From contig NZ_CP123448.1 of assembly GCF_030177895.1 (NCBI RefSeq), forward strand, positions 1,364,001 through 1,428,000: 64,000 nucleotides of DNA, in the 5' to 3' direction. Positions 1 to 64,000 of the stretch are shown piece after piece. The notes beneath the pieces were generated by a model that saw only the letters and a list, made by a program, of their open reading frames with translations, did not search any database and was not told where the DNA came from. The DNA comes from Kingella negevensis. GTDB taxonomy: Bacteria; Pseudomonadota; Gammaproteobacteria; Burkholderiales; Neisseriaceae. The translations under genes were made by a program, and so were the position numbers. Position 1 is the stretch's first letter, and every line of letters starts with the position of its first letter.

Positions 1-66
1 GAATACGAAAACATCAAGCCGTTACTGAATGCTGAACCTAAAATTGAGTTGAAAACAGATAACTGA
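1..66 (+). CDS. 3' end of an unidentified gene (partial)
   Basis: An open frame from the window edge to a TGA at 64-66 encodes 21 residues (EYENIKPLLNAEPKIELKTD plus N). It is followed 13 bases later by an uptake-sequence terminator, which supports a real gene end. Too little is present to identify the protein. It lies upstream of dnaA on the same strand. Confidence 0.4.
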   Translation, partial: EYENIKPLLNAEPKIELKTDN

Positions 67-79
67 TTTCACTCTTCAC

Positions 80-112
80 GCAGCCTGAAAATGATTTTCA
101 GGCTGCTTTTTT
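80..112 (+). terminator. DUS inverted-pair terminator upstream of dnaA
   Basis: Inverted copies of GCAGCCTGAAAA separated by three bases form a hairpin followed by a run of T. This is the usual Neisseriaceae arrangement in which paired uptake sequences act as a Rho-independent terminator. Confidence 0.8.
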
Positions 113-114
113 AT

Positions 115-175
115 TGTGGATAATCTTGGTATAAAACAGACTTATCCACACGCCCTCCCCATTTTCCGCTATAAT
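115..175 (+). promoter_or_regulatory. dnaA control region: two perfect DnaA boxes and a -10 element
   Basis: TGTGGATAA (115-123) and TTATCCACA (142-150) are perfect 9-base DnaA boxes in inverted orientation. TATAAT at 170-175 is a perfect -10. The layout suggests DnaA autoregulation of the dnaA promoter, and possibly part of the replication origin. Two upstream boxes alone do not prove an origin. Confidence 0.7.
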
Positions 176-252
176 CTCGTTCCCCTGTGTACAAAATTTC
201 TGAAGTACACAATTAACCCATTGTATTAAAACATCTTCGCATAGAGATAATC

Positions 253-1797
253 ATGACCCTAGCCGAATTTTGGGCGCAAGCACAGCGCCGTTTATCCGAT
301 GAATTGAGCGAACAGCAATTCAATCTCGCCATCGCCCCGATTACTGTGGGCGAAGAGAATGGCGCGTGGGTAATTTATGCGAAAAATCAATTTGCAATCA
401 ACCTATTGCGTTCACAATACGCCAACAAAATTGCCGCGTTGCATGCCGAACTTGCACCACAATCGCCCGAAATTGCCTATAAAGTAGGCACAGGTGAGCG
501 CATTGAAATGGCACAAACCAGCATTTCAGGCAGCCTGAAAACTGAACAATCCACAGAAACCCAATCTATTCAAGATAATAAAACTGTGGAAGAAATGCCA
601 GCAACCGTGTCGCGCAGCAAAAAAACATCCGCGCAAGACATCTTGGCACAACGCATGAACAATCTTCGTCCTGCCAAAAAAGCAGACGAAGAAGCCCCAG
701 CGCAAACCGCCAAATCACGCAGCGCGATTGAAGAAGAACGCGAGCGCGAAGAAGCCGAGCAGCGCCACACGCAAACCAACCTTTCTGCCGACTACACATT
801 TGAAACATTGGTAGAAGGTAAAGGCAACCAAATGGCAGCCGCCGTTGCCAAAAGCATTGCCGAAAAACCAGGTGACAGCATGTATAACCCGTTTTTCGTG
901 TACGGCAGCACAGGCTTGGGTAAAACCCACTTGGTGCAAGCCATCGGCAACGAATTATTGCGCCTAAATCCCAAAGCCCGCGTGCGTTACATGCACTCAG
1001 ACGAATACCTCAAAACCTTCATGGCAACCGTCCGCAACAAAACTTGGGACACGTTCAAACAACAATATTTGCATTACAACCTATTGATTATTGACGATAT
1101 TCAATTCATTCAAGGCAAAGACCGCACCATGGAAGAATTTTTCTTCCTGTTTGAACACTTCCATTCGCGCAACCAGCAAATTATTTTGACGTGCGACCAG
1201 TTGCCCAGCAGCCTAGAAAACATGGAAAAACGCCTGATTTCGCGCTTTTCATGGGGCATGACCATTCGCCTAGAACCGCCAGAATTAGAAATGCGCGTGG
1301 ACATTTTGGAACGCAAAGCGCACACCGCAGGCATTCGCTTGGAAGAAGACGCTGCCTTGTTCATCGCGCAAAACGTGAAACAAAACGTGCGCGAATTAGA
1401 AGGCGCATTAAACCGCGTGTTGGCGCGTTGCCGCTTTGAAAAACGCAGCACGATTGACATCGATTTAGCCACAGACGCGCTGCAAGACATCGTTGCCAGC
1501 AACTACAAACCGATTACCGTAGAGCTGATTATGAAAGCCGTTGCCGACCATTATCACATCACCATTCGTGATATTTTGGGCAAAAAACGCAGCCGAAATC
1601 TCGCCCGTCCGCGCCAAATTGCCATGGCAATTACCAAAGAGCTGACCAATTTAAGTTTGCCAGCCATCGGCGACGCATTCGGCGGACGCGACCACACCAC
1701 GGTTATGCACGCCGTGAAAACGATTGCCAAATTGCGCTTGGAAGACCAAGAGTTGAAACAGGATTATGATAAGTTGTTGATTGTGATACAGCATTGA
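253..1797 (+). CDS. dnaA: Chromosomal replication initiator protein DnaA
   Basis: DnaA binds 9-base boxes at the origin, oligomerises with ATP and opens the duplex for DnaB loading. The 514-residue product has an N-terminal domain I (about 1-85), a polar linker (about 90-175) and an AAA+ domain with Walker A GSTGLGKT near residue 218 and Walker B LLIIDDIQF near 277. A C-terminal DNA-binding domain carries the signature GDAFGGRDHTTVMHA near 478-492. Length is normal for the family. The linker contains SGSLK, the translation of an uptake sequence at 528-541. The start is preceded by only a weak Shine-Dalgarno (AGAGATA) but matches family N-termini. dnaN follows about 2.1 kb downstream, separated by a membrane protein gene and an IS-split pseudogene. 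Confidence 0.98.
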   Translation: MTLAEFWAQAQRRLSDELSEQQFNLAIAPITVGEENGAWVIYAKNQFAINLLRSQYANKIAALHAELAPQSPEIAYKVGTGERIEMAQTSISGSLKTEQSTETQSIQDNKTVEEMPATVSRSKKTSAQDILAQRMNNLRPAKKADEEAPAQTAKSRSAIEEEREREEAEQRHTQTNLSADYTFETLVEGKGNQMAAAVAKSIAEKPGDSMYNPFFVYGSTGLGKTHLVQAIGNELLRLNPKARVRYMHSDEYLKTFMATVRNKTWDTFKQQYLHYNLLIIDDIQFIQGKDRTMEEFFFLFEHFHSRNQQIILTCDQLPSSLENMEKRLISRFSWGMTIRLEPPELEMRVDILERKAHTAGIRLEEDAALFIAQNVKQNVRELEGALNRVLARCRFEKRSTIDIDLATDALQDIVASNYKPITVELIMKAVADHYHITIRDILGKKRSRNLARPRQIAMAITKELTNLSLPAIGDAFGGRDHTTVMHAVKTIAKLRLEDQELKQDYDKLLIVIQH

Positions 1798-1817
1798 GTT
1801 TCTCAGGCAGCCTGAAA

Positions 1818-2300
1818 ATGAAGAACATATTGACAACCTTATTATCCACATTGATTTGGTGCGGCATAACCTATGTGCTAAATGAATTGAACTTTATTCT
1901 TGCACTTGCTTTTATTATCTTTTCACTTTTCGCTTATGCGATTAAGTGTTGGCGAAAACGGATTGGTTTCGTCCAAGCAATATTGCCCTTGTCTTTGCCG
2001 ATTGCGTTTTGTTTATTGGGTTACGGTTGGATTACGCTACAAAATAGCCAACGCCAACAATACGTTGAGCAAAACATGATAAAACCCGTGCAACAATTTT
2101 ATGCACAACATCAGCGTTATCCGCACAAAGATGAAATGCCCAAACCCAATCAAAGCGAAGATAGTTTCAGCGTTTATGCTTACAATCGTAACAATGAAAG
2201 TGCCACAATAGAAACTGCGCAATATCGTGATGCAAAAAGAATAGATTGTTTTTATGAATATTCATTTCAGCAAAAACATTGGCAAACTTATTGTTGGTAG
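1818..2300 (+). CDS. Hypothetical membrane protein between dnaA and dnaN
   Basis: About 160 residues. Two or three hydrophobic segments lie in the first 75 residues (NILTTLLSTLIWCGITYVL, LNFILALAFIIFSLFAYAI and AILPLSLPIAFCLLGYGWI), followed by a polar C-terminal part ending in an aromatic, cysteine-containing tail (FYEYSFQQKHWQTYCW). I do not recognise the family. An earlier in-frame TTG at 1794 would add the translated uptake sequence SFSGSLK, so the ATG at 1818 is the more natural start. The gene starts 20 bases after dnaA and may be cotranscribed with it. Confidence 0.7.
   Translation: MKNILTTLLSTLIWCGITYVLNELNFILALAFIIFSLFAYAIKCWRKRIGFVQAILPLSLPIAFCLLGYGWITLQNSQRQQYVEQNMIKPVQQFYAQHQRYPHKDEMPKPNQSEDSFSVYAYNRNNESATIETAQYRDAKRIDCFYEYSFQQKHWQTYCW
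1842..1850 (+). promoter_or_regulatory. Perfect DnaA box downstream of dnaA
   Basis: TTATCCACA is a third exact match to the consensus box. It lies inside the start of the membrane protein gene. It could contribute to origin activity or DnaA titration, or be chance. Confidence 0.45.
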
Positions 2301-2332
2301 TTTTCAGGCAGCCTGAAAAATAACTGCTTCAT

Positions 2333-2395
2333 TATAGTGAATTAAAATAAAAATGAAACAAGGCGACAACGTCCGCTGTGTGCGTGTGGCACATA
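2333..2395. repeat. Truncated Correia-like MITE
   Basis: The left end TATAGTGAATTAAAATAAAA and the following segment (ACAAGGCGACAACG...CACATAAAG) match the reverse complement of the 107-bp element at 28872-28978 for about 60 bases, then the similarity stops. The truncated element runs almost to the ATG of the DUF3800 pseudogene at 2402. Confidence 0.7.
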
Positions 2396-2889
2396 AAGAA
2401 AATGTATTTACTTTATGTAGATGAATCAGGCTCAACCACCGACCCCAATCAGCAGTATTTCATATTGTCCGGGATTGCCGTTCATGAAAAACAAACCTAT
2501 TGGATTGAAAACGCAATGAATGACATTGCCGCCCGTTTTTCTACCGAAACCCCTATAAACTTGAATTGCACGGTTCGCCCATGCGTTCAGGCAAAAGCAA
2601 ATCGTGCGGCATAGATTTTGAAGCGCATATGAACGCCATGAAAGACTGTTTAAATATCATCAAAGAAAAGAAAATCCGTGATTGAGCGCGGTTATTCAAG
2701 CGGTCAAGACGCCGTTACCGAATGCTTTGAACAGATTGCTTCGCGATTTGATATGTATTTGTCGCGATTACATAAAAAAAATAGTCAAACACATCGTGGC
2801 ATTGCCATTTTTGACAAATCGTCCACAGGAAAAAGCCATTCAATTATTGGCACGAGAATTGGTGGTGTCCTGAAAAGTGTGCTGTAAAA

Positions 2890-3594
2890 CTAAACAATGC
2901 CAAAATGAATATCAAAGAAAGCCAAATCAAAAACTTTCTTGTGATAAAACATACTTTTAGAAAAGCAACACGTTTTTCTAAACGCTCGCCTTACTTTGTG
3001 CCGTAAACGACAGTTATTACCCTCAATGCCAACTGTGTGTTGCTTACCAACTAGATGCCATTCTTCATTTGAAAAGACATTTAAAAATGCAGCCCAGTCG
3101 TCGGTCGCAATTCTGTCATAGGTTACACGCAACTCTTTCAAACGCCGTTTGAGTGCTCGCGCTGTTGCTAAATCGCGCTTACCCCAAACGTAAGCGACAA
3201 TTTCGTCACTTTCTCTGTGATAGGCATAGACTAGCCATACTTTATTAGACTTGTTACCGACAAATGTCCAAAACTCGTCTATTTCAAGTGTAGAGTAATG
3301 TTTTTGTTTAGGAAATGGCTCAAACTCATGGCGTTTTAAGGCAGCCTGAACTTTGTCTTTGCTGTAACCCGTAATTGCTGCAATATCGCGAATGCCACAA
3401 CCTCTAACGGTCATTCTCCAAACCTGTTCATCAGCTTTGGAATGACAACCCTTATAGGTAAGGTTATGGTCGCCAATAAAATTACGGCAGCAATCTTTAC
3501 AAAAATACTTTTGTTTACGATTGCCAGAGTAGCCATTTTTCTTTATATTTTGTCCTTGGCAGCGAGGACAAATTAGAGTTATTTCTGTTTTCAC
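2890..3594 (-). CDS. IS1-family transposase, copy 1
   Basis: A DDE transposase of 234 residues in one uninterrupted frame, unlike classical IS1 where InsA and InsB are joined by a -1 frameshift. It begins with a zinc ribbon (CPRCQGQ, then CKDCCRNF), then a helix-turn-helix (GIRDIAAITGYSKDKVQAAL) and a catalytic part with EIDEFWTFVGNKSNKVW and ATDDWAAF. A C-terminal segment (GIEGNNCRLRHKVRRAFRK, then SFSKS-like FSKSMFYHKKV) resembles IS1 InsB. It differs from copy 2 at a few residues, for example I/M and D/G. It appears functional. Confidence 0.92.
   Translation of the reverse strand: MKTEITLICPRCQGQNIKKNGYSGNRKQKYFCKDCCRNFIGDHNLTYKGCHSKADEQVWRMTVRGCGIRDIAAITGYSKDKVQAALKRHEFEPFPKQKHYSTLEIDEFWTFVGNKSNKVWLVYAYHRESDEIVAYVWGKRDLATARALKRRLKELRVTYDRIATDDWAAFLNVFSNEEWHLVGKQHTVGIEGNNCRLRHKVRRAFRKTCCFSKSMFYHKKVFDLAFFDIHFGIV
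3339..3350 (+). repeat. Perfect uptake sequence inside the IS1 transposase gene
   Basis: AGGCAGCCTGAA, the full 12-base form, lies within the coding sequence where the transposase reads VQAALKRHE. The same site is present in copy 2 at 34452-34463. Confidence 0.85.
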
Positions 3595-3924
3595 ACACTC
3601 AAATATACTCTGTTTTCGCTGCTTTTTTATTGCTTATTTTTTACAGCACACTTTTCAGGACACCACCCGAGAATTTAAAAACGATGGGCATTCATACGGC
3701 AAACTACGCAATTTCGCAGAAGTACCCTTATTTTTAGACTCGCAATCATCGCGGTTAATTCAGTTGGCAGATTTGGTTTCCCACGCCATTTATCGCCAGT
3801 TCGCGCACGATGATGCAGTGTTATACGACATCATCAAAGACTGTTTTGATGCCCACAATGGCTACACACATGGCTTGTTTGTTCGCCATAAAATTTCAGA
3901 TAATTCAAACGATAAGGAAACCCC

Positions 3925-5028
3925 ATGTTAATCCTACAAACCCCACGCGACAGCCTATTAAAACCGCTACAAGCCGCCACAGGCATTGTGGAACGCAAAC
4001 ACACCCTGCCCATTTTGTCCAACGTCTTGCTGGAAAGCAAAAACGGTAAAATCCACATTTTGGCGACCGACCTAGAAATCCAAATCCACACCCAAGGCGC
4101 GGATAACGACAAAGGCGATTTCCGAATCACCACCAACGCTAAAAAACTACAAGACATCTTGCGCGCGCTGCCTGAAAGCGCAGACGTGCAATTAGATTGG
4201 GCAGACCACAAACTCACGCTCAAAGCAGGCAAATCACGCTTCAACTTGCAAACCCTGCCCGCCGAAGACTTCCCAACCATGAGCGTAGGCGAAAAAACAC
4301 AAGCTGCGTTTTCATTAACGCAAGAAGCATTCAAAAACATGATTTCGCAAGTGCAGTACAGCATGGCGGTGCAAGACATTCGCTATTATCTCAACGGCTT
4401 GCTGATGCAAGTGGAAGGCAACCAGTTGCGCCTAGTCGCCACAGACGGACACCGTCTAGCGTTTTCCGCCACCGAAATCAACGCAGATTTACCCAAAACC
4501 GAAGTGATTTTGCCACGCAAAACTGTGTTGGAATTGAACAAATTACTCAACCAATCCAAAGAAAACATTTCCGTGGAATTGCTCGACAACCAAGTGCGTT
4601 TTCAATGCAACGACACCGTGATTGTCAGCAAAGTGATTGACGGCAAATTCCCCGATTACAACCGCGTTATCCCAATGGACAACGACAAAATTTTCATGAT
4701 TAGCCGCACCGCATTGTTAAGCGCATTGGAACGCTCTGCCATTTTGGCAAACGAAAAATTCCGCGGCGTGCGTTTGCAATTATCCGCAGGCAGCCTGAAA
4801 GTGTCTTGCAGCAACAACGAGCAAGAAGAAGCCACAGAAGAATTGGAAATCGCGTATCAAGGCGAAGAATTGGAAGTGGGCTTTAACATTCAGTTCCTGA
4901 TGGACGTGTTACGCAGCATGAATTGCGAAGACATGCAGTTAGCATTTGGCGACGCGAGCCGCTCTACGTTGTTCACGATTCCGAATGAAGCAAACTTTAA
5001 ATATATTGTGATGCCAATGCGGATTTAA
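3925..5028 (+). CDS. dnaN: DNA polymerase III beta subunit (sliding clamp)
   Basis: The clamp encircles DNA as a dimer and tethers polymerase III and other partners. The 367-residue product has the three-domain clamp fold and family motifs (TGIVERKHTLPILSNVLLES near 15, VATDGHRLAF near 170, and the C-terminal YIVMPMRI). Length is standard. The ATG overlaps the last codons of the broken DUF3800 gene. An AAGGA Shine-Dalgarno lies at 3914-3918. Domain III contains SAGSLKV, again an embedded uptake sequence. In many relatives dnaN follows dnaA directly. Here 2.1 kb intervene. Confidence 0.97.
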   Translation: MLILQTPRDSLLKPLQAATGIVERKHTLPILSNVLLESKNGKIHILATDLEIQIHTQGADNDKGDFRITTNAKKLQDILRALPESADVQLDWADHKLTLKAGKSRFNLQTLPAEDFPTMSVGEKTQAAFSLTQEAFKNMISQVQYSMAVQDIRYYLNGLLMQVEGNQLRLVATDGHRLAFSATEINADLPKTEVILPRKTVLELNKLLNQSKENISVELLDNQVRFQCNDTVIVSKVIDGKFPDYNRVIPMDNDKIFMISRTALLSALERSAILANEKFRGVRLQLSAGSLKVSCSNNEQEEATEELEIAYQGEELEVGFNIQFLMDVLRSMNCEDMQLAFGDASRSTLFTIPNEANFKYIVMPMRI

Positions 5029-5037
5029 TGAATTGCC

Positions 5038-5110
5038 GTAGGTTGGGCATTCATGCCCAACAAAATCACGCAAGTTAAACGAGTGTCGGGCATAAATGCA
5101 CCAACTTACC
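5038..5110. repeat. GTAGGTTGG-type palindromic intergenic repeat
   Basis: It starts GTAGGTTGGGCATTCATGCC and ends in an inverted counterpart CAACTTACC. The same theme recurs at 11128-11179, 12312-12335, 25461-25484 and 38334-38410. It is non-coding and can fold into stem-loops. Confidence 0.6.
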
Positions 5111-5225
5111 CCATACTTTTAAATTTTGCAGCAAGGTTAATGCTGTTTCAGGCTGCTTGATGTTTTTCAGGCAGCCTGAAAATTTTAATATCGCAGCCTA
5201 AAAACAGGTTCACAGAAAGAAACAA

Positions 5226-5813
5226 ATGATTAGCAGACTAACAGGCGTGTTGATAGAAAAACAGCCACCACAAATTGTAATTGACGTGCAAGGAGTAGGC
5301 TACGAAGTGGACGTGTCCATGCAAACCTTTTACGCCCTGCCAGCAGTGGGCGAAAAAGTGCAACTGTTCACCCAGCTCATTGTGCGTGAAGACGCGCATT
5401 TACTGTTCGGTTTTGCCGACAAAACCGAGCGCACCACGTTCCGCCAACTGGTTAAAGTGAGTGGCATTGGCGCAAAAACCGCACTGGGTATTTTGTCCGC
5501 GATGACGGCAGACGAATTGGCGCAAGCGATTGCCCAAGAAGACGTGAAACGTTTGTCGTCCGCGCCAGGGATTGGCAAGAAAACGGCGGAACGTATGATG
5601 TTGGAATTGCGCGGTAAATTGGTGCATTCAGACGGCGCGGATTTGAGTTTGTTTGCGGCGGCTGCGCCTGCTGATGAAAGCGAAGATATTGTCAGTACAT
5701 TGTTGGCGTTGGGTTACAGCGAACGTGAAGCGCGTGTAGCGATTAAAGGCATTCCTGCGGGTACAGATGTGAGCGAGGGCGTACGCTTGGCGTTAAAGAA
5801 TTTGCTGAAATAG
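5226..5813 (+). CDS. ruvA: Holliday junction branch migration protein RuvA
   Basis: RuvA binds four-way junctions as a tetramer and recruits the RuvB motor. The 195-residue product begins with the OB-fold domain ([21 protein letters not shown]). It has two helix-hairpin-helix motifs in the middle ([16 protein letters not shown] near 80 and [15 protein letters not shown] near 112). A C-terminal domain (about 150-195, [16 protein letters not shown]) is the part that contacts RuvB. Length is normal. ruvB and ruvC are not adjacent. The gene stands alone, with an AGAAAG Shine-Dalgarno before the ATG. Confidence 0.97.
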
Positions 5814-5840
5814 GTTTTCAGGCTGCAAATTATATTGTGA

Positions 5841-5935
5841 TGGAACGTCTGTGGCCTGTCGACACATTTTGGTGTAAAAATAATGCCAGTTTCTCAAGAC
5901 TTGACGATGTATGTCGGCGAGCCGCCAACGCTCCA
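5841..5935. repeat. GGAACGTCGGC palindromic repeat, copy A
   Basis: The ends TGGAACGTCTGTGGCCTGTC and its imperfect inverse (GTCGGCGAGCCGCCAACGCT plus CCA) bracket about 50 unrelated bases. Related copies lie at 26812-26903 and 41424-41532. This is the most diverged of the three. Confidence 0.6.
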
Positions 5936-6014
5936 GAATTGCAGCCTGAAAAACCCATTTACCCATTTTTCAGGCTGCATTTGCCCCCCATTCACAAAAA
6001 CAGAAAGCAAACCC

Positions 6015-6575
6015 ATGACCCCCACTTGGCAAAACGGACGTTGGCAATCCGCCACGCAACTGGTTTCCCCAAACTGCTGCCCACGCCCAGAAAACGAAAC
6101 CATCAGCCTGATTGTGCTGCACAACATTTCCCTGCCGCCCTTTGAATACGGCACAGGCGCAGTGCAAAAACTGTTTACCAATCAAATTGATGAAACCGAA
6201 CACCCATTCTTCTCGCAACTGAAAAACTTACACGTTTCCAGCCATTTTTTTGTTACACGACTGGGCGAAGTGGTGCAATTTGTGTCGTGCGATGAAATGG
6301 CATATCACGCAGGCGTTTCACAATGGCAAGGGCGCGAAAAATGCAACACGTTTTCTATTGGCATTGAAATGGAAGGTTGCGATTTTGAGCCGTTTACCGA
6401 AGCGCAATATCACGCGCTGTTGCCGTTATTAGAAGCGATTTGCGCACAATACCCCATCAACAGCATTGCAGGACACGAACACATCGCACCCAGCCGCAAA
6501 ACCGACCCAGGGCATTTTTTTGATTGGGAACGGGTTTTCAAAAACACTAGCTTCGAGCAGTTTTCAAAGCCATAG
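6015..6575 (+). CDS. ampD: 1,6-anhydro-N-acetylmuramyl-L-alanine amidase AmpD
   Basis: A cytoplasmic zinc amidase that cleaves the stem peptide from anhydro-muropeptides during cell-wall recycling. The product has 186 residues from the chosen start. An upstream ATG at 5883 would run through repeat DNA and add 44 residues with no family match. Family motifs are LIVLHNISLPP (zinc His near 37), HPFFSQLKNLHVSSHFFV, YHAGVSQWQGREKCNTFSIG, GHEHIAPSRKTDPG (second zinc His and the metal-binding Asp) and FDWERV. No signal peptide is present, consistent with AmpD. An AGAAAG sequence lies ahead of the start. zipA follows on the same strand. Confidence 0.95.
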   Translation: MTPTWQNGRWQSATQLVSPNCCPRPENETISLIVLHNISLPPFEYGTGAVQKLFTNQIDETEHPFFSQLKNLHVSSHFFVTRLGEVVQFVSCDEMAYHAGVSQWQGREKCNTFSIGIEMEGCDFEPFTEAQYHALLPLLEAICAQYPINSIAGHEHIAPSRKTDPGHFFDWERVFKNTSFEQFSKP

Positions 6576-6633
6576 CAACAAAAAAGCGTGAATTTCCAAA
6601 ACTTTCAGGCTGCCTGAAAATACATAAATCCGC

Positions 6634-6639
6634 TATAAT
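6634..6639 (+). promoter_or_regulatory. Likely -10 element of zipA
   Basis: TATAAT lies 40 bases upstream of the zipA ATG, with a DUS palindrome (about 6604-6620) in the -35 area. No good -35 hexamer is visible. Confidence 0.45.
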
Positions 6640-6678
6640 GGCGCAAAATTACACCTTCCTTTGTCGGAATACATTGCC

Positions 6679-8055
6679 ATGAACATCTTTTTAATTATCA
6701 TCATTTTATTGCTTGCCGTAATCGCAGCCGTGATTGCCTACAACCTGTATCAAGAAAACCAATATCGCACCAAAATCCGCTCACAATTTGGGCATTCAGA
6801 CCAAGACGCTTTACTCACCAGCAGCACACAATCCGTGCGCGACGGCAAAAGTTTCACATCATTATTGCGCCGTTCCAAGGTAGAAAAGCAGCCTGAAACA
6901 CAAGCGGACGCGTTTGAAGAGATTACAAAAGTAGCAGATAACGAGCCAGCGCAAGATTTGGCTATCACGCCATTGAAATTCATCGCTGATGATATGGACA
7001 ACATCGCTGAAGTGCCTGAAATCACGCAGCCTAAAACCTTAACAGAAGAAGAAACACGCGCAACCATTGCCGATATTAAATCCGCCGTTGCAGCCGCTTT
7101 AGAGCAATCTGAAGAGCCTGAAGAAAAACCTGAAACCATTGAAGATTCCATTATTGAGCCAGTTAAACCTGCGATTGTTGCCCCTGTTTTAGCGGCTGAA
7201 CCTGAAGAAGATGAACGCCCATTGTTGGTGGAATTAACGGATTTGGAACGCAGCGAATTGTTGTGGTTCGACAAACGTTTTGATTTTATGGGCTATGTGG
7301 CATTGCGCGAGCCAAAAGAATTGCACGCCATTCCGCGTTTATCAGGTCGTCATCGCTTCCAGATTATTGGTTGCACGATGGACGGACGTTTTCAGGCTGC
7401 CGAACCTATCCCAGGTGTGGCGTATCAAGCATTTGTGGTAGGTTTGCAAGCGATTAGTCGCAGCGGTTTGGCTTCTGAAGTGGAATTGGAGTATTTTGCG
7501 CGTCAAGTGCAGTTGTTCGCCAACAAAATGGACGGTAAAGCCAGCACGGCAGATATTGAACCATTCTTAAGAACAGCGCGCCCATTAGATGAATTGTGCG
7601 CACGTGTAGACCAAACGATTGCCATTCACTTGGTTTCTCGTGCCAGCGTTTTGGGAACGGAATTGCGTTCTGCAGTAGAAAAAGCAGGTTTTGAATTGAT
7701 GGCAGACGGTACGTTTGCACTTTCAGGCAGCAATGGCGATATTAAATACACGATTGCCGCATTAGACGGCAGCGCGTTCACAGAAGCGTTGTTGGCAAGC
7801 CAGCCTTATAAAGGCTTCAGCATGTTGTTTGATATTACGCGCGTGCCTGAAGCCGAAGATGATTTCAATGAATTTATGACGTTGGCGGTTCGCTTATCGG
7901 GCGAATTGGGCTTGGATTTGGTGGACGACCAAGTTCGTCAATTGTCGGCAGATTGGTTGAAAGAAGTGCGCTCTTATGTGGGTGCGCGTCAAAATGAAAT
8001 GTTGAAAGTGGGAATTGAACCTGGGGGGGGCTTGTCTAAACGCCTCTTCGCATAA
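6679..8055 (+). CDS. zipA: Cell division protein ZipA
   Basis: ZipA anchors FtsZ to the inner membrane and helps assemble the septal ring. From the ATG at 6679 the 458-residue product has an N-terminal membrane anchor (IFLIIIILLLAVIAAVIAYN). The basic/acidic linker (about 25-210) is rich in E, P and T, and the C-terminal FtsZ-binding domain (about 225-440) includes RHRFQIIGCTMDGRFQAAEP. The upstream TTG at 6661 is less likely. The last codons contain a run of eight G (8023-8030, IEPGGGLSKRLFA), where slippage would change only the terminal residues. Confidence 0.93.
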   Translation: MNIFLIIIILLLAVIAAVIAYNLYQENQYRTKIRSQFGHSDQDALLTSSTQSVRDGKSFTSLLRRSKVEKQPETQADAFEEITKVADNEPAQDLAITPLKFIADDMDNIAEVPEITQPKTLTEEETRATIADIKSAVAAALEQSEEPEEKPETIEDSIIEPVKPAIVAPVLAAEPEEDERPLLVELTDLERSELLWFDKRFDFMGYVALREPKELHAIPRLSGRHRFQIIGCTMDGRFQAAEPIPGVAYQAFVVGLQAISRSGLASEVELEYFARQVQLFANKMDGKASTADIEPFLRTARPLDELCARVDQTIAIHLVSRASVLGTELRSAVEKAGFELMADGTFALSGSNGDIKYTIAALDGSAFTEALLASQPYKGFSMLFDITRVPEAEDDFNEFMTLAVRLSGELGLDLVDDQVRQLSADWLKEVRSYVGARQNEMLKVGIEPGGGLSKRLFA

Positions 8056-8060
8056 TCCTC

Positions 8061-8099
8061 AAAAAGCAGCCTGAAAATAGTTTTCAGGCTGCTTTTTTT
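8061..8099 (+). terminator. DUS-pair terminator after zipA
   Basis: The two arms AAAAAGCAGCCTGAAAA and its inverse surround TAG, followed by T7. It isolates zipA from the arc operon. Confidence 0.85.
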
Positions 8100-8147
8100 G
8101 TATCAATTTCAGACAATTACAAATTTACTTACAAAAATTTAAAAAAC

Positions 8148-8189
8148 TTGATATACATCAATAATGCTAAATAACTACAGGCGTATTAT
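8148..8189 (+). promoter_or_regulatory. FNR-dependent class II promoter of the arc operon
   Basis: TTGATATACATCAA at 8148-8161 matches the FNR consensus TTGAT-N4-ATCAA exactly. TATTAT at 8184-8189 is centred 32 bases downstream. This places the FNR site at -41.5 from a start near 8196, the standard position for anaerobic activation. The arcD ATG follows 150 bases later. Confidence 0.85.
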
Positions 8190-8341
8190 TGCCATGTGGT
8201 TAAATAAAACCGCATAGATTCACAACAATACAATTAAGTTTGCTTTAATATTTCATATTTGTTTTACTTTTGAGCTGTTTACGCTACATTCAGTAAGAAA
8301 CATTTATAGATTGTGGCGTAACATCTGATAAGGAGCATGTT

Positions 8342-9763
8342 ATGTCTGACGCAAAATTGAGGCTGGGTTCACTCACAGCTCTGGTTATTGGTTCTATGAT
8401 TGGTGGTGGCATCTTCTCACTACCTCAAAATATGGCGGCTGGCGCAGAAGCTGGCGCAATCTTAATAGGCTGGGTGATTACCGCAATCGGTATGCTTTGC
8501 TTAGCCTTTGTCTTCCAAACTCTCGCAAACAGGAAACCGAATTTAGACGCTGGCGTTTATGCCTATGCCAAAGCAGGTTTCGGCAATTATCTTGGTTTTT
8601 CTTCCGCTTGGGGCTACTGGATTAGTGCATGGATTGGTAACGTAGGTTACTTGGTCTTGCTGTTTGGTACTCTGGGTTACTTCTTCCCTATCTTTGGCGA
8701 AGGGAACACATTTCCCGCTATTATCGCCGCCTCTGCTCTACTTTGGGCAACACACGCATTAGTGTTGCGTGGCATTAAAGAAGCCACTTTTGTGAATACC
8801 ATTATCACAATCGCCAAAGTCGTTCCCCTGATTACTTTTATCGCCATTGCCGTTATCGGCTTCAAAATGGATATTTTCACAACCGACTTTTGGGGGGCTA
8901 AAAACCCTGATTTAGGCAGCGTGATTGACCAAGTCAAAAGCATGATGTTGGTAACAGTGTGGGTATTCATCGGTATTGAAGGTGCGAGCTTGTATTCTGC
9001 ACGGGCTGAAAAACGCAGCGATGTGGGCAAAGCGACTATCTTAGGTTTTGCAGGTGTGTTGGCTTTATTGGTACTGGTAAACGTGTTGTCTGCTGGGATT
9101 ATGACGCAGCCTGAATTAGCTGCTCTGAGAAACCCTTCTACTGCTTATGTGTTAGAAAAAGTGGTTGGTTCTTGGGGTGCAGCGTTTATCTCAATCGGTT
9201 TAGTGGTTTCCCTGTTAGGCGCGTTCCTCTCTTGGGTGCTGTTCTGTAGTGAAACTTTATACGCAGCCTCTAAAGACGGCACGATGCCAGCGTTCTTCCA
9301 CAAAGAAAACAAAAATGGTGTGCCAGCTAACGCACTGTGGATTACCAACGGTTGCATTCAGTTATTCTTGATTATCACCCTCTTCTCAGCAGGGACTTAT
9401 CTGAAACTGATTTTGCTGGCGACTTCCATGATTTTAATTCCGTATCTGTTCTCAGCAGGTTATGCCGCTTTACTCACCGTTCGCAAAGAAACTTATGAAA
9501 ACGGCGACAAAGATTTAACCAAAGACAGCATCGTTGCTTGGGTTGGTACGATTTACGGGATTTGGCTGATTTACGCAGCAGGTTTGGAATACTTCCTGTT
9601 GTCCACTCTTCTCTATGCCCCAGGTACATTCATCTACGTCTGGGCGCGTAAAGAAAACAAAGAAGTAGCATTTACTACAGCTGAAAAAGTGATTGTTGCG
9701 CTGGTGTTTATCGGTGCTATCGCAGCGATTATTGGACTGGCTCAAGGTAAATTGAGTTTATAA
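8342..9763 (+). CDS. arcD: Arginine/ornithine antiporter
   Basis: An inner-membrane exchanger of the APC superfamily that imports arginine in exchange for ornithine, feeding the arginine deiminase pathway. The 473-residue product has about 12 hydrophobic helices. The APC N-terminal signature is LTALVIGSMIGGGIFSLPQN, and VWVFIGIEGASLYSARAEKR lies near 200-220, as in ArcD. A good Shine-Dalgarno (AAGGAG) lies 8 bases before the ATG. It is first of four same-strand genes arcD-arcA-arcB-arcC, with an FNR site upstream. Confidence 0.94.
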   Translation: MSDAKLRLGSLTALVIGSMIGGGIFSLPQNMAAGAEAGAILIGWVITAIGMLCLAFVFQTLANRKPNLDAGVYAYAKAGFGNYLGFSSAWGYWISAWIGNVGYLVLLFGTLGYFFPIFGEGNTFPAIIAASALLWATHALVLRGIKEATFVNTIITIAKVVPLITFIAIAVIGFKMDIFTTDFWGAKNPDLGSVIDQVKSMMLVTVWVFIGIEGASLYSARAEKRSDVGKATILGFAGVLALLVLVNVLSAGIMTQPELAALRNPSTAYVLEKVVGSWGAAFISIGLVVSLLGAFLSWVLFCSETLYAASKDGTMPAFFHKENKNGVPANALWITNGCIQLFLIITLFSAGTYLKLILLATSMILIPYLFSAGYAALLTVRKETYENGDKDLTKDSIVAWVGTIYGIWLIYAAGLEYFLLSTLLYAPGTFIYVWARKENKEVAFTTAEKVIVALVFIGAIAAIIGLAQGKLSL

Positions 9764-9873
9764 AGAAAGTTTGAAGTTTAAGTATGTTTTCCAAATACAG
9801 GTATTTATAAAACGCTTTCACGTTGTGAGGTATTTTCAGGCAGCCTGAAAGCAATCACTCAAGGAGTTTTATC

Positions 9874-11118
9874 ATGTCTCAATTAGGTGTTCATTCAGAA
9901 GCAGGCAAATTACGCACAGTAATGGTTTGTGAACCTGGTTTGGCGCACGAGCGTCTGACCCCTGATAACTGTGATGGTTTGCTGTTTGATGATGTTTTAT
10001 GGGTAGAACGCGCACAAGAAGACCACCGCGATTTTGCCAAAAAAATGCGCGAGCGCGGCATTGAAGTGTTAGAAATGCACCAAATGCTAGCTGAAACCGT
10101 ACAAAACAAAGAAGCCCTCAAATGGATTCTCGACCGCAAATTCAGCCCAACCATGATTGCCCAACCCATTATTGGCGAACTACGCTCATGGTTTGAGGGC
10201 TTAAGCGCACAAGAGCAAGCACGCTACTTAATCGGCGGTGTCAGCACCTTAGACTTAACTCCAGAAAACTTCTCACAAGACGTGATTGACTTAGCAAGGG
10301 CAGCAGAAGGCGATTTAGGTTTCGTCTTCCCACCATTGCCAAACACCCAATTCACACGTGACAACTCAAGCTGGATTTACGGTGGCGTAACACTCAACCC
10401 AATGTACTGGCCAGCCCGTCGCCAAGAAACCTTGCTGACCGCAGCTATTTACAAATTTCACCAACGCTTTGCAGGACAAGTCAAAGTATGGTTTGGCGAC
10501 CCAGATGCCAACTTCGGCAATGAATTCTTGGAAGGCGGCGACGTGTTCCCAATCGGCAAAGGCATTGTATTGGTCGGTATGGGTGAACGCAGCTCACTGC
10601 ACGCCATCACCCAATTAGCGCAAAACTTGTTTAAAGAAAAAGCCGCAGAACGCGTCATCGTAGCCGCTATGCCAAAAACACGTTCAGCCATGCACTTAGA
10701 CACCATCTTCACTTTCTGCGACCGCGATTTGGTAAACATCTTCCCAAAAATGGTAGACCAAATTATCCCATTCACTTTGCGTCCAGACGAAAGCAAACCA
10801 AACGGCTTAGACATTCGCAAAGAAAGCAAACATTTTGTGGACGTGGTTGCTGAAGCCCTCGGTGTTGGCAAATTGCGCACCGTAGAAACAGGGGGCAACA
10901 GCTACTCAGCCGACCGCGAACAATGGGACGATGCAAACAACGTATTCGCATTAGAACCAGGTGTAGTCATCGGTTACGACCGCAATAAATTAACCAACCA
11001 AAAACTGCGCGATGCAGGCGTAGAAGTCGTGTCCATCAGCTCATCTGAATTAGGACGCGGTCGCGGCGGCGGTCGTTGCATGACTTGCCCAATCGTTCGC
11101 GACCCGATTGATTATTAA
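9874..11118 (+). CDS. arcA: Arginine deiminase
   Basis: Converts arginine to citrulline and ammonia in the cytoplasm. The 414-residue product begins GVHSEAGKLRTVMVCEPGLA, the typical start. It has FTRDNSSWIYGG near 164, EGGDVFPIGKG near 222 and HLDTIFTFCD near 274. The catalytic cysteine lies in GRGRGGGRCMTCPI near 404. A strong Shine-Dalgarno AAGGAG precedes the ATG. It follows arcD by 110 bases, including one uptake sequence. Confidence 0.97.
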   Translation: MSQLGVHSEAGKLRTVMVCEPGLAHERLTPDNCDGLLFDDVLWVERAQEDHRDFAKKMRERGIEVLEMHQMLAETVQNKEALKWILDRKFSPTMIAQPIIGELRSWFEGLSAQEQARYLIGGVSTLDLTPENFSQDVIDLARAAEGDLGFVFPPLPNTQFTRDNSSWIYGGVTLNPMYWPARRQETLLTAAIYKFHQRFAGQVKVWFGDPDANFGNEFLEGGDVFPIGKGIVLVGMGERSSLHAITQLAQNLFKEKAAERVIVAAMPKTRSAMHLDTIFTFCDRDLVNIFPKMVDQIIPFTLRPDESKPNGLDIRKESKHFVDVVAEALGVGKLRTVETGGNSYSADREQWDDANNVFALEPGVVIGYDRNKLTNQKLRDAGVEVVSISSSELGRGRGGGRCMTCPIVRDPIDY

Positions 11119-11127
11119 TGATTAGCC

Positions 11128-11179
11128 GTAGGTTGGATTCTTGAATCCAACATTCCACAGAAACAGGTATCCAACCTAC
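11128..11179. repeat. GTAGGTTGG palindromic repeat between arcA and arcB
   Basis: GTAGGTTGGATTCTTGAATC followed by CAAC, and a second inverted end ATCCAACCTAC at 11169-11179. It lies in the transcribed spacer of the arc operon and could form stem-loops that affect relative expression of the genes. Confidence 0.65.
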
Positions 11180-11287
11180 ATTTTTCCATTTTCAGCAATA
11201 TTTTGTAGTACAGAAGTAAAAGACCTTCAGGCAGCCTGAAAAATCTCAGCCTGAAAAACACATTCATTCTTTTCAAGGAGTATTACC

Positions 11288-12298
11288 ATGTCATTCAATT
11301 TGAACAACCGCCATCTGTTGAGCTTAACCAACCACACAGAAAAAGAAATCCGCTTCTTGCTGGATTTGGCACGCGATTTGAAACGCGCAAAATACGCAGG
11401 CACAGAACAACAAACCTTGCGCGGCAAAAACATTGCTCTGATTTTTGAAAAAACTTCTACCCGTACACGCTGCGCATTTGAAGTCGCCGCTTACGACCAA
11501 GGCGCAAACGTAACCTACATCGACCCAACATCATCACAAATCGGCCACAAAGAAAGCATGAAAGACACCGCACGCGTGTTAGGTCGCATGTACGACGCAA
11601 TCGAATATCGCGGCTTCAAACAATCCGTGGTTGAAGAATTAGCAGAATACGCAGGCGTACCAGTATTCAACGGCTTGACCGACGAATGGCACCCAACCCA
11701 AATGTTGGCAGACGTTTTGACCATGATTGAACACAGCGACAAACCATTGAGCCAAATCAGCTATGTTTACTTGGGCGACGCACGCAACAACGTAGCCAAC
11801 TCATTGTTGATGATTGGTGCTAAATTGGGCATGGACGTACGCATTGCCGCACCAAAAGATTTGCAACCAACTGCCGAATTGCAAGCACGTTGCGCAGAAT
11901 GGGCAAAAGAATCAGGCGCACGCGTATTGGTAACTGACGATGTGGACGCAGCCGTTAAAGGCGTGGACTACGTTCATACAGACGTTTGGGTATCAATGGG
12001 CGAACCAATCGAAGCATGGGGTCAACGCATCGACAAATTGTTGCCATACCAAGTAAACGCTAAATTGATTGAACGCACAGGCAATCCAAAAGTGAAATTC
12101 TTGCACTGTTTGCCAGCATTCCACAACAGCGAAACCAAAGTCGGCAAACAAATCGCCGAACAATATCCACACTTGGCAAACGGTATTGAAGTAACAGAAG
12201 ACGTGTTTGAATCTCCACGCAATGTGGCATTCGACCAAGCTGAAAACCGTATGCACACCATTAAAGCCGTAATGGTTGCTTCGTTGTCAGGTTTGTAA
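11288..12298 (+). CDS. arcB: Ornithine carbamoyltransferase (catabolic, arc operon)
   Basis: Acts on citrulline plus phosphate to give ornithine and carbamoyl phosphate in the deiminase pathway. It could equally serve biosynthesis, in which case argF would be the name. The 336-residue product shows the carbamoyl-phosphate motif [12 protein letters not shown] near 56, [14 protein letters not shown] near 138, [14 protein letters not shown] near 160, and the ornithine/catalytic motif HCLPAFHN near 273. A strong AAGGAG Shine-Dalgarno is present. The assignment as ArcB rests on operon position, since sequence alone does not separate ArcB from ArgF. Confidence 0.93.
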
Positions 12299-12311
12299 TC
12301 TACAAAACCCC

Positions 12312-12335
12312 GTAGGATGGGCTTCAGCCCATCAC
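12312..12335. repeat. Short GTAGGATGGGC palindromic repeat after arcB
   Basis: GATGGGCTTCAGCCCATC is a compact stem-loop of the same broad intergenic repeat type. Two uptake sequences follow before arcC. Confidence 0.5.
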
Positions 12336-12452
12336 AAACCGCAACCCGTTTTCAGGCTGCCTGAAAATATAGGCAGCCTGAAACATCAAAATTCAATTTT
12401 GACTGCCTCACTTTTTCAGGCAGCCTGAAAACTATTTTCGGGAGATTATATT

Positions 12453-13394
12453 ATGCGTATTGTTATTGCATTAGGTGGTAACGCCCTGTTGCGCCGCGGT
12501 CAGCCAATGACTGCCGACAACCAACGTGAGAATGTTCGCATTGCAGCCGAACAAATCGCCAAAGTTCACAAAGGCAACGAATTAGTGATTGCACACGGTA
12601 ACGGCCCACAAGTGGGTTTGCTCGCATTGCAAGGCGCGGCTTATCATCAACAAGACAGCAAAGTGGAAACCTATCCATTGGACGTTTTAGGTGCAGAAAC
12701 CCAAGGCATGATTGGTTACATGATTGAACAAGAAATGGGCAATGTGTTACCAAAAGACGTTCCATTTGCCACTTTGCTCACTCAAGTTGAAGTAGACAAA
12801 GCTGACCCAGCATTCCAAAACCCAACTAAATTCGTAGGTCCTGTTTACGAAAAAGCAGAAGCAGAACGCTTGGCAGCCGAAAAAGGCTGGGCAATCAAAG
12901 CCGATGGCGACAAATTCCGTCGCGTTGTACCAAGCCCATTGCCAAAACGCATTTTTGAATTGAACCCAATCAAATGGATTTTGGAAAAAGGCGCAGTGGT
13001 TTGCTGTGCTGGCGGTGGCGGTATCCCAACTTACTTTGAAAGCGAAGGTAAGTTGAGTGGTATTGAAGCTGTGATTGACAAAGACTTGTGCTCATCATTG
13101 TTGGCGCGTGAATTGGACGCTGATATGTTGGTGATTGCGACTGACGTGGACGCAACCTACACCAACTGGGGCAAAGAAGACCAAAAAGCGATTTTTGAAG
13201 CGCACCCACAAGCCTTCCGCGATTTGAACTTCCCTGCTGGTTCTATGGGACCAAAAGTAGATGCAGCTTGCGAATTTGCTGAAAAAACAGGCAAAGTAGC
13301 GGTAATCGGTGCTTTGGCTGATATTGAAGCGATTGTGGCTGGCAAAGCGGGTACACGCATTAGCACTCAATTCAAAGACATCACTTATCGTTAA
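12453..13394 (+). CDS. arcC: Carbamate kinase
   Basis: Transfers phosphate from carbamoyl phosphate to ADP, the ATP-yielding last step of arginine fermentation. The 313-residue product has [11 protein letters not shown] at the N-terminus, [14 protein letters not shown] near 49, [10 protein letters not shown] near 186, [12 protein letters not shown] near 207 and [11 protein letters not shown] near 266, all typical. A GGGAG Shine-Dalgarno lies before the ATG. It is the last gene of the operon and is followed by a DUS terminator. Confidence 0.97.
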
Positions 13395-13412
13395 AAGATT
13401 GACATGGTAGTA

Positions 13413-13456
13413 AAAAAAAAGCAGCCTGAAAGCTATTTTTCAGGCTGCTTTTTTTG
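13413..13456 (+). terminator. Terminator of the arc operon
   Basis: Inverted AAAAAAAGCAGCCTGAAA arms with a short loop and T7 close the arcDABC unit. Confidence 0.85.
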
Positions 13457-13524
13457 ACTTTATTAAAGCAATATAAAACTGAGTATAAATTCAAAAATAA
13501 CATTTTTTCTATTAACTTATACAT

Positions 13525-13989
13525 TATAGTTAATTAAAATAAAAATAGGACAGTAACGCATCTGTGAAATTATCATAACTAGGCAAAATTGAACGCATAT
13601 ATTTCTTAATATTTGCCCATGTTTTTTCTATTGGATTTCATTCAGGCGAATAAGGTGCAAGCGGGAGCAACTAAAAATTTCAGCCATTTCATAGAGATAA
13701 GCATCAGGATTTTGTTCAATATATTGTTTGAGTGCTTGCGTATCCCATTTAGTGGCATTTTGCCCTTTGACTTGATGTTTCAGGCTATCTGTTTATTCTT
13801 CTATTCTTCTAATTTAATCCAAAGGTAAAGCGTATTTCTTGAGATACCATAGGTTTTGGCAACTTTACTTGCATTGTTACATTGCTTGTAACAATTTAAT
13901 GCTTTTTCTCGTAAATCAATTGAATACGCCATTTTATGCACCTTAAAGATAAAATTAGAAGTGTACTATTTTATTTTGAATTTACTATA
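13525..13989 (-). mobile_element. Internally deleted IS630-type element, copy 1
   Basis: A 465-bp unit with terminal inverted repeats (TATAGTTAATTAAAATAAAA and TATAGTAAATTCAAAATAAA) and TA ends, as expected for the IS630/Tc1 group. On the minus strand it encodes the transposase N-terminus (from 13932) fused to the far C-terminus. The middle of the gene, including most of the catalytic core, is missing. The deletion junction is the same as in the copy at 18042-18498. The first frame is further damaged here. The element is non-autonomous. Confidence 0.85.
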
Positions 13990-14159
13990 CTACAATTTTT
14001 TTAAAGCAGTTATTCAGTGTTTGCGATAGATTAAACTTTGCTTAATTATTGTGCAAGTTTAAAAAACAACGGTGCTACAATGCGCCCGCATTATGGCTAA
14101 TTAGTCAAAAGAATTCTCATCACAGCCTGAAACCTTGAATTATTTTGGGAGAAATAAAA

Positions 14160-14976
14160 ATGAAAAAACAATGCTTGTCATTATTGGTCGCAGCCGCATT
14201 TGCGTTGGCAGCTTGTGGCGATAACACTGCGAAAACAGAAGCTACACCAGCCAAACCTGCCGCAACTCAAACCGCAGAAACCACCAACAACAATCCTAAT
14301 TTGAAAACCTATGTGGTTGGTTCAGAACTGGGTTACTTGCCATTTGAATTTATGAACGACAAAGGCCAAGCCGACGGTTTTGAAATTGAATTGCTGACAG
14401 AAATCGCCAAAATGGGCGGTTTTAATGTGCAATTTGTAAACTCACCACGTAGCGCAGTAACCAGCACATTAAACGACGGCAGCCGCCAAATCTGGGCATC
14501 AGCCATCGCCGTGAGCCCTGCTCGTTTGGCAGAAGTGGACATGAGCGAGCCATTTATGGATTTTGAATCTGCCGTTGCCGTAGCAGACCGCCCTGAAAAC
14601 AGCAACGTGAATGCGTTGAATGATTTAGCAGGCAAAAAAATCGCGTTCAACAAAGCCAGTGTGAGCAACACCGAATTGGTTGCTGCTTTGCGTGCGACTG
14701 CTGTTCCAGAAAATTCGTTTTTCTTGGCGTTGAAATCACTGCGTTCAGGCAGAGCCGATGCTATAGTGGGCGATACTCGCGTCTTCCAATACTACAAAAA
14801 TCATCAAAACGATAAAGTGCGCATCATTTCATTGGGCAAAGGCCCACAACCTTTGGCATTTGCAGTGAAAAAAAGGCAATACGGAATTGTTGAACAAAAT
14901 CAATTCAGGTATCGCCAAAATGAAAGCGGACGGTTCTTTGGATAAATTGATTGCGAAATGGTTTGGCGGCGAATAA
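14160..14976 (+). pseudogene. Amino-acid ABC transporter substrate-binding lipoprotein, frameshifted
   Basis: The signal peptide and lipobox LLVAAAFALAAC precede a family 3 solute-binding fold (VGSELGYLPFEFMNDKGQADGF, then DGFEIELLTEIAKMGGFN). The frame breaks at a run of seven A (14868-14874). Removing one A restores AVKKGNTELLNKINSGIAKM and the normal end FGGE at 14976. As read, the product ends early at 14945 with about 20 wrong residues. Mutation, phase variation at the A-run and sequence error are all possible. It stands alone without permease or ATPase genes. Its place beside the arc operon suggests an arginine or related amino-acid ligand, which is inference. Confidence 0.82.
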
Positions 14977-15029
14977 AGCATAAGCCAGAAATTTTCAGGC
15001 TGCGTTTGATTGAATACAGCCTGAAATCT

Positions 15030-16397
15030 TTATTTCTTCGCAGGTTTTTCAGGGCGTACCCAACCTTCAATGGTTACCTGTTTCGCACGAGCAACCACCA
15101 ATTTACCGTCTTCACAGTTTTTGGTAATCACACTGCCCGCGCCAGTGGTTACTTTATTGCCTACCGTAACAGGCGCAACCAAACTGGTATGCGAACCAAT
15201 ACGCACCTCATCGCCAATCACGGTTTTGTGCTTGTTCACACCGTCATAATTGCACGTGATTGTGCCAGCACCGATATTGGTTTTTGTACCAATCGTCGTG
15301 TCGCCCAAATAAGTTAAGTGGTTTGCCTTGCTGCCTTTACCAATTGTGCTGTTTTTCACCTCCACAAAGTTACCAATATGCACCTCGTCCGCCAAAACAG
15401 CATTCGGACGCAAACGCGCAAATGGACCAATCTGCGCATTTTCACCAATCACGCAATCTTCCAAATGGCTAAACGGCGCAATCACCGTACCAGCCGCAAT
15501 CTTCGCGTTTTTGATGACGCAGTTCGCGCCGATGCGCACATCATCGCCCAGCTCAACTTCGCCTTCCAAAATACAGTTCGCATCAATAATCACATCTTGA
15601 CCGTGTTTCAGGCTGCCACGCAAATGGAAACTGGAACTGTCCAGCAACGTAACGCCAGCCAACATCACTTCAGCCGCACGATGATTGCGGTAGATGTTCG
15701 CCAATTCGCCGAGCTGCAACTTATTGTTCACACCAGCCGCCAAATAATGCGCAGAAACAGGGTGTGGTGTTACGGCAACATTATCACGCACCGCCAAGCC
15801 AACCACGTCTGTCAAATAATATTCGCCTTGCGCATTGTTGCTTTGCAAAGCGTTCAACCAGTTGGCTAAATGCGCGTTTGGCAACACAAAAATGCCTGTA
15901 TTCACTTCATTAATGGTTTTTTGTTCAGCGTTTGCATCTTTTTCTTCCACAATCGCGGTAACTTGATTTTGCGCGTTGCGGATAATGCGACCGTAGCCCG
16001 TTGGGTTGCCCATGATATCGGTCAGAATGCCTACGCCTTCGCCTGCTTGCGCCAACAGGTTCGTGAGGTTTTCTTTGTTGATGAGGGGAACATCGCCATA
16101 CAACACCAGCGTTTTGCCGTTTTGCGGAATGTGTGGCAACGCCATTTTTACGGCGTGTCCTGTGCCGAGCTGCTCGGTTTGTTCTACCCAGTTCACTTGT
16201 TTGTGCGACAGTTGTTGCAACACCAAATCTTTGCCGTGTCCAATCACGACGTTGATGCTTTCAGGCTGCAAGGTTGCCGCCGTGTCAATGACGTGTTCCA
16301 GCATGGATTTGCCACCAATTTGGTGCAGGACTTTGGGGAGTTTGGAATACATGCGCGTGCCTTTGCCAGCCGCGAGAATGATAATGTGTAGAGACAT
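15030..16397 (-). CDS. glmU: Bifunctional UDP-N-acetylglucosamine pyrophosphorylase / glucosamine-1-phosphate N-acetyltransferase
   Basis: Makes UDP-GlcNAc for peptidoglycan and lipid A in two steps. The 455-residue product has the uridyltransferase domain at the N-terminus (ILAAGKGTRMYSKLPKVLHQ, then LYGDVPLI near 100). A left-handed beta-helix acetyltransferase domain from about 250 shows hexapeptide repeats (VIDANCILEGEVELGDDVRI) and the catalytic region KANHLTYLGDTTIG. Length is typical. It reads towards the SBP pseudogene. The small lipoprotein gene lies upstream on the same strand. Confidence 0.97.
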   Translation of the reverse strand: MSLHIIILAAGKGTRMYSKLPKVLHQIGGKSMLEHVIDTAATLQPESINVVIGHGKDLVLQQLSHKQVNWVEQTEQLGTGHAVKMALPHIPQNGKTLVLYGDVPLINKENLTNLLAQAGEGVGILTDIMGNPTGYGRIIRNAQNQVTAIVEEKDANAEQKTINEVNTGIFVLPNAHLANWLNALQSNNAQGEYYLTDVVGLAVRDNVAVTPHPVSAHYLAAGVNNKLQLGELANIYRNHRAAEVMLAGVTLLDSSSFHLRGSLKHGQDVIIDANCILEGEVELGDDVRIGANCVIKNAKIAAGTVIAPFSHLEDCVIGENAQIGPFARLRPNAVLADEVHIGNFVEVKNSTIGKGSKANHLTYLGDTTIGTKTNIGAGTITCNYDGVNKHKTVIGDEVRIGSHTSLVAPVTVGNKVTTGAGSVITKNCEDGKLVVARAKQVTIEGWVRPEKPAKK

Positions 16398-16468
16398 TTT
16401 TGAGGATTTCCTTGAGGGTTATTTTTGGGGTTTCAGGCTGCGTTTTTTATCAGAATGCAGCCTGAAAA

Positions 16469-16684
16469 TTATTCTGCGTCCTTGTTTGGCAAAATAGCGT
16501 GAGGTTGCGGACGGTTTTCATGGTAATGCGTGTTTTGGGACGCTGCGCCGTTGGTGTAATAAATACCTGTACCGTTTGGATAGCGTTGGCGAAAGTGTGT
16601 GCTGCCGTCTTCGATTTGGTAGGTTTCCCATGTGCAAGCGGATAGGGCAAGCGCGGCGAGTAGGCTGATGAATAAGGGTTTCAT
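16469..16684 (-). CDS. Small predicted lipoprotein
   Basis: 71 residues with a clear lipoprotein signal (MKPLFISLLAALALSAC), so Cys17 is the likely lipidation site. The short polar tail contains YQIEDGSTHFRQRYPNGTG and repeated His/Asn. No function is recognisable. It lies between waaA and glmU on the same strand. Confidence 0.7.
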   Translation of the reverse strand: MKPLFISLLAALALSACTWETYQIEDGSTHFRQRYPNGTGIYYTNGAASQNTHYHENRPQPHAILPNKDAE

Positions 16685-16739
16685 GGTGTGCGTCCTGAAA
16701 ATGTGTGGAAAGTGGAATTATAGCGCGGTTTCAGTGTTT

Positions 16740-18002
16740 TCAGGCTGCCTGAATATGCGCGGCGATAATCTCCGCCATGCGCTCACTCGCCCCTTGATGC
16801 TGCGCGACAAACTGCGTGGCGTGTTGAGCAAAGTCGGCATATTGCTGCGGATTGCCAATCCATTGCGACACGGTTTGCACCAACTCTTCTGCGCTGTTCA
16901 CTTGCACGGCTGCGCCTGCAGCTAATGCGCCTTCACACGCAGCCTGAAAATTGTAAACGGATTGCCCGAACAATACGGGTTTGCCGCAAGCCATTGGTTC
17001 GATGATGTTTTGACAACCTGTGTCTATCAAACTGCCACCCACAAAGGCAATATCCGCCGCTTGGTAATACGCAAACATTTCACCCATGCTGTCGCCAATC
17101 CAGACTTGGGTTTCAGGCTGCAAGGGTTGGTTGTCGCTGCGTTTTTGGGCGCGGAAACCGAGTTGCACGGCACAATCAAACGCAGCCTGAAAACGCTCTG
17201 GGTGGCGCGGCACAATCACTAACAGGGCATTTTGTGGGACGTTTTGCCATGCGCGTAAAATCAGTTCGGTTTCGTCCACGCCGTTTTTTTCGCGTGTGCT
17301 GGCGGCTAGGAATATGGGGCGTTCGCCAATTCGCTGCCTGAAAGTCTGCGCGAGTGTTTGGACGTGTTCGGGCGGCGTGATGTCGTATTTGGTGTTACCG
17401 CAAACTTGTACGTTTGCTGCGCCAATTTGGGCGAGCCGCTCTGCGTCTGCTGGGGTTTGTGCTAGGCAGCCTGAAAGTGTGGCTAGAGCTGGTTGCACTA
17501 GGCTTTGTGCTTTTTGATAGCCTTGCGCGGATTTTTGGGATAGTCGTGCATTGGCAAGAAATAGGGGGACGTGGGCTTGGTTGGCAGCCTGAAAAAGGTT
17601 CGCCCAAATTTCGGTTTCCATGATGATGCCTGCGATGGGTTGGTGTTCGCGCATGAATTGCTGTACCCAGTCGCGGCGGTCATAGGGCAAATAGCGGCAT
17701 TGGGCTTGTGGGTAGAGTTGCTCTGCAGTGGCGCGTCCTGTGGGGGTCATTTGTGTGAGCAACAGAGGGGCGTTGGGAAAGCGTTCTTGCAGCGCGGCAA
17801 TGAGGGGTTGCGCAGCGCGTGTTTCGCCGACTGATACGGTGTGCAGCCAAATGGGGCGTTGGACGGGATTGAGGTATGCGCTGCCGAAGCGTTCGTCCCA
17901 GTGTTTGAGATAGTCGGGATTTTTTTGAGCGCGTTTGCGCAGATAGTGTTTGATGATTGGGGGGGCGATGTGCCACAGGGCGTTATATAAGGTGGTGAGC
18001 AT
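16740..18002 (-). CDS. waaA: 3-deoxy-D-manno-octulosonic acid transferase
   Basis: Transfers Kdo from CMP-Kdo to lipid IVA at the inner membrane, an essential lipopolysaccharide step. The 420-residue GT-B protein has an N-terminal membrane-proximal segment and the motifs WLHTVSVGETRAAQPLI near 53 (with the catalytic Glu of SVGE), MTPTGRATAEQL near 84, IIMETEIWANLF near 125, and AFVGGSLIDTGCQNIIEPMA near 316. Length is normal. Many uptake-sequence cores interrupt the gene as AAQ/FQAA-type codons. Confidence 0.95.
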   Translation of the reverse strand: MLTTLYNALWHIAPPIIKHYLRKRAQKNPDYLKHWDERFGSAYLNPVQRPIWLHTVSVGETRAAQPLIAALQERFPNAPLLLTQMTPTGRATAEQLYPQAQCRYLPYDRRDWVQQFMREHQPIAGIIMETEIWANLFQAANQAHVPLFLANARLSQKSAQGYQKAQSLVQPALATLSGCLAQTPADAERLAQIGAANVQVCGNTKYDITPPEHVQTLAQTFRQRIGERPIFLAASTREKNGVDETELILRAWQNVPQNALLVIVPRHPERFQAAFDCAVQLGFRAQKRSDNQPLQPETQVWIGDSMGEMFAYYQAADIAFVGGSLIDTGCQNIIEPMACGKPVLFGQSVYNFQAACEGALAAGAAVQVNSAEELVQTVSQWIGNPQQYADFAQHATQFVAQHQGASERMAEIIAAHIQAA

Positions 18003-18041
18003 AGTTTCAGGCTGCTTAAAAAATTGAAATTATACCGTTTA

Positions 18042-18498
18042 TATAGCAAATTCAAAATAAAATAGTACACTTCTAATTTTATCTTTAAGGTGCATAAAAT
18101 GGCGTATTCAATTGATTTACGAGAAAAAGCATTAAATTGTTACAAGCAATGTAACAATGCAAGTAAAGTTGCCAAAACCTATGGTATCTCAAGAAATACG
18201 CTTTACCTTTGGATTAAATTAGAAGAACAAACAGGTAGCCTGAAACATCAAGTCAAAGGGCAAAATGCCACTAAATTGGATACGCAAGCACTCAAACAAT
18301 ATATTGAACAAAATCCTGATGCTTATCTCTATGAAATGGCTGAAATGTTTAGTTACTCCCGCTTGCACCTTATTCGCCTGAATTAAATCCAATAGAAAAA
18401 ACATGGGCAAATATTAAGAAATATATGCGTTCAATTTTGCCTAGTTATGATAATTTCACAGATGTGTTACTGTCCTATTTCTATTTCAATTAAATATA
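18042..18498 (+). mobile_element. Internally deleted IS630-type element, copy 2
   Basis: A 457-bp unit with ends TATAGCAAATTCAAAATAAA and an inverse AATTAAATATA. Reading from 18099, MAYSIDLREKALNCYKQCNN and a helix-turn-helix (ASKVAKTYGISRNTLYLWIK) match the N-terminus of IS630-family transposases. After FSYS the sequence jumps to the C-terminal PYSPELNPIEKTWANIKKYM in another frame. The central DDE region is absent. The junction is identical to copy 1 (13525-13989), and the two copies are in opposite orientation. Confidence 0.87.
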
Positions 18499-18630
18499 TT
18501 TTGAGATATGCAGTTTTTTGTAAATTTTCTTGTCGCAATTTGAAAATTTATTTTAGAATAGAGTTTATGTTCTAGAAATTATTTTTCAGGCTGCGAACTT
18601 TGCAGCCTGAAATTCATTGCAAGGGAAAAT

Positions 18631-20025
18631 ATGAAACATCATCTTTCAAAAGTATGCTTGGCATTGGTTGCTGGCGTATTTGCACAACAAGCATCTGCTT
18701 CAGGTTATCATTTTGGCACACAATCAGTCGGTGCGCAAAGCACAGCAAATGCAGCCGCAGCAGAAGCCGCAGACGCTTCCACTATTTTTTACAACCCAGC
18801 TGGTTTGACTAAATTGCAAGGACGCGGTGAATTTACTGCCGCAGCCAATATTGTAATGCCTTCTATCAAATATAGCGATGCAAAAATGACCACATTCCGT
18901 GGCGCACCTGCAACTGGCGTAACCAGTGGCAAAATTGCGGAAACCACTATCGCCCCTCATTTGTATGGCGCATACAAATTAAACGACCGTGTGAGCTTAG
19001 GTTTGGGTATGTATATCCCATTTGGTTCAAAAACTGAATACACAAAAGATTCCGTTCTGCGTTACAACATCAACAAATTAGGTTTAACTTCTGTTGCACT
19101 TGAACCAGTTGTAGCATTCAAAGCCAATGAAAAACACTCATTTGGTGTCGGTTTAATCGCCCAATATTCACAAGCTGAATTGCGCAAGTATTCAGACTGG
19201 AGCGCAAGTGGTAAATTAGGTGATTTGCCATCAGGTGCAGCAGACGGACACGCAGATGTGAAAGGTCATGACTGGGGCTTTGGCTACCACTTAGGCTGGA
19301 TGTATGACATGAACGACCGCGTTCGCATTGGTGTGAACTATCGTTCAAAAGTGGAACACAATTTATCAGGTTCTGCCAAATGGCAACCAGATGGCGCAGT
19401 AGCTAAAGCATACTATGATAATGTTATTTCCCCAGTTTCAGGCTACGTTCCTAATGAGAAAACCTCAGTTAAAATTGTTACACCAGAATCATTGTCCGTT
19501 CATGGCATGTACCGTGCAAGCGACAAACTGAATTTATACGGCGATGTAACTTGGACACGCCACAGCCGTTTTGATAAAGCAGCATTAGCATTTGAACATA
19601 ACAAGATTGTTGCCAAAACAGGTAAACCAGACGCATCAGGCAAAATAATTGGGAAATCCAACACCACTGTTATCACCCCAAACTGGCGCGACACCTACAA
19701 AGTAGCGATTGGCGGTTCATATCAATACAGCGAACCTTTGCAATTGCGCGCAGGTATCGCGTATGACCAAAGCCCAGTGAAAAGCTCAGCAGACCGCTTA
19801 AACAGCATGCCAGATGCTAACCGTTTATGGTTGTCAGTCGGTGCACGTTATACGCACAAAAAACGCCATGTGTTTGACGTAGCCTACTCATATATTGATA
19901 TTAAAGATTCAGATTACACCGCTCCAGCAGCCACAGGCGACAGCATGGACAGCCGCGGCGCATCATCTGCAAAATTTAAAACGTCAGCCAGCATTGTAGG
20001 CTTGCAATACACCTACAAATTTTAA
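18631..20025 (+). CDS. FadL/OMPP1-type outer-membrane transport protein
   Basis: A beta-barrel of the FadL/TodX family, which passes long-chain fatty acids or other hydrophobic compounds through the outer membrane. The 464-residue product has a signal peptide (VCLALVAGVFAQQASA), then the family N-terminus SGYHFGTQSVGAQSTANAAA and ASTIFYNPAGLTKLQ (the conserved NPAGL). Alternating amphipathic strands follow, with a terminal aromatic residue (YTYKF) for barrel insertion. GGGAAA precedes the ATG. The upstream 130 bases are AT-rich. It ends in a DUS terminator. Confidence 0.93.
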   Translation: MKHHLSKVCLALVAGVFAQQASASGYHFGTQSVGAQSTANAAAAEAADASTIFYNPAGLTKLQGRGEFTAAANIVMPSIKYSDAKMTTFRGAPATGVTSGKIAETTIAPHLYGAYKLNDRVSLGLGMYIPFGSKTEYTKDSVLRYNINKLGLTSVALEPVVAFKANEKHSFGVGLIAQYSQAELRKYSDWSASGKLGDLPSGAADGHADVKGHDWGFGYHLGWMYDMNDRVRIGVNYRSKVEHNLSGSAKWQPDGAVAKAYYDNVISPVSGYVPNEKTSVKIVTPESLSVHGMYRASDKLNLYGDVTWTRHSRFDKAALAFEHNKIVAKTGKPDASGKIIGKSNTTVITPNWRDTYKVAIGGSYQYSEPLQLRAGIAYDQSPVKSSADRLNSMPDANRLWLSVGARYTHKKRHVFDVAYSYIDIKDSDYTAPAATGDSMDSRGASSAKFKTSASIVGLQYTYKF

Positions 20026-20030
20026 TTAAC

Positions 20031-20068
20031 ACGCAGCCTGAAAATCGTTTTCAGGCTGCGTTTTTTTT
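20031..20068 (+). terminator. Terminator after the FadL-type gene
   Basis: ACGCAGCCTGAAAA and its inverse, followed by T8. Confidence 0.85.
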
Positions 20069-20117
20069 GTTATAAAGACAACGTTTTTTTAAACCCCTAA
20101 TAGATAAGGAAACCCAA

Positions 20118-20801
20118 ATGGAACTCGTATTTATCCGCCACGGTTTGAGCGAATGGAATGCCAAAAACCTGTTTACAGGCTGGCGTGATGTAAAACTGTC
20201 AGAACAAGGCATGGCAGAAGCCGCAGCTGCAGGTCAGAAATTGAAAGCCGCAGGCTACGAATTTGACATTGCGTTCACATCTGTTTTGACACGTGCCATC
20301 AAAACTTGCAACATCGTATTAGAAGAAAGCGACCAATTGTTTGTCCCACAAATCAAAACATGGCGCTTGAACGAACGCCACTACGGCGCATTGCAAGGCA
20401 TGGACAAAAAACAAACCGCAGAAAAATACGGCGACGAGCAAGTTCACATCTGGCGCCGCAGCTACGACACCTTGCCACCATTGTTAGACCGTAACGACGA
20501 ATTCTCAGCGCACAACGACCGCCGTTATGCCAACTTGCCAAGCGATGTGATTCCAGACGGCGAAAACTTGAAAGTTACTTTGGAACGCGTATTGCCATTC
20601 TGGGAAGACCAAATCGCCCCAGCCATTATGTCTGGCAAACGCGTATTAGTTGCCGCACACGGTAACTCACTGCGCGCCTTGGCAAAACACATCGAAGGCA
20701 TTTCTGACGAAGACATCATGGGTTTAGAAATCCCAACAGGTCAGCCATTGGTGTATAAATTGGACGACAACTTGAAAGTGATTGAGAAATTCTACTTGTA
20801 A
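20118..20801 (+). CDS. gpmA: 2,3-bisphosphoglycerate-dependent phosphoglycerate mutase
   Basis: Interconverts 3- and 2-phosphoglycerate in glycolysis. The 227-residue product has the phosphohistidine motif [11 protein letters not shown] near 4-14. It also has [14 protein letters not shown] near 84, [16 protein letters not shown] near 178, and Glu/His catalytic positions as in GpmA. AAGGAAA precedes the ATG. It is convergent with fusA across a shared bidirectional terminator. Confidence 0.97.
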
Positions 20802-20816
20802 TTTCAATTCATCAAT

Positions 20817-20853
20817 AAAAAGCAGCCTGAAAAAAGTTTCAGGCTGCTTTTTT
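20817..20853. terminator. Bidirectional terminator between gpmA and fusA
   Basis: Inverted AAAAGCAGCCTGAAA arms with A and T runs on the outer sides lie between the two convergent genes. Confidence 0.85.
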
Positions 20854-20921
20854 ATATTTTTCAGGCTGCATAAAAAATCGGATTTCTTATTTCTAAGAAA
20901 TCCGATTTTAATTAAAGCGTA

Positions 20922-23024
20922 TTAGCCTTTACGAGCTGCAGTAACTTCAGCCGCCACGTTCGCAGGAGCTTCCGCGTATTTCGCGAATTCCATAGAGTAA
21001 GTAGCGCGACCTTGAGTTGCAGAACGCAAGTCAGTTGAGTAACCGAACATTTCAGCCAATGGCACTTCAGCGCGAACTTTTTTGCCACCGATGCCGTCAT
21101 CGTCCATACCCAACACGATACCGCGACGACGGTTCAAGTCGCCCATTACGTCGCCCATGTATTCTTCAGGTGTTTCCACTTCAACTGCCATGATTGGCTC
21201 AAGCAATGCAGGAGATGCTTTACGCATACCTTCTTTAAATGCTTGTGATGCTGCTAATTCAAACGCTAATTGTGAAGAGTCCACATCGTGTGATGAGCCG
21301 AATACCAAGCGTACACGAACGTCTACAACAGGGAAGCCTGCTACCACGCCGTTTGGTAATGTGTCGCGGATACCTTTATCAACAGACGGAATGAATTCGC
21401 GAGGAATCACACCACCTTTAATTTCGTCGATAAATTCGTAACCTGCGCCACCTGGTTCCATAGGTTCCATTTTAATCACAACGTGACCGTATTGACCTTT
21501 ACCACCAGATTGTTTCGCGTGTTTGTATTCAGATTCTACTTCTTTGCGGATAGTCTCGCGGTATGCCACTTGTGGTGCACCGATGTTTGCTTCTACTGCA
21601 AATTCGCGTTTCATACGGTCTACAATAATTTCCAAGTGCAATTCGCCCATACCAGAAATGATTGTTTGACCTGATTCTTCGTCTGTACGAACGCGGAATG
21701 AAGGGTCTTCTTTAGACAAACGGTTCAAAGCGATACCCATTTTTTCTTGGTCAGCTTTGGTTTTTGGCTCAACAGCAACGTGAATCACTGGCTCTGGAAA
21801 TTCCATGCGTTCCAAGATGATAGGAGCATCTTCTGAACACAAAGTTTCACCAGTTGTAACGTCTTTCAAACCGATTGCAGCAGCGATGTCGCCAGCGCGT
21901 ACTTCTTCGATTTCGTCACGGTCGTTTGCAGTCATTTGCACCAAGCGACCAATACGTTCACGAGTGCCTTTAACTGAGTTTACAACTGTATCACCCGTTT
22001 TCAACACGCCTGAGTAAACGCGGATAAATGTCAAGTTACCAACGTATTTGTCGTTCATCATTTTGAACGCCAACGCTGAGAATTTTTCATTATCGTCAGC
22101 TTTACGAGATGATTTTTCGCCGTTTGGCAATTCACCTTGAACGTCTGGAATGTCAGTAGGAGCTGGCAAGAATTCTACAACTGCGTCCAACATACGTTGT
22201 ACACCTTTGTTTTTAAATGCAGAACCGCACAACATTGGTTGAATTTCGCCAGCCAATGTACGCGCACGCAACGCACCAATGATTTCTTCTTCAGACAGCT
22301 CTTCGCCACCCAAGTATTTGTCCATCAATTCCTCGTTGGCTTCGGCTGCGGCTTCAATCATGTTTTGACGCCATTCTTCAGCGGTAGAAACCAAGTCAGC
22401 AGGAATATCGCCATAAGTAAAGGTTGTACCTTTGTCGGCTTCATTCCAAATGATGGCTTTCATTTTCAACAAATCTACAACGCCTTCAAAGCCTTCTTCT
22501 GCACCAACTGGGATAACGATTGGTACAGGATTCGCGCGCAAGCGAGTACGCATTTGTTCTACCACGCGGAAGAAGTTTGCGCCTTGACGGTCCATTTTGT
22601 TTACAAATGCCAAACGTGGTACTTTGTATTTATTGGCTTGGCGCCATACGGTTTCAGATTGTGGTTGTACGCCACCTACTGCACAGTAAACCATTACTGC
22701 GCCGTCCAATACACGCATAGAACGCTCTACTTCAACGGTAAAGTCAACGTGTCCTGGGGTGTCAATGATGTTGAAACGGTGTTCTTTAAACTGTTTCGCC
22801 ATACCAGACCAATATGATGTTACGGCAGCAGAAGTAATAGTAATACCACGTTCTTGCTCTTGTTCCATCCAGTCGGTTGTTGCTGCACCGTCATGCACTT
22901 CACCCAGTTTGTGTGTCAGACCAGTGTAGAACAAGATACGTTCAGTAGTCGTTGTTTTACCAGCGTCAATGTGTGCAGAAATACCGATGTTACGGTACAA
23001 GTTAATAGGGGTTTTGCGAGCCAT
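20922..23024 (-). CDS. fusA: Elongation factor G
   Basis: A GTPase that drives ribosomal translocation. The 700-residue product has G1 [15 protein letters not shown] near 17, G3 DTPGHVDFT near 88, G4 [10 protein letters not shown] near 142, then domains II to V through a C-terminal AEVTAARKG. Length is normal. It is third in the order rpsL-rpsG-fusA on the minus strand. No tuf gene follows: the operon ends at a terminator and convergent gpmA, unlike the contiguous str-S10 layout of Neisseria. Confidence 0.98.
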
Positions 23025-23042
23025 TTTATCAGCCTTTCAATA

Positions 23043-23516
23043 TTAGAAGCGGAAGTGAGAGAATGCTTTGTTCGCTTCTGCCATGCGGTGTACTTCTTCG
23101 CGTTTTTTCATCGCGCCGCCACGACCTTCAGCCGCATCAATCAATTCGCCAGCCAAACGCAAATCCATAGATTTTTCGCCGCGTTTACGAGCTGCATCAC
23201 GTACCCAACGCATAGCCAAAGCCAAACGACGTGAAGGACGAACTTCAACAGGAACTTGGTAGTTAGCACCACCTACACGGCGGCTTTTCACTTCCACGAT
23301 TGGTTTAGCGTTAGCAATAGCTTCGTTGAATACTTCAATAGCTTCTTTGCCTTGTACTTTTTTAGCAATTTGTTCCAATGCGCCGTATACGATGCGTTCA
23401 GCAACGGCTTTTTTACCGTCAATCATCAATACGTTCATGAATTTAGTTAATTCTACGCTACCAAATTTTGGATCTGGCAATACGTCGCGTTTTGGGACTT
23501 CTCTACGTCTTGGCAT
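23043..23516 (-). CDS. rpsG: 30S ribosomal protein S7
   Basis: A primary 16S-binding protein of the 30S head. The 157-residue product starts [20 protein letters not shown] and has the S7 signature [20 protein letters not shown], ending AFSHFRF. It lies between rpsL (117 bases upstream) and fusA (18 bases downstream). S7 is the usual autoregulator of this operon, but I did not identify its mRNA site. Confidence 0.98.
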
Positions 23517-23633
23517 TTTAATTCCTTAATGTTTATTCAGCTGGGGGCAATCCCATGAATGTTTATCCAAAACATTCACTTACTCGACTGCAATGATTTT
23601 CAGGCAGCCGACCATGCCATTTTGTTAATCAAA

Positions 23634-24005
23634 TTATTTAGGGCGTTTAGCACCATATTTAGAACGAGCTTGTTTACGGTCTTTAACACCAGCAGTATCC
23701 AAAGAACCGCGAACAGTGTGGTAACGTACACCTGGCAAGTCTTTTACACGACCACCGCGAATCAAAACAACGCTGTGTTCTTGCAAGTTGTGGCCTTCAC
23801 CACCGATGTATGAAATCACTTCAAAACCGTTAGTCAAACGAACTTTACATACTTTACGCAAAGCTGAGTTAGGTTTTTTAGGAGTTGTAGTGTAAACGCG
23901 TGTGCAAACGCCACGTTTTTGTGGGCATGCTTCCAACGCAGGTACTTTGTTCACATATACAGGTTTTTGACGACCTTTGCGAACTAACTGGTTAATAGTA
24001 GGCAT
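23634..24005 (-). CDS. rpsL: 30S ribosomal protein S12
   Basis: A decoding-centre protein. The 123-residue product starts [20 protein letters not shown]. Its conserved loops [18 protein letters not shown] and [17 protein letters not shown] (with the Lys/Pro positions of streptomycin contact) are wild-type in form. An upstream in-frame start at 24092 would add 29 residues not found in S12, so the ATG at 24005 is used. AGGAAAAG precedes it. Upstream lies divergent ychJ rather than rpoC. Confidence 0.98.
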
Positions 24006-24137
24006 ATTTTTCTTTTCCTGTTGAATAAAATATCTTGCCGACACCATGCCGACAAGCCTAGCATTATAACTTTTTTGAGATTTTTCAGTCAATAAGCGTG
24101 TGATATTTTGCGGTTTTTTGCTTTCAACTATAAAATA

Positions 24138-24172
24138 AAATGCAGCCTGAAAATGATTTTAGGCTGCATTTT
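24138..24172. other. DUS hairpin between divergent rpsL and ychJ
   Basis: Inverted TGCAGCCTGAAAAT arms (imperfect: one arm lacks a C) lie in a promoter region rather than after a gene. It may act as an uptake site only. Confidence 0.4.
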
Positions 24173-24184
24173 TAGGATTTTATT

Positions 24185-24646
24185 ATGCTCTGCCCTTGCC
24201 AATCATCTTTATCATATTTCGAATGTTGCGAACCGTTCCATTTGCGCCAATCGCAGCCTGAAACTGCGGAACAACTGATGCGCTCACGTTATTCAGCGTA
24301 TGTATTGCAACAAATTGATTATTTAGTGGCGACTACTGTTCCCGCGCAACAAAATTTGCTCAATCAGGCAGATATGTTGGCATGGTCGCAACAAGCGCAA
24401 TGGCTGGGCTTAGCCGTTCATCAACACATTCCCAAAATCGGCAAACGCCACGCGCAAGTGGAATTTACCGCACGTTTTGCGGAAAACGGGCAAGCACACG
24501 AACATCTAGAACTTTCTGCATTCGTGCAAATTGATGGTGCGTGGTTTTTTATTGACCCAACCGTGCCGTTGCCAAGCATGAAATCATTGTGCTTCTGCGG
24601 TTCAGAAAAGAAATTCAAAGCCTGTTGTGGGCAGTTTTTCAAATAG
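24185..24646 (+). CDS. ychJ: YchJ-family SEC-C motif protein
   Basis: A 153-residue protein with an N-terminal metal-binding SEC-C motif (MLCPCQSSLSYFECCEPFH). The central NTF2-like region contains AEQLMRSRYSAYVLQQIDYL, the UPF0225 signature. A second SEC-C motif lies at the C-terminus (LCFCGSEKKFKACCGQFF). Function is not established. The motif likely binds zinc. It stands alone, divergent from rpsL and convergent with rlpA. Confidence 0.9.
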   Translation: MLCPCQSSLSYFECCEPFHLRQSQPETAEQLMRSRYSAYVLQQIDYLVATTVPAQQNLLNQADMLAWSQQAQWLGLAVHQHIPKIGKRHAQVEFTARFAENGQAHEHLELSAFVQIDGAWFFIDPTVPLPSMKSLCFCGSEKKFKACCGQFFK

Positions 24647-24647
24647 C

Positions 24648-24684
24648 AAAAAGCAGCCTGAAAACTTTTCAGGCTGCTTTTTTT
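24648..24684. terminator. Bidirectional terminator between ychJ and rlpA
   Basis: AAAAAGCAGCCTGAAAA and its inverse with T7, between convergent genes. Confidence 0.85.
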
Positions 24685-24691
24685 AAACAAA

Positions 24692-25399
24692 TTAAATCAC
24701 GTTTTGTTTCAGTTTTTCATGCGCTTCGTCCGCATGTTTTTGTTCTGTAAATGGGCCAACTTTTACCACATAATCGTTACCATTTTTCACCATAATCGCG
24801 CGTTGTTCCGCTTTGTTGCTGCTTAAATGGCTGCTGGCTTTTTTCATAAACGCTTTCGCATCGGCTTCGGTGTCAAACGTTTTCAAACTAAAAAAAATGC
24901 TTTTTGCGCTGCTTGGTTTGTCTTGCGCGATAGAATCGCCTGCTTTCAGCGTTTCAATGCGTACTTGCGTTGAACCTTGATTGATAAAGCCCAATTTCGC
25001 TGCGGCGCCTTTGGACAAATCCATCACATGATTAGAGTGGAAAGGCCCACGGTCGTTAATGCGAACCACAATGCTTTTGCCGTTAGACAAATTGGTTACG
25101 CGCGCATAGCTGGGGATTGGGAGAGTGGGATGAGCGGCTGTGAGTGCATTCATATTGAAAACTTCGCCGCTTGAAGTTCGTTTGCCGTGAAAGCCTGGTC
25201 CATACCACGAGGCTTTCCCTGTTTCGCTAAAATTTTCTACTTCTGTTTTTGGATAATAGCGTTTTCCAGCCACTTTGTAGCTGAGGTTTGCTGTGGGGTG
25301 CAATTTTTCGGCGCGAACCACTGCTGGCGCGGCGTGAACTGCTGCACTGGTAAACAAAGCGATAACACTAACCATCAACGCGTTTTGGATTTTAGTCAA
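24692..25399 (-). CDS. rlpA: RlpA-family septal lytic transglycosylase with SPOR domain
   Basis: RlpA cleaves denuded peptidoglycan at the division septum. The 235-residue protein has a cleavable signal peptide (ALMVSVIALFTSAAVHA), without a lipobox cysteine. A double-psi beta-barrel domain follows (GKASWYGPGFHGKRTSSGEV near 62, then VVRINDRGPFHSNHVMDLS with the catalytic Asp and His region). A C-terminal SPOR domain (about 165-230) should bind septal glycan. It differs from E. coli RlpA in lacking the lipid anchor. Confidence 0.93.
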   Translation of the reverse strand: MTKIQNALMVSVIALFTSAAVHAAPAVVRAEKLHPTANLSYKVAGKRYYPKTEVENFSETGKASWYGPGFHGKRTSSGEVFNMNALTAAHPTLPIPSYARVTNLSNGKSIVVRINDRGPFHSNHVMDLSKGAAAKLGFINQGSTQVRIETLKAGDSIAQDKPSSAKSIFFSLKTFDTEADAKAFMKKASSHLSSNKAEQRAIMVKNGNDYVVKVGPFTEQKHADEAHEKLKQNVI

Positions 25400-25460
25400 A
25401 ATAGAGTCCGTTCTTGAGTTAAAGATGTTTGACGTAATTTCTCAAGAGCCTAGTGAGCAT

Positions 25461-25484
25461 GTCGGATACAAGTATCCGACCTAC
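25461..25484. repeat. GTCGGATAC palindromic repeat
   Basis: GTCGGATACAAGTATCCGAC followed by CTAC, a perfect 9-base-arm palindrome of the GTAGG/CCTAC family, between rlpA and trmL. Confidence 0.6.
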
Positions 25485-25514
25485 TTTACAATAGTTTTCA
25501 GGCTGCCTGAAAAA

Positions 25515-25979
25515 TTACAAACCACCCTCATAACCCACTTGCCGCCATGCTTCAAACACGGTAATCGCCACAGTATTGGATAAATTCATGCTGCGGTTAT
25601 TTGGCATCATGGGAAAACGAATTTTCTGATTTTCAGGCAGCGAGCCTAAAATTTCAGCAGGCAAACCGCGCGTTTCTGGCCCAAACATAAAAACGTCGCC
25701 CGCTTGAAATTGCACTGTATCAGGACGGGTTTTGCCTTTTGTGGTGAGCGCGAAAATGCGTCTGCCTGCCAACGCCGCCATGCAATATTCAAAGTTTTCA
25801 TGCACAGTGAGCGTAGAAAATTCGTGATAATCCAGCCCAGCGCGTTTCATTTTGCTGCTATCCAGTGGGAAACCAAGTGGTTTCACTAGGTGCAAATCGC
25901 AGCCTGTATTGGCGCACAGGCGAATGATATTGCCTGTGTTGGGCGGAATTTCGGGTTGGTAAAGCACAACGGTAAACAT
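25515..25979 (-). CDS. trmL: tRNA (cytidine/uridine-34-2'-O)-methyltransferase TrmL
   Basis: A SPOUT methyltransferase that 2'-O-methylates the wobble base of tRNA-Leu. The 154-residue product is normal in length. It has [20 protein letters not shown] near 9, [17 protein letters not shown] near 93, and the trefoil-knot segment [20 protein letters not shown] near 118. AAGGAAA lies before the ATG. It appears monocistronic. Confidence 0.95.
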
Positions 25980-26080
25980 GTTATTTCCTTACATATTTGT
26001 TTTTTATACATAAAAAAGATAAAAGACCGTTGCACGGCAAGCAATATGCCCCACACGGCTTTTTCTCGTCAAACGAATTT

Positions 26081-26758
26081 TCACAAATTACGCATGACTA
26101 CACAAGCGTAAATCTCTGCCGCGCCCGATTGCTGTAGCGTTCGGGCTAATTCTTGCAAAGTTGCAGAAGTGCTTGTTACATCATCAATTATCAGAATTTT
26201 ACGGTTCTTAACAGATTGCTGAACACTGAACGCATTGATGATATTTTCGGCACGTTCTGCTGCATTTAGGGTACTTTGTGGTGTTTTATGCCGCCTTAAA
26301 ATCGTATCGGTTGGCAAAGTGGGGATTTTGTAGTTTTTTGTAATGACTTCTGTTAAATCATCGCATTGGTTGAAACCGCGCATAAATCGGCGTTTTCGGC
26401 TGATGGGCATGGCTAACACGGCATCAATTTGGGCTTCAGCAAGCCATGGCGGGGGGTTTTCTTGCAAAATGGTTTGGAAAATGGCGGCAAATTCGCCTTG
26501 TCGTGAATGTTTCCATTCGTGCAACAAGGCCGGCAATGGCGCGAGATAATCGGCGCATGCCCAGAGTTTTTGGTATGGGGGCGGATTGTTTTGGCAATCG
26601 GGGCAGATTTTGCCTGTGCCGTTCCATTGGGCGCATTGCGGACAGAATTGGTTGGCGTGATGATATAGGCGGCGAATGTCGTTCAGGCAGCCTGAACAAA
26701 GGGGTTTGGCAGCCTGAATGCTGGTTTCGCAGATGAGACAGAAAGAGTTGAAAAACAT
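26081..26758 (-). CDS. comF: ComF-family protein (natural transformation)
   Basis: ComF proteins are phosphoribosyltransferase-like and needed for DNA uptake in competent bacteria. The 225-residue product has an N-terminal four-cysteine zinc finger (CLICETSIQ, CSGC, then CPQCAQW, CPDC). The C-terminal PRTase fold has the PRPP loop KILIIDDVTSTSATLQEL near 187-204. This fits the dense uptake sequences of the chromosome. AAGGAAA precedes the ATG. Confidence 0.93.
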   Translation of the reverse strand: MFFNSFCLICETSIQAAKPLCSGCLNDIRRLYHHANQFCPQCAQWNGTGKICPDCQNNPPPYQKLWACADYLAPLPALLHEWKHSRQGEFAAIFQTILQENPPPWLAEAQIDAVLAMPISRKRRFMRGFNQCDDLTEVITKNYKIPTLPTDTILRRHKTPQSTLNAAERAENIINAFSVQQSVKNRKILIIDDVTSTSATLQELARTLQQSGAAEIYACVVMRNL

Positions 26759-26811
26759 GGGGATTTCCTTTTTCAGGCTGCGATAATAGGGAAAATACAG
26801 CCTGAAAACAA

Positions 26812-26903
26812 ATGGAGCGGCGGCGGCTCGCCGACACTTTTTAACTTTATATAATCTCTCAATTTATCAGTGAAATTTTGTCGGCAAGCCGCCGACGTTC
26901 CAT
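26812..26903. repeat. GGAACGTCGGC palindromic repeat, copy B
   Basis: The ends ATGGAGCGGCGGCGGCTCGC and its inverse (GTCGGCAAGCCGCCGACGTT plus CCAT) give arms of about 24 bases around an AT-rich centre. It lies between comF and mnmG. Confidence 0.7.
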
Positions 26904-26944
26904 AAAAAGGCAGCCTGAAAAATATCTTTCAGGCTGCTTTTTAT
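26904..26944 (-). terminator. Terminator of mnmG
   Basis: AAAAAGGCAGCCTGAAA and its inverse form a hairpin directly after the mnmG stop on the minus strand, with T-rich flanks. Confidence 0.8.
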
Positions 26945-28831
26945 TTACTTCGCGTCCTTAAACCCACGCTTCAAATGCACCATCAACAACGCTACCGCAG
27001 CAGGGGTAATGCCCGAAATACGACTCGCTTGCCCCACTGTTTCAGGTTTGTGCTTATTCAATTTCTGCTGCACTTCCGCCGACAAACCTTTCACTTTCGC
27101 GTAATCAATATTTTCAGGCAGCCTTAACGTTTCAATATCACGGCGCGAATCAATTTCATCATTCTGACGGTCAATATAGCCTTGATATTTAACCTGAATT
27201 TCCACTTGCTCCACCACATCAGCAGGCAATGGATTTTCAGGCAACGCATTCGGCAACGTCATCAAGTTCGTATAATCCAAATTCGGACGGCGCAACAAAT
27301 CATGCAAATTTGCTTCACGGCTCAATTTTTGCCCGAATACGCGCTCTTGTTCGCTTTCAGGCAGCTTTTGCGGCGTGTACCAAGTGCCGCGTAAACGCTG
27401 AATTTCCCGCTCAATTTGCTCGCGTTTCGTTTCAAAATCGCGCCATTGCTGCTCGGAAACCAATCCAATTTGATAGCCCAATTCCGTCAAACGCATATCC
27501 GCATTGTCTTCGCGCAACTGCAAGCGATACTCGGCGCGGCTCGTGAACATACGATACGGCTCATTCACGCCTTTGGTAATCAAATCGTCCACCAACACGC
27601 CCAAATACGCTTGTTCGCGTCTCAACAACAAAGGGTCTTGTTCGCGCACAAATTGCACCGCGTTTGCGCCAGCCAATAAGCCCTGCGCGGCGGCTTCTTC
27701 GTAGCCTGTTGTGCCGTTGATTTGCCCTGCAAAAAATAAGCCACTAATCGTTTTGGTTTCCATGCTGGCTTTTAAATTGCGTGGGTCAAAATAGTCGTAT
27801 TCAATCGCGTAACCTGGGCGCAAAATGTGCGCGTTTTCCAAGCCTTTCATGCTGCGAACTAACGCTAATTGAATGTCAAACGGTAAACTGGTTGAGATGC
27901 CGTTTGGGTAATATTCGTGCGTGGTCAAGCCTTCGGGTTCTAGGAAAATTTGATGACTGTCTTTGTCGGCAAAACGGTTGATTTTGTCTTCAATAGACGG
28001 GCAATAGCGCGGACCCACGCCTTCAATTTTGCCTGTGAACATTGGGCTGCGGTCAAAACCACTGCGGATAATGTCGTGCGTTTGCGTGTTGGTATGGGTA
28101 ATCCAGCACGAAACTTGTTGCGGGTGCATGGCTGCGTTGCCGCGTACGGAAAACACAGGCACGGGCGAATCGCCAGCTTGTTCGGTTAATTGGGAAAAAT
28201 CAATCGTGCGTCCGTCAATGCGCGGTGGGGTGCCTGTTTTCAGTCTGCCTTGTGGCAAATTCAATTCGCGCAAACGTGCGCCGAGCGTTTTCGCGGCAGG
28301 GTCGCCAGCGCGTCCGCCTTCGTAATTTTCCAAACCGATGTGAATTTTGCCCGACAAAAATGTGCCAGCCGTCAAAACCACTGCGCGCGCTTTAAATTCC
28401 ACGCCCATCGCGGTTTGCACGCCTGAAATTTTGTCGCCGTCTAACGTAATATCGGTTACGGCTTGTTGGAATAATTCTAAATTTTCTTGGTTTTCCAACA
28501 TTTCGCGAATGGCGGCTTTATACAAAATGCGGTCGGCTTGGGCGCGAGTGGCGCGAACGGCTGCGCCTTTGCTGGCGTTGAGTCGGCGAAATTGAATGCC
28601 CGATTTGTCGGTTGCCAATGCCATTGCGCCGCCCAAAGCGTCCACTTCGCGCACCAAATGCCCTTTGCCGATGCCGCCAATGGCTGGATTGCACGACATT
28701 TGTCCGAGCGTTTCAATATTGTGGGACAGCAGCAGCGTTTGTGCGCCCATGCGTGCGGCGGCGAGTGCGGCTTCCGTGCCTGCGTGTCCGCCACCGACTA
28801 CAATCACGTCATATGTTTTGGGGTAAATCAT
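26945..28831 (-). CDS. mnmG: tRNA U34 carboxymethylaminomethyl synthesis enzyme MnmG (GidA)
   Basis: An FAD/NADH-dependent partner of MnmE that modifies the wobble uridine of several tRNAs. The 628-residue product has the dinucleotide-binding start [20 protein letters not shown]. It also has [18 protein letters not shown] near 55, [17 protein letters not shown] near 198, [20 protein letters not shown] near 374, and the C-terminal helical domain. Length is typical. The gene is likely monocistronic between repeat elements. Confidence 0.97.
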
Positions 28832-28871
28832 GTGTGTACCTGTATCTCAATATTTCAGGCAGCCTGAAAAT

Positions 28872-28978
28872 TATAGTTGATTAAAATTGCAATGATACTG
28901 CGTTGCCAACGTCCTTATGTGCCTCACGCACACGGCGAGCGTTGTCGCCTTGTCTCATTTTTATTTTAACCAACTATG
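28872..28978. repeat. Correia-like MITE, 107 bp
   Basis: The left end is TATAGTTGATTAAAATTGCA. The right end is the inverse of CATAGTTGGTTAAAATAAAA, so the last TA is changed to TG. The centre holds GTTGCCAACGTCCTTATGTG and GTTGTCGCCTTGTC. It has the same length and central sequence as the copy at 54227-54333 and resembles the ends (TATAGTGGATTAA) of the Neisseria Correia element. It lies upstream of mnmG. Confidence 0.75.
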
Positions 28979-29292
28979 TTTTTTCAGGCTGCCTTTAAGT
29001 GTTTAAAAATTGGGGCGAATTGTACGCGTTTTCAGGCAGCCTGAAAATTGGGTTAAAATAAACCTATACAGGTAAGTGTTTCCCTGTATTGAAATAACAC
29101 GGCTTGCCGAAGAAACCCGCAATATAAATAATATTTTTAGGCGCTGCTATTAAAACGATGAGCGATGTTTCTATTTACAAAAACATCGCTCATCTATTTT
29201 CGGGCTACCTGAAAGATTAAAAGAAACGGTGCGCGGGGCGCACCCTACTATTTTCAGGCTGCTTTAGTTTTAACCAATTTAGTTTTAACCAA
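28979..29292. other. Gene-free stretch between mnmG and the AEC pseudogene
   Basis: No gene is visible. It holds two uptake sequences, a 14-bp-arm hairpin (29157-29194, GATGAGCGATGTTT and its inverse) and a variant uptake-like site GGGCTACCTGAA at 29202-29213. There is also a GC-rich GGTGCGCGGGGCGCACC palindrome near 29229-29245. The hairpin may be a terminator for either neighbour. Confidence 0.5.
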
Positions 29293-30360
29293 TTAAGCAA
29301 ACACACTTTGCGCATTCAACACCGACAGGATAAACACTCAAACGATAATTGCCACCACCGCTAAAACCGTCGTCAGCCAAGACGCTTTCTTTGTCATAGT
29401 TAATCGCATACGCAACAGCAACGGTTGCTGGCGGCGTTGCCAACATAATGGTTACAGCAAACACAGCAGCGTAGTTCAAGCTGAAACCCATGCCCCCAAA
29501 CATCGCGTTGAACAAATACATAATCACCAAGAAAATCGGCGGTACAACAACCAATTTCATCACGGCGTAAATCCAAACGGCTTTTTCTTTCCCGGCTTCT
29601 TTGATTGAGATAGACGCTAAAGTCATACCAATCGCCAACCAAGCCAAAGGCGAAGACAAATCGCCCAAGTATTTAAAGCCTTTGAACACCCAAGGCAAAG
29701 TGCAAAGTTTGGTCGATACGGTAGAACGCCACTTGCGCTGTGGTAGCTGGCACTAATTCGCCTTTCACCACTTTCGCCGCAACCGCTACTTCCACTTTCG
29801 GCATATAAGGTTGCAACATCCACAAGATGAAACCAGCAAAAGTCGCAATCACAATTGGGTTCAAGAAAATCGTTTTCAGATGCTTTTTCTCGAACTTCGC
29901 GCCACTCATCACAATCAAAGCGTATGAATACAAGAATACGCGATAGGCAATGTTGAACAAGTTGGCGTACAAAGTGCCTGCTGGCAAAATCGCATTGATA
30001 ATCGGCAAACCAAAAAACGTGGTTGAACCAAAAATCGTCAGCATACGCAACGTGTCTTTTTTGTCGCCTTTGTATTGTGGGTACAACACAAAAGACAGGG
30101 CAATCAACAGCAAACATGCAATAAAACCAAACACAAACACACTCAAACCATTTTTAAAAGTCTGGTCGTCAATTTTGGTCATAAACGCGTTGAACACCAA
30201 AAATGGCAACGTTACATTCAGCAGCAACGCTGCTCAACACTTTCGCGCCATTTTCCGCCACGATATTCGCTTTGCGAGCGTAATAGCCCAAGCCAATCAC
30301 GAAAATCGTAGAGAACACCGCGCCGAGCAAACCATTGTCACTCAGAATTTTTAACATCAT
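29293..30360 (-). pseudogene. AEC-family (auxin efflux carrier-like) transporter, multiply frameshifted
   Basis: Three pieces in different frames make one protein of about 350 residues: MMLKILSDNGLLGAVFSTIF (from 30360), NVTLPFLVFNAFMTKIDDQT, and LGDLSSPLAWLAIGMTLASI. Breaks lie near 30225, 29690 and 29370. An in-frame TGA also occurs near the end (AVVAIIV-stop), before the expected terminus NAQSVFA. Related intact proteins export or import organic acids such as malate or lactate. It lies directly downstream of the D-2-hydroxyacid dehydrogenase on the same strand, so the pair may once have handled the same acid. Confidence 0.85.
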
Positions 30361-30380
30361 ATCCCTGAGCTAACTCCCGA

Positions 30381-31385
30381 TTATTTCAACACGCTGTTTG
30401 TCAAAGTGCCAGCCGTTAAAACTTCGTTCAAATTGTCGTAGCTGGTTTCAATCATGTTCGACAAGGCTTCATCGGTGTTTGAACCCACGTGCGGCGTAAT
30501 CAAAACTTTTGGATACAAGTTAATCAATTCTTGAACGTCAGCATCTGGCACATCGTTCAAGCTATCAAATTTTTTGAAGAAGAACTTGGTTTCTTCTGGC
30601 AACACGTCCGTGCCGAAACCTGCCAATTTGCCTGATTTAATCGCAGCCACAATTGCCGCGTTGTCTTGCAATTCGCCGCGAGCCGTGTTCACCAAAATCG
30701 CGCTGTCTTTCATTTTTGCCAAGAAATCCGCGTTAATCATTTTATCGTTTTCGCCTTTGAAATACGGAACGTGTACGCTTACAACATCACATTGCGCCAA
30801 CAATTCGTCCATTTCCAAGAACGTTACCACTTCTTTAGCGGCATCTGATTGGAACACGTCAAAGCCGTAAACCTCTGCGCCCAAGCCTTTAAACAATTTA
30901 GCTTCAGTCAAACCGATGCGACCTGTCCCTAAAATACCCACTTTGCAGTTGCGGATTTCTTTGCTGAACATGATTGGGGTTACGCGGAAATCCAAGCCGT
31001 GTGTGTGGTCTACGGTGTAAGCCACGTTACGCAACAAAGACATCGCCAAAGTTAAAGCCAATTCTGCAATCGCATTTGGTGAGTAAGATGGCACACGCGC
31101 CACTTGCAAGCCCAATTCTTTTGCGGCTTCTAAATCAATGTGATTGAAACCGACTGTGCGTGTGAACGCGTATTTGATGCCCCAGCTTGCTAGTTTTTCC
31201 AAGTTTTGGCGGTCGCCTTTACAGTTGCCACGGAAAATCACGGCATCGCTGCCTTTGGCTTCTTCAATGTTGTCGTGTGTGCAGAGGCTTTCAACCAGAT
31301 TCAGTTCGTAGCCATATTTGTTCAATTTTTTGAAAAATTCGACTTCGTTTGGGCGTACGCCGTAGCAGGTTACTTTGAAAGTCAT
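30381..31385 (-). CDS. D-2-hydroxyacid (probably D-lactate) dehydrogenase
   Basis: An NAD-dependent reductase of 2-keto acids. The 334-residue product has the NAD motif VGILGTGRIGLTEAKLFKGL near 148. The catalytic trio follows: Arg in VNTARGEL near 235, Glu in VLPEETKFFF near 264, and His in ITPHVGSN near 297. Overall it resembles fermentative D-lactate dehydrogenases, but the exact substrate (pyruvate or a branched 2-keto acid) cannot be read from sequence. An FNR-like site lies upstream (31475-31488). AAGGAAA precedes the ATG. It forms a unit with the decayed AEC transporter. Confidence 0.88.
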   Translation of the reverse strand: MTFKVTCYGVRPNEVEFFKKLNKYGYELNLVESLCTHDNIEEAKGSDAVIFRGNCKGDRQNLEKLASWGIKYAFTRTVGFNHIDLEAAKELGLQVARVPSYSPNAIAELALTLAMSLLRNVAYTVDHTHGLDFRVTPIMFSKEIRNCKVGILGTGRIGLTEAKLFKGLGAEVYGFDVFQSDAAKEVVTFLEMDELLAQCDVVSVHVPYFKGENDKMINADFLAKMKDSAILVNTARGELQDNAAIVAAIKSGKLAGFGTDVLPEETKFFFKKFDSLNDVPDADVQELINLYPKVLITPHVGSNTDEALSNMIETSYDNLNEVLTAGTLTNSVLK

Positions 31386-31447
31386 GATAGATTTCCTTGA
31401 ATGGAGTGGTTAAAAAATTTTATGTAATTTTATACCAACTGTGCTTA

Positions 31448-31488
31448 TTCATATAACATAAATATCCATTTATGCTGATGATTATCAA
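31448..31488 (-). promoter_or_regulatory. FNR-like promoter of the D-2-hydroxyacid dehydrogenase gene
   Basis: On the minus strand TTGATAATCATCAG (31475-31488) matches the FNR consensus at 9 of 10 defined bases. TATGAA (31448-31453) is centred 31 bases downstream, close to class II spacing. This fits anaerobic expression of a fermentative enzyme. Confidence 0.55.
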
Positions 31489-31550
31489 ATTTTGCGCTAT
31501 AAAATAGCGTGAATGGTTTTCAGGCTGCATTTAATTACTCTAAATACACA

Positions 31551-31585
31551 AGCAGCCTGAAAACTATTTTTCAGGCTGCTTTTTC
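31551..31585 (-). terminator. Terminator of the two-repeat secreted protein gene
   Basis: AGCAGCCTGAAAA and its inverse, with A and T runs, directly follow the stop at 31587 on the minus strand. Confidence 0.75.
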
Positions 31586-31586
31586 T

Positions 31587-32426
31587 TTAATTCGACAAAT
31601 CTTCAATCACATGAATGTGGTATTCGCATTTATCTTCTTTGCATTGCACCATTTTGGCTTCCACTTCGTATGTGCCGTCTTGTTTAATGGCTTGCGTAAA
31701 CAATGGGAACACATCATCAGAAGTGTCTTCTTCAATCGTTTTGCCGTTTTGCGACAATTTCAAATCAATATTGTCGCATTGGATTGGCGCACAATCGGCG
31801 TAAAAACGGTATTTTTTATCGGCTTTCAATGGCACGCTGAGCGTTTTGCTTTCGCCTGTGGCTAAAGTGCTGCGGTCGTACACCACTTCGCCCTCGCTGC
31901 TGTTGCTCGCAGAAATCAAATTAGATGTGCGTTGTTGTTTCAGATATTCGTCTGGACTGAGTGTGTCGGGGTCTTCAGAAAATTCTTCGGCTTCTGCTTT
32001 GCCTAGATTCACGACATCTACATGATACGCGCAGCCGCTTTTGGTTGTGCAAGCTGCCATGGTGGCGTGAACGGCGTAGGTTTGGGTTTTGCTCGGTGTG
32101 ATGTTGAGCATGGGAATGTCGTCATCGCCGTAATCTTTGTCAATCACTTCGCCATTAGCAAACAAACCCAAATTCAGGTCGGAACAGTTGTCATCACAAT
32201 CGCCGTAAATGCGGTAGTTCGCGCCTTTGGTTAGGCGGACGGTATGCGTGGCGGTTTTGCCTTGCGCGAGTTTGCTGCGTTTGTAATACGCGCTGGCTTG
32301 TTTGGCTGGCAAGCTGCTGCGTGTGAGATTGGCTTGATGTTCGTGTGATAAATCATCTGCGGCGAATGCGGTTTGGCTGAATGCGCTGGCAAACGAAAAC
32401 GCGGTTAATAATGCGATTTTTTTCAT
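31587..32426 (-). CDS. Secreted protein with two tandem cysteine-containing domains
   Basis: 279 residues with a signal peptide (ALLTAFSFASAFSQTAFA). Two homologous halves follow. Residues about 48-135 (YKRSKLAQGKTATHTVRLTK) and 185-275 (YDRSTLATGESKTLSVPLKA) align. Each carries a Y-R-I/F-Y-G/A-D-C start, a second Cys four or five residues later, and a C-x5-C-x-YH ending. The shape suggests two beta-sandwich domains of the kind seen in pre-peptidase C-terminal (PPC-like) modules, each stabilised by disulfides. I do not recognise a named family. It is monocistronic, divergent from the ClC gene. Confidence 0.8.
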   Translation of the reverse strand: MKKIALLTAFSFASAFSQTAFAADDLSHEHQANLTRSSLPAKQASAYYKRSKLAQGKTATHTVRLTKGANYRIYGDCDDNCSDLNLGLFANGEVIDKDYGDDDIPMLNITPSKTQTYAVHATMAACTTKSGCAYHVDVVNLGKAEAEEFSEDPDTLSPDEYLKQQRTSNLISASNSSEGEVVYDRSTLATGESKTLSVPLKADKKYRFYADCAPIQCDNIDLKLSQNGKTIEEDTSDDVFPLFTQAIKQDGTYEVEAKMVQCKEDKCEYHIHVIEDLSN

Positions 32427-32553
32427 GTATTTGCCCTCTCGGTAGGCGATTAAAGTTATGTCATCTTAAGTTAAATATAGATAATTTGCAAAGTTTTCAG
32501 GCTGCCTGAAACGTGGTTTAAAATACGGTTTTTATGATGAATTAGAATGGTTT

Positions 32554-33924
32554 GTGATGAATTTTGTGAATACGAAAATTTCGCGGTGGATTCGTTATAT
32601 TTGGGTGCATAAAGTGCGCCAATTTCATCGGCTGTCGCATAAGTGGGTGGCATTGTTTTATTCGTTTGTGGGCGCGACTTTGGTGGCAGCTTCGGCGATG
32701 TTGTTCGCACATATGGCAGAATTTGCGCTGGAATGGAATACGCGATTGGTGAAACAATTTCCTTGGTTTGCGTGGGTGGCGTTACCTTTGGGTTTGCCTG
32801 TGATTTTGTGGTTTACGCGGCGGTTTGCGCCTTACACTTCAGGCAGTGGCATTCCGCAAGTGTTGGCTTCGTTGGCGTTGCCGTATGGTCAGCCGAAAAA
32901 ACGGGCGGTGCGCTTTCGGGAGACGCTCTACAAAATTCCGCTCACGTTTTTGGGTATGCTGGCAGGTGCGTCGATTGGGCGCGAAGGTCCTTCGGTGCAA
33001 GTGGGCGCGGCGGTGATGGCTTCTTGGGGGCGTTGGTGCAGAAAACGGCAGTTGGCGTTTATTGGTCTGCAAGACAATGATTTGCTGGCGGCTGGCGCGG
33101 CAGGTGGTTTGGCGGCGGCGTTTAATGCACCGTTGGCAGGCGTAATTTTTGCGATTGAGGAACTGGGGCGCGGCGTGATGTTGCGCTGGGAACGCAAAAT
33201 TTTTCTATGCATTTTAATGGCGGGTTTTGTTCAGGTGGCGATGAATGGCAACAATCCGTATTTTTATGGGTTTTATGGCAAACCTATTGAAAATATGCTG
33301 ATGTGGGCGGTGCTGGGCGCGTTGATTTGCGGTGTGGCTGGCGGTTTGTTTGCGCGATTTTTGTTTAAGGGCGTTACTTGGGTTGTGCCGAAAAAAAGCC
33401 GCGCTTGGGTGGGCAATCATCCGTTTATTATGGCGGCGATTTTGGGTGTGCTGCTGGCGGCGATTGGCACGCTAAACAGTAGCGACACTTACGGCACGGG
33501 TTATCAGCAAGTTTCTGCGGCGTTGCGTGGCACTTATGACGCGCCTGTGGGCGTGGCAGTCGGCAAATGGTTGGCGACGGTGTTTTCTTATTGGGCGGGG
33601 ATACCAGGCGGCATTTTCACGCCGTGTTTGTCGATTGGCGCGATGATTGGGCAACAGTTGGCGGATTTGAACCAGTTGGGCGGTGCGTCTAATGTGTTGG
33701 TATTGCTGTGCATGGCAGGATTTTTGTCGGGCGCGACGCAATCGCCTTTAACGGCGAGTGTGGTGGTGATGGAAATGACGGGTAGTATTAACTTGCTGAT
33801 TTGGTTGCTGCTGTGTTCGCTGATTGCAACGGTGGTTTCACGCCAGTTCTGCCCGAAACCGTTTTATCATGCAGCGTCTGTGCGGTTTCGTCAGCGTGTG
33901 ATGACGGAATGTGAGAGTAAATAG
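32554..33924 (+). CDS. ClC-family chloride channel/transporter
   Basis: An integral membrane chloride channel or H+/Cl- exchanger. The 456-residue product carries the three ClC anion-binding motifs in order: GSGIPQVL near 96, GREGPSVQVGAAV near 144, and GGIFTPCLSIGAMIG near 349. About 10 to 12 membrane helices and no CBS domains are seen. The Glu in GREGP is the gating glutamate. The family cannot be split into channel versus exchanger with confidence here. It ends in a DUS hairpin just before the second IS1 copy. Confidence 0.93.
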   Translation: MMNFVNTKISRWIRYIWVHKVRQFHRLSHKWVALFYSFVGATLVAASAMLFAHMAEFALEWNTRLVKQFPWFAWVALPLGLPVILWFTRRFAPYTSGSGIPQVLASLALPYGQPKKRAVRFRETLYKIPLTFLGMLAGASIGREGPSVQVGAAVMASWGRWCRKRQLAFIGLQDNDLLAAGAAGGLAAAFNAPLAGVIFAIEELGRGVMLRWERKIFLCILMAGFVQVAMNGNNPYFYGFYGKPIENMLMWAVLGALICGVAGGLFARFLFKGVTWVVPKKSRAWVGNHPFIMAAILGVLLAAIGTLNSSDTYGTGYQQVSAALRGTYDAPVGVAVGKWLATVFSYWAGIPGGIFTPCLSIGAMIGQQLADLNQLGGASNVLVLLCMAGFLSGATQSPLTASVVVMEMTGSINLLIWLLLCSLIATVVSRQFCPKPFYHAASVRFRQRVMTECESK

Positions 33925-33926
33925 TT

Positions 33927-33966
33927 TTTCAGGCTGCGTTAGAGATACAATAACGCAGCCTGAAAA
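33927..33966 (+). terminator. DUS-pair terminator after the ClC gene
   Basis: TTTTCAGGCTGCGTTA and its inverse TAACGCAGCCTGAAAA around a short loop, without a strong T-run. Confidence 0.55.
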
Positions 33967-33973
33967 TATTTTG

Positions 33974-34780
33974 GGTGGTGTCCTGAAAAGTGTGCTGTAA
34001 AACTAAACAATGCCAAAATGAATATCAAAGAAAGCCAAATCAAAAACTTTCTTGTGATAAAACATACTTTTAGAAAAGCAACACGTTTTTCTAAACGCTC
34101 GCCTTACTTTGTGCCGTAAACGACAGTTATTACCCTCAATGCCAACTGTGTGTTGCTTACCAACTAGATGCCATTCTTCATTTGAAAAGACATTTAAAAA
34201 TGCAGCCCAGTCGTCGGTCGCCATTCTGTCATAGGTTACACGCAACTCTTTCAAACGCCGTTTGAGTGCTCGCGCTGTTGCTAAATCGCGCTTACCCCAA
34301 ACGTAAGCGACAATTTCGCCACTTTCTCTGTGATAGGCATAGACTAGCCACACTTTATTAGACTTGTTACCGACAAATGTCCAAAACTCGTCTATTTCAA
34401 GTGTAGAGTAATGTTTTTGTTTAGGAAATGGCTCAAACTCATGGCGTTTTAAGGCAGCCTGAACTTTGTCTTTGCTGTAACCCGTAATTGCTGCAATATC
34501 GCGAATGCCACAACCTCTAACGGTCATTCTCCAAACCTGTTCATCAGCTTTGGAATGACAACCCTTATAGGTAAGGTTATGGTCGCCAATAAAATTACGG
34601 CAGCAATCTTTACAAAAATACTTTTGTTTACGATTGCCAGAGTAGCCATTTTTCTTTATATTTTGTCCTTGGCAGCGAGGACAAGTTAGAGTTATTTCTG
34701 TTTTCACACATTCAATAATACTCTGTTCTCGCTGCTTTTTTATTGCTTATTTTTTACAGCACACTTTTCAGGACATCACC
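33974..34780 (-). mobile_element. IS1-family insertion sequence, copy 2
   Basis: 807 bp, with the same length, orientation and ends (GGTGGTGTCC ... GGACATCACC) as copy 1 and only scattered base differences. No target duplication is visible: the left flank reads ATATTTTG and the right CAATAACG. The flanks on both sides carry similar AACGCAGCCTGAAAATA stretches. The missing duplication hints at a rearrangement after insertion. Confidence 0.9.
34003..34707 (-). CDS. IS1-family transposase, copy 2
   Basis: 234 residues, intact, with the same zinc ribbon, helix-turn-helix and DDE regions as copy 1. Differences include LTCPRC for LICPRC at the start, RESGEIV for RESDEIV and YDRMATDD for YDRIATDD. 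It contains the perfect uptake sequence at 34452-34463. Both copies look capable of making transposase. Confidence 0.92.
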   Translation of the reverse strand: MKTEITLTCPRCQGQNIKKNGYSGNRKQKYFCKDCCRNFIGDHNLTYKGCHSKADEQVWRMTVRGCGIRDIAAITGYSKDKVQAALKRHEFEPFPKQKHYSTLEIDEFWTFVGNKSNKVWLVYAYHRESGEIVAYVWGKRDLATARALKRRLKELRVTYDRMATDDWAAFLNVFSNEEWHLVGKQHTVGIEGNNCRLRHKVRRAFRKTCCFSKSMFYHKKVFDLAFFDIHFGIV

Positions 34781-34817
34781 CAATAACGCAGCCTGAAAAT
34801 ACTTTGGGAGACCATAA

Positions 34818-35792
34818 ATGACGACTTCTGTTTATTATCTATTGAATGCACTCGCGCGGCGTGGCGGCACTTATGTAATGTTCGACCATATCCGCACACT
34901 TCGCAAACATAACATCAACGCACAATTTTTATTTGTCGGCAGCGACTGGCCAGGCTTTGAAGAAAACTTACGCACACTCAATGCTGCCGATGTTCCCGTG
35001 GCACAAATCAACGAAGTCCACGTAAAAGGTGATTTTGAACGCGCATGGTTTATCGCCCCTGAAACCTTGTCTTACACGCACTATATTCAGCCTCTAAACA
35101 TTCAAAACCTAGTCTTGCACAACCAAAATCCACTTTATACGCATTACTACGCTGACGACGCAAAACAGATTAACGCGCAACCCAATCTAAAACGAATAAT
35201 TGTGCCAAGCCATTACACCAAATGGAAATTGCAAGACATGGGCATTAATAGACCGATTGATGTCGTGTTGCCCTATATTCCTGATATTTTTCAGGCTGCC
35301 GAAAAACCAAAAGATTGCATTAACATTACTTGCTACACCAGTAAACGCGCTGATGAAATCAAATTAATTCAGTTTTATTTTGAATCCTTGCGCGGCACAT
35401 TGCCCATGCCTGTAAACTTCTTCAGCATTTCAGGTTCACGCGAAGACATCGCGCAAGCTATGGCAAAATCACACATTTTTCTGTCGCTCGCCAAAAACGA
35501 ATCGCTGGGTTTAATGGCATTGGAAGCCATGGCTTCAGGCTGCCATATGGTCGGGTTTTCAGGGTTTACCGAATTTGAACGCAACGATTGCTTAAGCCCA
35601 TCCAACGGCGATTGGGTGCAAGAGGGCGAATATCACGCCTTAGCCAAAAAATTGGAACAGGCGATTTTTCAGGCTGCGTCAGGTTTGCCCAACCCCATTA
35701 TTCAAGCAGGACAAAATATGGTGAATCAGCGTTATCGTTATCCACAGTTTGAAGCAGCTTTGCTGCAAGCGATTGGGCATTTAGCCGCATAA
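34818..35792 (+). CDS. GT-B fold glycosyltransferase (GT4-like)
   Basis: 324 residues. The C-terminal half has the retaining GT4 motif KNESLGLMALEAMASGCHMV near 230 (an E-x7-E arrangement), preceded by HIFLSLA. The N-terminal half starts YYLLNALARRGGTYVMFDHI, typical of the acceptor-side Rossmann domain. No signal peptide or membrane segment is present. It probably adds a sugar to a cell-surface glycan, but donor and acceptor cannot be read. It stands alone between IS1 copy 2 and the broken aldehyde dehydrogenase, so its former operon context may be lost. GGGAG precedes the ATG. Confidence 0.82.
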   Translation: MTTSVYYLLNALARRGGTYVMFDHIRTLRKHNINAQFLFVGSDWPGFEENLRTLNAADVPVAQINEVHVKGDFERAWFIAPETLSYTHYIQPLNIQNLVLHNQNPLYTHYYADDAKQINAQPNLKRIIVPSHYTKWKLQDMGINRPIDVVLPYIPDIFQAAEKPKDCINITCYTSKRADEIKLIQFYFESLRGTLPMPVNFFSISGSREDIAQAMAKSHIFLSLAKNESLGLMALEAMASGCHMVGFSGFTEFERNDCLSPSNGDWVQEGEYHALAKKLEQAIFQAASGLPNPIIQAGQNMVNQRYRYPQFEAALLQAIGHLAA

Positions 35793-35838
35793 CTTTTCAG
35801 GCTGCATTTTGAAACTTCAGAATGCAGCCTGAAAAGTT
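35793..35838 (+). terminator. Terminator after the glycosyltransferase gene
   Basis: An 18-base arm AACTTTTCAGGCTGCATT and its inverse AATGCAGCCTGAAAAGTT surround a 12-base loop. Confidence 0.6.
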
Positions 35839-36024
35839 AATTACATGTATCAACAGCCAAATAGTTCATTTGATTGATGCAAAATCACCATGTAGTCTAT
35901 TGTAATAATAAGAAAATCAAGACTATACTAACGATACGGTTGGCAGTTTTTATTATTTTGTCTATCAGTGGTTTGAATGATAGTGGACGCACATCAAGGA
36001 GCAACATCATGGCAAAAGATTTAA

Positions 36025-36842
36025 GAACCTGTATTCACAAAAATGATAAAATATCTTTATGACTAGAAAATCCTACCCAACAGACTTAACAGATGCCCAA
36101 TGGCAAGCGATTGAGCCACATTTTAACCAGCTACGCCACTACAAATGGGATAAACGTCAATTAGTGAATGCCGTTTTGTACATCACCAAAACAGGTTGCC
36201 AATGGCGTATGCTGCCCAATGATTTTCCACCTTATTCAACCGTATGGAGTTTCTATCGCAGAGCCAATCAATCAGGCTTATGGGATAGAATTCTTTTGGC
36301 ATTGATTCAAAAAAACGTTTAATCCATCAAAAACAAGCAATGCCAACTTATGCCATTATTGATTCACAAAGTGTCAAAATAGCTTCTAGCGCACATGATA
36401 AAGGTTTTGATGGAGGTAAAAAAATCAAAGGTCGTAAGCGACATATAGCTGTTGATACGTTGGGTAATCTATTGTCTGTTGTGGTTCATGCAGCCAATAT
36501 TCATGACACAAAAGCAGGTATTTTTGTAGCAAAAAAAGCGTTTGAGACCTATCCGAGTTTAAAAGGTTTCTGTGCGGACGCAGGTTATCGGAATACATTT
36601 GAGCGTGAAGTATCAGAGCAATTGGGTTTAACTGTTGAGATTTCAAAGAGAATTCAAGATATTTCTTGGCATATTCTGCCCAAACGTTGGATTGTAGAAC
36701 GAACGTTTGCATGGTTAGGTTGGTCTCGACGTTTAGCAAAAGATTTTGAGCAGACGAATTTATCTGCTGAAAATTTTGTTAAACTAGGGTATATTTCACA
36801 AATATTAAAATTTATCAAATAGTTGTTTGTGAATACGGGTTC
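36025..36842 (+). mobile_element. IS5-family (IS427-type) insertion sequence
   Basis: 818 bp with inverted ends GAACCTGTATTCACAAA and GAACCCGTATTCACAAA, flanked by a TAA target duplication (36022-36024 and 36843-36845). It carries two overlapping frames joined by a -1 slippery site. It splits the aldehyde dehydrogenase gene. Confidence 0.92.
36059..36822 (+). CDS. IS5-family transposase made by programmed -1 frameshift
   Basis: OrfA (36059-36322, MTRKSYPTDLTDAQWQAIEP) and OrfB (open from about 36313 to 36822, with YAIIDSQSVK and GRKRHIAVDTLGNLL) form one DDE protein of about 254 residues. The junction at about 36309-36317 is the canonical heptamer A-AAA-AAC. A -1 slip there yields IQK-N/K-RLIHQKQAMPTYAII. 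The catalytic residues are D in IDSQS, D in CADAGYR and E in VERTFAWLGW. Both halves look intact, so the element is probably active. Confidence 0.9.
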
Positions 36843-38333
36843 TAAATGTGTTTGACAAAGAATATGGTTTATTGATTAACGGCGAATGGAAACATGGCAG
36901 CGAATTGCTAACCGCGTACAACCCAGCCAACGGTGCAAAACTCGCCAAATTCGTGGACGCGAACGATGCAGACGTAGATGCAGCCGTTGCCGCCGCACAA
37001 AAAGCGTTCAAAACGTAGCGCAAAACCACCGTTACCGAACGCACCGCGATTCTGAACAAAGTCGCAGACGTGATTGACGAAAACGCCGAATTATTCGCGC
37101 TGCAAGAAACATTGGACAACGGCAAACCGATTCGCGAAACACGCGCGGCGGACGTGCCATTAGCTTCCGACCATTTCCGCTATTTCGCTGGCGTGATTCG
37201 CGGCGAAGAAGGCACTTGCAACCAGTTGGACGAAGAAGATTTATCGCTGGTGTTGCGTGAACCAATTGGCGTGGTAGGGCAAATTATTCCGTGGAATTTC
37301 CCATTTTTAATGGCGGCTTGGAAAATCGCCCCTGCTTTGGCGGCTGGCTGCACGATTGTGATTCACCCGTCTAGCAGCACATCTTTGAGTTTGCTGTCAT
37401 TCGCACAGAAAATTAATCACTTGTTGCCAAAAGGCGTGTTAAACGTGATTACAGGCAAAGGCAGCAAATCAGGCGAATATATGCTGCACCACAAAGGTTT
37501 TAACAAACTCGCGTTTACTGGCTCAACTGAAATTGGTCGCAAAATCGGCATTACGGCGGCGGAAATGTTGATTCCATCCACATTGGAATTAGGCGGCAAA
37601 TCAGCCAATATTTTCTTGGACGATATGCCATTTGATAAAGCATTGGAAGGCGCACAAAAAGGGATTTTGTTCAATCAAGGTCAGGTGTGCTGTGCAGGTT
37701 CACGCATTTTTGTGCAAGAAGGCATTTACGATAAATTTGTGAATGCGCTGGCGGCGGAATTCCAAAAAGTGAAAGTCGGTTTACCTTGGGAAGACGACAC
37801 CCAAATGGGTTCTCAAGTAAATGGCGGACGACTGCAAACGATTTTAAAATAGGTGAAAATTAGCGAGCAAGAAGGCTGTCGCATCATCAGAGGCGGCAAA
37901 AAAGTGGAAAGCGGCGAATTGGCAAACGGCGAATTTTTAGAGCCGACCTTGCTGGAAGTGGACAGCAACAACGCGCGTGTTTCACAAGAAGAAATCTTCG
38001 GACCTGTTGCAACCGTGATTAAATTCAAAACCGAAGAAGAGGTGATTCGCATGGCAAACGAAAGTAAATACGGTTTAGGCGGCGGCGTGTGGACGCACGA
38101 TATTAACCGTGCCTTGCGCGTGGCGCGTGCGATTGAAACAGGTTACGTGTGGGTAAACTGCTATAACCGTTTGCCTGCTGGCGCACCGTTTGGCGGCTAC
38201 AAAACTTCGGGGATTGGTCTCGAAATGCACAAAATGATGTTGGCGGCTTACACGCAAGTGAAAAATATTTATACCAGTACACGTGAAGAACGTGAAGGTA
38301 TGTATTAAACTTGCTGCAAAACTAGAAAAGATT

Positions 38334-38410
38334 GTCGTAGGCCAAGCTGGTAGCCCGACAAATCCATGTATATCGTGAAAGGTATCGGGCAAGAAGTCTG
38401 CCCGACCTAC
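38334..38410. repeat. GTCGTAGG/CCGACCTAC palindromic repeat
   Basis: It starts GTCGTAGGCCAAGCTGGTAG and ends GTCTGCCCGACCTAC, enclosing another inverted pair around ATCGGGC. It is a member of the GTAGG intergenic family, after the aldehyde dehydrogenase pseudogene. Confidence 0.5.
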
Positions 38411-38467
38411 ACCGATTTCGCAGGAAGTCTATTAAATAAACCGCCCGCATTACCGTATTTAACTAAA

Positions 38468-39283
38468 TTATTCAGATGGTTTTATCCATTTATTCATTAT
38501 TACCGCTAATTCACCTGATTTCCTTAATTCCATCAAGCCGTTATTAACTTTTGAGAGTAACTCTAATGAATCTGGTTGTGCTACAAATACTATATTATGC
38601 TTTTCAGGCATATCATTAATATCCTGAATAGAAAAAGGGAACTTTTCCAAAATATCATTACGAGCATAATAATTTAAAATAGTGCAGTCCCCTACAACAG
38701 AATCTGCTTCATTTTTCATAAGTGCAGACAACGCTAAATAATTAGAAGGGAACTCAATAATATTGCTATTTTGCACAACATTTTTTACTTTTTTAACGGC
38801 TTCCAAATCAGAAACTAAAACTGCTATGCGTTTCTCTTTCCACTTATCCGAACTTTTATAACGCAACTCCATAACACATTTTTTAGTTTCAGAATAAGGC
38901 AAACTAACTAAAGCATCTTTTTGCTTTTCTTTTACTTCAGTCTCATCAATCCCAGATGCCAATAATGAAACACCCTCTTTTTTCATATTACCTAAAATAT
39001 CGTTATGTGGATCTAAAATATCGTTATGTGGATAGGGTTTATATTGAAATGAAATATTTTCTTTTTCAGCAATTTTATTCAAAATATCAACATCTAATCC
39101 TATTATTCTCCCATCCTTATCCGATAACGAATAAGGAGGATATTGCGGATCAATAGCAACAACATAAATAGGTTTTGTAGCAACTGACTGTGATACTGGT
39201 ATTATTTCCTCTTGAATTGACTCTTCCTGTGAACAAGCCACTAAAAATGAAATAATTACTGAAATAGTTAACAATTTCTTCAT
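38468..39283 (-). CDS. Solute-binding lipoprotein (family 3, amino-acid type)
   Basis: 271 residues from the ATG at 39283; a GTG six bases earlier is also possible. GGGAGAAG precedes it. The lipoprotein signal is LLTISVIISFLVAC. The mature part has the family 3 start YVVAIDPQYPPYSLSDKDGR and DVDILNKIAEKENISFQYKP, with a later VVGDCTILNYYARND hinge segment. Within it PHNDIL occurs twice because of a 21-bp tandem duplication. No permease or ATPase genes lie nearby. The gene is visibly AT-rich compared with its neighbours, which suggests acquisition. Confidence 0.82.
   Translation of the reverse strand: MKKLLTISVIISFLVACSQEESIQEEIIPVSQSVATKPIYVVAIDPQYPPYSLSDKDGRIIGLDVDILNKIAEKENISFQYKPYPHNDILDPHNDILGNMKKEGVSLLASGIDETEVKEKQKDALVSLPYSETKKCVMELRYKSSDKWKEKRIAVLVSDLEAVKKVKNVVQNSNIIEFPSNYLALSALMKNEADSVVGDCTILNYYARNDILEKFPFSIQDINDMPEKHNIVFVAQPDSLELLSKVNNGLMELRKSGELAVIMNKWIKPSE
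38992..39033. repeat. 21-bp tandem duplication in the binding-protein gene
   Basis: CTAAAATATCGTTATGTGGA plus T occurs twice head to tail, duplicating seven residues (DPHNDIL) in frame. Confidence 0.85.
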
Positions 39284-39312
39284 TACCACTTCTCCCTCTT
39301 TATTATTCTTTA

Positions 39313-39978
39313 TTAAGAAATGCGACTAAACTCACCATAAAAAGAAATAGGTACTTGCTGTATTATTGTACTTACACCTATTCCTTCCATTAATTTTTCC
39401 ATCTCTTCCAACATATTGATTTTACCAATATCAACAATAACAGGAGTCCGTGTATTCACAATCATCCTATTATTATCTACTCGACTGATTAACAGAGCAG
39501 CCTGGATAGGGATATCTACACCATGCAAGTTAAGCGAAAGATTTTGATCCAATAACAACGTCTCACCCAATTTTAATTGATTAATTTGCGCTGAATCCAA
39601 CTGACCCGTAACGGTCGCTATGGGGAATTTAGATGTTTCAAAGAACCAATCTTTCATACGTTGATTTCTAATATCAATATCTGTACTAATACTTTTCAAA
39701 TCAATAGTTAAAACAAATTTACCATCAACTCCCAAAACTGCTGATGATGTATCAAAATGCGCGAGCTCTGTAATGCTTTTAAATTCTGGAGTTACTTTAC
39801 CCATTAAAAATGTAATTTTTGTGTTATGACTTTCCCATTTTGCTGCATCAGTTAAGATTGCAACCGATGGAGACGAAGATTGTGTAGAATTTGCAACTGA
39901 CGATTCACTATTTGAACATGCAGATAATGCAAACACACTACTAAGAAAAATAGCTATTGAAGCTGAAATGAGTTTCAT
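39313..39978 (-). CDS. YceI-like lipoprotein
   Basis: 221 residues. The ATG at 39978 gives a lipoprotein signal (AIFLSSVFALSACSNS). An upstream frame start at 40077 adds an unlikely 33 residues. The mature part resembles the YceI lipocalin-like fold: KITFLMGKVTPEFKSI, VLTIDLKSISTDIDIRNQRM and WFFETSKFPIATVTG. YceI proteins bind isoprenoid-like lipids. GGAAGAGG precedes the ATG. It is AT-rich like the adjacent binding protein and follows the same strand, so the two may be one acquired unit. Confidence 0.82.
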   Translation of the reverse strand: MKLISASIAIFLSSVFALSACSNSESSVANSTQSSSPSVAILTDAAKWESHNTKITFLMGKVTPEFKSITELAHFDTSSAVLGVDGKFVLTIDLKSISTDIDIRNQRMKDWFFETSKFPIATVTGQLDSAQINQLKLGETLLLDQNLSLNLHGVDIPIQAALLISRVDNNRMIVNTRTPVIVDIGKINMLEEMEKLMEGIGVSTIIQQVPISFYGEFSRIS

Positions 39979-40267
39979 AATTCCTCTTCCATTTTTATCC
40001 GAATAAATATATTTAATTATATTATTGATTACCAACTCTAAAAAAGCAAAAAGTTTTATATTTACTTTTATTAACATAAAATAACAAAATTATTAAATGC
40101 TTAGCAATAACATTAATTGACATCCTTCCCTCCCTAAAGGGAGGGAATTCCTACTGCGGCTAGCAATGTTTTGCTGACTCGCTTCGGTGGGTTCGTGCTG
40201 CTGGCAACCTGACTGCATTGTTCACTTCACACGCGCTACGGACACGTCCTGCCCTGATTTTTGTTTT

Positions 40268-41044
40268 TCAGGCAGCCTGAATGGCTTGCCCACGTTTTAA
40301 TATATTGATTGCACCGACTACATCGGCATTGTTTTGATAGCCACACTCTACGCATTCAAAATTCGCCTGCGTTTGGCGGTTATTTTTCGCGGTATATCCG
40401 CAACTAGGACAACAACGGCTGGTATTTTGTGGCAGAACAGCAAACAAAAAACCGCCATTCCAAGCCAATTTATACGCTAACTGTCGTCTAAATTCCGCCC
40501 AAGATTGGTCTAAAATCGCACGATTTAAGCCTGATTTTTGTTTGATGTTTTTACCGTGCTGTTCAACATCGCCTTTTGCTGACTTAGACATATTCGCCAC
40601 TTGCAAATCTTCAACGTACACAATCGCGTGGTTTTGGCTGATTTGGCTGCTGATTTGATGCAAGTAGTTTTTACGAATATTGGCTATTTTGTGGTGCAAT
40701 TTGGCAATTTTGGCTTTTAGCTTTTGCCAATTTTTAGAAAATTTGGTCTTGTTTTTGAAACGTTTTTGTAGTTTAGCTAATTTGCCTTTTAGGTTCTTAA
40801 ATGCGTTAATCGGCTCAAAATATTCGCCGTTGGACAAAGTAGCAAAACGAACGATGCCCATATCAATACCGATTTCTCCGCCGTTGGGTTTTGGCGTTTC
40901 CGTCTCAAATTCTGTTTGAATAGAAACATACCACTTACCGCATTTTTGGCTGACGGTTACATTTTTCAGGCTGCCTGAAATAGCTCGGCTATTGCGATAA
41001 CGCACCCAACCCATTTTTGGTAAATAGGTAATGACCATATTCAT
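40268..41044 (-). pseudogene. tnpB: TnpB (IS605 OrfB) RNA-guided nuclease, N-terminally truncated
   Basis: 258 residues remain of a protein usually near 370-400. The missing part is the N-terminal REC/WED-like region. The first visible family sequence is GWVRYRNSRAISGSLKNVTV. The RuvC residues are present: Asp in EIGIDMGIVRFA near 60, Glu in IVYVEDLQV near 145, and Asp in NNADVVGAINIL near 245. The zinc ribbon CCPSCGYTAKNN and FECVECGYQ is intact. A DUS core is embedded (ISGSLKN). Without its N-terminus it is unlikely to cut DNA. The region downstream (40110-40267) would encode the guide (omega) RNA in intact relatives. Confidence 0.85.
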
Positions 41045-41263
41045 TTGCTTGTAAACTATCCACCCAAAGTGTCTATTTCAAAACTCGTGAACAGCTTGAA
41101 AGGTGTATCTAGTCGTATGATTAGGCAAAAAAATTATCCCAGTATTCGTGAGAAACTTTGGGGTGGTCCGTTGTGGTCGCCGTCTTATTTTGCAGGTAGT
41201 TGTGGCGGTGCACCTATTTCCATTATTCGGCAATATATTGAGCAGCAAAATACGCCTGACTGA
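41024..41263 (+). pseudogene. tnpA: TnpA (IS200/IS605 Y1 transposase), N-terminally truncated
   Basis: The frame reads NDHIHLLVNYPPKVSISKLV, containing the HUH metal motif (HIH). It continues through GGPLWSPSYFAGSCGGAPIS to the normal C-terminus ending at 41263. The first about 50 residues are absent; the frame is closed by TAA at 41021-41023. It overlaps the truncated tnpB, showing an internal deletion that removed both 5' ends. Confidence 0.82.
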
Positions 41264-41423
41264 AATTCAACGTTTTTAGGACTGCTTCGCAGTCCGTGCC
41301 TGATATCTCCGCCGTGAACGGCGCATTCGGATAAAATTCCCCTGATGAGTGAAAAAGCGAGAGATTACAGCATATTTCAAATAAAACAAAACTTTATCTA
41401 TTTTTCAGGCTGCATTTAAAAAA

Positions 41424-41532
41424 CGGAACGTCGGCAGCTCGCCGACAATTCTGTGCCTCAATGCAAACTGATTTTCTTAAAAAATGAAATCGTGATGAAC
41501 TGCGATTATATCGGCGAGCTGCCGATGCCCCA
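41424..41532. repeat. GGAACGTCGGC palindromic repeat, copy C
   Basis: CGGAACGTCGGCAGCTCGCC and the inverse ATCGGCGAGCTGCCGATGCC bracket an AT-rich centre. It lies between the IS605 remnant and gyrA. The rest of 41346-41617 holds two uptake sequences and the presumed gyrA promoter (TAAAAT at 41580-41585). Confidence 0.65.
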
Positions 41533-41617
41533 TTTTGTTTCCTATACTTTCAGGCAGCCTGAAAACCTTGTTTTTGTGATAAAATCACGCGTTTTTTAAT
41601 ATTTTGGAATACACAGA

Positions 41618-44353
41618 ATGAGCAGCGCAAACGACCAACAATTTGCCAAAGAAACCATAGTAGTTAGCCTAGAAGACGAAATGAAAAAGTCCTATTTGGA
41701 CTACGCCATGTCGGTGATTGTGGGACGTGCGTTGCCCGATGTGCGCGACGGCTTGAAACCCGTCCACCGCCGCGTGTTGTACGCCATGCACGAATTGAAA
41801 AATAACTGGAACGGCGCGTACAAAAAATCCGCTCGCGTGGTCGGCGATGTCATCGGTAAATACCACCCACACGGCGACAGCGCGGTTTACCAAACCATCG
41901 TGCGCATGGCACAACCATTTTCCATGCGCTACACGCTGGTGGACGGTCAAGGTAACTTCGGTTCGGTAGATGGCGACGCGGCGGCGGCAATGCGTTACAC
42001 CGAAATCCGCATGGAAAAAATCGCCCACGAAATGCTCGCCGACATTGAAGAAGACACGGTTAATTTTGGCGACAACTACGACGGCAGCGAACGCGAACCG
42101 CTTGTTTTGCCAACTCGTTTTCCTGCGCTGCTCGTGAACGGCTCGGAAGGGATTGCGGTCGGCATGGCAACCAGCATTCCGCCACACAATTTGCGCGACA
42201 CGCTTGCAGGCTGCCTGAAATTATTGCGCGAACCTGAAACCGACATCAACGAATTGATTGACATCATCAAAGCCCCCGATTTCCCAACTGGCGCAACGAT
42301 TTACGGCTTGACAGGCATTCGCGCTGGCTACCACACAGGGCGCGGTCGTGTCGTAATCCGTTCCAAAACGCACATTGAACCGATTGGCAAAAATGGCGAA
42401 CGTGAAGCGATTATTGTTGATGAAATTCCGTATCAAGTGAATAAATCCAAACTCGTTGAAAAAATTGGCGATTTGGTGCGCGACAAGGCAATTGAAGGCA
42501 TTGCGGAATTGCGCGATGAGTCGGACAAAGACGGCACGCGCATTGTGATTGAATTGAAACGCAATGAAAATGCAGAAGTCATTTTAAATCAATTATATAA
42601 ACTCACACAGTTGCAAGATACGTTTGGCATCAATATGGTGGCGTTGGTGGACGGTCAGCCGCGTTTGTTGAATTTGAAACAGATTTTGAGCGAATTTTTA
42701 CGCCATCGCCGTGAAGTGGTTACGCGCAGAACGCTGTTTCGCTTGAAAAAAGCGCGTGCAGAAGGACACATCGCAGAAGGTAAAGCGGTTGCCCTGTCCA
42801 ATATTGATGAGATGATTGCGCTGATTAAGCAGTCGGCGGACGTGGAAACGGCGCGTGAAGCGTTGCTCGGTCGCGCTTGGCAATCGGCTTTAGTGAGCGA
42901 AATGTTGTCGCGCTCGGATTTGGATTTACGCATGGCGCGTCCTGAATGGCTGCCTGAAAATCGCGGTTTGCAAGCAGACGGTTATTGGTTGAGCGATGAG
43001 CAAGCGCGTGCGATTTTGCGTATGAGTTTGCGAAATTTGACTGGTTTAGACCAAGACGAAATTGTCAAAGAATATAAGGATTTAATGGCGGTTATCGTGG
43101 ATTTATTGGATATTTTGGCGAAACCTGAACGTGTGCGCCAAATTATTGACGATGAATTGGTGGCGATGCAAACGCAGTTTGGCGATGAGCGCAAGAGTGA
43201 AATCAACGCGGTGGGCGGTGGCGATATTGCCGATGAAGATTTGATTCCGCCGCGTGAAATGGTGGTTACGCTGACGCACGGCGGCTACATCAAAACGCAG
43301 CCGACCAGCGATTATCAAGCGCAAAAACGCGGCGGTCGCGGCAAACAAGCGGCAGCTACAAAAGATGAAGATTTTATTGAAACATTGTTTGTGGCGAACA
43401 CGCACGATTATTTGATGTGTTTCACGAATTTGGGCAAATGCCATTGGATTAAGGTTTACAGGCTGCCTGAAGGTGGGCGCAATTCACGCGGTCGTCCGAT
43501 TAACAATGTGATTCAGTTGGAAGAAAACGAAAAAGTGAGTGCGATTTTGCCTGTTCGTGATTTCCCTGAAGATGAATATGTGTTCTTTGCGACTGCGTTG
43601 GGCGTAGTGAAAAAAGTTCAGCTTTCTGCGTTCAAAAATGTGAGCGTGAAAGGCATTAAGGCGATTGCGTTGAAAGACGGCGACAGCTTGGTGGGCGTGG
43701 CAAAAACGTCGGGTTCGTCTGATATTATGTTGTTTAGCAATTTGGGTAAGGCGATTCGTTTCAATGAATTTTACAATCCAACGAGCAACGATGATGATGA
43801 AAGCGAAGACGTTTCAGGCAGCCTGAATGATGAAAATTCAGCTGATGATGATAATTCTAGCGAATTTAATTTGCTGACGAATAAAGGTATTCGCCCAAGT
43901 GGTCGTGGTTCGGGCGGTTTGCGCGGTATGAAGCTGCCTGAAAATGGTCGCATTGTGAGTTTGTTGGTGGCGGAATTGGGTAGCGATTTGCAAGTTTTGA
44001 CCGCTACGCAAAACGGCTACGGCAAACGCACGCCGATTGAAGATTACTCGCGCAAAGGCAAAGGCGGTCAAGGGATTATTGCGATTGATACTGGCGAACG
44101 TAACGGTGAATTGGTGGGCGCAGCGTTGGTGTCGCCTAGCGATGATTTGATGTTAATCACATCGGGCGGCGTGTTAATCCGCACCAAAGTGGAGCAGATT
44201 CGTGAAACAGGACGTGCGGCGGCTGGCGTGAAACTCATCAATTTGGACGAAGGCACGACTTTGGTTAGCATTGAGCCTGTGGCGGAGTCTGATGATGAGA
44301 TTGATGACGCAACAACGGAAACCACGCAGCCTGAAAGTGATGTAACTGAGTAA
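41618..44353 (+). CDS. gyrA: DNA gyrase subunit A
   Basis: Breaks and rejoins DNA during negative supercoiling. The 911-residue product has the winged-helix/tower N-domain with the catalytic tyrosine in [10 protein letters not shown] near 132. The C-terminal beta-pinwheel has a GyrA-box-like QKRGGRGKQ near 570. The quinolone region reads [17 protein letters not shown]: Ser88 is the usual Ser83-equivalent, but residue 92 (41891-41893, CAA) is Gln where most relatives have Asp. An acidic insert with an embedded DUS ([20 protein letters not shown]) lies near 730, a feature also known from Neisseria GyrA. Confidence 0.97.
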
Positions 44354-44365
44354 TTTTGCAGTACA

Positions 44366-44400
44366 AAAAGCAGCCTGAAAACTTTTCAGGCTGCTTTCTT
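44366..44400 (+). terminator. Terminator of gyrA
   Basis: AAAAAGCAGCCTGAAAA and its inverse, followed by a T-rich stretch and a further uptake core. Confidence 0.85.
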
Positions 44401-44529
44401 TTTCAGGCTGCGAAATTTATTTAATTTTGTTACAAAAATTTAATTTAAATCTAGTTTTTCAAGTGCAAAAAGGGATATGATTACGCTTGTAATTCGTAAC
44501 TTGACAACAACTAGAAGAGAGTAAAAAAC

Positions 44530-46905
44530 ATGAGTAACACTCAATTTGATACTGCTGAATACTTGGGCAAAGTAGATGCTTGGTGGCGCGCTGCCAACTA
44601 TATTTCTGTTGCGCAAATGTATTTGAAAGACAATCCATTGTTGAAAACCCCAATGGTTGCCGACGATGTGAAAGCACACCCTATCGGACACTGGGGTACT
44701 GTGCCGGGGCAAAACTTTATCTACGCGCACTTGAACCGTGCAATTAACAAATACGATGTAGATATGTTCTACATCGAAGGTCCAGGTCATGGCGGTCAAG
44801 TAATGGTGTCAAACTCTTACTTGGACGGCAGCTACACTGAAATTTATCCTGAAATCACTCAAGACACTGCTGGTTTGAAAAAATTGTGCAAAATTTTCTC
44901 TTTCCCAGGCGGTATCGCTTCTCACGCTGCACCTGAAACCCCAGGTTCTATCCACGAAGGTGGTGAATTGGGTTACGCATTGTCTCACGCGTTTGGCGCA
45001 GTTTTGGATAATCCAAACATCATCGCTGCCGCAGTTGTGGGCGACGGTGAAGCAGAAACTGGCCCATTATGTGCAGGTTGGTTTGGTAACACATTCATCA
45101 ACCCTGTAAACGATGGCGCAGTATTGCCAATCTTATATTTGAACGGCGGCAAAATCCACAACCCAACTATCTTGGCTCGTAAAACTGACGAAGAATTGAA
45201 ACTGTACTTTAACGGTATGGGCTGGGAACCTATTTTTGTTGATGTGAACGGCGTGGAAAACTACCACGAAATCATGGCGCAAAAAGTAGACGAAGCAGTT
45301 GAACGCATTTTGGCAATTTGGAAAGAAACACGCGCGCACAAAGCAGAAGAAGTTTCTATGCCACATTGGCCAGTATTGGTTGCGCGTATTCCTAAAGGCT
45401 GGACTGGTCCTAAATTATGGAACAGCGAACCAATCGAAGGCGGTTTCCGTGCGCACCAAGTGCCAATCCCTGCAAGCTCTCACGATATGGCAACTGCTGG
45501 CGCATTGGAAGAATGGTTGCGTAGCTATCGCCCAGAAGAATTGTTTGATGACAACGGTTGCTTCTTGGATAAATGGCGCGAAATTTCGCCTAAAGGCGCA
45601 AAACGTATGTCTGTTCACCCAATCACAAACGGCGGTGTGAACCCTAAAGCGTTGGTAATGCCTGATTGGACTAAACACGCTTTGGAAATCGGCGTTCCTG
45701 GCAGCAAAGACGCGCAAGATATGATTGAATGTGGTCGCTTGATGGCAGACGTGGTTACGGCTAACCCAGACAACTTCCGTATCTTCGGCCCAGATGAAAC
45801 CAAATCTAACCGCTTGAACCAAGTGTTTAAAGTAACGAACCGTCAATGGATGGGTCGCCGCGATGAAGCTTACGATGAATGGATTTCTCCAGTTGGTCGC
45901 GTGATTGACTCTCAACTGTCTGAACACCAAGCAGAAGGCTTCTTGGAAGGCTACGTTTTGACAGGTCGCCACGGTTTCTTCGCAAGCTACGAATCATTCT
46001 TCCGCGTGGTGGATTCAATGATTACGCAACACTTCAAATGGTTGCGCAAATGCAAAACGCACGCAGCTTGGCGCAATGATTACCCATCATTGAACTTGAT
46101 TGCTACATCAACTGTGTTCCAACAAGACCACAATGGTTATACGCACCAAGACCCAGGCTTGCTGACTCACTTGGCAGAGAAAAAACCTGAATTTGTCCGC
46201 GAATACTTGCCAGCCGACAGCAACACTTTGATGGCAGTGATGGAAGACGCTTTGACTTCACGCGATCGCATTAACCTGATTGTGTCGTCCAAACACTTGC
46301 GCCCACAATTCTTCAATGCTGAAGAAGCGAAAGAATTGGTACGCGAAGGTTACAAAGTGATTGATTGGGCATCAACTTGCCACGATGGTGAACCAGATGT
46401 AGTCATCGCCGCAGCAGGTACAGAGCCAAACATGGAAGCCTTGGCAGCGATTAGCATTTTGCACAAACAATTCCCAGAACTCAAAATCCGCTTTATCAAC
46501 GTGGTAGATATTCTGAAATTGCGCCACCCAAGCATTGACCCACGCGGTTTGAGCGACGAACAATTTGATGCGTTGTTCACTAAAGACAAACCAGTGGTAT
46601 TCTGCTTCCACGGCTACGAAGGCATGATTCGCGACTTGTTCTTCTCACGCCACAACCACAATGTACGCATTCACGGCTACCGTGAAAATGGCGACATCAC
46701 CACACCATTTGATATGCGTGTATTGTCTGAAATGGACCGTTTCCACGTTGCTAAAGACGCAGCACAAGCCGTTTATGGTGAAAAAGCTGCTGAATTTGCT
46801 ACGAAAATGGACGAAACTGTGGCATTCCACCGCAGCTATATCCGTGAACATGGTAAAGACATTCCAGAAGTGGCTGAATGGAAATGGCAACCTTTGTCTA
46901 AATAA
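44530..46905 (+). CDS. xfp: Phosphoketolase
   Basis: A thiamine-diphosphate enzyme that splits xylulose-5-phosphate (and often fructose-6-phosphate) to acetyl phosphate and an aldose phosphate. The 791-residue product is full length. It has [20 protein letters not shown] near 50, the N-domain signature [20 protein letters not shown] near 84, SHAFGAVLD, and the ThDP motif [19 protein letters not shown] near 170. It could feed acetate/ATP formation in fermentation. The gene name xfp is by family; substrate range cannot be read. An AGAAGAGAG stretch precedes the ATG. It is monocistronic. Confidence 0.95.
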
Positions 46906-46924
46906 TTAAGCTGTTTTAAATAAT

Positions 46925-46957
46925 AACGCAGCCTGAAACCCATTTTCAGGCTGCATT
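46925..46957. terminator. Terminator between phosphoketolase and the small membrane protein
   Basis: AACGCAGCCTGAAA and its inverse between convergent genes. Confidence 0.7.
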
Positions 46958-46968
46958 ACATCATCAAT

Positions 46969-47274
46969 TCAATGCAACACCATCTGAACCAAATACTGCA
47001 CCCCATACCCAATCCCATACAAAATCCCCGCCATAATCACCGAACTAATCAACGTAGCGATATAGCGCACCAACGGCATAGCAGCCTGAATTTTCTTCAA
47101 CTCTTCCGCCTTGCCTTGCACATCTTGTTCCACCTTCAAATAAGCCAATCGCAAAAACGCATGGCACACCGCAAACGCAAAAATCACCGCCCAATGCAAC
47201 GGCACAATCCCCGCAATCACATTCAACACAAACAAGCCATTTCCCGCCCAATCAATCATTTTCAAACGATTCAT
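46969..47274 (-). CDS. Small membrane protein of unknown function
   Basis: About 101 residues from the ATG at 47274, which has AAGGAAATGAAA upstream. The ATG at 47280 is too close to it. Predicted membrane segments are about 10-45 (WAGNGLFVLNVIAGIVPLHW and following) and 75-95 (YIATLISSVIMAGILYGIGY), with a charged middle (KVEQDVQGKAEELKKIQ). I recognise no family. Confidence 0.65.
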   Translation of the reverse strand: MNRLKMIDWAGNGLFVLNVIAGIVPLHWAVIFAFAVCHAFLRLAYLKVEQDVQGKAEELKKIQAAMPLVRYIATLISSVIMAGILYGIGYGVQYLVQMVLH

Positions 47275-47383
47275 TTTCATTTCCTTGATATAAAACAAGC
47301 ATTTTAGGCAAAATCCGTTTGAAGCAATATTTCAGTTCCATTAAAATTCGTTTGTTTTTGTAAACCCCATTGGAGAAATCAAC

Positions 47384-48172
47384 ATGAAAAAAATTGCTCT
47401 ATCCCTGATTGTGGCAGCAACCCTATCCGCATGTGCCACCCCAGAAACCCAATTAGAACAACAAGCAGGCTTAGCCGTGAACTGGGTACAAGATTCAGGC
47501 GAATACAAAGCCCTATCTTATCAAGCGTTCAACTTTGCACGTATCGCGTTTAACAACACCCAAGTGCCAGAAGGTCGCCAAAAAGCCGTGGTGGTTGATT
47601 TAGACGAAACCATGGTGGATAACTCAGCTTATGCCGCATGGCGCATCAAAAACAACCGCCCATTCAGCCAACAAGATTGGACACGCTGGGTAAACGCACG
47701 CCAAGCAACAGCGATTGCAGGCGCAGTTGAGTTCAACAATTATGTGAATGCTAACGGCGGTAAAGTGTTCTATGTATCCAACCGTTTGGCAAAAGAAGAG
47801 CAAGCAGCCACTATTGAAAACTTGCAAAAACTTGGTTTCACTGGCGTGGACAACGAATCTCTGCTGTTGAAAACCAACAAATCAAACAAAAGCATCCGCT
47901 TCCAACAAGTGCAAGACCGCGGTTATGACATCGTGTTATTTATCGGCGACAACTTGAATGACTTTGGCGATACCACTTACCACAAAGACAACGCTCAACG
48001 CCGCGCGTTTGTAGACCAAAATAAACAATTATTTGGTACACGTTTCATCGTGTTGCCTAACCCGACTTACGGCGACTGGGAAAGCGGCATGGCAAAAGGT
48101 TACTACTCACTCACGCCAAAAGGTCGTGTAGAAGCGCGTGATAAAGCCTTGCGCTCTTGGAACGGTAAATAA
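47384..48172 (+). CDS. 5'-nucleotidase, lipoprotein e(P4) family
   Basis: An outer-membrane class C acid phosphatase of the HAD fold. In Haemophilus it dephosphorylates NMN and other nucleotides. The 262-residue product has a lipobox (LIVAATLSAC) and the HAD motifs VVVDLDETMVDNSAYA near 70 (DxDET) and IGDNLNDFGDTTYH near 191. YVSNRLAKEEQAATI lies between. GGAGAAA precedes the ATG. It likely supplies nucleosides from the host fluid. The gene ends at an exceptionally long perfect hairpin. Confidence 0.92.
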   Translation: MKKIALSLIVAATLSACATPETQLEQQAGLAVNWVQDSGEYKALSYQAFNFARIAFNNTQVPEGRQKAVVVDLDETMVDNSAYAAWRIKNNRPFSQQDWTRWVNARQATAIAGAVEFNNYVNANGGKVFYVSNRLAKEEQAATIENLQKLGFTGVDNESLLLKTNKSNKSIRFQQVQDRGYDIVLFIGDNLNDFGDTTYHKDNAQRRAFVDQNKQLFGTRFIVLPNPTYGDWESGMAKGYYSLTPKGRVEARDKALRSWNGK

Positions 48173-48175
48173 TCA

Positions 48176-48254
48176 GATTGCAGCCTGAAAACTCATAAAA
48201 AACGCGATTGGCACAAAACCAATCGCGTTTTTTATGAGTTTTCAGGCTGCAATC
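48176..48254. terminator. Bidirectional terminator, perfect 36-bp arms
   Basis: Arms of 36 bases (48176-48211 and 48219-48254) are perfect inverse copies around the 7-base loop CACAAAA. The DUS core is at the base and A/T6 runs lie inside the stem. It lies between convergent genes and is longer than any other hairpin in the window. Confidence 0.9.
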
Positions 48255-48257
48255 GCC

Positions 48258-49817
48258 CTATTCCTCTTCCACAATCCGCGTAATCCCCACACGTTCCACG
48301 CGATGACCTTCTTTCTCCAGCACTTCAAATCGCCAACCGTGAAACTCAATCGTGTCGCCCACTTCAGGCAGCTCGCCCAATTCTTCCATAATCAAGCCAG
48401 CCACGGTGTGAAATTCCGCGTCGTCTGATTGCGGCGGCAAATTTAATTGTGGCGCAAGTTCCACATATTCCAACGCACCGTCCACCGTCAAACTGTCGTC
48501 CGAATTTTCTTGCAGCGCAGGTTCGTCTTCGCGCTCAAATTCTTCGGGAAACTCGCCAGCAATCGTTTCCAGCAAATCTTTCATGGTAACCATGCCCAGC
48601 ACCGCGCCAAACTCGTCCACCACCAAAGCATAATCCGCGCTGTGTTTGCGGAACAACTCAATCGCCATCAACGCGGTTGCGCTTTCAGGCAGCATTAACG
48701 GCTGTTTTAACGCAGCCTGAATATTCATTTCGCCCGTTTCCAAAAGCTGCGCCAACAAATCTTTTTTGTTGATGTAACCCAGCGGCTCGTCCACACCAGC
48801 TTTGCCAACGACTAACATTCGCGAATAAGGCGTTTCCACCAATTTCGTTTTTTGCTCGTCTTTGCTTTGCGAAATATCCAAGCGCTCAATGTCGCTGCGC
48901 GGAATCATCACACCAAAAATCGGGCGTTCAGCAAGCGTTAAAACGCTGCGAATCATGGATTTTTCGTTTTCTTCAAAGTGTTCGTTATCGTTTGATTCAT
49001 CGCCGTCTTTTGCCAACAAACTTTCACGAATGCCCATCATGCCCAGCACGTTTTCAGCGGTGCGTTGTCGCCAAGAACTGTTGATGTAGTCTTTGCGTTT
49101 GGTGTTTCTCTGTGAAACTTGGTTGAAAATTTCAATAAGGATTGAGAAACCAATCGCGGCATATAAATAGCCTTTTGGAATGTGGAAGTGGAACGCTTCG
49201 GCAATCAGGCTGAAACCAATCATCAGCAAGAAGCCTAAACACAACATCACAACGGTTGGGTGTCTGTCCACAAACGCGGTAAGCGGTTTGCTGGCAGTAA
49301 TCATCGCTACCATGGCTACGACTACCGCGCTCATAGCTATGATGATATGTTCCACCATCGCCACGGCGGTAATCACGCTATCAATGGAGAAAATTGCGTC
49401 CAACACCAAAATCTGTGCGACTACGCCCCAAAATGCGGCGTGCTTTTTCTGCATGTCGGCAACTTGAAAATGGTTTTCGCCTTCTAGTCGCTCGTGCAAT
49501 TCGGTGGTGGCTTTGTATAACAGGAAGATGCCACCACCGAGCATAATCAAGTCTTTGCCTGATACGGGGTGCGAACCGAGATGAAAAAACGGTTCGGTGA
49601 GCGTGATGATGTGCGCCATAAAACCGAGCATGACGATGCGAATGCACACGGCAAGCGTTAAGCCTGTGATTCGGGCGCGGTCTCGTAGGCTGGGTTTGAC
49701 TTTGTTCGCCAAAATGGCTACGAAAACGAGGTTATCGATGCCTAGTACGACTTCTAAAACTAAAAGCGTTACAAAACCTATCCATGTTTGCGGTTCGGTA
49801 AGCCAACTGATGTCCAT
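48258..49817 (-). CDS. TerC-family membrane protein with CBS and CorC_HlyC domains
   Basis: 519 residues from the ATG at 49817; an earlier start at 49877 would add 20 residues lacking support. The N-terminal half is the TerC transporter-like domain (LEVVLGIDNLVFVAILANKV near 20) with about six membrane helices. Then come a CBS pair (MIPRSDIERLDIS and YALVVDEFGAVLGMVTMKDL) and a C-terminal CorC_HlyC domain (about 430-519). E. coli YegH and YoaE share this layout. A role in metal ion handling is likely but not shown. Confidence 0.9.
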   Translation of the reverse strand: MDISWLTEPQTWIGFVTLLVLEVVLGIDNLVFVAILANKVKPSLRDRARITGLTLAVCIRIVMLGFMAHIITLTEPFFHLGSHPVSGKDLIMLGGGIFLLYKATTELHERLEGENHFQVADMQKKHAAFWGVVAQILVLDAIFSIDSVITAVAMVEHIIIAMSAVVVAMVAMITASKPLTAFVDRHPTVVMLCLGFLLMIGFSLIAEAFHFHIPKGYLYAAIGFSILIEIFNQVSQRNTKRKDYINSSWRQRTAENVLGMMGIRESLLAKDGDESNDNEHFEENEKSMIRSVLTLAERPIFGVMIPRSDIERLDISQSKDEQKTKLVETPYSRMLVVGKAGVDEPLGYINKKDLLAQLLETGEMNIQAALKQPLMLPESATALMAIELFRKHSADYALVVDEFGAVLGMVTMKDLLETIAGEFPEEFEREDEPALQENSDDSLTVDGALEYVELAPQLNLPPQSDDAEFHTVAGLIMEELGELPEVGDTIEFHGWRFEVLEKEGHRVERVGITRIVEEE

Positions 49818-49855
49818 TGTGGTTGTGTCCTTTGAAATTTGATTAAGCAGCAAAA

Positions 49856-49891
49856 GGCAGCCTGAAAGTGTTATCACTTTTCAGGCTGCCT
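49856..49891. other. DUS palindrome upstream of the TerC gene
   Basis: AAGGCAGCCTGAAAGTG and its inverse around TTAT. It is a strong hairpin in a 5' region. More uptake copies follow at 49990-50020, next to the PhnD-like gene end, where they may terminate that transcript. Confidence 0.5.
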
Positions 49892-50031
49892 TAAAAGCGT
49901 TGCTGCTCGGATTCATTCATTTTGTTGTGAAAAAATGGGTTTAAAACTATTTGAGTGTAACGAAAAAAATGGGCTTTTGCAAACAATCAGGCAGCCTGAA
50001 AATCTTTCAGGCTGCCTGAAAACTAAAATGC

Positions 50032-50778
50032 TTAGTCTTGTAAAGTTTCAATCAAATCAATCATAAATTCTGCGTCTTCTTGCGACAGGGGTTCAAAGCC
50101 TTCTGGAATAGACAAATCTTCTAAAACCATTTTACCCGCTGGCGTTGTGTTGATTTTCACAAACGCATCGCGCAAGGTATCCGCATGTTCCGCATAATCT
50201 GGATGCAACAAAACCACATGGCTTAAATCGTTGATATTACTTTCCATCAAGACTTTCAGGCTTTTCTTAGTTGTTGCACTGAAATTTTTAAATGTGCTTG
50301 CTAAGAAAAAGGCAGCTTCTGCTTCACCTGCGATTAAGCGACGAGCAGATTCTTGAAATGTATCCGCATGCAGCCACTGAACAGAGTGTTCGGTGATGTT
50401 TGCAGATTCCAACAAACGCAAACCAATCAAACGAATATCGCGATTGTCTGTTACCAAAATACGGCTATCTGTTGGCAAATCATCAGAATGATTAAATTCG
50501 CTGCTTGCTTGTGCAGCAATCACCATCTCATCAGAATGATTAATCGGTTTCACCAATGGAATGTAGTTGTTATCACGCACCAATGTAGACGCGTCAAATG
50601 GGTTGGCATATACCAACGCAATTTGACCGCTACTTAATTGTTCATTTTGTTCATGGTAAGTGGCTGGCGTTTTTAAATGAATAGTTGAATCAGTTAAGCG
50701 TTGTAGCTGAGTGTTGAACATGTGCCAGCCCGCAAAATACTCTGGTGGAAAATCTGGGGCAATAAGAAAATTCAGCAT
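50032..50778 (-). CDS. PhnD-like substrate-binding protein without signal peptide
   Basis: 248 residues resembling periplasmic phosphate/phosphonate-binding proteins (PhnD/TauA fold). It has FLIAPDFPPEYFAGWHMFNT at the start, QIALVYANPFDAS near 52, DNRDIRLIGLRLLESANI near 110, and LIAGEAEAAFFLASTF near 148. No signal peptide or lipobox is present, so it is predicted to be cytoplasmic, unusual for this fold. AGGAATT lies before the ATG. It is the third gene of the PAS-roadblock-PhnD cluster and could be a soluble ligand sensor. Confidence 0.72.
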   Translation of the reverse strand: MLNFLIAPDFPPEYFAGWHMFNTQLQRLTDSTIHLKTPATYHEQNEQLSSGQIALVYANPFDASTLVRDNNYIPLVKPINHSDEMVIAAQASSEFNHSDDLPTDSRILVTDNRDIRLIGLRLLESANITEHSVQWLHADTFQESARRLIAGEAEAAFFLASTFKNFSATTKKSLKVLMESNINDLSHVVLLHPDYAEHADTLRDAFVKINTTPAGKMVLEDLSIPEGFEPLSQEDAEFMIDLIETLQD

Positions 50779-50936
50779 AAATAAAAATTCCTAATCATTA
50801 AATTTATTTTGATACAAAAACAGGTAGCAACCGTGTTATTTAGGTTTTGCAAGAAACCATTTTAACACGGCTTTAGAGTACTTATATCAACATTTATTTT
50901 AGAAAAATAAAGATTTAGCGTGATTTTACGTTAGCC

Positions 50937-51299
50937 TCAAGCAACTTGCCGAATTTGTGCAACAGCCTGACGAACGTGCAGCATAATCATGCCCAACTTC
51001 GCTTCTTTTCTAGCTGTAGTAACCAAAACTAAGTCATCTGTTGCTTGTACCAACAAGATAAAACCGTCTTGGCTTTCTACAATCAGTTGCTTCATTTGGC
51101 TACTGAGCAATTCTTTTGTAGTACGTTGCCCTAAAGAAAGCATAGCGGCTGACATACCGCCTACACGGTCTGCATCAGCATTACGCGGCAAAATACTGCA
51201 CAATGGAATCCCATCAACAGCAATCAGGGTTGAAGCAATAACATCGGTAGAATTATGGTGCAATTCTTCTAAGATAGGTTGAAACGTAGATGCGTTCAT
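50937..51299 (-). CDS. Roadblock/LC7-domain protein (MglB-like)
   Basis: A single-domain protein of 120 residues. STLIAVDGIPLCSILPRNAD and VGGMSAAMLSLGQRTTKELL match the roadblock fold, and GFILLVQATDDLVLVTTARK supplies later strands. Roadblock proteins often pair with small Ras-like GTPases (MglA type) as activators or form scaffold dimers. No GTPase gene is in this window. It follows the PAS gene by 80 bases on the same strand. Confidence 0.82.
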   Translation of the reverse strand: MNASTFQPILEELHHNSTDVIASTLIAVDGIPLCSILPRNADADRVGGMSAAMLSLGQRTTKELLSSQMKQLIVESQDGFILLVQATDDLVLVTTARKEAKLGMIMLHVRQAVAQIRQVA

Positions 51300-51379
51300 A
51301 ATAATGAGCCTTGTAAGGATTCAATAAATTGATTTAGGCTGAATTTAGACTCAACCTTTTAATAGAAATAAAAGAACAA

Positions 51380-51907
51380 TCAATCACTTTCAGCACATTC
51401 GGCTTTTAGTAATTGAGCGTACAGTTCTGTACATTCTTTGATTTTTTCTAAACTTGGTTTGCGGCGAACTGAAGTGTAGCCTTCCACAACACCGTTTCTT
51501 ATATTTGGAATAGCTGTTGCATAAACCCAGTAATATCCTCCATCTTTACGCAAATTTTTCACATAACCATGCCATTTTTCGCCGCGTTGCAGCGTTTCCC
51601 ATAAATCTTTGAACGCCACTTTAGGCATATCAGGATGGCGCAGAATGCTGTGAGGCGCACCAATCAATTCATCACGCGACCAGCCACTCATCGTAACAAA
51701 TGCTTCATTAGCATGCGTAATCACCCCATTAATATCCGTACGCGACGTAATCAAAGAACCATCAGGAAACGACGTTTCTTCCTGAGTGACATAAACGGGA
51801 TACGACTCACCTGTGTAAGTGGTCATCATATGTTCTTCATAAGGAACATTAGGAATAGGGAAATTAATTTGTACAGATTCCCCGTTATAGATACGTTCTG
51901 GTTTCAT
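51380..51907 (-). CDS. PAS-domain protein, Aer-type sensor without output domain
   Basis: 175 residues. Residues about 55-150 form a PAS domain with GVITHANEAFVTMSGWSRDE, then SILRHPDMPKVAFKDLWETL, GYVKNLRKDGGYYWVYA and EGYTSVRRKPS. This closely follows the FAD-binding PAS of the aerotaxis receptor Aer, including the R-H-P-D segment. There is no membrane segment, HAMP or methyl-accepting domain. It is probably a soluble redox or oxygen sensor acting through a partner. It is first gene of the cluster, with an FNR box upstream. AGGAAA precedes the ATG. Confidence 0.85.
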   Translation of the reverse strand: MKPERIYNGESVQINFPIPNVPYEEHMMTTYTGESYPVYVTQEETSFPDGSLITSRTDINGVITHANEAFVTMSGWSRDELIGAPHSILRHPDMPKVAFKDLWETLQRGEKWHGYVKNLRKDGGYYWVYATAIPNIRNGVVEGYTSVRRKPSLEKIKECTELYAQLLKAECAESD

Positions 51908-51986
51908 GATAAAAATTTCCTAAAGGACTGTTAAAAAATATAAATTACTATTAGAGTTTATTATCTAATATATAAAACAAATTAAA

Positions 51987-52028
51987 TTGATATACAAGTC
52001 GAATCCAGATTTGTTTGATTTACATCAA
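51987..52028 (-). promoter_or_regulatory. FNR-type promoter of the PAS-roadblock-PhnD cluster
   Basis: On the minus strand TTGATGTAAATCAA (52015-52028) matches TTGAT-N4-ATCAA exactly. The overlapping -10 candidates TATATC (51989-51994) and TATCAA (51987-51992) lie 30 to 32 bases downstream, which is class II spacing with a start near 51980. In the plus direction no good -10 lies at that spacing before lysS, so the cluster is the better target. Confidence 0.75.
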
Positions 52029-52164
52029 AATTAATGCCATTTTTTGTAAATTGCGTAACAAAATAAGCAATTTCGCAAATAACTAAATCCGCGTAAAATA
52101 ACGCGTTATTTTCACTTTTCAGGCAGCCTGAAAATTCAAACCCCTTTTCATTATTGAGACAACT

Positions 52165-53679
52165 ATGACAGACCAAACTCAAAACCCAGCAGTAGAAGAA
52201 CAATTAGACGAAAACCAAATCATCGCCATTCGCCGCGACAAATTAAACGCCATTCGCGCCAAACGCATCGCCTATCCAAACGATTTTAAACGCGATAGTT
52301 TCGCCCAAGATTTGCACAACAAATACGATTTACAAAGCAAAGAAGAATTAGACCCACAAGAAATCCCCGTGAAAATTGCAGGGCGCATGATGCTCAAACG
52401 CCAAATGGGTAAAGCCAGCTTTGCCACCATTCAAGACGTGAGCGGACAAATCCAGCTTTACTTAAACAACAAAGGCGTGAGCCAAGAAGTGTTGGACGAC
52501 TTCAACCATTGGGACATGGGCGACATCATCGGCGCAGTTGGCACATTATTCAAAACCAACCACGGCGAACTCACCGTACGCGTGTCAGAAATCCGCCTAT
52601 TGAGCAAATCATTGCGCCCATTGCCAGACAAACACAAAGGCTTAGCAGACCAAGAAACCAAATACCGCCAACGCTACGTTGATTTAATTGCCAACCACGA
52701 CAGCCGCAACACCTTCATCAAACGCAGCCAAATCGTGCAAACCATTCGCAATTTCATGGTAAACGAACAATATTTGGAAGTAGAAACCCCAATGATGCAC
52801 CCAATCCCAGGCGGTGCGACAGCCAAACCCTTCGTTACCTACCACAACGCATTAGATATGCCGCTTTACTTGCGTATCGCACCAGAATTGTATTTAAAAC
52901 GCTTGGTAGTGGGCGGTTTAGAGCGCGTGTTTGAAATCAACCGCAACTTCCGCAACGAAGGCATGTCTGTTCGCCACAATCCAGAATTTACCATGATGGA
53001 ATTTTACGAAGCGTTCAGCGATTACGAACGCATGATGCAAATGACCGAAGGCGTGATTCGTGCCGCATCACATGCCGTAAACGGCACAGCCAAAATCACT
53101 TACAACGGCAAAGAAGTGGACTTGGAAAGCCCATTTGAACGCCTAACCATTTTGCAAGCCATCAAAAAATTCAATCCGCAATACACAGATGAACAACTGA
53201 ATGACGCGGAATGGTTGAAAAAAGAAATCGTGAAACACGGCGAAGATTTGCCACACGCAAGCGGTTTAGGTTCATTGCAGTTGGCATTGTTTGAAGGTTG
53301 CGCCGAAAGCAAATTGTGGAATCCAACATTCATCGTGGATTACCCAGTGGAAGTATCGCCATTGGCACGCGCTTCAGACACCAAACAAGGTTTGACTGAA
53401 CGCTTTGAATTGTTTGTGGTTGGACGCGAATTAGCAAACGGCTATTCAGAGTTGAACGACCCTGAAGACCAAGCCGCACGTTTCAAAGCGCAAGTGGCGC
53501 AGTTGGACGCTGGCGATGATGAAGCCATGCACTTTGACGCGGACTACATTCGCGCGATGGAATTTGGTTTGCCGCCAACAGGCGGCTGCGGTATCGGTAT
53601 CGACCGCTTGGTGATGCTGCTGACAGACGCGCAAACCATTCGTGATGTGATTTTGTTCCCACAAATGCGACCAGAGTGA
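52165..53679 (+). CDS. lysS: Lysyl-tRNA synthetase, class II
   Basis: Charges tRNA-Lys. The 504-residue product has an N-terminal OB-fold anticodon domain (about 60-160, [20 protein letters not shown]). Class II motif 2 is [20 protein letters not shown] near 255, and motif 3 is [14 protein letters not shown] near 473. Length is normal. The promoter probably includes TAAAAT at 52095-52100. It is divergent from the PAS gene. Confidence 0.97.
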
Positions 53680-53722
53680 TTTTGAATTTTTCAGGCAGCC
53701 TGAAAATAATTTGGAAAACATC

Positions 53723-54151
53723 ATGCAGCATTTAAAACCTTATTTAAATCATTTTTCGTCGGTTTATGCGTCTTGTTGTATGGCTGGTATGCTGTTGCAA
53801 CAAGTATTTCATATCAAAGAGGCGCTTGGTGCGTTAATGTTTTCTGCCGTTTCATTTACTGCATTACATTTTGTTAAAAAAGAACATCACGCGCCCACGA
53901 AAGAAGAACAATATTATTTGGCAAAACGCTGCACGATGAGTGCATTGCTAGGCATTTTGTTGTTGGCAGTAGTATTTGCTGTGTTGTATGTATTTTTTCA
54001 TGGCATGAATAACGCTTTGCAATGGGCAAAAGTGATTGCGAAATTATGGTGGCTGACGGGTTTACTGGTGCTTGTGTATGCGCTGACGCATTTTGGCGCG
54101 GCAATTTTTGCGTTTGGTTACTTGGCAAAAACGGAAGCGAAGAAATACTAA
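53723..54151 (+). CDS. Small four-helix membrane protein
   Basis: About 142 residues from the ATG at 53723; a TTG at 53711 is possible. Hydrophobic segments lie near 15-30, 38-50, 75-100 (LLGILLLAVVFAVLYVFFHG) and 112-137. Charged linkers contain KKEHHAPTKEEQYYLAKR. It resembles small uncharacterised membrane proteins such as the ABZJ_00895 type, but I am not sure of that. It lies 44 bases after lysS, so cotranscription is possible. Confidence 0.65.
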   Translation: MQHLKPYLNHFSSVYASCCMAGMLLQQVFHIKEALGALMFSAVSFTALHFVKKEHHAPTKEEQYYLAKRCTMSALLGILLLAVVFAVLYVFFHGMNNALQWAKVIAKLWWLTGLLVLVYALTHFGAAIFAFGYLAKTEAKKY

Positions 54152-54170
54152 AATGATTACCCAAATTCAA

Positions 54171-54201
54171 AAGCAGCCTGAAAATATTTGTCAGGCTGCC
54201 T
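54171..54201 (+). terminator. Terminator after the four-helix protein gene
   Basis: AAGCAGCCTGAAAATA and an inverse TGTCAGGCTGCCTT give an imperfect DUS hairpin. Confidence 0.55.
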
Positions 54202-54218
54202 TACTTTGAAGGGAATAT

Positions 54219-54473
54219 ATGCAAAATATAGTGAATCAAATTTAGATTAGTACAGCGTTGCCAACTCCCTTATGTACTAGATGTACACGGCGGTCGTTGT
54301 CGCCTTGTCCTAATCTAAATTTAATCCACTATAATAAACAATACAATCTTCATAACATTCAAGTTGCCCCAAACGCCAAAGAATTAAAACTTCAATCTTT
54401 GCAAGTATTGCGCCAAGCATTTGAAGCAAGCAAACAAGCTGGCACAGTTAAAAAAGTGATTGTTGAAATTTAA
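54219..54473 (+). pseudogene. Small reading frame interrupted by a Correia-like MITE
   Basis: GAAGGGA precedes an ATG at 54219, but the frame meets a stop inside the 107-bp element. Removing the MITE and one TA gives a continuous 49-residue frame beginning MQNNKQYNLHNIQVAPNAKE and ending VKKVIVEI at 54473. The second half is helical and lysine-rich. The exact restoration supports a real former gene; I do not recognise the family. Confidence 0.7.
54227..54333. repeat. Correia-like MITE, 107 bp, complete
   Basis: Terminal inverted repeats TATAGTGAATCAAATTTAGA and TATAGTGGATTAAATTTAGA with TA at both ends; target TA duplicated. The centre contains GCGTTGCCAACTCCCTTATG and GTTGTCGCCTTGTCC. It has the same length and layout as 28872-28978. 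Its ends resemble those of the IS630-type elements here. Confidence 0.85.
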
Positions 54474-54483
54474 AAACAAAAAT

Positions 54484-54511
54484 ACAGCCTGAAAACCACT
54501 TTTCAGGCTGC
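54484..54511 (-). terminator. DUS hairpin after the WG-repeat gene
   Basis: CAGCCTGAAAA and its inverse directly beyond the stop at 54521 of the minus-strand gene. Confidence 0.55.
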
Positions 54512-54520
54512 ATTCTTAAC

Positions 54521-55765
54521 TTATTTCTTCTTCCCACGCGCTTTCTTCACCACCGCGCTTTTCGCCACATCATCACACGTCCCGTTCACCGTATCCCCAG
54601 CAGCCAAATCCGCAAACGCCACTTGATTACGTTCCGCATTCCAATCCCTAACGCGCATATTCTTATCCTGAACAGCAGGTGCATCAAGTTTCACATGCGC
54701 ACAGGCTTTCGCAAACTTCGCAGGACGCGACTGAATCACTTCCCCTTTCATGTTCACATAATCCACCGTTTGATTGGCATGGCGATACAAACGCACATAC
54801 GGTTCACCGTCTTCCGATTCATCGCCCGTATCATAAGCAGGCTCAACCAAAGTCTTGCCATTCAAATCCAACAAGCCCACCAAATGATTACGCACCGCAT
54901 AAATCACAGGTGCATAATCCGAAACGCTCAAATCGTCAAACTTCCCAGCAGGCACAACTTCGCGCCCCGTTTTCGCGTCCACCACAGCCACCCAGCTCGT
55001 GTCATCATTAGCCAAGCGCACCAAACCGTGCGTAGAAAGCGAAATATCTTTAAACGCATACGGCACTTTCCACAATTTCGCGCCCGTTTTATCAATCGCC
55101 CAACGGTCGCCCTTATCATCTGCCACCCACGAAGTGCCTTCAGCAAACTTGCCCAACTCTTTAAATTGGGGCGCAATCACTTCCTTGCCCTGCTCGTCCA
55201 CAAAACCCATGCGCAAATCTTTATTGTCTTCGCCATATTTGGTTACAGGGTCAGAAGAAACCACCGCCAAGCCATCATCAAAACCTGAAAACACCGTATA
55301 TTTAAACGGCGTGAGCTGCTTGCCTTTCAAATCAAACAACGCCCTTTTGATTTCTCCGTCTTCGTGTTTGACTGCCACAATATTGTTTGCCGACAAATCT
55401 ACACCCAACACATTTTCATCAAAATCCATAATCGTGTTGCCTTTTATGTCTATGACAATGTTGTGCAATTTATCATCTACTCTTGTGTTTGCCACAAATA
55501 AAGATGGTTGCGTTTCATATCGCGTAATAAACACATATTGCGCTGGAACCACAATTTCGCCCTTGCCATTCATCAGCCCAACATTATGCGTAGATTCCGA
55601 TTTCGTATCCATAAAACGCAAAACGTCTTCGCCACAATTTTCAAAAATAGAATACTGTTTCGCCACTTTCGGCAACGGTTTGCATTCCGCCGCATTGTCT
55701 GCGTGAGCCATAGAAAAGCAGCCCACCAAAGCCGCCGCCAAAATAGAAGAAGTCCATTTTTTCAT
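54521..55765 (-). CDS. Secreted WG-repeat protein
   Basis: 414 residues with a signal peptide (SILAAALVGCFSMAHA). The mature protein contains several WG-type beta repeats, for example VGLMNGKGEIVVPAQYVFI, MGFVDEQGKEVIAPQFKELG, WAIDKTGAKLWKVPYAFKDI and VGLLDLNGKTLVEPAYDTG. A basic tail ends KKARGKKK. WG proteins have no single known function; many are envelope-associated. It is monocistronic, divergent from dxr. Confidence 0.85.
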   Translation of the reverse strand: MKKWTSSILAAALVGCFSMAHADNAAECKPLPKVAKQYSIFENCGEDVLRFMDTKSESTHNVGLMNGKGEIVVPAQYVFITRYETQPSLFVANTRVDDKLHNIVIDIKGNTIMDFDENVLGVDLSANNIVAVKHEDGEIKRALFDLKGKQLTPFKYTVFSGFDDGLAVVSSDPVTKYGEDNKDLRMGFVDEQGKEVIAPQFKELGKFAEGTSWVADDKGDRWAIDKTGAKLWKVPYAFKDISLSTHGLVRLANDDTSWVAVVDAKTGREVVPAGKFDDLSVSDYAPVIYAVRNHLVGLLDLNGKTLVEPAYDTGDESEDGEPYVRLYRHANQTVDYVNMKGEVIQSRPAKFAKACAHVKLDAPAVQDKNMRVRDWNAERNQVAFADLAAGDTVNGTCDDVAKSAVVKKARGKKK

Positions 55766-55954
55766 CGTTTCGTTTCCTGTTGGTTTACATAAAAAAACAC
55801 AAATAAATCATAACAGAAAAACTTTTCAGGCTGCGATAAAAATACGCGTGTTGCAAGGCTGTTTTTCAAGCCACATGCAGCCTGAAAGTTTCATAAAGTT
55901 TTCAGGCTGCCATAATTCCCACATTCAAAACGCAGCCTGAAAAACCAAAGCGCG

Positions 55955-55960
55955 TATAAT
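55955..55960 (+). promoter_or_regulatory. -10 element of dxr
   Basis: TATAAT lies 30 bases before the dxr ATG in the form CGCGTATAATTCCCC. The upstream part holds three uptake cores. No clear -35 is visible. Confidence 0.5.
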
Positions 55961-55989
55961 TCCCCCTTATTTTTTCACAGAACACAATC

Positions 55990-57162
55990 ATGCAAACATT
56001 AACCATTTTAGGCAGCACAGGCAGCATTGGCGTATCCACATTAGACGTAATCTCGCGCCACCCCGACAAATTTCAAATTTTCGCCTTGGCAGGGCATTCG
56101 CAAGTGGAAAAACTCGCCGAACAATGCCGCCAGTTCTCCCCGAAATACGCCGTGGTTGCTGATGAAACCCGCGCCAAGAAATTGCGCCAACAATTAGGCA
56201 GCCTGCACACCGAAGTGCTATTTGGCAAACAAGCCCTAATTGACATCGCCACCGCCCCCGAAGTAACAGGCGTGATGTGCGCGATTGTCGGTGCGGCTGG
56301 TTTACCGTCTGCACTCGCCGCCGCGAAACACGGCAAAACGATTTATTTGGCGAACAAAGAAACGCTAGTCGTTTCAGGCAGCCTATTTATGGAAACGGCG
56401 AAAAAGCACGGCGCAAAAGTCTTGCCGATTGACAGCGAACACAACGCCATTTTCCAAGTGTTGCCACGCGATTACGCAGGCAATATGGACGCGCATGGCG
56501 TAACGTCTATTGTTTTGACTGCTTCGGGCGGTTCGTTTTTAAACACGCCGATTGCCGAATTACCGCACATCACACCAGCACAAGCCGTCAAGCACCCAAA
56601 TTGGTCAATGGGACAGAAAATTTCGGTGGATTCTTCTACCATGATGAACAAAGGCTTGGAGCTGATTGAAGCGCATTGGTTGTTCAACTGTCCGCCTGAT
56701 AAATTGGAAGTCGTAATCCACCCGCAATCCATTATTCACAGCATGGTGCGGTACACAGACGGCAGCGTGTTGGCGCAACTGGGCAATCCTGATATGCGTA
56801 CGCCGATTGCGTATTGTTTGGGGCTGCCTGAACGGATTGAGTCGGGCGTGGGCGCGTTGGATTTTGGCAAGCTGTCGGGGCTGACGTTCCAAGAGCCTGA
56901 TTTTGCGCGTTATCCATGTTTGAAATTGGCTTACGATGCGATGTTTGTTGGCGGTTCTGCGCCGTGCGTGTTGAATGCAGCCAATGAAGTGGCAGTGGCG
57001 GCGTTTTTGCGTGGGCAAATTAGGTTTACCGATATTGCGAAAGTGGTGGGGGCGTGTTTGGAGAAACATGTTTCAGGCAGCCTGAAAAGTATTGAGGAAT
57101 TGTTGGGGTTGGACGAGCAAACGCGGAGTTTGGCGGAAGATGTGGTTAGAAATATGAGATGA
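55990..57162 (+). CDS. dxr: 1-deoxy-D-xylulose 5-phosphate reductoisomerase
   Basis: The second enzyme of the MEP isoprenoid pathway, NADPH-dependent. The 390-residue product has ILGSTGSIGVSTLDVISRHP at the start (NADPH loop) and ANKETLVVSGSLFMETA near 122. IDSEHNAIFQ near 146 carries the metal ligands, with WSMGQKISVDSSTMMNKGLE further on. Length is normal. Two uptake cores are translated (SGSLF, SGSLK). In Neisseria it is followed directly by rseP; here about 1.2 kb of decayed DNA intervenes. Confidence 0.97.
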   Translation: MQTLTILGSTGSIGVSTLDVISRHPDKFQIFALAGHSQVEKLAEQCRQFSPKYAVVADETRAKKLRQQLGSLHTEVLFGKQALIDIATAPEVTGVMCAIVGAAGLPSALAAAKHGKTIYLANKETLVVSGSLFMETAKKHGAKVLPIDSEHNAIFQVLPRDYAGNMDAHGVTSIVLTASGGSFLNTPIAELPHITPAQAVKHPNWSMGQKISVDSSTMMNKGLELIEAHWLFNCPPDKLEVVIHPQSIIHSMVRYTDGSVLAQLGNPDMRTPIAYCLGLPERIESGVGALDFGKLSGLTFQEPDFARYPCLKLAYDAMFVGGSAPCVLNAANEVAVAAFLRGQIRFTDIAKVVGACLEKHVSGSLKSIEELLGLDEQTRSLAEDVVRNMR

Positions 57163-57163
57163 T

Positions 57164-57202
57164 AAAAAAGCAACCTGAAAAATATTTTTCAGGCTGCTTT
57201 TT
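57164..57202 (+). terminator. Terminator of dxr
   Basis: AAAAAAGCAACCTGAAAAA, with an A in place of G in the uptake core, and its inverse AGCAGCCTGAAAAA form a hairpin followed by T5. Confidence 0.7.
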
Positions 57203-57354
57203 GATTAAAATTCAACGTGATATTTAATTCTGATATTTTTACTAAATTCGCTAATTCTTTCAAAATTAGGGTTAAAGGACAAAATGGTTGGTAAAAATCG
57301 CTGAAAGCCTTATGCTTAAAGGCTTTCAGATAGGTCAAATGCTTTGAACACAAA

Positions 57355-57614
57355 AAATGCCCTTTTGACCGCTCAAATTCCGTTCAAAAATACGGAACGC
57401 GTAACCATAAACAAGCTATTTTTGCACCCAATGTAAGAAGCGTTTTAACGGTGGAATACGCTTAAATAACGATGAACTTTGGCAACAATATCGCGATGAA
57501 CATCGCACCATTGAACAACTGGCTAAATAGTACCCATGCAGCACCAAAACCATTCAACGCCACTTAAAAATGAGCAACGAAACAAAATCACTTTTCGCAC
57601 CCGAAAAAGGTTAA
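57355..57614 (+). pseudogene. Transposase N-terminal fragment (zinc ribbon plus HTH)
   Basis: After one frameshift the fragment reads KCPFDRSNSVQKYGTRNHKQ, then CTQCKKRFNGGIRLNNDELW with a paired CxxC. A helix-turn-helix follows (TIEQLAK-stop-YPCSTKTIQRHL) with an in-frame TAG. The shape matches the N-terminus of transposases with a leading zinc ribbon. The catalytic part is absent. It lies in the decayed dxr-rseP spacer. Confidence 0.65.
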
Positions 57615-58099
57615 TGTGATTTTGGATACGACATCAACGCTTGTTTGCGGTTGGCTTTTGAAGATTCGTCTGGCACAACGTTTTCAGGCTGCGCTGATGT
57701 GAAATACACGCCTGCCAAAATCAGCAGTAATGCGGCAATGCCCAAACCCATGGCTTTTGGGTTGTTCCATTCACCCAGCACCAACGCGCCAAATTAGGGT
57801 GGTGGTAACCAGCTGCATACCTGTGGACATGGGCATGGTGTATGCCACACCGATTTTTTTGATACTTTGTAATTGTCTGATTTGTCCAATCGTCCAGAAA
57901 CGCCTGTTGCCAAACTAACCTACAGCGTGGTCACACTCCAGTCTGCGCCGCCGAAAAGCAGGGTTTTCACAACGGCGAAAATCAGTGCGCCAACGGTAAT
58001 CCCCAAAATTTGGTGATATGCTGTACCACCGACATACGTTGTTACCAAAATCATCGAACCCCACACAATCGCTGGGAGTAAGACAATCAAAATATCCAT
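57611..58099 (-). pseudogene. GRP-family sugar-uptake transporter, heavily decayed
   Basis: From the ATG at 58099 the minus frame reads MDILIVLLPAIVWGSMILVT and YHQILGITVGALIFAVVKTL, typical of GRP (GlcU/RbsU-like) sugar transporters, then a stop. After a loss of over 100 residues the C-terminus continues as LVLGEWNNPKAMGLGIAALL with LILAGVYFTS, ending at 57611. Only about half of the roughly 285-residue protein remains. Confidence 0.72.
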
Positions 58100-58341
58100 G
58101 TTTAACTTTTTCGGATAAGTGGAAGAAAAATTTATTCTAGCACGGTTTTTGTTGCTTTATTACAATCTTTGTCGCAAAAAAGGCTTTCAGGCTGCATTTT
58201 GATGATTTTGCAGCCTGAAAACTGAAATTTTGTAACAAATGAATTCATTTGAAATTTCGTAAAGATTGCAGCCTGAAAATATACAAACCGCAGCAAAGCT
58301 GTTATTCTTACTCACTTTTTTATTTCTACACACAAACATTT

Positions 58342-59697
58342 ATGGCTTTTTTGCAAACTATCGCAGCCTTTTTGGTTGCTATTTTATTATTAGTGAGCTT
58401 ACACGAATTGGGGCATTTAATTGTTGCCCGATTGTGCGGCATTAAAGTGCTGCGCTTTTCCGTGGGCTTTGGCACGCCGTTTTATACCAAACGCTGGCGC
58501 AATATTGACTGGTGTCTTGCGCCGTTTCCTTTGGGCGGTTATGTGAAAATGGTGGACACGCGAGAGGGGGAAGTGGCGGAAGAAGATTTGCCATTCGCTT
58601 TTGACAAGCAACACCCATTGAAACGCATTGCCGTAGTGGTGGCAGGACCTTTAACCAATTTGATTTTGGCGGTGCTGCTGTATTGGTTTAGCTTTGGCGT
58701 GGGTGGTGTTACTGAAATTCGCCCGATTGTTGGCACGGTGCAAACGCCGTCTATTGCTGCCAGCGCAGGTTTCCAAGAGGGTGACAAAATCCTGAACGTG
58801 AATGGCAAAGCGGTGCAAACCTTTGCTGATGCGCAAACGGCAATGGTGCTGGATTTAGAAGCGGGCAAAATAGCGGTGCAAGTGCAAACCGCGCAAGGTC
58901 AAACCGTTGTCCGCAGCATCAATGCAACGGGGACGCCTGAAGCAGAAGCGGTTGCCAAACGCCAAGCGGGTTTGGGCATTATGCCGTTTAAGATTGGCGA
59001 CACGATTGGTTTTGTGCAGCCTGAAGGAGCTGCTGCAAAAGCAGGTTTGCAAAAGGGAGACCGCATTATTCAAGTGGATAATGTCGCCACGCAAAAATGG
59101 GCGCAGTGGAGCAAAATTGTTCGCGAAAATGCAGGTCGCAGCCTGAAAATTACTTATGTGCGCGGCGGCGAAACGCGTCAAACCACGTTAATGCCTGATT
59201 CGTATGAATTGCCTGATAAGAGCCAAATTATTGGTCGCGTGGGCGTGGGTGCAAGCATTGATGAAGCGTGGGAAAAACACGTGAGCTATCATTTTTATCC
59301 GTCTGCCATGCAGTCTTTGCAAATGGGCTGGGATAAAATGGTAAACTACTCGGCTTTGACGCTGTCGTTCTTTGGCAAGCTGATTATGGGCAAAGCATCT
59401 TTGAGCCACATTTCGGGTCCGATTACGATTGCGGAAGTGGCAGGGCAAACGGTGCAAATTGGTTGGCAACCTTATATTGAATTTTTGGCTTTGGTGAGTA
59501 TTAGCTTAGGCGTGATGAACTTGCTGCCGATTCCTGTGTTGGACGGTGGGCATTTCGTTTACTATACTGCTGAGCTTTTGCGTGGCAAGCCGTTGAGCAA
59601 AACCATTCAGGATATTGGTTTGCGTTTGGGCGTGGCGGCAATGCTCACGATGATGATTTTGGCATTTTTTAACGATATAACTCGTTTACTTGGATAA
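58342..59697 (+). CDS. rseP: RIP metalloprotease RseP
   Basis: A membrane-embedded zinc protease that cleaves signal-peptide remnants and anti-sigma factors. From the ATG at 58342 the protein has 451 residues; the frame upstream to 58249 has no support. Marks are HELGH near 21, the two PDZ domains (about 115-200 and 205-290, GFQEGDKILNVNGKAVQTF and GLQKGDRIIQVDN), and the second catalytic motif NLLPIPVLDGGHF near 395. It lies 4 bases upstream of bamA, so the two are cotranscribed. Confidence 0.95.
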   Translation: MAFLQTIAAFLVAILLLVSLHELGHLIVARLCGIKVLRFSVGFGTPFYTKRWRNIDWCLAPFPLGGYVKMVDTREGEVAEEDLPFAFDKQHPLKRIAVVVAGPLTNLILAVLLYWFSFGVGGVTEIRPIVGTVQTPSIAASAGFQEGDKILNVNGKAVQTFADAQTAMVLDLEAGKIAVQVQTAQGQTVVRSINATGTPEAEAVAKRQAGLGIMPFKIGDTIGFVQPEGAAAKAGLQKGDRIIQVDNVATQKWAQWSKIVRENAGRSLKITYVRGGETRQTTLMPDSYELPDKSQIIGRVGVGASIDEAWEKHVSYHFYPSAMQSLQMGWDKMVNYSALTLSFFGKLIMGKASLSHISGPITIAEVAGQTVQIGWQPYIEFLALVSISLGVMNLLPIPVLDGGHFVYYTAELLRGKPLSKTIQDIGLRLGVAAMLTMMILAFFNDITRLLG

Positions 59698-59701
59698 CAC
59701 A

Positions 59702-62230
59702 ATGAAATTAAATAAGATTACTGCAACTTTATTTGCGCTCGGCATGGTATTGCCCGCTTTTGCGGAAAACTTTACCGTGAACGAATTTCGCGTGGAAGGG
59801 GAACAACATACGTCTGAAGCGACGGTACGTTCATTGCTGCCTTTGAAAGTGGGCGATACGTTTACCGATGAAAAAGGCGAAGAGTTGATTCAACGTTTGT
59901 ACGCAACGGGTTTCTATGAAAACGTGTTGCTGGAACAAAACGGCAATATGTTGATTATTACCGTGAAAGAACGCCCTATCATCAGCGAATTAACGGTTAA
60001 AGGCGCGAAAGTGTTGCCAAACGATGCGATTGTGAAGCAGATGGCGACGGTGAAAGCATCTAACGCAAGCAACGACGCTGATTTGGTTGCCAGCAAAAAA
60101 GGCGAGCAATCTTATGATGAAAAACTGCAAGAATACGAAACACAAGCAGCTTACAACACGGCACAAGCATTGGCATCTTCAGGCTTAGGCAAAGGCGATT
60201 TCTTCAGCCAAGAGGCACTGGTTCGCGCTTTGCGTGCTTTGGACGGTGCTTATAAAGAACAAGGCAAAAACAACGCAAAAATCACGCCTAAAGTGCAAGA
60301 ATTGTCGCACAACCGCGTGGCGGTTACCGTGAACGTGGAAGAAGGCGAAACCACGCGCATGAATGCCTTGAATTTTGAAGGCAATGAAGCGTTTTCTGAC
60401 TACCGCTTGAGCCGCATCGTAGGCTTAACCGACGGCACTATTTTCTCGTGGGCAACCAAAAGCAATGTCTTCTCTTGGGAAAAATTCAGTCGCGATAAAG
60501 CACGTCTAGAAGCGTTCTATCACGAACACGGTTATTTTGACTTTCAAGTGGACTACAACGATGTAGAACGTCAATTTAATGAAGACAAAACCAAAGAAAG
60601 TGTAACCATTAAATTGCACGAAGGTAAAAAATTCTATTGGGGCAATATCCGTATCGTAGGCGATACGAAAGACGTGCCACGTGAAACTTTAGAAAAACAC
60701 CTGAAAAAACTCAAAGCAGGTCGCTTGAGTAATATGGATTCGCTTCAGGCTGCCATGGCTCTGATTCATCAAGATTTGCAATCTGCAGGTTATGCGAATG
60801 CAAAAGTAACCAGCGAGACTGTTCGTCGTGAAGAAAATGGCAAAAATATCGCCGACATTTCGATTGTGGTTGCTCCAGGTAATCGCGTTGCCGTACGCAG
60901 CATTAAAATCAGTGGCAACAATAAAACACGCGATGAAGTGATTCGCCGCGAAATGCGTCAAATGGAAGGTGCTACTTACGACCAATCAAAATTGGCACGC
61001 TCTTCAGAACGTTTGCGTCAATTAGGTTATTTTGATGACGTGAAAATCTTAACCAATCCCGTTCCAGAAGATGACCAACAAACTGATTTAACGGTGCAAG
61101 TTCAAGAACGTTCAACAGGTAGCATTAACGCTTCTGCAGGCTGGTCGCAAGATGATGGTTTGGTACTTGCAGGCAGCGTGGCACAAGATAACTTGTTTGG
61201 TACAGGTAAATCTACTGCATTAAGCGTTTCACGCAGTAAAGTAACCCAAGCCGTGAACTTATCGTTTACCGAGCCTTATTTCACACCTGATGGCGTGAGC
61301 ATGTCATACAACATTTTTGGTTCGCGCTACGACCCATCAAAATCAGACAGCAATACACGTAACTATCGTATGGACAGATACGGCGTTTCTGCCAACATGG
61401 GCGTACCAATTACCGAATACGACCGCGTGAACTTGGGTTTAGGCGTTGAACACATGGGCGTAACCCTGTTCAACAGACCGCCTTATCGTTACCAACGTTT
61501 CGTTGATGAAAACGGCAAAAACAACTGGTTATACAAAGGCACATTGAGCTGGTTCCGCAACACAACCGATGACGGTTTCTGGCCAACGCGTGGTTACAGC
61601 ACCAACGTAACAGGCGAAATCGGTTTACCAGGTAGCGGCTTCCAATACTATCGCTTGGGGCACCAACAAACTTGGTATTTCCCATTAACCAAACACTTCA
61701 CTTTGATGTTGAATGGACAAATTGGTTATAGCGGCGCGTATGGCAAAACCAAAGAAGTACCATTTATGTATACACAATCAGGCGGTGGTTTAGGTTCTGT
61801 TCGTGGTTACGAAAGCGGCTCGTTGGGTCCAAAAGTATACGACATCGACCCTAACAATGGTTCTTACAATACAGAATCATACGGCGGTAAATACTCAGCC
61901 AATGCCAACGCAGAATTGCTGTTCCCATTCCCAGGCATTAAAGATAGCCGCACCGTTCGTTTGAGCTTGTTTGCAGATGCAGGCAGCGTGTGGGATGGCA
62001 AAACCTATAACCCAAACCGCTATAACGCAGCCAACCCAAATGGCTCAAACGGCTACTACAGCAGCAACCATAAATCATCGTTTAGAAACGAATTACGTTA
62101 CTCAGTAGGTGCAGCACTCACTTGGATTTCACCAGTAGGTCCAATCAAATTAAGCTACGCTTACCCACTGAAAAAGAAAAGCTCAGACCAAGTTCAACGC
62201 TTCCAATTCCAGTTAGGTACCGTATTCTAA
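59702..62230 (+). CDS. bamA: Outer membrane protein assembly factor BamA
   Basis: The core of the BAM complex, inserting beta-barrel proteins. From the ATG at 59702 the product has 842 residues, longer than the about 797 of Neisseria. It has a signal peptide (MVLPAFA), five POTRA domains and a C-terminal 16-strand barrel ending FQFQLGTVF (terminal Phe). The VRGYESG loop motif (near 700) is conserved. Extra residues (about 118-158, KASNASNDADLVASKKGEQS and a following Gln/Ala-rich helix) lie in POTRA2. No strong Shine-Dalgarno is visible; translation may be coupled to rseP. Confidence 0.96.
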   Translation: MKLNKITATLFALGMVLPAFAENFTVNEFRVEGEQHTSEATVRSLLPLKVGDTFTDEKGEELIQRLYATGFYENVLLEQNGNMLIITVKERPIISELTVKGAKVLPNDAIVKQMATVKASNASNDADLVASKKGEQSYDEKLQEYETQAAYNTAQALASSGLGKGDFFSQEALVRALRALDGAYKEQGKNNAKITPKVQELSHNRVAVTVNVEEGETTRMNALNFEGNEAFSDYRLSRIVGLTDGTIFSWATKSNVFSWEKFSRDKARLEAFYHEHGYFDFQVDYNDVERQFNEDKTKESVTIKLHEGKKFYWGNIRIVGDTKDVPRETLEKHLKKLKAGRLSNMDSLQAAMALIHQDLQSAGYANAKVTSETVRREENGKNIADISIVVAPGNRVAVRSIKISGNNKTRDEVIRREMRQMEGATYDQSKLARSSERLRQLGYFDDVKILTNPVPEDDQQTDLTVQVQERSTGSINASAGWSQDDGLVLAGSVAQDNLFGTGKSTALSVSRSKVTQAVNLSFTEPYFTPDGVSMSYNIFGSRYDPSKSDSNTRNYRMDRYGVSANMGVPITEYDRVNLGLGVEHMGVTLFNRPPYRYQRFVDENGKNNWLYKGTLSWFRNTTDDGFWPTRGYSTNVTGEIGLPGSGFQYYRLGHQQTWYFPLTKHFTLMLNGQIGYSGAYGKTKEVPFMYTQSGGGLGSVRGYESGSLGPKVYDIDPNNGSYNTESYGGKYSANANAELLFPFPGIKDSRTVRLSLFADAGSVWDGKTYNPNRYNAANPNGSNGYYSSNHKSSFRNELRYSVGAALTWISPVGPIKLSYAYPLKKKSSDQVQRFQFQLGTVF

Positions 62231-62237
62231 GCAACAC

Positions 62238-62279
62238 AAAAAACGCAGCCTGAAAACCCTTTTCAGGCTGCGTTTTTTA
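62238..62279 (+). terminator. DUS terminator between bamA and skp
   Basis: AAAAAACGCAGCCTGAAAA and its inverse with T6. Confidence 0.8.
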
Positions 62280-62345
62280 TGAAAAATTTGCGATAACGCC
62301 CTTTCTGGCGTATGCTGCGAACCTTATTCATTAACGCTAGGAACT

Positions 62346-62864
62346 ATGAATATCATGAAAAACACCACTCGCACATTATGCACGATTGCATTACTTTCAG
62401 GCAGCCTGAATGCCATTGCCAGCAACGACGTGCAAAAATTCGGTTACGTAAATCCAGAACGCGTTTACACCGAAACCAAAGCTGCCAAGCGCATTGAAAC
62501 CACATTACAAAAAGAATTTGGCGAACAACAACAAAAATTAGTTGCCCTACAAAAATCAGGCATAAAATTGCAAGAGCAACTGTCATCAAACAAACTAGGC
62601 GGCAGCCAACGCAAACACGCCGAAGAACAACTCCGAGAAAACGTACAACAATATCGCATTGCCGCTGCGCACTTAGCAGAAGAATACAACTTGCGCCGCA
62701 ACGAAGAATTTGCCGCCTTGCAAAACAATGCCAACAACGTGATTAAAAACATTGCCGAAAAAGAAAAATACGATTTAATCGTGCAAGAAGCCGTGTTTGT
62801 TGTTCGCAAATACGACATTACCGACCGTGTTATCAAAGCATTAGACGAAGCAGAACCTAGATAA
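62346..62864 (+). CDS. skp: Periplasmic chaperone Skp/OmpH
   Basis: Holds unfolded outer-membrane proteins on their way to BamA. The 172-residue product has a signal peptide, [20 protein letters not shown] at the mature start, and a long coiled-coil (about 45-140, rich in K, E, Q) typical of the trimeric tentacles. The signal peptide itself contains SGSLN, encoded by a perfect uptake sequence at 62398-62410. A second ATG at 62355 is a possible start. Order bamA-skp-lpxD is conserved. Confidence 0.93.
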
Positions 62865-62877
62865 ATCTCAACACAAT

Positions 62878-62920
62878 ATGCAGCCTGAAAAATCATTCAA
62901 AACCATTTTTCAGGCTGCAT
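62878..62920 (+). terminator. DUS hairpin between skp and lpxD
   Basis: ATGCAGCCTGAAAAAT and its inverse ATTTTTCAGGCTGCAT. Another DUS pair follows at about 62936-62958. Confidence 0.6.
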
Positions 62921-62985
62921 TTATATCTAAAACACAGCCTGAAAATCTTTCAGGCTGCGTTCAAAAAGTATTCAAAGGAAAACCC

Positions 62986-64000
62986 ATGTTTACCCTATCC
63001 CAAATTATTGAAAAACTCGGCGGCGAATTCCGCGGCGACAATATTTCAGTTCATGCCATCGCCCCAGCTTCACGCGCCCAAGCCAACGAAATTACATTTT
63101 TAGCCAATCCAAAATACAAACACGAAGTAGAAAACAGCACTGCAGGTGCAGTCATCGTTTCACAAAAGGCAGCAGATTTCTTCCCAAATCGCAATGTGGT
63201 TGTCGTGCCAGACCCGTATTTATATTTCGCCAAAGTGGCACGATTATTTCACCCGATTGTTGCACCAAAAGCAGGCGTTCACCCCACTGCCGTGATTGAA
63301 CCCACCGCCATTGTGCCAGCAAGCTGCGAAATCGGCGCGAATGTTTACATCGGCGCGAACACCGTGCTGGGCGAACGTTGCCGCATATTGGCAAACGCCG
63401 TGATTGAACACGATTGCACACTGGGCAACGACTGCTTTATTCACCCAAACGTAACCGTGTATTTCGGCTGCACGATTGGGCATCGCGTGGAATTGCATTC
63501 AGGCTGCGTGATTGGCGCGGACGGTTTCGGATTGGCATTTTCAGGCAGCGATTGGTTCAAAATTCCGCAAACAGGCGGCGTCACTTTGGGTGATGACGTG
63601 GAAATCGGCTCAAATACCAATATCGACCGTGGCGCGATGTCCGACACCGTGGTTGGGCGTGGCACAAAAATCGACAACCAAGTGCAAATCGCGCACAACT
63701 GCAAAGTGGGCGAACACACCGTTATCGCGGCGCAAACAGGCATTTCAGGCAGCACGACCATCGGCAGTTATTGCGTGATTGGCGGCGGTGTTGGCACGGT
63801 TGGGCATATCGAAATCGCCGACAAAACGAACATTGGCGGCGGCACAAATATTACCCATAGTATCAAGGAAAGTGGTCAGCATTTCGCGTCTATTTTCCCA
63901 ATGCAAACGTATAAAGAATGGGTGCGAAACGGCGTTCACATCAATCATTTGAATGAAATGCACAAGCGTATTAAAGCGTTGGAAGCGAAATTGGCGGAAC
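62986..64000 (+). CDS. lpxD: UDP-3-O-(3-hydroxyacyl)glucosamine N-acyltransferase LpxD (3' end cut by window)
   Basis: The third step of lipid A synthesis. 338 codons are visible, open to the window edge. The N-terminal uridine-binding domain ([20 protein letters not shown]) is followed by the hexapeptide beta-helix ([20 protein letters not shown]) and the catalytic His in [22 protein letters not shown]-terminal helix begins [25 protein letters not shown] lies before the ATG. An uptake core is translated as ISGSTTIG. Confidence 0.95.

Follow-up and report, generated by a model that had tools for sequence, protein, structure and literature searches.

A PAS, roadblock and PhnD-like gene trio of Kingella as a candidate sensor arm of an MglA-type GTPase switch

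What system do three small genes of Kingella serve that lie side by side behind an FNR box and encode a PAS protein, a roadblock protein and a PhnD-like protein? The initial annotation of the window (the whole 64-kb stretch of DNA analysed) had read these same-strand genes as a signalling cluster, and domain matches bear out both their coordinates and their composition.

The three genes and their products

The trio lies on the minus strand and comprises the PAS gene (51907-51380; 175 aa; PAS_3, 8e-16), the roadblock gene (51299-50937; 120 aa; Robl_LC7, 2e-11) and the leaderless PhnD-like gene (50778-50032; 248 aa; Phosphonate-bd PF12974, 3e-33), with intergenic gaps of 80 and 158 bp. Among hairpins of the minus strand, the strongest, a terminator-like inverted repeat of 15 pairs, is positioned 3' of PhnD at 49987-50019 and presumably consists of two uptake-sequence-like copies; two weaker terminator-like hairpins on this strand (6 and 8 pairs) fall within the roadblock and PAS frames. 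Judged from this layout, the three genes are likely carried on a single transcript. Hydropathy averaged over 19 residues, for which the customary cut-off for a membrane segment is 1.6, gave no sign of such a segment in any of the three proteins: the largest means are 0.38 for PAS, 0.84 for PhnD and 1.82 for the roadblock protein, the last at residues 20-38 and within the Robl_LC7 match (residues 15-94).

The PAS protein is strongly similar to E. coli Aer (E 3e-47), with 65 of 131 positions identical to the Aer PAS domain (8dik). The five Aer side-chain contacts to FAD that were checked, taken from the excerpt of PMC9668731 used here (His53, Arg57, Trp70, Asn85 and Arg115), are all kept, as H86, R90, W103, N118 and R148, and these residues are invariant in 18 aligned PAS sequences, that of the window included. 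The FAD contacts are common to both proteins; unlike E. coli Aer, however, the Kingella protein has no HAMP, membrane or signalling domain and is made up of PAS only, as had been proposed.

A hidden signal peptide on the PhnD-like protein is ruled out, because an in-frame stop five codons upstream makes a revised, earlier start impossible, and the earlier claim of leaderlessness stands. The conserved APDF motif begins at residue 7 to 10 in 30 of 30 aligned members (30 of the 965 found), indicating that leaderlessness is a family trait, and the protein is predicted to be located in the cytoplasm. Its nearest folds are ArrX, AioX and PtxB (TM 0.78-0.82, identity 14-21%, ranks 1-11). The PF12974 substrate-binding fold is common to these proteins, PhnD and the Kingella protein, but the latter differs in having no leader, in its length of 248 aa and in a replaced loop motif. 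The stretch aligned with TDPMSFSGH of ArrX reads TDNRDIRLIG, in which N112 and D114 do not vary among 30 sequences, and this replacement makes phosphonate an unlikely ligand. The signal peptide and ABC transporter neighbours of a periplasmic PhnD are both missing: a Pfam sample of 18 neighbour clusters, 5 of them without any hit above the cut-off, contained no transporter family.

Linkage to an MglA-like GTPase in relatives

No GTPase gene was found in the 64-kb window. The full operon order in distant relatives is c3, c5, MglA-like GTPase, c4, roadblock, PAS and PhnD, where c3, c4 and c5 are our labels for accompanying genes. In a class-wide sample of 274 genomes, 11 bear PhnD, and 9 of these carry GTPase-c4-roadblock-PAS-PhnD on one strand; c3 and a c5-sized gene precede the GTPase in 7 of the 9 contiguous distant loci, and gene order links the trio to both GTPase and MglB in all 9. 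The operon is circularly permuted in Comamonadaceae and Moraxella. Among the best 80 of 304 loci, roadblock, PAS and PhnD occur together in 69, c3 in 69, c4 in 66 and the GTPase in 16. Co-occurrence of the trio therefore holds for most of these loci but is not fixed in Neisseriaceae, where the roadblock gene adjoins in 18 of 33 PhnD genomes as read from coordinates.

Genomes of the class sample that bear PhnD have the GTPase in 10 of 11 cases, compared with 35 of 263 others (P 6e-8, no kinship correction). PilT is present in 45/45 GTPase genomes versus 187/229 others (P 4e-4, no kinship correction), and the association of PhnD with PilT is uninformative (11/11 versus 232/274 overall). In Neisseriaceae, where PhnD occurs in 33 of 83 genomes and a GTPase match in 70 of 83, all 33 PhnD genomes have such a match compared with 37 of 50 others (Fisher P 0.001, no kinship correction); in one of the 33, a 1.1 Mb assembly (G073), the only match is of a weaker type. 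The set is split in this family, with GTPase-c4-roadblock at one locus and PAS-(roadblock)-PhnD at another, and the former had a separate locus in each of the 10 places read that carry the strong GTPase type. The tie to an MglA-like GTPase raised in the initial annotation is thus upheld by the shared operon of relatives and the 33 Neisseriaceae matches, but it is not obligatory: at E 1e-20 a matching GTPase is missing from 17 of 46 PhnD-bearing Moraxellaceae, none was found at 1e-5 in 2 of the 14 genomes first examined, and 1 of the 11 PhnD genomes of the class sample has none, so that the arm can exist without the GTPase.

In the 34 GTPases from relatives' loci (hits below 1e-50), the GTPGQ motif (G3) is present in 34 and the DAR motif (G5) in 31, one of the three misses being a truncated sequence. 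The G4 motif has TH for TK in 13 and reads TKMD in 6 (Neisseriaceae), with 15 outside the search pattern; the P-loop GPVGAGKT is invariant in the alignment. Comparison of the GTPase profile with solved structures gave no match at 1e-5. The c3 model is helical (mean pLDDT 83.7), and c3 stays unexplained because its pTM is 0.51 and its best structural match has an E of 0.53. The indications that c4 is a roadblock protein are weak, namely a Pfam E of 0.018 (below the cut-off), a profile comparison at E 0.28 and one solved roadblock at E 0.24. From its position, c4 probably corresponds to mglB-1 of Meng et al.

No described system of this composition had been known to the initial annotation. The system is not wholly undescribed, because Wuichet and Sogaard-Andersen (PMC4316618) have described its GTPase half as the Group 3 MglA system of beta/gamma-proteobacteria. 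In the portion of that work drawn on here, Group 3 has the same GTPGQ and DAR motifs as the relatives' GTPases, a c5-kind partner of unknown function with one or two MglB-like proteins, and a distribution in the same kinds of bacteria, including Neisseria. The same portion mentions neither FNR control nor a partner of the PAS, PhnD-like or c3 kind. A G4 motif other than [NT]KxD is a further mark of Group 3, and the Neisseriaceae GTPases differ in often having an ordinary TKxD there. Actinobacterial conservons and G protein systems, as far as the excerpted account goes (PMC13343842), likewise bring a sensor, a roadblock protein, a helper and a Ras-like GTPase together in one operon, with accessory proteins where the main sensor has no sensory domain. 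They combine a Group 2 GTPase with a histidine-kinase-like sensor, whereas the Kingella type has a bare PAS protein and a substrate-binding-protein (SBP)-fold protein, with no kinase.

The Kingella roadblock protein contains a Robl_LC7 domain with the Asp-Gly pair of Groups 2-5 (D29-G30) and an invariant G79. Roadblock proteins adjoining PAS-PhnD in relatives of Kingella group near the GTPase-linked MglB of the family in two trees, the second with moderate support. In Snodgrassella, an orphan mglB-3, a roadblock paralogue standing alone at a distance of about 1 Mb from mglA, has been described, and its G78R mutant shows altered pilus-dependent motility (Meng et al., PMC11112851); motility and host colonisation are the phenotype in the cited portion of that study and the only phenotype found for the system. 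At a Snodgrassella-like locus (L143) behind a perfect FNR box, the roadblock protein beside PAS-PhnD has Gly at position 78 and appears to be the published mglB-3. In the related genomes read, the apparent mglB-3 stands beside PAS and PhnD and behind FNR boxes, as in Kingella; the main text of PMC11112851, as available here, contains none of the words PAS, phosphonate and aerotaxis. The window's own roadblock differs in that it forms a long branch in the tree, as a separate duplicate and not an orthologue of mglB-3. The motility link that had been suggested is plausible in light of this published mutation in an apparent equivalent.

The FNR box upstream of the trio

The perfect FNR box TTGATTTACATCAA was recovered at 52015-52028 (no strand assigned), centred 114 bp upstream of the PAS start. 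The window contains two perfect boxes compared with 0.19 expected, and 3 of 100 shuffles contained as many. A -10-like TATCAA (4/6) at 51992-51987 is 32 bp from the box, centre to centre, a distance that we take to be class II spacing. Since the box sits between the divergent PAS and lysS genes, it cannot by itself tell which gene is served. FNR/Anr-type boxes occur upstream of the cluster in 29 of 109 distinct relatives, against a background of 17 in 1.04 Mb of mostly coding DNA, which points to the PAS side as the target; as looked for in an FNR regulon member, the predicted box is, at the sequence level, both upstream and repeated in relatives. The other 80 of the 109 distinct upstream regions, including all Psychrobacter-titled loci, have no FNR-type box. 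None was found before the GTPase half (0/47 starts), a soft negative because in 30 of the 47 the start is that of the GTPase gene, no c5 having been recognised ahead of it. No such gene is named in the accessible portion of the gonococcal FNR regulon study (PMC1802743).

Proposed role and competing explanations

With modest confidence, we favour reading the trio as the sensor/GAP arm, now detached, of a Group 3 MglA-type GTPase switch; this seven-gene switch probably tunes surface movement to oxygen. Low oxygen would, through FNR, raise the levels of the PAS, roadblock and PhnD-like proteins; the PAS protein would hold FAD and report the redox state of the respiratory chain, and a cytoplasmic small molecule would cause the PhnD-like protein to close. 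Both may act on the roadblock protein, an MglB paralogue, which in turn could alter GTP hydrolysis or localisation of an MglA presumably encoded elsewhere, either by direct action or through pairing with the coupled MglB. In its GTP form, MglA would then modulate type IV pili, and perhaps also transcription via c5, so that bacteria lacking Che arrays would adjust surface motility or adhesion to oxygen and metabolism. The broader proposition, that a flavin PAS and a leaderless SBP-like sensor plug directly into a Ras-like GTPase via a roadblock protein with no kinase or chemoreceptor, forming a distinct intracellular input class, oxygen-controlled at transcription, that directs the type IV pili of Neisseriaceae and of other beta/gamma-proteobacteria, is put forward tentatively, as possible but short of probable. 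The effect of oxygen on pilus speed in the gonococcus has been ascribed to proton motive force and not to direct oxygen sensing (excerpt of PMC3691265).

The same sensor arm and GTPase might instead have transcription as their output, with MglA acting via c5 and the pili not a direct target. We regard this as unlikely but worth weight: the ends of the c5-kind protein are predicted to be receiver-like and winged-helix-like (PMC4316618, cited portion), c5 or a c5-sized gene precedes the GTPase in contiguous loci, and c5 matches no Pfam family, but 33 of the best 80 of 304 loci hold roadblock, PAS, PhnD, c3 and c4 with no recognised c5, the window has none, and the Snodgrassella phenotype concerns motility and host colonisation. 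Next in likelihood, and also unlikely, is a GTPase-independent, oxygen-regulated sensor pair of PAS and PhnD, for which the roadblock protein would be no more than a scaffold for dimers or a neighbour acquired on more than one occasion. PAS-PhnD is found in 31 of the 33 PhnD Neisseriaceae and the two genes are adjacent in 31 of 31 having both, a constancy that the roadblock gene does not share, and the Moraxellaceae without a match, like the Psychrobacter-titled loci with no GTPase at the locus, would suit such a pair. The operons contiguous with the GTPase, the invariable GTPase match in PhnD-bearing Neisseriaceae and the position of the relatives' roadblock proteins in the trees argue for the GTPase-linked arm.

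A further reading, in which the PhnD-like protein works inside the cell as an enzyme or metabolite chaperone built on the SBP fold and its neighbours only regulate it, is very improbable. Leaderless enzymes of this fold exist (MqnA, THI5), and the replaced ArrX loop would accord with such a role; its nearest folds, however, are binding proteins, and beside the module genes no neighbour cluster occurs in more than 20 of the best 80 of 304 loci, the ten recurring neighbours matched by Pfam being of unrelated kinds (amino-acid catabolism, glycosyltransferases and similar), none widely common. A soluble aerotaxis receptor feeding CheA/CheW can be dismissed despite the strong likeness to the Aer PAS domain, as the protein has no HAMP or signalling domain and CheW was found at E 1e-5 in 0 of 83 Neisseriaceae compared with 7 of 14 control genomes; a chemotaxis output is rejected for the Neisseriaceae sampled.

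The inputs to Group 3 MglA GTPases are not stated in the portions of the literature cited here, and the operon, in its contiguous, permuted and split forms, points to two candidate sensors and to oxygen, acting through FNR, as a control signal. The unexplained orphan mglB-3 mutation of bee gut bacteria gains PAS and PhnD as likely partners. If our reading is true, the substrate-binding-protein fold gains a cytoplasmic use, and the adjustment of pili to oxygen in Neisseriaceae without Che arrays becomes a directly testable question.

The PAS, roadblock and PhnD-like genes

Three genes on the minus strand encode a PAS protein (51907-51380), an MglB-like roadblock protein (Robl_LC7; 51299-50937) and a PhnD-like protein (50778-50032). 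The initial annotation had placed them behind an FNR box; the Pfam family matches fit all three and the perfect box is present at 52015-52028. The trio is flanked by divergent lysS and a terC-like gene, both named from their translations. None of the three proteins looks membrane-bound, and the claim that the PhnD-like protein has no signal peptide held when revised starts were considered, as none allows one. The terminator-like hairpin 3' of the PhnD-like gene (49987-50019) is an inverted pair of AGGCAGCCTGAA-type sequences, which we take to be uptake sequences.

The PAS protein shares 99% identity with a K. negevensis record, which places the window in this species or a close relative. Among solved relatives, Escherichia coli Aer (E 3e-47) and 8dik, a structure of the Aer PAS domain, are nearest, and 65 of 131 aligned positions are identical to Aer. 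Aer His53, Arg57, Trp70, Asn85 and Arg115 are retained as H86, R90, W103, N118 and R148, while Met69 is replaced by Leu and Ser28 by Gly. The latter is one of three substitutions reported to stabilize the Aer PAS domain (PMC9668731); those at positions 65 and 99 are absent from the window protein. Because the five FAD contacts and the glycine are kept, and are invariant across 18 aligned PAS sequences including this one, the protein is likely to bind FAD.

A protein search with the PhnD-like protein passed 965 of 1663 candidates, and 30 sequences, the window's included, were aligned. All 30 begin directly in the mature fold, their APDF starting at residue 7 to 10; an acidic C-terminal stretch is conserved, with another tail in three. 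The predicted model (mean pLDDT 89.5) superimposes with a TM-score of about 0.8 on ArrX, AioX, PtxB and PhnD. Of these, the binding proteins ArrX and AioX feed arsenic-sensing kinases. The Ser-x-Ser-Gly type loop of ArrX is replaced by N-x-D in the PhnD-like family, both residues being invariant in the alignment, and the family is therefore likely to bind a different ligand.

The FNR pattern (TTGAYN4RTCAA) lies 5' of 29 of 109 distinct PhnD-ending clusters, which are interrelated and do not represent 29 independent events. The 29 comprise Snodgrassella-type and other Neisseriaceae, two Moraxella, several Comamonadaceae-type and one Pseudoxanthomonas cluster. The background in the same loci, mostly coding DNA, is 17 matches in 1.04 Mb (about 0.005 per 295 bp), and none of 100 shuffles of the region upstream of the trio in the window gave an equally good match. 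The pattern is absent from the other 80 clusters, including every Psychrobacter-titled locus, and from all 47 GTPase-anchored starts, the latter a soft negative. A second perfect box (8148-8161) lies 180 bp 5' of an amino-acid permease-like ORF (8342-9763), consistent with an arginine/ornithine-type exchanger under oxygen control, the exchanger function being guessed from the translation.

Gene order in relatives and the associated GTPase

A scan of genome contigs gave 304 PhnD-like relatives, of which the best 80 loci, a sample biased to close relatives, were kept. Roadblock, PAS and PhnD occur together in 69 of these 80 and PAS-PhnD without roadblock in eight; in three a contig end lies just 5' of PhnD. 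Two recurrent neighbour genes, c3 and c4, are found downstream of PhnD in 69 and 66 of the 80 loci, an MglA-like GTPase in 16, and another neighbour, c5, likewise in some. The commonest order is ROBL-PAS-PhnD-c3-c4 (33 loci), followed by the same set with c5 (14) and ROBL-PAS-PhnD-c3-c5-GTPase-c4 (11). One locus of the commonest order (L066, BMPS01000005.1) is titled Streptomyces cinereus; its roadblock groups with Moraxella atlantae, and the assembly is probably contaminated or carries a wrong label.

Of 274 genomes sampled across the class (cut-offs E 1e-50 for PhnD-like and 1e-20 for GTPase), 11 have the PhnD-like gene, 45 the GTPase and 10 both, and in nine of these ten a distance of 1.6 to 2.2 kb separates the two matches. 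All nine contiguous loci carry GTPase, c4, roadblock, PAS and PhnD on the same strand, and circularly permuting this arrangement gives the Comamonadaceae/Moraxella order. Seven have c3 upstream with a c5-sized gene between c3 and the GTPase, which the c5 profile recognizes in two; of the two without detected c3, one begins at a contig end. One of the nine has an additional gene between c4 and roadblock, and in one the PhnD match is split across two overlapping frames. The eleventh PhnD genome has c5, c4, roadblock, PAS and PhnD and lacks the GTPase. A locus with these five genes and no GTPase match, L171 (genome G383), shows a second, weaker PhnD-like match between c4 and roadblock.

The GTPase alignment shows the motifs GPVGAGKT, TTVAMDYG, GTPGQ and DAR. 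GTPGQ and DAR are given for Group 3 MglA by Wuichet and Sogaard-Andersen (PMC4316618), where this group is almost confined to beta/gamma-proteobacteria, Neisseria included, and comes with one or two MglB proteins as well as a conserved partner whose function is not known. Among 34 distinct matches with E <1e-50, GTPGQ is present in all and DAR in 31, one miss being a truncated sequence; for G4, 13 sequences deviate from TKxD and six have TKMD, and the pattern missed the motif in 15. Among the titles and abstract openings listed in literature searches, none reports PAS, PhnD-like and roadblock together or their union with MglA, although these genes may figure in the table of Group 3 neighbourhoods of PMC4316618.

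Motility and chemotaxis

According to Meng et al. (PMC11112851), S. communis has a single Group 3 mglA, two adjoining mglB genes and an orphan mglB-3 about 1 Mb away. The mglB-3 G78R mutation gave motile flares on soft agar, interpreted by the authors as a change in type IV pilus-dependent motility, and a honeybee-gut advantage over a background mutant without it; the main text does not use the words PAS, phosphonate or aerotaxis. L143 comes from a genome taken as Snodgrassella, and its roadblock, which precedes PAS and PhnD, is the one match of this kind in the genome that lies outside the GTPase locus. From its likely start this roadblock has 120 residues, with a glycine at 78 that corresponds to the invariant G79 of the window roadblock; its numbering fits only roughly that of the published mglB-3 (121 residues, nucleotide 235, equal to codon 79). 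PilT is present in 45 of 45 GTPase genomes of the class sample versus 187 of 229 others (P 4e-4, kinship ignored). CheW was found in none of 83 Neisseriaceae genomes, which rules out an Aer-type output via a Che array there.

A divided set in Neisseriaceae

Among the 83 Neisseriaceae genomes, matches were obtained for GTPase in 70 (E 1e-10), PhnD-like in 33 (1e-20), roadblock in 69 (1e-8) and PAS in 32 (1e-30). The 31 genomes that have both PAS and PhnD all carry the two genes next to each other, and 18 of the 33 PhnD genomes have a roadblock as a direct neighbour. A GTPase match is present in all 33 versus 37 of the 50 others. MglA-like GTPase matches number three per genome in G005, G072 and G074-G077 (1.5-2.2 Mb), and are elsewhere mostly single, with none in 13 of the 83; in G005 two further GTPases (L094, L097) lack c4. 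One locus (L117, in G076) has tandem PhnD-like genes 3' of a single PAS.

The initial annotation had suggested that the three genes may feed a GTPase switch, to be checked by a search for a linked MglA-like GTPase. Such linkage is present in the nine contiguous loci of the class sample; in Neisseriaceae the loci are split. Of 149 Moraxellaceae genomes, 46 have the PhnD-like gene, and the module GTPase (E <1e-80) occurs in 15, all PhnD-bearing; since 17 of the 46 have no GTPase match at E 1e-20, the sensor arm can exist without it. A PAS/PhnD sensor pair acting independently of any GTPase is an unlikely explanation, made slightly stronger by two points. The sole GTPase match of genome G073 (1.1 Mb assembly) is of a weaker type (E 4e-48), and oxygen-dependent pilus speed in the gonococcus has been attributed to proton motive force (PMC3691265), so that oxygen effects on pili need not run through such a sensor. 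The same points slightly weaken the reading that we somewhat favour, in which the trio would serve Group 3 MglA, a GTPase system itself already known (PMC4316618), as a sensory arm.

The window roadblock groups with those of Wielerella-, Conchiformibius- and Alysiella-type loci (support 100/98 in a 36-row tree and 87/98 in a 48-row tree). It lies close to the family's GTPase-linked MglB proteins and outside the orphan clade of Snodgrassella type (100/100, 48-row tree); the trees have long branches and an uncertain root. At L001 (Alysiella crassa) and L102/L149 (Wielerella-like) the order is PAS-ROBL-PAS-PhnD, whereas the window carries the upstream PAS only. The roadblock placements suggest that MglB paralogues may have joined PAS-PhnD more than once. 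In all ten Neisseriaceae places read, the strong-type GTPase sits at a separate GTPase-c4-roadblock locus. With this group and PAS-PhnD at separate loci, the set is split in Neisseriaceae, and the Kingella trio would thus represent its sensor half.
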